DNA from: a virus
Reading direction: 5' to 3' (one strand)
Length of the DNA stretch: 29,873 nt
IMG/VR virus record: IMGVR_UViG_3300044613_001082
Coordinates: 1 to 29,873 of that record
Below the pieces are notes generated by a model. It saw only the letters and a program-made list of their open reading frames with translations. It was not told the origin of the DNA and made no database searches. Below, in pieces: positions 1 to 29,873 of this stretch (the stretch's first letter is position 1; every line of letters begins with the position of its first letter). The position numbers and the translations under genes were made by a program.

Positions 1-1
1 C

Positions 2-115
2 GATGTCGAGATTGCCATCAACACGAACGCCAACGTCCCCGACCGCGCCCAGCTTCTTGCGTGCATCCAGGCGCTGGAAAGCTACATCGCGGGCAAGGCC
101 GGAAAGAACTGGTAA
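2..115 (+). CDS. C-terminal fragment of an upstream phage gene
   Basis: An open frame enters from the left edge and ends at TAA 113-115, giving 37 residues that finish IAGKAGKNW. It is in line with the structural genes that follow, so it is probably the end of a head or structural protein. The fragment is too short to assign to a family. The next gene starts 3 bases after the stop, so it belongs to the same transcription unit. Confidence 0.6.
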   Translation, partial: DVEIAINTNANVPDRAQLLACIQALESYIAGKAGKNW

Positions 116-118
116 CCC

Positions 119-442
119 ATGACACTTCGACGCGCAGATGATGAAGCGTATGTTCTCGGCACCGGCCTGACGGCAACCGGCAACGCCGTCAAAATCCGTG
201 GCGGAACGTATATTTTCTACGTCAGCGGAACCGCTGGTGGCGGCACGAACTTTACGCTTGAGATCCAGAACCCCGCTGGCGTCTGGTCAAGGGTGCAGGT
301 CTTCACGGGTAGCGTCGTGTCGTTTACCGCCGCCAACCTTCCAATAGCACAAACCGGCGTCGAACTTCCGCCCGGAGACGTGCGCGTTGCGATTGTAGGT
401 GGCGCGACATCCATCAACGCCTACCTCATCGGTCTCGGCTAG
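119..442 (+). CDS. Small phage structural protein, unknown function
   Basis: This encodes 107 residues, rich in Gly, Thr and Val with short alternating hydrophobic stretches, so it is predicted to be all-beta. There is no signal peptide, membrane segment or catalytic motif. It lies between the upstream partial gene and a second beta-rich protein, just before tail tubular protein A. In T7-like genomes that interval holds capsid-associated or head-decoration genes. The ATG follows the previous stop by 3 bases and the Shine-Dalgarno is weak (GGAAAG), suggesting translational coupling. A head-fibre or decoration role is inferred from position and composition only. Confidence 0.6.
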   Translation: MTLRRADDEAYVLGTGLTATGNAVKIRGGTYIFYVSGTAGGGTNFTLEIQNPAGVWSRVQVFTGSVVSFTAANLPIAQTGVELPPGDVRVAIVGGATSINAYLIGLG

Positions 443-452
443 GAGATAGAAC

Positions 453-1142
453 ATGCCCGTCATTACCGCAGGCAACACGGCGTCGGCGACCATTGCAGGC
501 GACCAGACCGTCACCATCGTGGTGAACCACAACAGCAGCGGGCGCGTCAATTTTGTGTCCGTTGAAGGTGGCGGCTTGGCGATTGCTGGCGCGGGCCAGA
601 GCGGTCGGTCGTTTGGTCCTCAAGCGACGACGCAGACCTTTGGTCCCTACGGTGTGGCTGGCACGTTGACGGTGTTCGCCGACCAAGGTTCGGTCGATTA
701 CACGATCAACGCATCCACCTTCCAGAACGTCAGCGTCGTTGCCGGATATGCGCAGACGGCGGGTACGTTCTCGTCCACCGGCACGGGCGCAAAGACACTC
801 ACGTCAACGACGGCCAACGTTACCCTTGGCGCGACCACGACTGGTTTAACCACTCTGACGCGCCTGGACACGTTTACCGTCATCTCGACCGACAGCAGCG
901 GCACACCCGGCAACGCGACGATCAACAACCTCTCTGGTCGCGCGGCCTTCGCGGCTGCGGCATCGACGGTTGTCATCACCAACTCCAAGGTGACGGCAAC
1001 GTCCAAGGTGTTCGTCAGTCTGGCTGGTGGTGACGCAACCCTCACGTCCGTCCGCGTCACCCCGGCAGCGGGTTCGTTCACGGTCACAGGCAACGCAGCG
1101 GCTACGGGAACCAAGAACTTTGACTTCCTCGTGGTGAACTAA
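453..1142 (+). CDS. Beta-rich phage structural protein (head decoration/fibre-like)
   Basis: The product is 229 residues, very rich in Thr, Ser, Ala and Gly and almost free of Cys and charged clusters, as in phage surface beta-sandwich proteins. The last 70 or so residues (ATLTSVRVTPAAGSFTVTGN, ending FLVVN) resemble a C-terminal module I recall from many phage structural proteins. An SD (GGAG) lies about 10 bases before the ATG. Its stop overlaps the tail tubular A start by one base (TAATG). The gene is most likely a virion surface protein; the exact role is not visible. Confidence 0.65.
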   Translation: MPVITAGNTASATIAGDQTVTIVVNHNSSGRVNFVSVEGGGLAIAGAGQSGRSFGPQATTQTFGPYGVAGTLTVFADQGSVDYTINASTFQNVSVVAGYAQTAGTFSSTGTGAKTLTSTTANVTLGATTTGLTTLTRLDTFTVISTDSSGTPGNATINNLSGRAAFAAAASTVVITNSKVTATSKVFVSLAGGDATLTSVRVTPAAGSFTVTGNAAATGTKNFDFLVVN

Positions 1143-1705
1143 TGGCGCAGAGCGCGGTCGATCTTTGCAACACGGCGCTACAGCGCGTTGGTGCAACGTC
1201 GATTATGAGCCTCCTGGATAACAGTCCAGAGGCTCGCGCGTGTAACCTCGCCTACGACACAAACCGCCGCGACGAGATCAGGAAGCACCGATGGAACTTC
1301 GCAATCAAACGCGCGGTTCTCGCCCCCGACAGCACGGCCCCCCTGTTCGACTATACCTACGCTTTTACGCTGCCGACCGACTGCATTCGTGTTTTGCGCC
1401 CTTCGACAGTCGATCTGGATTGGCAGATCGAGGGCCGAAAAATACTGTCTAACGACAGCGACACGTTGAGGCTGAAATATTTGGCCGACATCACGGACCC
1501 GGCGCAGTGGGACGCTTCGTTCTATTCCGTCTGCTCCCTGGCTCTTGCCGTTGACATCAGCGAGCGCCTCACGCAGTCGAACACGAAGAAACAGATGTTG
1601 ATGCAGGAATACGACTTTGCGGTGCGCATGGCACGCCGCATGGACGCATTCGAGAGCGGGCCTGAAGACTCGGTTGAGGACACCTGGCTGGTAGCGAGGT
1701 TATGA
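1142..1705 (+). CDS. Tail tubular protein A (T7 gp11-like)
   Basis: The product is 187 residues, the usual size for the T7 gp11 family. The N-terminus (SAVDLCNTALQRVGA) followed by a helical segment with RNLAYD-like and RKHRWNFA motifs is characteristic of podovirus tail tubular A/gatekeeper proteins. In T7 this protein forms a dodecameric ring between portal and nozzle. The next gene is tail tubular B, the expected partner, one base downstream. The start overlaps the previous stop by one base. Family assignment is from remembered sequence character and gene order. Confidence 0.85.
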   Translation: MAQSAVDLCNTALQRVGATSIMSLLDNSPEARACNLAYDTNRRDEIRKHRWNFAIKRAVLAPDSTAPLFDYTYAFTLPTDCIRVLRPSTVDLDWQIEGRKILSNDSDTLRLKYLADITDPAQWDASFYSVCSLALAVDISERLTQSNTKKQMLMQEYDFAVRMARRMDAFESGPEDSVEDTWLVARL

Positions 1706-1706
1706 C

Positions 1707-3773
1707 ATGCCTCGTACTACATGGACGCAGAACAACTTCAATGCCGGGGAATGGTCGCCGCTAACATATGGCCGCAGCGACGTTGGCAAATACGTCAACG
1801 CCTTGGCTACCTGCCTCAACTACATCCCGACTACGCAGGGTGGCCTGACCCGCAGACCCGGCACCAAGTATGTCGCCAACACCAAGTCCAACGGCGTGGT
1901 GCGGTTAATTCAGTTTGAGTTCTCGATTACACAGGCTTACATCCTTGAGTTCGGCAACCTCTACGTCCGGTTCTATACGCTGGGCGGTCAGTTGCTGTCT
2001 GGCATGTCGCCTTACGAGATTGCCACGCCTTACACCACGGCGGATCTCCAAGACCTGTCGTTCACGCAGAGCGCCGACGTTCTCTACATCGCGCACCGGA
2101 ACTACAAGCCGCGCAAGCTGTCGAGGCTTGGCCCGACCAACTGGACGTTGACCGCGATCACGTTCTCTGACGGGCCGTATGGACCCATCAACACCACGAC
2201 GACGACCTTGACGCCATCCGGCACGACCGGAAGCGTAACCATAACCGCCAGTTCGACGACCGGGATCAACGGCGGCACGGGCTTCTCCGCAAACGACGTG
2301 GGCAGACTGATACGGATATTGATCGGCTCAACTTGGGGCGCGGCCATAATAACCGCTTTCACGTCAAGCACGGTTGTGACGGCAACGACCGGCGGGTTTA
2401 CCACCGCCACGGCGAGCGCCGTATGGCGGCTGGGGTCTTGGTACGGGGCAGAAGGGTCTTCGGCCACGGCGCGCTACCCTGGTGCGGTGACGTTTAACCA
2501 GGATCGTCTTACATTCGCCTCGACGTGGACTGAGCCGAACCGCATTGACGCATCCAATTCAGGCGATTACGAAAATTTCTCGCCGACAAAAGTTGACGGC
2601 GTGGTGGTTGACTCCAACGCGCTGGCTTTTTCCCTCAACTCGTCAAAAGTGAACGCCATCAACTGGTTGGTTTCCGACGAATGGGGATTGCTGGCAGGCA
2701 CGGCGTCATCTGAATGGGTTGTTGCCGCTTCAACGACGCAGGTTGCGCTCACACCGACCAACGTCAACGCGAAGCAGATCACGAACTACGGGGGCACGAA
2801 CGTTCCCCCGGTCAGGATTGGCAAATCGACGTTGTTCGTCCAGCGCACTAAACGCAAGGTGCGCGAGATGACGTACCAGTTCACGCTGGGTACGTTCCAG
2901 GCTCCCGACATTTCGTTGGTGTCCGAACACCTGACAAAATCAGGTATTAAACAGATGGCGGTGCAGCTTGCTCCGCACGCGACCGTCTGGCTCGTCACCA
3001 ACGACGGCGTTCTGGTCGGCATCATCTACGACAAGGATCAGGACGTTGTTGGTTGGCACCGCCACCAGTTGGGCGGTTTCTCGAATGCTGGGCAGACACT
3101 GCCTCCCGTGGTCGAAAGCGTTGCCGTCATTCCCAACACCAACGTTGACCGCGACGATTTGTGGGTGGTTGTGCAGCGGACCATCAACGGTTCGACGGTG
3201 CGGACAGTCGAACTGATGCAGAAGTTCTGGGAAGACGGAGACACGCTGCCGGATGCGTATTTCGTGGACTGTGGCGCGACTTATTCCGGCGCGGCGACGA
3301 ACACCATCACTGGGTTGACGTGGCTGGTCGGGCAGACTGTGAGTGTCTTGGCTGACGGCGCGGTTCATCCAAACTGCCTTGTCAGCGCAGGCGGCGCGAT
3401 TACGCTTCAGCGCAACGTCACCAAGGCGCAGATCGGTCTGGGGTACAACTCCACCGGCAAGACGATGCGCATCGAAGCGGGCGGCGCGGATGGTCCTGCG
3501 CAGGGCAAGTTGAAGCGCATACACCGCTCGATCTTCCGGTTCTTCCAAAGCGTCGGCCTCAACGTCCAGGCGACCAACGGAAGTTCCTATCCGCAGCCGT
3601 GGCGCACTAGCGCCGACCTCATGGACAATCCGGTTGCGCTCTACACGGGCGACAAACGCTGGAGTTGGGAGGGGTCTTACGAACTGGAAGGTCAGGTGTC
3701 GTGGACGCAGAGCGATCCGTTGCCTTCAAACGTGCTGATGGTTTCAGCGCAACTCGACACGCAGGATGGTTGA
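1707..3773 (+). CDS. Tail tubular protein B (T7 gp12-like nozzle)
   Basis: The product is 688 residues; T7 gp12 is somewhat longer. The N-terminus has a typical nozzle opening (WTQNNFNAGEWSPLTYGRSD, then GGLTRRPGTKYV). A long beta-rich body follows, including the segment QDRLTFASTWTEPNRID seen in this family. T7 gp12 forms the hexameric beta-propeller nozzle at the tail tip. The 3' end overlaps the gp13-like gene by 8 bases. A Thr/Ser-rich insertion near residues 165-245 (TTTTTLTPSGTTG and onward) looks like an added beta domain. Confidence 0.87.
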   Translation: MPRTTWTQNNFNAGEWSPLTYGRSDVGKYVNALATCLNYIPTTQGGLTRRPGTKYVANTKSNGVVRLIQFEFSITQAYILEFGNLYVRFYTLGGQLLSGMSPYEIATPYTTADLQDLSFTQSADVLYIAHRNYKPRKLSRLGPTNWTLTAITFSDGPYGPINTTTTTLTPSGTTGSVTITASSTTGINGGTGFSANDVGRLIRILIGSTWGAAIITAFTSSTVVTATTGGFTTATASAVWRLGSWYGAEGSSATARYPGAVTFNQDRLTFASTWTEPNRIDASNSGDYENFSPTKVDGVVVDSNALAFSLNSSKVNAINWLVSDEWGLLAGTASSEWVVAASTTQVALTPTNVNAKQITNYGGTNVPPVRIGKSTLFVQRTKRKVREMTYQFTLGTFQAPDISLVSEHLTKSGIKQMAVQLAPHATVWLVTNDGVLVGIIYDKDQDVVGWHRHQLGGFSNAGQTLPPVVESVAVIPNTNVDRDDLWVVVQRTINGSTVRTVELMQKFWEDGDTLPDAYFVDCGATYSGAATNTITGLTWLVGQTVSVLADGAVHPNCLVSAGGAITLQRNVTKAQIGLGYNSTGKTMRIEAGGADGPAQGKLKRIHRSIFRFFQSVGLNVQATNGSSYPQPWRTSADLMDNPVALYTGDKRWSWEGSYELEGQVSWTQSDPLPSNVLMVSAQLDTQDG

Positions 3774-4206
3774 CGTGGTTCATGTAATCCCTTTCGAGGC
3801 AAAACATTTTTACGACATCGACGTACAGCCCGCGCAGGCTTACGTTCGTGAGTATGTCAGCCGCGAACACATCGAGAGCCTGGAGAAGCTGAACTCGTAC
3901 ACCGCCGTCACCGATGACGGTAAGCTGCTTATGTGTTTCGGCTTCGTTGAGATTTTCCCAACCCGCGCGCTGATGTGGGGTTTTCTGAGCGCAACGTCGG
4001 GCGCACACATGACGGCGATGACGCGGATTGGAAAGTATTTGCTGGAGCAGATCCCCCACCGCCGCGTGGAGATCGAGGTCGATTGCGAGTTTGAGCAGGG
4101 CCACCGCTGGGCGCGCATCTTGGGGTTTGAACTTGAGATAGACCGCCTGAAGTGTTTTCGCCTCGATGGCGGAGACAGCGCCCTCTACTCAGTGGTGCGG
4201 CCATGA
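3766..4206 (+). CDS. Phage protein gp13-like (GNAT-fold, DUF2833-type)
   Basis: The product is 146 residues. It has the layout of the T7 gp13 family: an N-terminal segment (IPFEAKHFYDID), a central strand-turn with GKLLMCFGFVEIFPTRALMWGF, then helices and RWARILGFELE near the C-terminus, which resembles the end of an acetyltransferase (GNAT) fold. In T7, gp13 is needed for virion assembly; acetyltransferase activity in these proteins is not established. It overlaps tail tubular B by 8 bases and the gp14-like gene by 4 (ATGA), placing it where gp13 lies in T7. Confidence 0.75.
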   Translation: MVDVVHVIPFEAKHFYDIDVQPAQAYVREYVSREHIESLEKLNSYTAVTDDGKLLMCFGFVEIFPTRALMWGFLSATSGAHMTAMTRIGKYLLEQIPHRRVEIEVDCEFEQGHRWARILGFELEIDRLKCFRLDGGDSALYSVVRP

Positions 4207-4634
4207 GTTGGCCCATTGCCGGATTAGCTTTGAATGTAGCTGGATCGCTTTTTAGCGGCTCTGCCAAATCGTCTGCTGCCAAGTACAACGCCCGCGTTGC
4301 TGCGCAGAACGCCGAAATCGCGCGTCAGCAGGGTATTGCCGCTGTCGAAGCGCAGCAGCGCCAAGCCGCGCGCTCAATTGGTTCCGCGATGGCGGCGTAT
4401 GGCGCTTCGGGCGTTCAGATGGATGTCGGATCTCCGGTCGATGTTTTGGTAGACGCGGCGCGCATGGCAGAGTTGGACAAGCTGACAACCCGGTACAACT
4501 ACGAACTCAAAGCCCGTGGGTACGAAGCGGACAGCAAACTCAACTTGATGGAAGGCAGGGCCGCACGCACATCGTCGTTGTTTGGCGCTCTTGGTTCAAT
4601 CGCCAAATACGGCGCAGAAGGAGGCTTTGACTGA
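4203..4634 (+). CDS. Internal virion protein B (T7 gp14-like)
   Basis: The product is 143 residues, starting at the ATG that overlaps the previous stop (ATGA); a farther upstream in-frame ATG at 4152 would intrude 55 bases into the gp13-like gene and is less likely. Features are a short hydrophobic Gly/Ala-rich N-terminus (residues 1-22), an Ala/Gln-rich helix, the segment SAMAAYGASGVQMDVGSPVDV typical of this family (given here in part), and a charged helical C-terminus. T7 gp14 is ejected and forms the outer-membrane part of the channel for DNA entry. Length is shorter than T7 gp14 (196). Confidence 0.78.
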   Translation: MSWPIAGLALNVAGSLFSGSAKSSAAKYNARVAAQNAEIARQQGIAAVEAQQRQAARSIGSAMAAYGASGVQMDVGSPVDVLVDAARMAELDKLTTRYNYELKARGYEADSKLNLMEGRAARTSSLFGALGSIAKYGAEGGFD

Positions 4635-7258
4635 TGCCCGTCATCCAAACATACGAACAGCAGGTTCTCCCGCAGGGCCAGTTCAACGTCCAGGCGACCC
4701 CCGAACAGATGGGCGCGGGCATTGGCCGCGCCATTTCGGATTTGGGGGATACGTTCACCAAGATCGAGCAAGATAAAGGCGAGGTCTGGGCATACAAAAC
4801 CTCAAACGACGAATACGAGAAACTGCGCCAGCGTTTCGACGAGGACATGAACGGCCTCGACCCAAATGATCCTGAGTTCAACGTAAAACTCGGGAACATG
4901 ACGAGCAACTTCCAGGCTCAGATCGATAAGACAACCTCCGATCTGGTTGCAAACGCGCCGTCATCCTTTGCCGCTCGCGCTATTGAGACGCAGATGATCG
5001 GCAATAAACGCAATCTGCTTGGCTACGCCGCAGGGCAGCAGTCTCGCGTTGTCGGCGAGCAGATGAAGTCTCAACTGGACGCAAGCGCGCGAGAAGATTT
5101 GAACTCGCTGGCGCGCGATCCCAGCGACGAGAACTTCGACCGACTTCTTACCAATCGAAAGATTATGATCGGAAAGTTGAACTCCGTCTCCCCAGAGAAG
5201 AAACTGGAATGGATAAACGGCATTCAGCGCGATCTTGCCGTCGTGCAGGCCACTACCTTGGCGCGCAAGTACCCGGAGCGTTTTCTCAAAAGCATAAACG
5301 TTGAAGGCGGGAAGATTGCCGTTCCGCGCGGGGACGGAACGTCTTTTGGCGACTCCATGGCGTTTATTTTAAACGAAGAAGGCGGCTACGTTGAAAAGGA
5401 CGGCGTTTCTGGCGCACCGGCTAATTTCGGCATCAACCAGAAATACAACCCGGACATCGACGTAAAGAACTTGACGCAGGATCGCGCGGTTCAGCTTTAC
5501 AAAGAACGGTACTGGAACGCGATAGACGGCGACAATCTTCCGAAAGGTTTGGCTACCGTCGCTTTCAACGTAGCGGTCAATCAGGGCGTTTCCGCCGCCA
5601 AGGATTTGCTCGCCAAAAGCAACGGCGACCCCGCCACGTTCACTACGCTGGCGAAGCAGCGGTATGTCGCCATTGCTGCCAACAACCCCGCACAGGAAAA
5701 ATACCTGAATGGTTGGCTGGCGCGAGCGGATAAGGCTTTGGCCGCTGCAACCGCGCCGCGCAATACCCTGCCACAAGTCCAGATGCTCCCCGATGAGGCG
5801 ATTGTTTCGGCCAAACCGTCGTTTTCCGGCGCGCAATACCTGTACCCGCAGGATGTGCAGTCGGCCACACGTATTGCAGAAGGTGAGTTGAGCCAGAAAC
5901 TCAGCCTTGAACAGGCCGAGTTGAGCAACACGCTGAAAGACGTTGAGGCCGTATTGAGCGACGGAAAGGATTTTCCCGGCATCAACGACGGCAGGTTTAC
6001 GCGCGAAAATCTGGTGCGCGTGTTCGGTCCTCAGAAAGGCAAGGATTATTACGAAGGCGTCGAGAAGCTGAAGCAGATCAGCCCCATAATCTCTACGCTA
6101 TCGAAAATGAAAAACTCGGAAGTTACCGCTGCGCTCAAACAATTCGAACCCAAAGAAGGGCCTGGATACGCCGACGACAAGAAGGTGTACAATTCGTTGC
6201 GTAACCTCGTTGTTGATATGCAACAGAAGCGCAAGGAAGACTACATGGCCTGGGCGCTGAACCAGGACAACTCAAACGCAAAGCCCATAGATTGGGAAAG
6301 CCCGGACAAACTGCGCGAATCGCTGGTGGCGCGCAAAGCCATAGCGGTCAACGCCCGTATTGCCCACGGCATCGCCGCGCCGCCGTTGTCGAAGGAAGAA
6401 GCCGCTCAATTCAGTGACAGGATCAAGCGCGGCACAGCAGCAGATGCAGTCGGCATCATCAAAACAATGAAAGCCGCGTTCCGTGGCGATGATGGCCTGT
6501 ACATTGACGCCATGACGCAGATCGGCGAGCGTCTTCCGAACTTCGCTTACGCCGGAAACATCGCCATACGCAAAGGCTCCGTAAACACAGGCGTCGGAAC
6601 GCTTTCCGCCGAAGCCGTGACCGAAAAAATTGTGTCTGGCAGTTTCATCCTTGGCAACAACGGCGTCAATGAAAAGGACAAAACGCCGTCTCCGGTCAAG
6701 ATTGACCAAACCAAGTTTCGCGCAGCTTTTGACAGCGTTGTTGATAAGCGCGCTTTTGCCTTGCCGGATGAAAAGCAAAGCGCGCAGATGCTTTCGCAGA
6801 CCCTTGGTGCCGTTCAGAGTTACGTCGCCGCGCGCATCATGGAGGACGGCGGCGTAGCGCCGGATAACTACACTGCGTATGTCAAAGAAGCGGTTAAAGC
6901 CGTGACCGGCGGAACCATAAGCTACGCCAGGAACAGCACCATATTCTTGCCGTGGGGCCTCGATCAAAACACGTTTGAGTCCGTGATGCCTGCTGCCGTC
7001 AAAGAAGCCATCACCAACAATCCGCCGCTAATTCCGACGCCGATGAACGCCGGTCACATGGCTTTTGGAAACGGGTACGCGGATGGCGAGTACATCATCC
7101 TGAACCCGCTAACGCGGCAGGCGATACCTGGCAAAAACGGCGCTATCGTTGTGAAGGTCAAGCACTCAGACAACCGCGTCATCAACGCCAAGGCTGGAGG
7201 CTCACTGCCATACGGTATTCAGGGGCTGTACACGCGGGGCATTACGGATGGGAATTGA
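4634..7258 (+). CDS. Internal virion protein (gp15-like) with GH108 muralytic domain
   Basis: The product is 874 residues. The N-terminal 235 are helical and charged, as in T7-type core proteins. Residues about 240-365 form a glycoside hydrolase 108-like domain: EEGGY (candidate catalytic E249), GINQ at about 266-269, the helix LYKERYWNAIDGDNLP and the segment VAFNVAVNQG. The same motifs appear in the endolysin at 15679-16194. The rest is long and helical with no recognised domain. In T7 the muralytic activity is in gp16 and is of a different type. Here it probably opens the peptidoglycan during DNA ejection. The start overlaps the previous stop by one base. Confidence 0.82.
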   Translation: MPVIQTYEQQVLPQGQFNVQATPEQMGAGIGRAISDLGDTFTKIEQDKGEVWAYKTSNDEYEKLRQRFDEDMNGLDPNDPEFNVKLGNMTSNFQAQIDKTTSDLVANAPSSFAARAIETQMIGNKRNLLGYAAGQQSRVVGEQMKSQLDASAREDLNSLARDPSDENFDRLLTNRKIMIGKLNSVSPEKKLEWINGIQRDLAVVQATTLARKYPERFLKSINVEGGKIAVPRGDGTSFGDSMAFILNEEGGYVEKDGVSGAPANFGINQKYNPDIDVKNLTQDRAVQLYKERYWNAIDGDNLPKGLATVAFNVAVNQGVSAAKDLLAKSNGDPATFTTLAKQRYVAIAANNPAQEKYLNGWLARADKALAAATAPRNTLPQVQMLPDEAIVSAKPSFSGAQYLYPQDVQSATRIAEGELSQKLSLEQAELSNTLKDVEAVLSDGKDFPGINDGRFTRENLVRVFGPQKGKDYYEGVEKLKQISPIISTLSKMKNSEVTAALKQFEPKEGPGYADDKKVYNSLRNLVVDMQQKRKEDYMAWALNQDNSNAKPIDWESPDKLRESLVARKAIAVNARIAHGIAAPPLSKEEAAQFSDRIKRGTAADAVGIIKTMKAAFRGDDGLYIDAMTQIGERLPNFAYAGNIAIRKGSVNTGVGTLSAEAVTEKIVSGSFILGNNGVNEKDKTPSPVKIDQTKFRAAFDSVVDKRAFALPDEKQSAQMLSQTLGAVQSYVAARIMEDGGVAPDNYTAYVKEAVKAVTGGTISYARNSTIFLPWGLDQNTFESVMPAAVKEAITNNPPLIPTPMNAGHMAFGNGYADGEYIILNPLTRQAIPGKNGAIVVKVKHSDNRVINAKAGGSLPYGIQGLYTRGITDGN

Positions 7259-8630
7259 TCTCCTCACGGACGATAAGGAGTACCTGACGCAGCGGATCGG
7301 AATGAGCGATCCCGCGACCAGCTTCTCTCCCTATTCGACTTTCGACAATTTCTTTGGCGCGCAGGCGCAAGGCGCGGTTAGCGGCTTCGCCGACGCTGGA
7401 GAGATGGCGTTGAACGCGATGGACATAAGCCGCGCGTATGTTGACGCCGTTTCCGGCGGCACGTCCCTTTCGCCGATCTCGATGTTCTCCCGTGGCTACG
7501 GGATGCTGACCGACACTTACGAAAAGAGCAGCGGCCAAAGCCTGCGGGACGGAATAAAAGACCTCAAGGAATGGTCTAAGATCGACCCAAAAACGACCGG
7601 CTCAACGTCCATGATGTTCGGTCAAATTGTGCGCCAAGCCTCACTTTTCGGTGTCGGCACGCTGGCGGGCGGGCCACTGACAGGGGCCACCCTTTTAGGC
7701 ACGACAGAAGGATACACGACGTACAACGACATGCGCGACCAAGGTGTTGACCCCAACACGTCGCTTGGTCTTGGGGCGCTCGTCGGCGTCACGTCAGGTG
7801 CTGGCGCGCTTCTCCCCGTTTCAATCGGGGCAAAGTCGCTGACCGGAATGATGGCGTCCGGTGCCGCCATCAACGCGACCGCAGGTATCGTGCAACGCGG
7901 GTGGATGAGTACGATCCTTGAAGCCAACGGCTACAAGGAGATGGCGGCTAACTACAAGCAGCTTGACGCCGAAGCCCTCGCCGCAGACATGATCCTGGGC
8001 GCGGCCTTTGGCGGCATTGCCCGATGGGCCGAAGGACGCAGAGCGCCGGATCTTCCTACAAGAGCAGAAATTGAAGCCGCGCTGGAGATCGAGCGCCAAG
8101 CCATGAAAGAGCGCGGCACGTTTGGTCTGCCGATCAACGAAGAAGCCCGTGCGCTCGACGCCGAAATAAGCGACAGCGTGGTTGACGCCCTTCTGTCAGG
8201 CCGCGATGTCGAGATCGACGGAAATGCCGTCAGGTTCCTTTCTGAGAACACGGTCGTTGATCCCGTGACGGCAGACTTTCAGAAAGCGCGCCTGGATGTT
8301 GCCAGGGAAGAACTCGGCGATCTGGCCGACGTTCCTGATCTGAGCAACATGAGGGAGCCGGAAGTCGCGCCGCGCCCCGAAACAGACGCAGCGCCAGAAA
8401 CGCCAAAGCCGCCAGAACAGCAGGATGCTTTCTCGGACATCGACCCAACCATAGTAGAGCAGATCAACCGCTTGTCTGAAGATCCTGAATTGGAAGTGGA
8501 GTTGTATGACGGAACGGTCGTAAAGGCTGGCGAACTGAAACAGAAGATCTCCGAAAGCCTCGCCGCCACCAAGGAAAAAATGGACCTGTTTGATACAGCC
8601 GCCGCCTGTATGCTGGGGACAGAAACGTGA
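7248..8630 (+). CDS. Internal virion protein, unknown fold
   Basis: The product is 460 residues, read from the ATG at 7248 that overlaps the gp15-like gene by 11 bases; a second in-frame ATG at 7302 is possible. Residues about 115-205 are Gly/Ala/Thr-rich and hydrophobic (FGVGTLAGGPLTGATLLGT and LGLGALVGVTSGAGALLPV), suitable for membrane insertion. The C-terminal half is acidic and Pro-rich (residues 360-400). Position between gp15-like and gp16-like genes suggests an ejected core component. The membrane-active segment fits a protein that lines the entry channel (inference). No family name recognised. Confidence 0.65.
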   Translation: MGIDLLTDDKEYLTQRIGMSDPATSFSPYSTFDNFFGAQAQGAVSGFADAGEMALNAMDISRAYVDAVSGGTSLSPISMFSRGYGMLTDTYEKSSGQSLRDGIKDLKEWSKIDPKTTGSTSMMFGQIVRQASLFGVGTLAGGPLTGATLLGTTEGYTTYNDMRDQGVDPNTSLGLGALVGVTSGAGALLPVSIGAKSLTGMMASGAAINATAGIVQRGWMSTILEANGYKEMAANYKQLDAEALAADMILGAAFGGIARWAEGRRAPDLPTRAEIEAALEIERQAMKERGTFGLPINEEARALDAEISDSVVDALLSGRDVEIDGNAVRFLSENTVVDPVTADFQKARLDVAREELGDLADVPDLSNMREPEVAPRPETDAAPETPKPPEQQDAFSDIDPTIVEQINRLSEDPELEVELYDGTVVKAGELKQKISESLAATKEKMDLFDTAAACMLGTET

Positions 8631-11600
8631 AAGACAAATGTAAAGCCGAACTCATCAAGCGCGCTGGCCGCAATCTCAGCAAGGCTGAGATCGACGGCAT
8701 CGAGGAACGTATGCGCGCAGCGATGCGCGAACTGATGAAGAAAGACCCGGCAAAGACGATGGCGATGTCGCTCGACCAGCGTCTGGCCGAAGCCACCAAA
8801 CTCGCCAAGGATTGGATGATGAAGGACGTTGTGCGCGCGCACGAACAGTCCCTTCAGGAAGCCAGCCGCCTGGATGCTTTGCTGCGCACCATCCGTTCGC
8901 AGGCCCCTGGTTTGAAGGACGGCCAGACCCAAGTCCTCAAACTCATGATCCGCAGCACCGAAGTGAGGATGGAGGCGCTCAAGAAGAATTTCTATACGCT
9001 TGGAACCGGGCTGACTTCCGCCGACCAAGGAAAATACCTTGGCTTGGTGTCCGATCCGAAAACGACGTTTGAGGTTGTAAAGGCAATCTGGGGCGACACC
9101 AACGTGTCGCCTGAAGCAAAGACGTTTGCCGACAACATCAACAAGATGCTGGATTTTATTGCCGACACTTTCCAGCGTCACGGGCTTTCGCTGAACAAAC
9201 TGGAAGACTACCGAACGCCGCAGCCTCTGGAGCCGTCCAAGTTGGCAGGCGTGAAAGATCAGTTTGTCGATGACATGGTAACGTGGGTTGACCGTCAGAA
9301 GTACATCAACTCAGACGGCACCCTGATGAACGACACGCAGATCAAGAAGTTTCTCGGAGAAGTATACGAGACGATCCTCACGGACGGCGCGAACAAGCGC
9401 GCTGATGGCGAGGCTTCTGGCGGCTCGATGATTGTCGGCGGCAACAAGAACAAGCCGCGTCGTGTATTCTACAAAAACGCAGAATCCTGGAACTCGGCCA
9501 TGCAGAAATATGGCCGCACGAATAATTTGTATGAACTCCTTGCGTCTCACGTTCACGGCATGTCGAAGGACATCGCTATGGCTCAGACGTTTGGCCGGAA
9601 CGCGGAAAAGAATTTCCGCAAGGCGCTTGCTGTAGCCGCCGAAAACGATCTCAAAACTGCCAAAAGCGCCAAGGAACACGAGCGCATTTCGGCTCTTTCC
9701 AAAAACGTGAACCATCTGTTTGACGCCTACACCAAGCCTGACCCACTCATAAACCCCCGGTTGGCTAAGTGGGGCGACAACGTGCGTGCGTGGTTCTCCG
9801 CGTCTTTTCTCGGAAACAGTTGGACAGCCGCCCTCGGCGATGTCGGCATCATGCACCATTACGCGCGGATTTATAACCTCCCCGCGATCAAGGAGTTTGC
9901 CCAGAACGTCAAGAATATGATTCCTGACGCCGAACGCGCGGACTTTCTTCAGAAGCTTGGCCTGTGGAACGAAGGTTTCATGCAGGCCAACCAGCGCGTG
10001 GCCGAAGAAAACTACTCCTCCAACTTCGGCCATTTCTTAGCCAGCGCGACTAACAAGTTGATGATGCAGAACGCCTGGGATCGCGGCATGGTCACAGGTT
10101 TCGGGATGGTGCTTCAGAACACGATGGGACGGCTGACCCGAAAATTCGCCTCCCTGGCGGATGTCGGCGAAGAGGGCAAAATACTGCAACGACTTGGCGT
10201 CACGGATGACCACTTTAATGTCTGGCGCTTGGCCGATCTTGTCGATGGGTATGGCGCGGACAGCTTGCTTTCCCCGCGCGCGATTTACGACATCGCGGAT
10301 GAGAAACTCGCGCCGCTGATTGAGGAACGAGTGAAAGCGCGCAGCGAGATCCTGAAGGCTGAGATCGAGCGGCGCAACGACCAGACCGCCAAGGAAAAGG
10401 CTTGGTACGCGAAGGCGCGGGACAAGTTCGACGATGCTCGGACACGCGCCAACCGAATGCTGCGTGAATTTGACGAGCGCCGCCAGAAGTACGTCGGTGA
10501 CGCCAAAGAGATGGCCGAAGCGAACGCCGAACTCCTGCGCGCCAAGCTGGAGCGCGCGGAGGTCGAGCATGACATCGCCGGATACCTGAAGACGGAGACG
10601 GCCCAGGACCGCATCCAGCGGTTCCTTGAGCGCGTCGAGGACGGCGAGAACGTCGAGCGTCAGTTGGTCAAGGAGCGCGATCACCCCGACCGACTGCCCG
10701 ACGCGGTGGTCGAGCGTTACCAGAAGACGCCATCCATCGGAGAGCGTGCGGCCAAGGGGGTTGAAGACTATGGCCGCAGCATCAACCGCACGGCTGAGAA
10801 CCTGGGCGCGCGCAGGGCGAGGACCGAAGCGCGCATCAAGGCGGCGGAAAAGCGCATCGAGGAGATGAGCAAGAAGTACGACGCGGAAGTCCAGCGCAAG
10901 GCCAACGCGGTGGACAAGCGTTTCGCCGCCGCCCTGAAAGACCTTCAGGAGATGGGCGAGCGTTACAAGGAACGCGCTGTAAAACGCAAGGAATACGCTG
11001 ACGCCTTCCAAGCCAAGGTTGGCAAAGTGTTAAGCGAAGAACTGTTGAAGGCAAAGGACGAAGCTGCCGTCAAGCTGCTTGAGGTCGTGCATCACCACAC
11101 GCGCAGGGCGCTCCGTGGCTCGTCTGCGGCCAACACAGAAGACCGCGTATCGCTCGGACTGACAAAGCTGCCTGCTGGCACGATCCTTGGCGAGGCGTGG
11201 CGGTTCGCGCTGCAATTCAAAAGCGTGCCTATCGGCGTGTTCAAGACCCAGTTGGACGTTCTGAGCGAAATGGACGCATCTTTGATGACAAAGGCTTGGT
11301 ATTTCGTTAGGTTTGCGGCGTCGGCCACGCTGCCCGCCGCGCTGGGCTTGCAGATCCGCGCGCTGTTGAGCGGCCAAGACCCCAACGACATGGACCCGTC
11401 CACCGAAGAGGGCCGGAAGTTCTGGCTAAAAGCGGCGTTGAGCGGCGGTGGCCTCGGCATTTACGGCGATCTCATAACGGCGGGCCAAACCCCATACGGG
11501 CGCGACCCGCTTGCCGTCATCGCTGGTCCAGGCATCGGCATCGGCATCGACGCCCTTCAGACAATTACCGGCTCGCCGTCGATTATCGGCGACATTGCCG

Positions 11601-11857
11601 ATGGCGAAACCGACCGTAACTACGGCCTCGAAGCCTTGCAATTTACCCGTCGTAACTTCGTGCCTTTTGCCAACATTTGGTACGTTAAGGGCGCATTTAA
11701 CCGAATGGTTTACGACCAGATGCAGGAAATGCTTGAGCCAGGGACCGTGGACAAGCACATCCAGCGGATGGAGCGAAACGGCTCGTCCTACTTCTGGCAA
11801 CCCGGTCAGTTGTTACCAGACCGCGCCCCGGATTTAACCAAAGCCTACGAGGAGTGA
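8627..11857 (+). CDS. Large internal virion protein (gp16-like)
   Basis: The product is 1076 residues. The GTG start overlaps the previous stop (GTGA). The N-terminal half is helical. Residues about 560-800 are strongly charged, Lys/Arg/Glu-rich and heptad-like, so a long coiled coil is likely. The C-terminal 200 residues contain hydrophobic Gly-rich segments (GLGIYGDLITAGQTPYGRDP, GPGIGIGIDALQ) and end near residue 1065 with FWQPGQLLPDRAPDL. This C-terminal pattern is familiar from large internal or ejection proteins of podoviruses. It has no lysozyme motif, unlike T7 gp16; that activity has moved to the gp15-like protein. Confidence 0.78.
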   Translation: MKDKCKAELIKRAGRNLSKAEIDGIEERMRAAMRELMKKDPAKTMAMSLDQRLAEATKLAKDWMMKDVVRAHEQSLQEASRLDALLRTIRSQAPGLKDGQTQVLKLMIRSTEVRMEALKKNFYTLGTGLTSADQGKYLGLVSDPKTTFEVVKAIWGDTNVSPEAKTFADNINKMLDFIADTFQRHGLSLNKLEDYRTPQPLEPSKLAGVKDQFVDDMVTWVDRQKYINSDGTLMNDTQIKKFLGEVYETILTDGANKRADGEASGGSMIVGGNKNKPRRVFYKNAESWNSAMQKYGRTNNLYELLASHVHGMSKDIAMAQTFGRNAEKNFRKALAVAAENDLKTAKSAKEHERISALSKNVNHLFDAYTKPDPLINPRLAKWGDNVRAWFSASFLGNSWTAALGDVGIMHHYARIYNLPAIKEFAQNVKNMIPDAERADFLQKLGLWNEGFMQANQRVAEENYSSNFGHFLASATNKLMMQNAWDRGMVTGFGMVLQNTMGRLTRKFASLADVGEEGKILQRLGVTDDHFNVWRLADLVDGYGADSLLSPRAIYDIADEKLAPLIEERVKARSEILKAEIERRNDQTAKEKAWYAKARDKFDDARTRANRMLREFDERRQKYVGDAKEMAEANAELLRAKLERAEVEHDIAGYLKTETAQDRIQRFLERVEDGENVERQLVKERDHPDRLPDAVVERYQKTPSIGERAAKGVEDYGRSINRTAENLGARRARTEARIKAAEKRIEEMSKKYDAEVQRKANAVDKRFAAALKDLQEMGERYKERAVKRKEYADAFQAKVGKVLSEELLKAKDEAAVKLLEVVHHHTRRALRGSSAANTEDRVSLGLTKLPAGTILGEAWRFALQFKSVPIGVFKTQLDVLSEMDASLMTKAWYFVRFAASATLPAALGLQIRALLSGQDPNDMDPSTEEGRKFWLKAALSGGGLGIYGDLITAGQTPYGRDPLAVIAGPGIGIGIDALQTITGSPSIIGDIADGETDRNYGLEALQFTRRNFVPFANIWYVKGAFNRMVYDQMQEMLEPGTVDKHIQRMERNGSSYFWQPGQLLPDRAPDLTKAYEE

Positions 11858-11860
11858 CTT

Positions 11861-11874
11861 CCCGCCGTCGCGGG
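11861..11874 (+). other. Short GC hairpin between core and tail-fibre genes
   Basis: CCCGC (11861-11865) pairs with GCGGG (11870-11874) across a CGTC loop in the 55-base gap before the tail fibre. No T-run follows, so it is not a typical intrinsic terminator. It may be an RNA processing or pause site, or chance in GC-rich DNA. Confidence 0.35.
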
Positions 11875-11912
11875 TGTTGTGATAAAAACAATCCAAACAG
11901 GAGACGCCTACA

Positions 11913-14639
11913 TTGACTGTCTCAACAACGACATCCCGCGCTGACTACAACGGCAATGGCACGACCACGGCTTTCGCCGTGCCGTTCTATTTCCTGGATC
12001 AGACCCACCTGACGGTGCTGCGCACTCAGATCTCCACGGGCGTCATCACGACCCTGGCGCTGACCACCGACTACACCGTCACGGGCGCTGGAAATCCGGC
12101 TGGTGGCACGGTGACGGCCCTTGTTGCGCCGACCGCTGACCAGAAACTTTCCATCCTGCGCAACGTCCCGCTGACGCAGTTGAATACCTACGTCCCGAAC
12201 GACCCCTTCCCCGCAGCCAGCCACGAGCAGGCGCTCGACAAGCTGACGATGGAAGTGCAGCAGTTGGACGAAGCCATCGACCGCGCGTTGACGTTGCCCG
12301 CCAACACGACAGCCGGAACCGTTTCGACCTCTCTTCCGACACCTGCGGCTAACCAAGTTATTGCTTGGAACAGCACGGCCACCGGCCTGCAAAACCTCAA
12401 CGCTCAGTCTCTCGCCAGCATCGTTTCGAGCGGCAATGCCTACACCGACATATTCAGCGGCAACGGCGTGCAGACGGTGTTCAATCTCAGCAGCAACCCC
12501 GGTTCTGTCAGCAACCTCGTTGTCAGCATCAGCGGCGTGGTTCAGCGGCCAAACATTGATTACACTTGGGTCAGCGGAACGACGCTCACGATTTCTCCTG
12601 CCCCGGCTTCAGGCACGAACAACATCCTTGTTCAATATACCAACGCGCTCCCGCAGGGCGTGGCGGTCAAGGACGCGCAGACCTTCGACACGGTTGCGAC
12701 GGTTACGGCGTCAGCCGTAGACGTGAGCGTGAACCACATCCGCACGGCGGGCTATTACGCGACCGGCGACGGTGGAGGGGCGCTTTACAAGCGTTCCACT
12801 GGGACACCGACCGGCGTTGGAACGCGTTATATCACAAGCAATTCCGGCACAGTCGTCTGGGAACTTGAGCCAAGCAATTTTATCAATGTTCGCGCTCTCG
12901 GGGCGTCACCAAGTGCCTCTGCGGCGGATAACACCGCAGCGATAAACGCGGCGATGGCTTTAGGGCCAGCTTACATTCCGCCCGGAACTTACAATTACAC
13001 TCAAGTTGGTGCCACTGGCGTAGCATTCACTTTGGCGGCGGGCTATCAGTTGCTTGCAACGCCGCGCGAAGTGACGTTGGTCGGAGCCTCGGGAACATAC
13101 GAGACGTTCCGCGTGACGGGCAGCAACACGCGCGTAGAGGGCGTAGACTTTAACGACGCCGCGAAAACAGCGGGAGCGTTTCATCACATTCAGTGCGGCA
13201 CCAGCGGTATTGAAGAAACGCGGGTGACAAATATGATTGTCTACCGCAGCACTGGTGGTGCGATAGACTCAGGCGCAACGACTGCGCCGTACGGGACGCA
13301 CACAAAAACTTATTGGGAAGACGTTGTATTCTTGGGCCATCGCGGCCCAGGCTTTACCTACACGCGAAGTTTTGCCTTTCTGACCATCGGGCGGAAGTGC
13401 GTTGTCGATTACCCTCAAACGCCGACCGGCTCAGAGAATCACACCGCATTTGATTACAACGGCGCGAACATGCCTGCTGGCGCTGGGGGCCTCATTCTGG
13501 GCCTTGAGGTTTTAGGCACATCAGGGAACGCCACCACAACAACCTCACAGAAGGGGTTTTTTATCAGAAACACTGCGGCAGTGTTTATCCTGAACGCCCG
13601 TGTTGACGCGGTTGAAGGAGAAGGCATCCGCCTGGAAAATTGCAATGGCGTGTATTTGCAGGATGCGCACGTTGGGTTATGCGACAGCCATTCGCTGATA
13701 TTCAAAGACACCGGCTATGTTTTTGGCACGGTGTCAATCAACGGGCGGCGCATTGCTGGCGGCGGCACAAATAAGGACGGCATCCGCTATGAAGGCGGCT
13801 GTCAGTACCACAACATCAAGCCCTGGATTGTTGACATAAAGGGCAACGGCATAAACTGCACGACCACGACGGACACATCTATCCATTTCCACGATATGCA
13901 CATCATAACGTGTGAAGGCACAGGGATTCTCACAAGCACAGGCGGGTTTCTGAATTTTTCAGACGGCCTAATAAACATGCCTGGGGCCGTGGCTGACTAC
14001 AATCTTGGCAGCACAAATCACAAAATATGGAATGTGCTGCTAACGTCAGGAAGTCCAGCCAGCGTTAACACGCCTATCGCATACAACGCGCGCACCACGG
14101 AAGCAGTTCGAATTTCGTCGGCAGGGGACGTTGCAATCGGGTCAAACAACCCGGTCGGCGCAAGGTTGCAAGCATCCGCAGCCGGAAACCTCAACGCACC
14201 AGTACTCGGAAGCATTGGTACTGCGCCCAACCGCGCGCCGTTTTACCTTAGCAATCTAGACCAATCCTACGGTTTGGTCGTTGGCAACAACTCTTCGGAT
14301 GGGCATGTGTGGTTCCAAGCCCAGCGCGTTGATAGTGCCACCACCACATACAACATCACACTGAACGAGGCTGGCGGCAATGTCGGCATCGGTATGGCGT
14401 CACCATCGCATAGACTGGATGTTACCGGGTCGGCGCGGTTTAACGGCAATCTAGGGTTCTACAACGCCACGCCCGTGGCGCAGCCAAACACGACAGGCAC
14501 AACGACAGGCTTCACGGCGGGAACAGGTACTGCCGTCAACGACGCCAGCACGTTTACGGGCGGCGTCGGAACGAGGGCGTATCGCATCAGCGATATTGTC
14601 AAAGCGTTGAAAGACCTGGGATTGATCGCATCATCATAA
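11913..14639 (+). CDS. Tail fibre/tailspike with T7 gp17-type N-terminus
   Basis: The product is 908 residues, read from TTG at 11913 with an AGGAGA 8 bases upstream; no in-frame ATG is better placed. Residues 1-150 match the T7 tail-fibre attachment domain (NGNGTTTAFAVPFYFLDQTH, LRNVPLTQL, ALDKLTMEVQQLDEAIDRA). Residues about 175-245 form a second small beta domain (GVQTVFNLSS, LVVSISGVVQRPNIDYTW). Residues about 325-660 look like a right-handed beta-helix of pectate-lyase type (INVRALGASP, AINAAMALGPAYIPPGTYNY, repeated short strands), typical of polysaccharide-degrading tailspikes. The C-terminus carries the GNVGIGMASPSHRLDVTG motif and a Thr/Gly-rich end. It is the receptor-binding protein; the substrate cannot be read from sequence. 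Confidence 0.85.
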   Translation: MTVSTTTSRADYNGNGTTTAFAVPFYFLDQTHLTVLRTQISTGVITTLALTTDYTVTGAGNPAGGTVTALVAPTADQKLSILRNVPLTQLNTYVPNDPFPAASHEQALDKLTMEVQQLDEAIDRALTLPANTTAGTVSTSLPTPAANQVIAWNSTATGLQNLNAQSLASIVSSGNAYTDIFSGNGVQTVFNLSSNPGSVSNLVVSISGVVQRPNIDYTWVSGTTLTISPAPASGTNNILVQYTNALPQGVAVKDAQTFDTVATVTASAVDVSVNHIRTAGYYATGDGGGALYKRSTGTPTGVGTRYITSNSGTVVWELEPSNFINVRALGASPSASAADNTAAINAAMALGPAYIPPGTYNYTQVGATGVAFTLAAGYQLLATPREVTLVGASGTYETFRVTGSNTRVEGVDFNDAAKTAGAFHHIQCGTSGIEETRVTNMIVYRSTGGAIDSGATTAPYGTHTKTYWEDVVFLGHRGPGFTYTRSFAFLTIGRKCVVDYPQTPTGSENHTAFDYNGANMPAGAGGLILGLEVLGTSGNATTTTSQKGFFIRNTAAVFILNARVDAVEGEGIRLENCNGVYLQDAHVGLCDSHSLIFKDTGYVFGTVSINGRRIAGGGTNKDGIRYEGGCQYHNIKPWIVDIKGNGINCTTTTDTSIHFHDMHIITCEGTGILTSTGGFLNFSDGLINMPGAVADYNLGSTNHKIWNVLLTSGSPASVNTPIAYNARTTEAVRISSAGDVAIGSNNPVGARLQASAAGNLNAPVLGSIGTAPNRAPFYLSNLDQSYGLVVGNNSSDGHVWFQAQRVDSATTTYNITLNEAGGNVGIGMASPSHRLDVTGSARFNGNLGFYNATPVAQPNTTGTTTGFTAGTGTAVNDASTFTGGVGTRAYRISDIVKALKDLGLIASS

Positions 14640-14649
14640 GGAGGACGAA

Positions 14650-14838
14650 ATGAACAGACTGAACACAGGTGAAAGCGTGCGTATCACAGAAGACGGCGCG
14701 TTCTTTGGGCGTCTTGCCACAATTGAGAACGCCAACCCGGTCCACGGCTCGTCCCAAGTCTGGCTGAAAACAGCAGACGGCACCCGCGTGGTGGTTGCCC
14801 GCCACGAAATTGAGGAGGTGCCATGCCCCAACAGGTAA
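14650..14838 (+). CDS. Small phage protein, unknown function
   Basis: The product is 62 residues, with a strong SD (AAGGAGG, about 7 bases before the ATG). The sequence has several short strands and could be a small SH3-like or KOW-like beta barrel (VRITEDGAFFGRLATIENAN, VWLKTADGTRVVVA). It overlaps the next tail gene by 16 bases and follows the tail fibre by 10, so it is co-translated with tail adhesin genes. It may be an adaptor or chaperone for them; no family recognised. Confidence 0.6.
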   Translation: MNRLNTGESVRITEDGAFFGRLATIENANPVHGSSQVWLKTADGTRVVVARHEIEEVPCPNR

Positions 14839-15458
14839 CAAACGACGTTATTGCAGCAAACGCGGTCACAGCGACCAGCGTTGCCACCGACGCCATTATC
14901 ACGGCAAAGATCCAGAACGACGCCGTGACCACGGCGAAGATCCTCAACGCCAACGTGACGCCAGCCAAGCTGTCGCAGCCGTTTACGGCTGGCACGGTGC
15001 AGGCGACGACCAGCGGTACGGAAAAGGATTTCGCCATCCCTGCCTGGGCGAAGCGCATTCGCGTCCTGCTGAACGGCGTGTCGTTGAGCGGTACGTTGCA
15101 ACCACGCATCCGCGTCGGCGCAGCCAGCACCCCAGCCACATCGGGGTACAACGGTGCCGGAAGTGTAAGCGTTACCACTACGTCAGCGGCGGCTACATTA
15201 TCGGGCGGCTTCGATGTGTACCTGAATGTTGCGGGGGCCACAGGAGACATCTACTACGGCGCAATGGAACTCAGCCAAGTTGATGCAACGAACAACATTT
15301 GGGTTGCTTCAGGCGTGTTCTCATGCAGCGCAGGACGCACGCACGTCACGGCGGGTTCGATAACCCTTGCTGGTGCGCTGAACATAGTGCGCGTAATGAG
15401 TACCGGCGCTGGCACCGACGCTTTCGACGCTGGTTCCGTGAACGTACTCTACGATTAG
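14823..15458 (+). CDS. Secondary tail fibre-like/structural protein
   Basis: The product is 211 residues. The first 50 are a string of imperfect repeats of the type NDVIAANAVTATSVATDAI / NDAVTTAKI / NANVTPAKLS, as in the trimerising stalks of phage fibres. The rest (about 60-211) is a beta-rich domain with KRIRVLLNGVSLSGT and a Ser/Gly-rich core, as in fibre tip domains. It sits directly after the tailspike and a small protein. It is likely a second, short fibre or a cap protein on the tailspike. SD GGAGG lies 5 bases before the ATG. Confidence 0.68.
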   Translation: MPQQVTNDVIAANAVTATSVATDAIITAKIQNDAVTTAKILNANVTPAKLSQPFTAGTVQATTSGTEKDFAIPAWAKRIRVLLNGVSLSGTLQPRIRVGAASTPATSGYNGAGSVSVTTTSAAATLSGGFDVYLNVAGATGDIYYGAMELSQVDATNNIWVASGVFSCSAGRTHVTAGSITLAGALNIVRVMSTGAGTDAFDAGSVNVLYD

Positions 15459-15468
15459 GAGATGCCCA

Positions 15469-15675
15469 ATGACTGAACTCGACCCCATACAGTTTGGCGA
15501 ACTGAAGAAGCACGTTCAGTTGTTGGAAAAACAGGTGACCGATCTCCAGCACGATGTGAGGCAGTTGCTGGAGATGGCAAACAAATCCAAGGGAGGACTT
15601 TGGATGGGACTGACGTTCGCGTCGATGTTTGGCGGCGTCATTTCTTGGGTTATCGGACACATCAAGATAGGGTGA
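15469..15675 (+). CDS. Holin-like small membrane protein with coiled coil
   Basis: The product is 68 residues. Residues about 8-38 form an amphipathic heptad helix (LKKHVQLLEKQVTDLQHDV), followed by one hydrophobic segment at about 44-64 (LWMGLTFASMFGGVISWVIG). This layout resembles XhlA-type proteins and some single-span holins. It lies 3 bases upstream of the endolysin gene, in the usual holin position. A two-span holin candidate is also present at 23231-23416, so this one may act as holin, antiholin or lysis accessory. SD AGGAG precedes the ATG by about 7 bases. Confidence 0.65.
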   Translation: MTELDPIQFGELKKHVQLLEKQVTDLQHDVRQLLEMANKSKGGLWMGLTFASMFGGVISWVIGHIKIG

Positions 15676-15678
15676 TTT

Positions 15679-16194
15679 ATGCGGGAGAATTTTAGGAGGG
15701 CTTTCGAGGCGGTTCTTAAACACGAGGGTGGTTACTCGGCCCATCCTCTCGACCCAGGCGGCATAACAAACCTCGGCGTTACCAAGAACGTCTGGCAGCA
15801 TTGGGTGGGGCATCGGGTCAGCAACGACCAGATGCTGGCCCTCACGAAGGAAGACGTGGAGCCGCTTTACCGCGCCCACTTCTGGGACCGGATACGCGGC
15901 GACGAATTGCCGTCAGGCATCGACTACGCGATGTTCGACGCAGCCGTTAACTCTGGGCCAACGCGGGCCATCCGCTGGGCGCAGCAGGTTGTCGGCGTCG
16001 AACAGGACGCCAAGCTGGGACCGAAGACGATGGCGGCGATCCAGAAGGCAGACCGCCACAAGTTCATCGATGACTACTGTCTGAGGCGGCTGGGCTTCAT
16101 GCAGAAGTTGCCGATCTGGACCACCTTCGGGCGGGGCTGGCGGCGGCGGGTCGATGAGGTTGAAGTTGCGGCCAGAGCATTGGTCGCAACCTGA
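15679..16194 (+). CDS. Endolysin, GH108 family N-acetylmuramidase-type
   Basis: The product is 171 residues, the normal size for GH108 (ZliS-like) endolysins. The catalytic segment HEGGYSAHPLDPGG contains the candidate catalytic Glu (E16), followed by TNLGVT, the helix LYRAHFWDRIRGDELPSG and the core AMFDAAVNSGP. The C-terminal part (DAKLGPKTMAAI onward) is the small peptidoglycan-binding-like helical module of this family. There is no signal peptide, so export depends on a holin. It is the last gene of the rightward late operon and is followed by a terminator. Confidence 0.92.
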   Translation: MRENFRRAFEAVLKHEGGYSAHPLDPGGITNLGVTKNVWQHWVGHRVSNDQMLALTKEDVEPLYRAHFWDRIRGDELPSGIDYAMFDAAVNSGPTRAIRWAQQVVGVEQDAKLGPKTMAAIQKADRHKFIDDYCLRRLGFMQKLPIWTTFGRGWRRRVDEVEVAARALVAT

Positions 16195-16209
16195 AACCTA
16201 TTGATTTGG

Positions 16210-16278
16210 CGGGGAAACTGATTCACATTGAGACACAATAACATTCCCCGCGTCGGTGGTGTTCCTCCCTCCACCGAC
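16210..16278 (+). other. Two hairpins in the endolysin 3' untranslated region
   Basis: CGGGGAA (16210-16216) can pair with TTCCCCG (16244-16250), and GTCGGTGG (16252-16259) with CCACCGAC (16271-16278). They stand in tandem just before the terminator hairpin. All three stems lie in the 3' end of the late transcript. They could stabilise it or extend the terminator. Function is inferred only. Confidence 0.5.
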
Positions 16279-16282
16279 ACAC

Positions 16283-17404
16283 CTAGCCCCGCTCTCCCTC
16301 CAGAGCGGGGCTTTTTCTTTGCATTGCGATCATGATGCGGTCGGCGGTGGCGGTGGCCGCAGCCGTTGCTGCTTCCTCAACCAAGTGGGCATACCGCTTC
16401 GTGGTCTGCGTGGACTTGTGCCCCAAGAGTTCACCGATCTGGCCCAGGGATAAACCAGCGGACAGGGCCGCAGACGCGAACGAGTGGCGCAGGTCGTGCA
16501 TCCGCAGGTCGGGGCAACCAGCCTCAGTCCGCACCCGCTCCCACAATTTCTGCGGGGTCAGGATGCCGGTGATGGTGCCGGTGGTGCGCGGCAGGCGGTC
16601 CAGAACGTCGCGTGCTGGCTCTGGCAGGTAGACCTGTTTCTCGCCCGTTTTGGAGTCTGGAAGGTGGATTGAGGCTCCGCTAATCCACTCCCAGCGGGCG
16701 GCGGCGATCTCGCCCTTGCGCGCTCCGGTCAGGATCAGGAGGTACAAGAACGCCACCGACGCCGGGTTGGCGGCGGCTTCCCGGTCCAGGATCTCGGCGA
16801 TGCGCGCCGTCTCCTCGCCCGTCATGTAGCGGCGGCGTTTGTTTTCCTTGTACCGCTTCACGCCACGGACGGGGGATCGCTCGATCCACTCCAGCGGGCG
16901 GCAACCAAAGTTGAACATGCCAGACAGGAACGCCAGGACGCGGTTGGCTTCGATGGGGGTGGACGCCATCCCTTCGTGGATGTCCGCGATCTGGGAGAAG
17001 GTCACGTCGGCCACCTTCATGCGGCCAAGGCGTGGCTCGATGTGCAGCCTCCACTGCCTCTCGTAAGTGCTACCACTTTTGATACGGGAGGCGTGCCGTT
17101 GGTAGTACTCCTTCCAGAGGTCGGCGACGGTGGGGGCGGCTCGCTCCTCGGCGCGGTCGCGCGATGGGTCGCGGCCAGCGGCCACTTCGGCCAGCCACTC
17201 CTGCGCCACACGCCGCGCCTGGACGAGCGTGATCTGGCCGTGGGTGCCCAGCTTCGGCTTCCTCTGCTCGCCGCCCTTGGTGCGGTAGAACAGGTAGAAC
17301 CCGGCGCTTTCCTCAAAGACCCGCAAGTGCAACCCGCGCACGTTCTTGTCGCGCAGGATGTCCCCCGGCTTGGCGGTCCTGATATTCTTTTCGTTGAGTT
17401 CCAT
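16283..17404 (-). CDS. int: Tyrosine recombinase integrase
   Basis: The product is 373 residues when started at ATG 17404, which has AGGAGG 5 bases upstream; a longer frame to 17434 lacks such a site. It carries an N-terminal arm-binding-like domain (DUF4102-type, residues about 1-85), a SAM-like core-binding domain (about 90-185) and the catalytic domain. The full active set is visible: R229 (TGARKGE), K252 (SKTGE), H303-x-x-R306 (HDLRHSFAS), H329 (LGHKS) and nucleophile Y338 (TTKRYAHL). It lies beside the attP core, as expected. Its 3' end contains the late-operon terminator. It should catalyse integration into, and excision from, a tRNA-Asn gene. Confidence 0.95.
   Translation of the reverse strand: MELNEKNIRTAKPGDILRDKNVRGLHLRVFEESAGFYLFYRTKGGEQRKPKLGTHGQITLVQARRVAQEWLAEVAAGRDPSRDRAEERAAPTVADLWKEYYQRHASRIKSGSTYERQWRLHIEPRLGRMKVADVTFSQIADIHEGMASTPIEANRVLAFLSGMFNFGCRPLEWIERSPVRGVKRYKENKRRRYMTGEETARIAEILDREAAANPASVAFLYLLILTGARKGEIAAARWEWISGASIHLPDSKTGEKQVYLPEPARDVLDRLPRTTGTITGILTPQKLWERVRTEAGCPDLRMHDLRHSFASAALSAGLSLGQIGELLGHKSTQTTKRYAHLVEEAATAAATATADRIMIAMQRKSPALEGERG
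16285..16316 (+). terminator. Rho-independent terminator of the late operon, inside the int coding end
   Basis: AGCCCCGCTCT (16285-16295) pairs with AGAGCGGGGCT (16302-16312), an 11-bp stem with a 6-base loop, followed by TTTTT on the plus strand. It would end rightward transcription after the endolysin. The same bases encode the last residues of the integrase on the minus strand. No T-run exists in the minus direction, so it should be mostly one-way. Confidence 0.88.
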
Positions 17405-17413
17405 CGACCCCTC

Positions 17414-17432
17414 CTGGTCGCATACTGGTCGC
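17414..17432. repeat. Left copy of 19-bp arm-type repeat
   Basis: CTGGTCGCATACTGGTCGC is itself two CTGGTCGC units 11 bases apart. A near-identical copy (one mismatch) lies at 17624-17642 in the same orientation, on the other side of the attP core. Paired direct repeats flanking a core are the usual layout of integrase arm-binding sites. This copy sits right upstream of the int SD, so binding could also repress int. Confidence 0.65.
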
Positions 17433-17435
17433 AAG

Positions 17436-17496
17436 GGTCAGTGAAAAACCGTGAGCGCCGTATGCCGTAACACACTGATCTGAATATGGTCAGTGA
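17436..17496. promoter_or_regulatory. Repeated TCAGTG motifs upstream of int
   Basis: GGTCAGTGA occurs at 17436-17444 and 17488-17496 (direct), and CACTGATC at 17473-17480 forms an inverted repeat with GGTCAGTG at 17488-17495 (7 of 8 pairs, 7-base loop). The three copies lie between int and the attP core. They could bind excisionase or regulate int. No promoter hexamers can be assigned safely. Confidence 0.45.
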
Positions 17497-17529
17497 TGCA
17501 GGGTGATGTCAATATATCCAAACAAAAAA

Positions 17530-17576
17530 GACTGTTAATCGTGTTGTCGCAGGTTCGAGTCCTGCTCGGGGAGCCA
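17530..17576 (+). other. attP: attP core: 3' half of tRNA-Asn(GUU)
   Basis: The segment has exact tRNA geometry: anticodon loop CTGTTAA (17532-17538, anticodon GTT), 3' anticodon stem TCGTG, 5-base variable loop, T stem GCAGG with TTCGAGT loop and CCTGC, acceptor TCGGGGA, discriminator G and CCA (17574-17576). The bases 5' of the loop do not pair with TCGTG, so identity to a tRNA starts in the anticodon stem-loop. This is the classic attachment site for tyrosine integrases, and integration would restore the host gene. It is not a complete tRNA gene. Confidence 0.88.
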
Positions 17577-17598
17577 ATGTTTTCAAGCACTTGGCTCC
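17570..17598. repeat. Inverted repeat spanning the tRNA 3' end
   Basis: GGAGCCAA (17570-17577) is matched by TTGGCTCC (17591-17598) across 13 bases. The left arm is the CCA end of the tRNA remnant. It could act as a terminator stem for the restored tRNA or as a recombinase or accessory site. No T-run follows. Confidence 0.5.
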
Positions 17599-17623
17599 GC
17601 TTCCTTAACCACGATCAGAACCT

Positions 17624-17642
17624 CTGGTCGCTTACTGGTCGC
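17624..17642. repeat. Right copy of 19-bp arm-type repeat
   Basis: CTGGTCGCTTACTGGTCGC differs at one base from the copy at 17414-17432 and has the same orientation. It overlaps the stop codon of the excisionase-like gene. With the left copy it brackets the attP core, about 98 bases to the left and 47 bases to the right. Confidence 0.65.
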
Positions 17643-17832
17643 TGCCAACCACGCTACGGCGCAGCGCCTGCTCTTCGTAAGCCTGGACCTCGGCAATCGG
17701 ATACAGGATCTTCTTGCCGATCTTGAGGAAGCCAGGGCCTTCGCCCCTGTGTCTCCAATTGGCTAGGGTGCCGGGGCTCATGCGCAGACGCGAAGCCAGT
17801 TCGGGGACGGTGAGGTATTGGGGGTTGGTCAT
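17632..17832 (-). CDS. Excisionase-like HTH protein (MerR/AlpA type)
   Basis: The product is 66 residues from ATG 17832, with AAGGAG 5 bases upstream; that SD lies within the last codons of the primase-helicase gene. The sequence has a winged-helix excisionase layout: YLTVPELASRLRMSPGTLANW (start of HTH, shown in part), RHRGEGPGF, KIGKKILYPIAEVQAY. Proteins of this type bend DNA as recombination directionality factors or act as transcription regulators. It is adjacent to attP and int, which favours an excisionase role. It is the last gene of the replication operon before the att site, so excision would be coupled to lytic expression. Confidence 0.75.
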   Translation of the reverse strand: MTNPQYLTVPELASRLRMSPGTLANWRHRGEGPGFLKIGKKILYPIAEVQAYEEQALRRSVVGSDQ

Positions 17833-17834
17833 AG

Positions 17835-19988
17835 TCACTCCTTCCAATCATGGGGACCGCCGATCCAGCGTTCCCAATCGGCTCGAAGGATTTCGAGTCC
17901 GGGGTTGATAAACGAGTAGGTGCTTTCACCAGGCGCGCCGTCTTTGCGCACCTTGGAATAGCTTGGCGCGACGGCGCGCAGGTTGCGGAAGATGTCTTTC
18001 TTGCCGGGGAGGCGCGAGCGGATGTTGCGCTGCACAGCCCAGGTCTTGAAGGCATCGGTTAAGCGGGACGTTGCGACGGACGCGGGCAGCGACCCCTCGA
18101 ACCCACCGCCGACCAGTTCATCGATGGTGATGCAGTCCAGCCACCACTCGAAGAAAGGCTCAAGGCTTTGGTGCTTCTGCTGCGTCAGGCCGGTGGTGGC
18201 CGGGGCTTTGTTCAAGTCCGTGCCGTCAATGTTGTAGTCCATAAGATACCGAAGCAGACAGGCGTACCCGCCCTGCTCCATGCCGACGCGCATGTCCTCG
18301 AAGAACTTGCGATCCTGCTTCCTGGCGTTGCCGACGTTGAAGACCGCGAAGCGGCGCTCGTCTACTGTGGCCGGGACCAGCCAGTTATCGTTGCCAAGGA
18401 TCGCCACGCGGGTGAGGTTATCGACCCGGTACGGCTCCATGCCTTTCCGCTCGATGACGTGTTCCGACCCGGTAATCAAACCCTTCAGCTTGCCCTCGGC
18501 GCGCTTGTCGCCAGCCCACGACGCCTCGTCCAATACGAAGAACAGGTTGCTCTCAAGGTGGGAGTTGAAGTTGGACAGGAGGTAGCGTTCATCGTCAGCC
18601 ACCAGGAAGTGGGTGCCAAGCAGGAAACCCACGCGCTCGACCAGCGCATTTTTTCCGGTGCCCTTGTCGCCCTTGAACACCAGTGCCGTCAGCGGCTTTT
18701 TCCCTGGGCGCTGGATCAGGTGGGCGAAATAACTGGTCAGCCAATGGGCGCTCTCTTCCTTGCCCCCGCACACATTTTGCAACATGTGTTCCTTAAATGC
18801 GTGGACGGACGGGTGGTCCGACGTGTCGGCTGGGGCAACGGTAAAGCCGCGCCATAGGTTGTAGAACCTGGCGTGCAGATTGTTGAGCGGCGAGAACACA
18901 ACCCGGTCGTATTCCCGGCGCTGGGCATCCGCCATCCATAGCTTGCTCAACGGCACAGACTTGTCGTTCACCATCAGCGTCTTGTTGGCGAACCAGGCGT
19001 GCATGTCGCTGGGGGACAGGCGGATGGTGTCGAACCGACCGTGGATGTCGGTGGTTTCCTGAAGGACGAACGCGCCCGACTTGATGAAGGCGTACTCGTC
19101 GTTGAGTGCGCGCACCGGGTGCGGTGGCTCTTCGTCTTTGTTGTCTTTGCTCTCGACCTTCCCGAACGCGGCCTCTGGCGCACGGCTTCCCACCGGCTCA
19201 CGGCCATAGCGGTAGGCGTTGCGAACTTTCGTTCGCAGGTCAGACAACTCCCACGGAGGGGAACAGCGTTCGTTCCACTCGTCGCGCAGGAGTTCGAACG
19301 CGCGCTCTTCCGCGCATCCGAAATCTTTCAGGGCGGCGACCACCTTGAACGTCGTGTGATCGCCGCCCTGCCCCTCAATCGCTACGGGAGCATCGGCCAG
19401 ATATACACGAGCGCGATCATCTGCACGACTGCTTGAAACACTGCCCACAGGAGCAGGAACATCACGACGTGATCCGTCGTCAACCCCGCACCGCTCAACC
19501 ATCCATTCCGGCGCGCGCTGAACCTGGAGCGCATTCGCCCGGTATAGTCTGCCGTCGATTTCAGAATCGGGTCCAACAACATACCCACCCCGTGACCTGA
19601 TGTCGATGCCAGGCCCGAATTTGTTGACACCCTGACGGACGGGCGCGGGGACGGAGTAAATGAGATGTCGCCCTCCGCTGGGGGTGGATTGCTCAAAGGT
19701 GGCTGGTAGCTCGTGTCCTTCAAGTTCGAGAGTAATGATCGTATGCTCGCCATTGTTCGCTCCTTTCGTGTCAACATCCACCACCAACAACGCTTCGTTG
19801 TCTTTGTACCTCGTCGTACTGATACCGATGTTCCGCGTGCCGTCCTCGAACCACCGCTGGATCTGCGTGCGGTCGCGCGTGGCGCGGTTCGGGAAATCGT
19901 TGATGACGGGCAGCTTGCTATTGGGCCGCACCGGGAACACATGAAAACCACGCGCTGCGAGATCGAGCGCCCTTGCCAACCTGCTCAT
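17835..19988 (-). CDS. PrimPol-SF3 helicase fusion (replicative primase-helicase)
   Basis: The product is 717 residues. Residues 1-150 are a bifunctional primase-polymerase domain: DVD at 71-73 (metal ligands), STPSGGRHLIY at 101-111 with the conserved His, and GIDIRSRGGYVVGP at 127-140. Residues about 400-560 are an SF3-type/DUF5906 helicase: Walker A GDKGTGKN (440-447), Walker B LFFVLDEA (483-490), sensor ILGNDNW (about 531-537) and an RR arginine-finger candidate (545-546). It should unwind and prime at the phage origin. Its ATG overlaps the polymerase stop (ATGA), linking the two replication proteins. Confidence 0.9.
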   Translation of the reverse strand: MSRLARALDLAARGFHVFPVRPNSKLPVINDFPNRATRDRTQIQRWFEDGTRNIGISTTRYKDNEALLVVDVDTKGANNGEHTIITLELEGHELPATFEQSTPSGGRHLIYSVPAPVRQGVNKFGPGIDIRSRGGYVVGPDSEIDGRLYRANALQVQRAPEWMVERCGVDDGSRRDVPAPVGSVSSSRADDRARVYLADAPVAIEGQGGDHTTFKVVAALKDFGCAEERAFELLRDEWNERCSPPWELSDLRTKVRNAYRYGREPVGSRAPEAAFGKVESKDNKDEEPPHPVRALNDEYAFIKSGAFVLQETTDIHGRFDTIRLSPSDMHAWFANKTLMVNDKSVPLSKLWMADAQRREYDRVVFSPLNNLHARFYNLWRGFTVAPADTSDHPSVHAFKEHMLQNVCGGKEESAHWLTSYFAHLIQRPGKKPLTALVFKGDKGTGKNALVERVGFLLGTHFLVADDERYLLSNFNSHLESNLFFVLDEASWAGDKRAEGKLKGLITGSEHVIERKGMEPYRVDNLTRVAILGNDNWLVPATVDERRFAVFNVGNARKQDRKFFEDMRVGMEQGGYACLLRYLMDYNIDGTDLNKAPATTGLTQQKHQSLEPFFEWWLDCITIDELVGGGFEGSLPASVATSRLTDAFKTWAVQRNIRSRLPGKKDIFRNLRAVAPSYSKVRKDGAPGESTYSFINPGLEILRADWERWIGGPHDWKE

Positions 19989-21958
19989 TTGCGATACCTG
20001 AACCCCCGCCAGCCTTCAGCCGCCAGCGGCAAATCTTTTGCCCACGATGGGGGCGTTGCCACAATCTTCTCAATCTTCTTCAGCGTGTCGGCGGGCGCTT
20101 CGCGCGACACCTCGACCACGATCTCGTCGTGGACGTGCATCACGATCCGGTGGCCCGCTGCGTCAAGGCTCAACATCGCCTCGGCCAGAAGATCACGCGC
20201 CACTGCCTGGGTGACGTTCTCAGCCAGCGATCCGCCGTAGGTAGATGTCTCTTCCCAGTGATTGCCAAGGGATACAGCGTGATAGTGCAGCGCGCTGCGC
20301 GGCTCTCCCCATGGGGTCGGGGTCTGCCGGATCATCGGGTACGGATAACACAGCACCCGACCGCTTGGCAGCTTGCACCAGAGGAACGAACCTTCCCGCC
20401 TGAACGCTACCTCGCGCCCCGGATGACCAGCGAACGTCGTGGTGTCCGCGTCAATGGCGTCGATGGCGGCGGTTTCCAGTTCGCGCCAGTACTGCACGAT
20501 CTTCGGATGAGACGAGCGCCACTTGGTCTTGATCTCGTCGGCGCGCTGGTCATCGACGTTGACGCCATAAACTCGCGCCATGCTCTGGAACGCGCCCACA
20601 CCGCCACCGAACCCCAGGGCGAGGACTGCGACCTTACCGATCTGTCTCTCGTCCTTGGTCACGCCGTCGATGGGTTTGCCGTAGATACCGGCGGCAGCGT
20701 GTTCGTAAATCTTTCCGTGGGTACGGAAGATGTCGAGAACCTTCTCCTCGCCAGCCAGCCACGCCAGCACGCGCGCTTCGACCGCTGAGAAATCAACCGC
20801 AATTAACTCGCAGCCTTTGTCTGCGGTAATCATACCGCGCACACAATCCGCCATCGCCGCCATCACAGGTCCGTAGTAGATGTCGATGTAATCCCGATCC
20901 GCTATGTTCTTGATGATGTCCTCGATGTGATCGGGTTTGATATCGGGACGCGGGCGCGGAAGGTTTCCAGGCTGCACGCCACGGTGCGCCCACCGCCCGG
21001 TGGTCGCGCCGTGGTACTGGAAGCTGTCGTTCACGCGATGGGTGTCGCGGCCAGCCCGATCCCGCATCGCCGCGAGTTTCGCCGTCGAAGACTTCGCGGC
21101 TTCGCGCCGGATATTCAACGCCTCGCGTACATTTTCCGGCAGTGACGTTGTGTTCAGCGCGTCCAGCACGTCGGCTTTCCCGACGCTCTCAAGAGCCACG
21201 CCCTGCTTCTTGATCCACTTGACCAGCGCCTGGACCTCGGTGCAGCGACCGACCTCGCCGTTGGTGACGGACAGCATCTCGGCGTCGAGGCGCTGCTTCT
21301 CCGCGTTGACCAGCCAGATTGCGCTGTTGATTGCGCTCACATCAACGCGGATGCCGCGCTCGTTTATCTTCCGGTCGAGCAACCATACCTCGCGTTCTTT
21401 CGGCGACAGCTTCATCAGCCGCTTGTCCAGTTCTCTCTCCACCGCCACGTCCTGGCGGCAGTAGTCGAACAGGCGCTCGAACTTCTCGGGGTTGTCGGCG
21501 TATGACCAGAGCGCGCCGTCTGGTTTGGTGCGCGCAAGCTGCATCATCACGCGGGAGCCAGCCATGTCTTTTGTTTCGGCGATGCCAAGCGCAGGAGCGG
21601 CCTTCTCCAACGACGCTGGCAGACCCATCGCGTAGCACTGCGCCATCGTGCAGCGCATCTGCTCTGGCTTCAGGCGCGGCCATCCGTATTTCGGCACGCA
21701 CACGTTGTTCCATATTGCCAACTCAAAGGGCGCGTTGTGCGCAACCACTTCGCCGCCGCGTTCAATATGTTCAAAGAGTTCCGGGCAATCGGTCAGCGCG
21801 CCGCCGATGTCGGCGATGAGGCTCACCTCATCGTCGCCAAACACAAAGCCCAGGCAATGGACTTTCGTTGACGGATGACGGGTATAGTTGTCCAGACCCA
21901 CCACCGGCAGATCCGCCTCGCTGGCTGTCTCGAAATCGATGTGGAGGACTGCCGTCAT
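19985..21958 (-). CDS. Family A DNA polymerase with 3'-5' exonuclease
   Basis: The product is 657 residues from the ATG overlapping the methyltransferase stop (ATGA); a GTG 4 codons earlier is possible. Exonuclease motifs: DFE at 8-10, AHNAPFE at about 73-79, YCRQD at 166-170. Polymerase motifs: TGRW at about 320-323, motif A AVDFSAVEARVLAWL (Asp 389), motif B RQIGKVAVLALGFGG (about 438-452) and motif C VHDEIVVE (Asp 611). In motif B the usual Tyr is Phe (ALGFGG), as in some phage enzymes. It is the replicative polymerase of the phage and lies next to its primase-helicase. Confidence 0.95.
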   Translation of the reverse strand: MTAVLHIDFETASEADLPVVGLDNYTRHPSTKVHCLGFVFGDDEVSLIADIGGALTDCPELFEHIERGGEVVAHNAPFELAIWNNVCVPKYGWPRLKPEQMRCTMAQCYAMGLPASLEKAAPALGIAETKDMAGSRVMMQLARTKPDGALWSYADNPEKFERLFDYCRQDVAVERELDKRLMKLSPKEREVWLLDRKINERGIRVDVSAINSAIWLVNAEKQRLDAEMLSVTNGEVGRCTEVQALVKWIKKQGVALESVGKADVLDALNTTSLPENVREALNIRREAAKSSTAKLAAMRDRAGRDTHRVNDSFQYHGATTGRWAHRGVQPGNLPRPRPDIKPDHIEDIIKNIADRDYIDIYYGPVMAAMADCVRGMITADKGCELIAVDFSAVEARVLAWLAGEEKVLDIFRTHGKIYEHAAAGIYGKPIDGVTKDERQIGKVAVLALGFGGGVGAFQSMARVYGVNVDDQRADEIKTKWRSSHPKIVQYWRELETAAIDAIDADTTTFAGHPGREVAFRREGSFLWCKLPSGRVLCYPYPMIRQTPTPWGEPRSALHYHAVSLGNHWEETSTYGGSLAENVTQAVARDLLAEAMLSLDAAGHRIVMHVHDEIVVEVSREAPADTLKKIEKIVATPPSWAKDLPLAAEGWRGFRYRK

Positions 21959-22725
21959 GCGCGCCCCCACTGGTCGGCCATCGCCTGGGCGATGCCGATG
22001 TAAGTCTCGCTGCGCTTCTTCCAGCGATCTTCGGACGGGCCAAGTTTATTCTGCCCGCTGGGCGTCTGGTTACCCCACACCGGCCTCGGCGCGGGGCTTT
22101 CCCGCGTGCCGAACATAACGCCGTCAATCGTCTTGTAGGTCACGTCATCCTCTGTCGGGCCTACGTGGTCGCAGTCTGCGTAATGCGCGTTGTGTTCCGG
22201 GCAGAACGGCTCTCCGCACGTCTCGCATTCAATCATGTCGGCGGCAGACGCAACCACCTGCCAGCCACGCGGCGGTACAATGGCTGAGAAGTCCGGTCTG
22301 AGGGGCGGCAGGTTCTTCAGCCACAGGCACGTCTTCTTGCTGGCGTCACTGCCGAACATCCAGGGCTGCACAATCTGGTCGGGCTTCCTGATCCGCGATG
22401 AGATAACCGAAACGGGGTTCTCAAGTGCGATTTTCGCAATGGGCGCGTCGAGCAAAAGCCGCACGAAATCAAGCGCGTCTTCGGTAAGTTTTGGATCGCG
22501 CAATCCTCGCGTGGTCCAATGCATACCGCTGACGGAGAGATAAGTGCAGGGCGGATGCGCCACCATCAGATCCCAGCCGTCGTGCAGCACGTCACGAACG
22601 TCACCTTGGTAATGCTTTCCTGGCTGATCTGTCGGCTGAAGATCACAACTCATCGCGTCGTGGCCCAACGCCGCAAAGGCGTCCCTCACACGTCCGCTAA
22701 ATTCACAAGCAACAAGCACTTTCAT
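21955..22725 (-). CDS. Cytosine-C5 DNA methyltransferase-like protein with zinc-ligand cluster
   Basis: The product is 256 residues. The N-terminus (VLVACEFSGRVRDAFAALGH) has the AdoMet motif I layout; AHPPCTYLS carries PPC at 58-60 with the candidate catalytic Cys60; ENP follows at 102-104. Residues 167-187 hold Cys and His at a spacing (C167, C170, C175, H178, C185, H187) that could bind zinc. It is short and lacks an obvious target recognition domain. No restriction enzyme gene is nearby, so it could protect phage DNA or take part in base modification. The ATG overlaps the Rz1 stop. Confidence 0.75.
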   Translation of the reverse strand: MKVLVACEFSGRVRDAFAALGHDAMSCDLQPTDQPGKHYQGDVRDVLHDGWDLMVAHPPCTYLSVSGMHWTTRGLRDPKLTEDALDFVRLLLDAPIAKIALENPVSVISSRIRKPDQIVQPWMFGSDASKKTCLWLKNLPPLRPDFSAIVPPRGWQVVASAADMIECETCGEPFCPEHNAHYADCDHVGPTEDDVTYKTIDGVMFGTRESPAPRPVWGNQTPSGQNKLGPSEDRWKKRSETYIGIAQAMADQWGRA

Positions 22726-22985
22726 CTATCCTCCAAACAATTCGTTTCCCACCACCAGATCAATTCATTGTGTCGGGCGCGCAGATCCTCGTAGCGCCCG
22801 ATGTCCTCCACATATTGCTCAAGCACTTCCTTCTGCGTTTTGGCAGGAGGTTGTCCAGGCTGACCCAGAGGACCAGCCTGGACCAGCAGGCTACCGGGAG
22901 GTGTTGGGCACAACGCCCTGCCGGAGACGCTGCAACTCGCCAGCAAACTCGTCAGGCAAATCACAACTAGGACCCTGAACAACAT
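22722..22985 (-). CDS. Rz1: Rz1-like outer-membrane spanin lipoprotein
   Basis: The product is 87 residues. It has a short lipoprotein signal peptide with lipobox LASC (Cys18), then a Pro/Gly-rich stretch (about 27-48), then a helical charged C-terminus with WWWETNC. The start lies inside the 3' end of the Rz gene in a different frame, as in lambda-type Rz/Rz1 pairs, but most of the gene extends past the Rz stop. It should sit in the outer membrane and bind Rz to fuse the two membranes at lysis. Its stop overlaps the methyltransferase ATG. Confidence 0.83.
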   Translation of the reverse strand: MLFRVLVVICLTSLLASCSVSGRALCPTPPGSLLVQAGPLGQPGQPPAKTQKEVLEQYVEDIGRYEDLRARHNELIWWWETNCLEDR

Positions 22986-23241
22986 GAGGCACCATCTTTT
23001 TCACCACCCTCACCCGCTCGATCACCGCTACACCTTTTTCTCTCAACGACTTCTCGATCTTCAATCGTGCCGCATCAGCCCTCGACGCCTTGATGCGCTC
23101 AATCCTTACCTGTTCCGCGAGGGCCGTAGCCCTCGCAGCATCAGTTCGCCATTGGTTGACCTTCCAGCCCGACCACGCGACCCCCAGGAGGAAGACAACG
23201 ATGACGGAAGTCTTGAAGGTGGTCCAATAATCAACCCCCAA
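22891..23241 (-). CDS. Rz: Rz-like inner-membrane spanin
   Basis: The product is 116 residues with an N-terminal transmembrane anchor (about 10-27, TSVIVVFLLGVAWSGW) and a long charged helix (about 30-85), the layout of inner-membrane spanins. The start is TTG at 23241, overlapping the holin stop by 11 bases; the next in-frame GTG would lose the membrane anchor. The 3' end overlaps Rz1 by 95 bases in another frame. It works with Rz1 in the last step of lysis. Confidence 0.83.
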   Translation of the reverse strand: MGVDYWTTFKTSVIVVFLLGVAWSGWKVNQWRTDAARATALAEQVRIERIKASRADAARLKIEKSLREKGVAVIERVRVVKKMVPHVVQGPSCDLPDEFAGELQRLRQGVVPNTSR

Positions 23242-23416
23242 CGGGCGGAGCCTTCTTGTGCGTGTACCAAGACCAGCCTACGGCGACAGCAGCCATCACG
23301 CCGCCGACCAACGTCTCGACCGTCCCGGCATCCGCGATGCCGCGCGCAACCAGCCAGCCGCCGCCAAGGGTCAGGAAATGGCGCACCATCGAAAACACAA
23401 AATCCTGAGTAACCAT
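23231..23416 (-). CDS. Holin, two-span (Pam3-gp28-like)
   Basis: The product is 61 residues with two hydrophobic segments (about 14-28 and 35-50) around a short Gly/Asp turn (IADAGTVETLVGG), and a basic C-terminus (THKKAPPVGG). It resembles the Pam3-gp28 family of small phage holins (RHFLTLGGGWLVARG, then TVETLVGGVMAAVAVGWSWY). It is followed by overlapping Rz and Rz1 genes, a normal lysis neighbour order, but it stands inside the replication operon. SD AAAGGAG lies about 8 bases before the ATG. Confidence 0.8.
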   Translation of the reverse strand: MVTQDFVFSMVRHFLTLGGGWLVARGIADAGTVETLVGGVMAAVAVGWSWYTHKKAPPVGG

Positions 23417-23418
23417 CG

Positions 23419-23895
23419 TCAGTCTCCTTTTTTGCCGCCACCACGACGGCGAGGCGATTGTCTCACAAACTTGCGAACCCTGTGAGGGGCACAGTCACCG
23501 TCAAACTTCACGCACGCATCAACGTAATCACGCATGTCCTTCATGACGTGTTTAGGCACTGCAATTCCTTCCCGGCGCAACGTCGCTATCGTCCACTGCT
23601 CGGCCTCGTACTCCTGCTGCGCCGTCGTTTCCGTCTCGCCGCCCGTGTAGAGGTCGCGCATCTTCTGGGTGAGGGCCTCGCCAGGAGCGAAGTGTCGGAG
23701 CCAGAAGTGGGCGCATTCGTGAAGGTAGTAAGCCAATCCTTCTATTGTGTCTGGCCTTGGGACCAGCATTTCCTCCCTGAGAAGGCATGCGTGTGCCGGG
23801 GCCAGGACCACCTTGCCATTCCTCTTCCGCTTGAACCGGATCTTGATGAATGGCGGGGTGTACTTCCGCGCGATCTCTTGAAACCGCGCGGTCAT
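23419..23895 (-). CDS. HEXXH-type zinc metallopeptidase-like protein
   Basis: The product is 158 residues. HECAH at 59-63 is a zincin motif; acidic residues at E96 or E98 in the segment EYEAEQW are possible third zinc ligands. The N-terminus is basic (KIRFKRKRNGKVV) and the C-terminus is very basic (RRRGGGKKGD), which may favour nucleic acid binding. It resembles small phage metallopeptidase-fold proteins such as the ImmA/IrrE or SprT-like groups, but I cannot place it in one. It ends 2 bases before the holin start. Role unknown; cleavage of a repressor or a host protein is possible. Confidence 0.65.
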   Translation of the reverse strand: MTARFQEIARKYTPPFIKIRFKRKRNGKVVLAPAHACLLREEMLVPRPDTIEGLAYYLHECAHFWLRHFAPGEALTQKMRDLYTGGETETTAQQEYEAEQWTIATLRREGIAVPKHVMKDMRDYVDACVKFDGDCAPHRVRKFVRQSPRRRGGGKKGD

Positions 23896-23896
23896 T

Positions 23897-24109
23897 CTAT
23901 GTCTCGCCCTGTATCAGTTTCGATACACGGACACCGATGTCGTAGAGGTAGCCGTCGAGTTCAGATCCCGACTTCCCGCGCGCCTGGACGAACACCTCGC
24001 ACGGTATCGTCCACTCGCCGTGAGCGTCTTGCAAAAACCCCACGGATACCGCGAACGGTCCCACCTGTTCGGTGACACAGAGGCGGCGGTTGGTCAGGTT
24101 CATCGTCAT
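23897..24109 (-). CDS. Small protein, possibly TSCPD/NrdJ-C-terminus-like
   Basis: The product is 70 residues. The segment CEVFVQARGKSGSELDGYLYDIGVRVS (given in part as RGKSGSELDGYLYDIGVRVS) resembles the TSCPD domain found at the end of B12-dependent ribonucleotide reductases and as a stand-alone protein. The Cys-rich end of that domain is missing. Start ATG overlaps the ssDNA-binding protein stop (ATGA). A role in nucleotide supply is suggested by the resemblance and by its place in the replication operon, but not shown. Confidence 0.5.
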   Translation of the reverse strand: MTMNLTNRRLCVTEQVGPFAVSVGFLQDAHGEWTIPCEVFVQARGKSGSELDGYLYDIGVRVSKLIQGET

Positions 24110-24651
24110 CCGAACACATCCTCTGCGGTGTCACCGAAATCGGCCTTCGTGAACGCCTTCGAAGCTGGCATCCGGCCACCGCCCAGGGGTGCGTCGTCCT
24201 TTAACTTCTGGACGTTTTCCAACCCAAACGCGACGCCACGATTGCCAGACGTTTCATAAGCGTAGGGACGGACCTGCGCGCGAAACCAGCCGCCGGAATA
24301 GACCTCGCTCTCGTCGATGATGTCCTGCAAATCCTTGTCCACCAGACCAGGGCGGCGGTCTTCGTTGGCGGAGAAGGTCATGACCACAGCGTCATCGGGG
24401 ACGCCAGCGATGGAGTTGTCTAACTCTCCGTTTTCACGGAACGGGGAGCGCAGGTTCTTCGGCGGGGTCTTTCCCCACTTCTCAACGACACACTGCGACA
24501 CTGCCTTCTTCAGTTCTGAGATGTCCGTGTCCGGCATGAAGACGGCGCGGATCGAGAACTTCTTCTTGCCATCGGGGTTGTCCCTGGGCGCGGTGGCGCG
24601 GAACAGACCGACAAACGCGGCGCGAAAGATCGGGGTAATAATTTTCGTCAT
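24106..24651 (-). CDS. ssDNA-binding protein, DUF2815 family
   Basis: The product is 181 residues from ATG 24651, which has GGAGAA 5-6 bases upstream and follows the exonuclease stop by one base; the longer frame reads through the upstream gene's end. It has the DUF2815 pattern: FRAAFVGLFRATAP, GKKKFSIRAVFMPD, SPFRENGEL, then GGWFRAQVRPYAYE and GVAFGLENVQKLKDD, with a disordered acidic end (FGDTAEDVFG). The acidic tail is typical of phage SSBs such as T7 gp2.5, which use it to contact the polymerase. It should coat single strands in replication and recombination. Confidence 0.82.
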   Translation of the reverse strand: MTKIITPIFRAAFVGLFRATAPRDNPDGKKKFSIRAVFMPDTDISELKKAVSQCVVEKWGKTPPKNLRSPFRENGELDNSIAGVPDDAVVMTFSANEDRRPGLVDKDLQDIIDESEVYSGGWFRAQVRPYAYETSGNRGVAFGLENVQKLKDDAPLGGGRMPASKAFTKADFGDTAEDVFG

Positions 24652-24652
24652 A

Positions 24653-25384
24653 TCAATTCTCCAAGTTGAATGCCGCGCGTGCGGCCTTATTGGCCCGATG
24701 GGACCAATCCGGTGGTGCCAGCACATGGCTGGACAAATTGTTGTTCAGGTCGCGCGCCAGATCGTGCAGCGCCGTCCTGCTCTCAATGATTTTTTGCAAA
24801 AGTTCCTGCGCAGCCGTCACCTTCTCGATGATGCGCGCTTCCAGTTCAACATCGCGGCGGTACTCCACGCCTGTGATGCGTTTCTCTGGGGGGATACCCC
24901 AGCAGATGTGCATCTGGGGCGGTTCGTACCGCATGAGTTCCGGCGGCGTATCCACCATGCAGTAGATCACTTCCCAGCGCGGCTTCTGGTACAACATCAT
25001 GTAGCCCCGCGCCTGCCACTCGTACTCGGGCTTGTCAGCTTCGTCGCTGGTAATGGGAAAGGTTTCCAATGACCAGGGCGACTTGATGTCAATGCCGAAA
25101 TCCGGCTCGACTATGTCGGCTTCGCCGGTAACCCAAACGTTACTAAGGCGTTGGCTGTTCTTCTTGTACGCCGTCCCTCTAACCAGGTTGAGGAGGTCGA
25201 TGGAATCCTGTTCCACCTCGTTGCCTTTGGACACGTACTTGTTCTGGATCTGGAAATCGACCCCGAACAGAACCTGCTTCGCCACCTTCAGGATGTGGGA
25301 CTTCGCTGTCTCCGACAGCACCTCACCCTTCTTCCTGGGTTCGCCCATCAACTGGGACAAGGAACTGCACCTGAACGGCTTCAT
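24653..25384 (-). CDS. PD-(D/E)XK exonuclease (YqaJ/lambda-exo type)
   Basis: The product is 243 residues from the ATG overlapping the upstream stop (ATGA); the longer frame is an extension through the neighbour. Active-site elements: KGNEVEQDSI (Glu56 or Glu58), GEAD with Asp90, DIK at 99-101 (Asp and Lys) and the QARGY motif (Q124, Y128). The N-terminus RCSSLSQLMGEPR is typical of phage YqaJ-like exonucleases. It probably resects dsDNA ends for recombination with the adjacent ssDNA-binding protein. No RecT/Bet-type annealase is recognisable beside it. Confidence 0.8.
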   Translation of the reverse strand: MKPFRCSSLSQLMGEPRKKGEVLSETAKSHILKVAKQVLFGVDFQIQNKYVSKGNEVEQDSIDLLNLVRGTAYKKNSQRLSNVWVTGEADIVEPDFGIDIKSPWSLETFPITSDEADKPEYEWQARGYMMLYQKPRWEVIYCMVDTPPELMRYEPPQMHICWGIPPEKRITGVEYRRDVELEARIIEKVTAAQELLQKIIESRTALHDLARDLNNNLSSHVLAPPDWSHRANKAARAAFNLEN

Positions 25385-25821
25385 GCCCCGCACTCCGCGC
25401 GGAATGCTTCGTAGTGTTTTTGGTCCAGATCGCTGATCCGCGAAGCACCATACTTCTTCAGCAGTTCCACCGACGCCGGAACACCGTTCTTCCGCGAGAA
25501 CGATTGCAGACACGCCCGCACATCATCCAGCGACAGCCGGATCTCAGGTGGGACTACCGGCGTATCGGTCGCGGTTGTTTCTTCCACGAAGGCGGCGGGT
25601 TCATCAAAGGTCTGCTCGACCGTCTCAACCACCTTCAGGTGGTCGGCCTTCTTCGGTCGGCCTTTCTTCTTGGGGGGTTCCTGAACCTCTGGGGTATCGG
25701 GGTACTCTGGCGCATCGCCATCGGTGCCGACGCCAGCGTGCTCTTCCATCGCCTTCTGGATCTTACCCAGAAGCCACAAGTCGAAGTAGGTGAAGTTTTC
25801 GGTATTGATCTCGATCTTCAA
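25381..25821 (-). CDS. Lys-rich linker protein with AT-hook-like motif and C-terminal helical domain
   Basis: The product is 146 residues. The start is TTG 25821 with GGAGG 5 bases upstream; the first in-frame ATG is 24 codons later. Residues 1-35 are a small helical region, 48-60 are KKKGRPKKADH (AT-hook-like), then an acidic linker, and about 95-146 is a compact domain (LDDVRACLQSFSRKNGV, LLKKYGASRISDL). I recall similar C-terminal segments in small phage proteins near recombination genes. It may be a DNA-bound partner of the exonuclease; function not established. Confidence 0.55.
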   Translation of the reverse strand: MKIEINTENFTYFDLWLLGKIQKAMEEHAGVGTDGDAPEYPDTPEVQEPPKKKGRPKKADHLKVVETVEQTFDEPAAFVEETTATDTPVVPPEIRLSLDDVRACLQSFSRKNGVPASVELLKKYGASRISDLDQKHYEAFRAECGA

Positions 25822-25841
25822 ATGAGCCTCCGTTACGTTGA

Positions 25842-25860
25842 GATAATCACAATGATTATC
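25842..25860. promoter_or_regulatory. Perfect 19-bp palindrome (operator candidate)
   Basis: GATAATCA (25842-25849), CAA, TGATTATC (25853-25860): 8-bp perfect arms with a 3-base centre. It lies in the 51-base gap between the SNF2 helicase stop and the next gene, the only clear gap in the leftward operon. Perfect palindromes in such gaps are normally binding sites of dimeric regulators. It may control a second promoter for the downstream recombination and replication genes. Confidence 0.6.
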
Positions 25861-25872
25861 GCAAGATTGTGC

Positions 25873-27267
25873 CTAGTCAAGGATTTTTGTGATGTCCCTG
25901 GATTTTTGTGCCACCACCCGCATGACCTGCTCGTCCACGGTGTCGGCGCAGACGAAGAAACGGCAGCGAACCGGCCTTTTCTGCCCCACGCGGTGGACCC
26001 GCATCGCCGCCTGGGCGTTGTCGGCTGGCACCCAAGACGACTCCAGGAAGCAGACCTCGGCAGCTGAAGTCAACGTTATCCCCACCCCAGCGGCCACCAC
26101 CTGCCCGATGAAGACGCGGGTCTTCGGGTCGTTCTGGAAGCGGTCGATGTTCGACTGCCGCTTCCCCACCGGGGTTCCGCCAAACAAGGTGACGCAGTTG
26201 TATTTGCGCAGCCTCACCCGCGTCAGTTCGATGACCTGCTGGTGCATCGCAAAAATGACCAGCTTGTCGATGGCTCCGGTCGCAAGTTCTTCCTCGATGA
26301 TGTCGAGACAGGCGTTCAGCTTCGCCAGCCCGATCCAGCGGCGCAGCGTCGAGGTCGATTTGGAGTAGGACTCGATGAGCCGCAGGGCGTCGGCACTCGT
26401 GAAATGGTGACCGTCCCTGATTGCCAAGAGGCTGGCACGCAGCGTCTGGTCTTGTTTAGCGAGTTGTTCGAGGAACAGCGGGATGCCTACGTCGGCTTCT
26501 CCGAGTAACCTCCAATTCTCGTAAAACCACGGGTCGAGATCGACGTGGCCTTTCGGCACCGTGACCTCCTGGAATGTGATCTTCGGTAATTGCAGCGCCA
26601 CGTCTTCCTTCTTTCTGCGCAGCATAACGCGCCCCAACACAGACCTCAGTTTCGGGATCGCCGCCTGCTTCGCTCCGGTGATTTTGAAACCAAAGTTACT
26701 CTCAAAACCATCGCAGTACTCGGCGACGAAATCCCAATAGTTCCGCGCCTCCTGCCCCATTGACTTCAGGTGGGTGTATAGTTCGCTCGGATTGTTCGGC
26801 ATCGGCGTGCCACTGAGACGCCAGGTGTGGGTCGCCGACGCCATGATGCCGGGGTTCTTCCCGTGACCGTAGATCGCCTTCGTCCGTTTCGCCGTGCGTT
26901 CTTTCAGGTAATGCGCCTCGTCCAGGATGAGTACGTCGTGTTTTCTTTTCCGGTATGCGGCGCGTAACGCCTCGCTTGAGACCAGGAGATCATAAGAGAC
27001 AATTGAGACGCCACTCGGGGGGAGTGGGGTCTTGGAGTTGGTGATGATGGTGACCGGGCGGCTGACCGTCGAGAACCGCTCGAACTCACGGCTCCAGTTC
27101 ACGCGGAGATTGGCCGGGCAGACCACCAGAATGTTGGTGGCGTTGACCAGATCGCACGCGGCGATGGCTTGGGCAGACTTCCCAAGACCCATAACGTCCC
27201 CCAGCAACGCTTGCGGCTGACTGCTCAACCAGCGTGCGCCGTCCACCTGATACGGGAAGAGGTTCAC
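25873..27267 (-). CDS. SNF2-family DEAH helicase/ATPase
   Basis: The product is 464 residues from the GTG that overlaps the DUF3310 stop (GTGA); the longer frame adds 31 residues by reading through that gene. Motifs: LFPYQVDGARWL (Q-motif region), Walker A GDVMGLGKSAQ (about 23-33), DEAH at 116-119, SGTP at 152-155, and C-terminal VAAGVGITLTSAAEV with QAAMRVHRVGQ (motifs V and VI). This compact SNF2 form is common in phage replication modules. It may remodel protein-DNA complexes or act at forks and in recombination with the exonuclease and SSB downstream. Confidence 0.9.
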   Translation of the reverse strand: MNLFPYQVDGARWLSSQPQALLGDVMGLGKSAQAIAACDLVNATNILVVCPANLRVNWSREFERFSTVSRPVTIITNSKTPLPPSGVSIVSYDLLVSSEALRAAYRKRKHDVLILDEAHYLKERTAKRTKAIYGHGKNPGIMASATHTWRLSGTPMPNNPSELYTHLKSMGQEARNYWDFVAEYCDGFESNFGFKITGAKQAAIPKLRSVLGRVMLRRKKEDVALQLPKITFQEVTVPKGHVDLDPWFYENWRLLGEADVGIPLFLEQLAKQDQTLRASLLAIRDGHHFTSADALRLIESYSKSTSTLRRWIGLAKLNACLDIIEEELATGAIDKLVIFAMHQQVIELTRVRLRKYNCVTLFGGTPVGKRQSNIDRFQNDPKTRVFIGQVVAAGVGITLTSAAEVCFLESSWVPADNAQAAMRVHRVGQKRPVRCRFFVCADTVDEQVMRVVAQKSRDITKILD

Positions 27268-27488
27268 TTTTCCCTCTGGCGGCGCTCGATCTCTCGGTTG
27301 ATGTAGTATTGGGCCTTCAACAGGTCGGCCATCGGGTCGCCCTTGTGATCGGCGCGCCATACGTACTTGATGACGTTGCCCAGGTTGAAGTTGAAGGCTT
27401 CGGTGATCGTTATCGCCTCCACCCCGCTGGGGTGGTCGGTGTAGTGGCCCGGATTGTTGATCGGGTCGGTCTTTTTACGCATGTTCAT
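27264..27488 (-). CDS. DUF3310 family protein
   Basis: The product is 74 residues. The sequence shows the DUF3310 pattern: NPGHYTDHPSGVEAITITEA (in part), then NLGNVIKYVWRADHKG and LLKAQYYINREIER. The family includes T7 gp1.7-like proteins linked to nucleotide kinase activity, but the role of short members is unclear. Start ATG overlaps the stop of the upstream 69-residue gene, with AGGAG just before; its stop overlaps the helicase GTG. Confidence 0.85.
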   Translation of the reverse strand: MNMRKKTDPINNPGHYTDHPSGVEAITITEAFNFNLGNVIKYVWRADHKGDPMADLLKAQYYINREIERRQREK

Positions 27489-27694
27489 TCCTCTCCTAGT
27501 GCTTCGCTGGCGATTTCAGTGAAGGTCGCAGGATTACATCCCGCTGCGTTTCCGTAAGAGGCGATTCGCTCCAGCGCCGCACGCAGCCGCGTCACCTCTG
27601 CCTCAAGGGCTTCGATGCGGTCGGCGGCGGTTTCCATATCGCCGTCTGTTGGTTCGGAATCCATGCGCAGTCGCTTAACAATGTCTGTCACCAT
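27485..27694 (-). CDS. Small coiled-coil accessory protein with duplicated C-terminus
   Basis: The product is 69 residues from ATG 27694 (GAGG about 7 bases upstream). It opens MVTDIVKRLR, continues through an acidic region and a heptad helix (ADRIEALEAEVTRLRAALER), and ends GNAAGCNPATFTEIASEALG then EE. Its last 22 codons lie in the 67-bp repeat shared with 28256-28322. The general type (EALEAEVARLR-like helix) is common in phage early accessory proteins. Function unknown. The long open frame upstream to 27940 is a shadow over the neighbour. Confidence 0.6.
   Translation of the reverse strand: MVTDIVKRLRMDSEPTDGDMETAADRIEALEAEVTRLRAALERIASYGNAAGCNPATFTEIASEALGEE
27488..27554. repeat. 67-bp direct repeat, copy 1
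   Basis: 64 of 67 bases match the copy at 28256-28322, and the first 48 are identical. It encodes the shared C-terminal tail (minus strand) and includes the ribosome-binding region for the next gene (DUF3310). The two copies are 768 bases apart. Confidence 0.9.
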
Positions 27695-27705
27695 TTCTGC
27701 CCTCG

Positions 27706-28005
27706 TTATCCCATTGTCCCGCGCTTGCTTGACCATTCTTGAGGTCGCGCAGCGTACAGTTCGTCGGACAGGTATTCGCAGACTTTCCAATTGCCTTCTC
27801 GTTCTAAAAATTTCATCACTTCTCTCACGGCCACTCGCGCCTGCCACACCGCCCGCTCTCCGTTGCACCACCTGTTGCCTTCTTGCTCCTGCATCTGCGG
27901 GCAGGTGCACACAAAGCCAGGCACATTGCCAGCCTCGCAAATGCGAGCGGCCACCGACTCAATTAAATTGCGCCTTCTGTTTTCATACGGGCCTGTGTTC
28001 GTCAC
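27706..28005 (-). CDS. Cys-rich small protein, paralogue B
   Basis: The product is 99 residues from the GTG at 28005 that overlaps the upstream stop (GTGA), with GAGGAG 8 bases before it; an in-frame ATG at 28047 would overlap that gene by 46 bases. It carries C-X9-C-X-C-X11-C (ICEAGNVPGFVCTCP, EGNRWCN) followed by RAVWQAR. A homologue with identical spacing is at 28363-28665. The four Cys may bind a metal. No family recognised. Confidence 0.62.
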   Translation of the reverse strand: MTNTGPYENRRRNLIESVAARICEAGNVPGFVCTCPQMQEQEGNRWCNGERAVWQARVAVREVMKFLEREGNWKVCEYLSDELYAARPQEWSSKRGTMG

Positions 28006-28253
28006 GATTTTCTCTCCTCTTTCCCGAAGTTTTCTCTCGCCGCGCACATGCCGTTTTCCAGCCCGGTCAGATAGACTGACAGAATGGCTTCGTGGAACGC
28101 GCAGCCAGTGTTGGTCGCTTTGGTGAATACGTCAAAGGCAAGATTGCCTAGGTGCCCCTTCATGCCGTCTGGCATGACCACGCGGTCGAGCCCGTACGGT
28201 TTCATGCCGCGTCTCATGAGTTGCCAATCAAGTCTGTGATTGTTGTAGGTCAT
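28002..28253 (-). CDS. Small hypothetical protein
   Basis: The product is 83 residues from the ATG overlapping the upstream 38-residue gene's stop (ATGA). It has a basic, Met-rich N-terminal half (RRGMKPYGLDRVVMPDGMKG), then a predicted helix (FHEAILSVYLTGLENGMCAAR). No motif recognised. It sits between the two Cys-rich paralogues and would be lost if the flanking 67-bp repeats recombined. Confidence 0.55.
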   Translation of the reverse strand: MTYNNHRLDWQLMRRGMKPYGLDRVVMPDGMKGHLGNLAFDVFTKATNTGCAFHEAILSVYLTGLENGMCAARENFGKEERKS

Positions 28254-28366
28254 GCTTCCTCTCCTAGTGCTTCGCTGGCGATTTCAGTGAAGGTCGCAGG
28301 ATTGCATCCAGCCGCGTTTCCGACAGGAGAGGCGAAGCGAAATCTGGGGCCTGTCCACTCGCTCAC
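28250..28366 (-). CDS. 38-residue mini-protein with the duplicated C-terminal tail
   Basis: Start is GTG 28366 overlapping the upstream stop (GTGA), with GGAGG about 9-13 bases before. The first 15 residues (SEWTGPRFRFASPV) are unique; the rest, GNAAGCNPATFTEIASEALG plus EEA, matches the end of the 69-residue protein at 27485-27694. Its stop overlaps the next ATG. It looks like a remnant of a gene similar to that one, kept in frame and coupled to its neighbours. It may be functional or only a coupling relic. Confidence 0.45.
   Translation of the reverse strand: MSEWTGPRFRFASPVGNAAGCNPATFTEIASEALGEEA
28256..28322. repeat. 67-bp direct repeat, copy 2
   Basis: Matches 27488-27554 at 64 of 67 bases in the same orientation. 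It covers the C-terminal codons of the 38-residue mini-gene and the ribosome-binding region of the following gene. Confidence 0.9.
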
Positions 28367-28665
28367 TTCCCTTCCTCCCCTGCCGCAGCGCGAATGGCTG
28401 CTGAGAGCGTTTTGGCTTCTGCGAGTGACGGGAACCATTCGTCCCTGATTACGCTCTCCCGTTCGTTGCGATAAGCCTGCACCATCTCATCGCTGACATT
28501 GTCCGCAAGCCACAGCAGCGCGGCGCGTGCTTGATGAACTGCCCGATTGTGGTTGCACCAGTTGTTGCCTTCAGGCTCGTAAGGCACGGGGCATGTACAC
28601 TTGAACCCGTCCACGTTCTCCGTCTCGCAGATAAGCCGCGCCATACCCTTCACGATGTCGGTCAT
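28363..28665 (-). CDS. Cys-rich small protein, paralogue A
   Basis: The product is 100 residues from the ATG overlapping the resolvase stop (ATGA). It begins MTDIVKGMARLI, similar to the start of the 69-residue protein (MVTDIVKRLR), and carries C-X9-C-X-C-X11-C (ICETENVDGFKCTCP, EGNNWCN) followed by RAVHQARAA. Cys spacing is identical to paralogue B, but the rest is diverged. A small metal-binding domain is plausible; function unknown. Confidence 0.65.
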   Translation of the reverse strand: MTDIVKGMARLICETENVDGFKCTCPVPYEPEGNNWCNHNRAVHQARAALLWLADNVSDEMVQAYRNERESVIRDEWFPSLAEAKTLSAAIRAAAGEEGK

Positions 28666-29162
28666 GCTTCCTCCCTGGAAATGGCTTGCATCCCGTACAT
28701 CGCAATCAAAGCGGCCTCTGCTGCGCCGTCGTCCAGGGTCTTGGAGAATCGGGGGGCGTGATTGGGCCAGAGTTTGGATGCCAGCGCGCGGGAGCGTGCT
28801 TTGTGAACTGATGTCGTCTCATGCTCGGCGCGTGCTTGTAGCCCCACCGACCCGCGCCAGACGTGCGGTGCGACGATCCTCAGATTGAACCCCAGCGCCT
28901 CTACAGTCCCGTGAACAATGCCCGCCGCCAAGCCAAAGCGGAATTGGTGCGCTTGCCTGGGGCGGCTTGTGACGAACTCAACGTAGACGAGGGATGCGGC
29001 GGCTTCTTCCAGGATGCGGGCCAGAGCGGGTACGTCAATTTCGACCGTGTTCTTCGGGCGGCGCGTCGGCATCCTCCCGGCGGCAACCAGTTCGAAGTTG
29101 GGCGCTATGACGGCCCATCCACCCGTGAAGCCGGGATCGATGCCGACGACGTTCTCTATCAT
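28662..29162 (-). CDS. RuvC-like Holliday junction resolvase
   Basis: The product is 166 residues, the size of RuvC, from the ATG overlapping the Cro-like gene's stop (ATGA). Catalytic acidic residues fit the RNase H-fold layout: Asp9 in VVGIDPGFTGG, Glu62 in VYVEFVTSRP, and Asp144/145 with Glu149 in DDGAAEAALIA. Another RuvC-like trait is AHQFRFGLAAGIVHGTVEAL (helix after strand 4). It would resolve branched DNA before packaging. It is the second gene of the leftward operon. Confidence 0.85.
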   Translation of the reverse strand: MIENVVGIDPGFTGGWAVIAPNFELVAAGRMPTRRPKNTVEIDVPALARILEEAAASLVYVEFVTSRPRQAHQFRFGLAAGIVHGTVEALGFNLRIVAPHVWRGSVGLQARAEHETTSVHKARSRALASKLWPNHAPRFSKTLDDGAAEAALIAMYGMQAISREEA

Positions 29163-29473
29163 ACGATCACCAGCTTGCGGGGGCCGGACGGGGTGATGGG
29201 TTCGTTGTCTTCCCACGTCAGTGTCTCGGGCACCCAATCCTCGGGGCGGATGAGGACGCCGTTTTCTCTGGCGACTGCTTTGATTTGTTCAATGCGTGGG
29301 GAAGGTATCAGACCGTCACAACCATATGGGCGGCGATACTGCCAGCGGTAGATTGTGATTCGGCTGCAGTTCAAGAGGTAGGCAAGCTGACTCTCCCCGC
29401 CAAAGCGGGCGATGACCTTTGCCGCCTGGTTGTAGGTCGGTCGGCCATGCTTGCCGTTGTTGCGTGGCTTCAC
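29159..29473 (-). CDS. Cro-like/YdaS-type HTH regulator
   Basis: The product is 104 residues from GTG 29473 with GGAGGA 8 bases upstream; the ATG at 29488 begins within that SD region and is less likely. The HTH lies at about 16-40 (AKVIARFGGESQLAYLLNCS, RITIYRW), followed by PSPRIEQIKAVARENG. It resembles short Cro or YdaS-like proteins. It is the first gene of the leftward operon and faces a CI-like gene across an operator region, so it is the likely lytic switch regulator. Confidence 0.72.
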   Translation of the reverse strand: MKPRNNGKHGRPTYNQAAKVIARFGGESQLAYLLNCSRITIYRWQYRRPYGCDGLIPSPRIEQIKAVARENGVLIRPEDWVPETLTWEDNEPITPSGPRKLVIV

Positions 29474-29487
29474 TGTGCATTCCTCCA

Positions 29488-29579
29488 TGTTGCGGCTGAA
29501 GCGTAACAATGCGTTTGGATAAACGCAACACCATTGTTGCGATGTTTTTGCAAATGTTGCGCTGGGTCATGTTGTTACG
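29488..29579. promoter_or_regulatory. Operator region with repeated TGTTGCG/TGTTACG half-sites
   Basis: TGTTGCG or its complement occurs at 29488-29494, 29524-29530, 29535-29541 and 29555-29561; the variant TGTTACG or its complement at 29502-29508 and 29573-29579. One pair forms the palindrome CGCAACACCATTGTTGCG (29524-29541). Six half-sites in a 92-base stretch between two divergent regulators indicate cooperative operators. The promoter of the leftward operon must lie here, but its hexamers are unclear. Confidence 0.68.
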
Positions 29580-29612
29580 GAGCGCGACGTGTTGTATGTT
29601 AACAACACGTCG
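29572..29612 (+). promoter_or_regulatory. Candidate repressor promoter with overlapping palindrome
   Basis: TTGTTA (29572-29577), 17 bases, TATGTT (29595-29600) form a plausible -35/-10 pair for the rightward repressor gene. CGACGTGTTGT (29585-29595) and ACAACACGTCG (29602-29612) form an 11-bp perfect inverted repeat over the -10. Occupying it would block this promoter, so autoregulation is likely. The promoter call rests on hexamers only. Confidence 0.5.
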
Positions 29613-29638
29613 GGGGGCGTGAGTATGTGGAGGAGCGT

Positions 29639-29873
29639 ATGAACATCGACACCAGGTGGTTCCACACCAGGTTAGCAGACAGACACGTCAGCCAGCGGCA
29701 GCTTGCCAAGAAATTAGGGCTGGACCCGGCGGCGGTATCCTTGATGCTGCATGGACGCCGGAAGTTTACCGCCAAGGAAGCCGTGGAAATTGCCCGTGTG
29801 CTGGGCGTGGAGTTGGAGGCTGTAGTGACCAAGGCGGGATTAAGAAGGGGCGCGGGCGGGCTTCTGGAGGGAT
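29639..29873 (+). CDS. CI-like HTH repressor, N-terminal part (runs off window)
   Basis: ATG 29639 follows GGAGGAG. The 78 codons in the window encode an N-terminal arm and a Cro/CI-type HTH: SQRQLAKKLGLDPAAVSLML (about 18-37), HGRRKFTAKEAVEIARVLGV, then LEAVVTKAGL. The frame is open at the right edge, so a C-terminal domain cannot be judged. It is transcribed away from the Cro-like gene, the normal layout of a lysogeny switch, and is the probable maintenance repressor. Confidence 0.82.
   Translation, partial: MNIDTRWFHTRLADRHVSQRQLAKKLGLDPAAVSLMLHGRRKFTAKEAVEIARVLGVELEAVVTKAGLRRGAGGLLEG

Follow-up and report, generated by a model that had tools for sequence, protein, structure and literature searches.

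The segment considered here lies in a window of 29,873 nucleotides, the whole stretch of viral DNA that was analysed. Its genes are all on the minus strand and follow one another in transcription order as the RuvC-like resolvase, A1, B1, C, A2, B2, DUF3310, and the SNF2-type helicase. The RuvC-like Holliday junction resolvase (phrog_1770, 28662–29162) constitutes the upstream anchor, and the DUF3310 gene (PF11753, 27264–27488) the downstream anchor of the insertion site. A1 (28363–28665, phrog_33473) encodes a 100-aa protein with a Cys-rich domain and a WLADNVSDEM...AIRAAAGEEGK tail, and A2 (27706–28005) encodes a second Cys-rich-domain protein, of 99 aa. B2 (27485–27694, 69 aa) is a complete representative of a common and widespread type of small coiled-coil protein, 'DIVKRLR...AADRIEALEAEV', whereas B1 (28250–28366) is a 38-aa ORF that lacks the coiled-coil body and consists of the B-family tail only, the two having in common only about their last 22–26 residues. 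Between the two A–B pairs lies gene C (28002–28253, 83 aa), for which no family match was obtained and which is also found elsewhere with other neighbours, as in L044. The L044 relative (4000–4334) contains an in-frame TGA (GMKP*) and is apparently either broken or started downstream; the same phage contig has, at 4609–4989, a long simple-repeat ORF rich in Gly, Ser, Tyr, and Asp. The A1 protein has no match among named phages, and a search of bacterial genomes gave no match to the A family; the helicase relatives in those genomes are just 23–40% identical, which is too distant for a host to be named. The predicted structure of A1 has a mean pLDDT of 52 and does not permit a conclusion on its fold.

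The genes between the RuvC-like and DUF3310 genes stand close together, either overlapping by 4 nt (ATGA/GTGA) or separated by short spacers. Most junctions are built such that the final codons of the upstream gene (EEA, EEGK, GEE, EERKS) also serve as the Shine-Dalgarno (SD) sequence of the next one, so that the gene ends are alike. The junction between the RuvC-like gene and A1 (28656–28673, minus strand) is identical at 17 of 18 positions to the B1/C junction at 28244–28261, with the core GAGGAAGCATGACC. B1 starts with a GTG that overlaps the stop codon of A1, and its SD sits in the A1 end.

Both B genes end in the longest direct repeat of the window, 67 bp at 27488–27554 and 28256–28322, with 64/67 positions identical, a spacing of 768 bp, and an exact core of 48 bp; by chance, the longest exact repeat averages 14.6 bp and never exceeds 17 bp in 50 first-order Markov sequences matched in composition. 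These exact coordinates bear out the tail repeat described in the initial annotation, and the order that it gave, a Cys-rich gene followed by one with a GNAAGCNP tail, is indeed present twice on the minus strand. The repeat encodes the C-terminal 22 codons of B1 and B2, GNAAGCNPATFTEIASEALGEE, and its end coincides with the start codon of the following gene, which is gene C after B1 (copy 1, 28256–28322) and DUF3310 after B2 (copy 2, 27488–27554). The GEE codons in the tail (GGAGAGGAA) double as the SD of that next gene. Beyond the upstream end of the 67 bp, about 10 further bp can be matched if a 3-nt indel is allowed, after which the similarity ends, which leaves B1 as a tail only. The three differences between the copies (GCA/GCG, GCG/GCT, and TGT/TGC) are all synonymous and none is nonsynonymous, which for three random changes has a probability of about 0.014. 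This suggests that both copies were translated during their divergence, and the coding tail seems to have remained under selection in each of them.

Since the window is a single metagenomic record, it was considered whether the assembler had placed one repeat copy twice. However, the copies are told apart by the three synonymous differences and by their flanks, and another contig, 3300042294_002952, matches the window with 100% identity over 3372 bp, though perhaps it is from the same site. Such an artefact is already largely refuted, and we regard its probability as extremely small. Another possibility is that selection acting chiefly at the level of RNA or translation maintains the identity of the tails, the tail being an SD-bearing or structured element. 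It does contain an SD and end at a start codon, as do the Start-Associated Sequences (SAS) of Cluster K mycobacteriophages, a 13-bp motif with 11–19 copies per genome (PMC3203893), with which it shares the position of an SD-containing repeat just upstream of start codons and beside genes of different families. In contrast to the many copies of a short consensus in SAS, however, only two copies are found here, and these are 67-bp coding tails that specify 22 residues with synonymous-only change. The predicted folding is no better than that of shuffled sequences (z of −1.2 and −0.7) and differs between the copies, so the tail lacks the stable conserved fold of a structured RNA. A regulatory repeat of this kind is thus very unlikely. 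As a tRNA or a known RNA element the tail was likewise rejected, with no tRNA and no Rfam match found and a folding that is not significant; matches to its DNA pattern in L034 and L036 are coincidental, one of them being a tRNA-like stretch.

The locus had initially been read as a diverged tandem duplication of a cassette. On this view, a single A–B unit would have been duplicated in the window phage, after which the Cys-rich genes diverged rapidly, B1 lost its body, and the tail underwent gene conversion. The twofold A-then-B order, the homology of the A1 and A2 domains, and the nearly identical tails speak for it. However, the similarity between A1 and A2 is confined to a 48-aa Cys-rich domain (26/48 residues, 54%), with nothing clear outside it, and the synonymous sites of this domain are saturated (ps 0.76), as compared to a dS of about 0.22 between the tail copies. 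Such saturation is difficult to reconcile with a duplication in this phage, as its nearest relatives, with about 8–10% flank divergence, do not have the block. The C-terminal half of A1 resembles proteins of other phages (L039, L040, and L041) in which the Cys domain is absent, rather than A2, and A1 scores better against L038 than against A2. In addition, gene C intervenes and B1 is without the body of B2. Similarity of comparable age across the whole unit, by which a segmental tandem duplication is recognized, is not found, and the cassette duplication is considered improbable. The divergence of A1 from A2 most likely predates their coming together here, and the tail event is recent. The earlier suggestion that the tail was copied more recently is consistent with this, while gene conversion, which was also proposed, and one short tail transfer fit equally well.

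The comparison with close relatives shows that the site can be empty. In L047 and L048 the helicase is 95% identical to that of the window and the flanks are 90–92% identical at the DNA level, yet the similarity stops at window position 28668 and resumes at 27495, the whole five-gene block being absent. The RuvC-like gene is directly joined to DUF3310 in these two loci, and also in L049 and L050, which are more distant (70%) and likewise have no genes in between. The empty junction in L047 reads CATTTCAAGAGAGGAATGAACATG, and the two edges of the filled site in the window read CATTTCCAGGGAGGAAGCATGACC and CTAGGAGAGGAATGAACATG, from which it follows that an SD sequence of about 6–10 bp is common to both edges; the junction sequences have AG(A/G)GAGGAA in common. 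The empty sites of L049 and L050 favour a gain in the lineage of the window. Other genes occupy the interval in more distant relatives, so that gain versus loss is judged from the four nearest empty sites.

The site can also be filled differently. In L046 another gene, of 85 aa, precedes DUF3310 and runs on into the DUF3310 start, having in common with B2 only the last ~20 nt of the tail, SD included; three further contigs carry the YPPQDPAVV tail of this gene on dissimilar bodies. In L050, a Cys-rich gene and, behind it, a coil gene lie one junction upstream, between the HTH and RuvC-like genes. The dS of the RuvC-like and helicase genes against L046–L048 is 0.26–0.44. The accessory-gene turnover proposed in the initial annotation is thus corroborated by the empty sites in L047–L050, the differently filled one in L046, and the gene pair one junction upstream in L050. 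Recombination across the tails would, as it also stated, remove 768 bp, taking out genes C and A2 entirely along with one B body, with the qualification that B1 is not a full second copy of B2. What the related phages have lost or never gained is the whole block, while the 768-bp deletion form with a single tail was not found in the pattern scan of viral contigs, in which 3300042294_002952 was the sole further record to carry the tail and has both copies.

Some further variation was observed around this site. The DUF3310 gene of the window has 96% DNA identity to that of L047 and just 73% to that of L048, the latter version resembling that of L046, which is a putative allele replacement independent of the flanks. 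A 187-aa gene with a weak CapR homology domain match lies between DUF3310 and the helicase in L047 (4862–5425) and L048 (5478–6041), where the helicase N-terminus also differs from that of the window, forming a second variable junction beside the first.

On the basis of these results, we consider it probable that the early operon of this temperate phage has an accessory slot between the RuvC-like and DUF3310 genes, where small genes are gained, lost, and fused at gene-end/SD junctions that act as short homologous boundaries. The repeat anatomy, the embedded SD, and the empty and differently filled sites are directly visible, and we infer from them the recombination that adds or removes the small genes. 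According to this proposal, small genes would enter and exit by recombination within gene-end/SD sequences, and A1 and A2 would have been acquired with their shared domain already diverged. Later, a B-gene 3′ end with its SD may have been joined behind A1, or an older B1 may have lost its body, resulting in two near-identical tails, between which future recombination could delete C, A2, and one B body. Plausible agents are the phage's own candidate recombination enzymes, both encoded nearby on the minus strand: an exonuclease (24653–25384, phrog_5715, with a weak match to the RecE-like phrog_434) and a Gp2.5-like ssDNA-binding/annealing protein (24106–24651, PF10991, phrog_112). Against boundary recombination stands the empty-site homology of only ~6–10 bp, which is short for homologous recombination, and illegitimate exchange near gene ends also fits this homology. 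It also counts against it that the tail is carried by only two contigs, identical to each other, and that no relative has the single-tail recombinant.

The anatomy of this locus has a close counterpart in mycobacteriophage Island3, where the adjacent small genes 67 and 68 have unlike bodies and about 60 bp in common at their 3′ ends (PMC3029335, Fig. 5C), similar in both protein and DNA (PMC3029335). Brujita has a single recombinant copy of this tail and lacks the extra gene (PMC3029335), and the authors inferred recombination between the tails, akin to that at short conserved boundary sequences (PMC3029335). The window likewise has neighbouring genes with unlike bodies and a common 3′-end repeat, and its close relatives L047 and L048 are without the extra genes at the same junction. 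However, unlike in Brujita, where the single-copy recombinant is seen, it is the whole five-gene block that is missing from these relatives, and the 768-bp recombinant is not observed. In the published case such a recombinant speaks for the mechanism more than it defines the anatomy. With the short boundary sequences at phage module junctions (PMC3029335) the window shares short gene-end homologies flanking exchanged genes, while its boundary differs in being the coding end of the upstream gene plus an SD, with only ~6–10 bp of homology at the empty site. The window presents the Island3/Brujita anatomy in a phage group unrelated to theirs. With the block missing from close relatives, it is an ordinary, if clear, example of small-gene gain and loss at conserved gene ends, and as the same anatomy has been published for Island3/Brujita, the finding is confirmatory for the specialist. 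Its value is that of a well-bounded natural example of small phage genes being gained and fused where the end of one gene is also the ribosome-binding site of the next.

Shared gene tails recur elsewhere in a scan of ~1.29 Mb of loci selected by similarity to B2 or the helicase, their frequency being biased by this choice of loci resembling the window proteins. Neighbouring genes with shared 3′ ends and unlike bodies are found in L067, L003, and L118, the shared tail in L067 being 41 nt, exact, and in the same RuvC–helicase interval, and tail/SD/start junctions are held in common in L028, L032, and L008. Taking the window locus together with L003, L008, L032, L046, L067, L116, and L118, one may tentatively suggest, as a rather doubtful generalization, that many temperate phage early operons contain arrays of small genes of the coiled-coil and Cys-rich types whose bodies and C-terminal tails are interchangeable parts, and in which the tail codons that form the next SD are the standard shuffling joints. 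The existence of several independent shared-tail loci makes the idea that small phage genes are gained and fused at such gene ends testable by survey. In L008 (540–2276), about seven small coiled-coil genes stand in tandem, two of which have an 89% identical 178-nt 3′ region and different N-terminal parts. The phage contig L094 (44–2007) contains highly repetitive ORFs with ASALAEYNRVTA-like units in several neighbouring copies.
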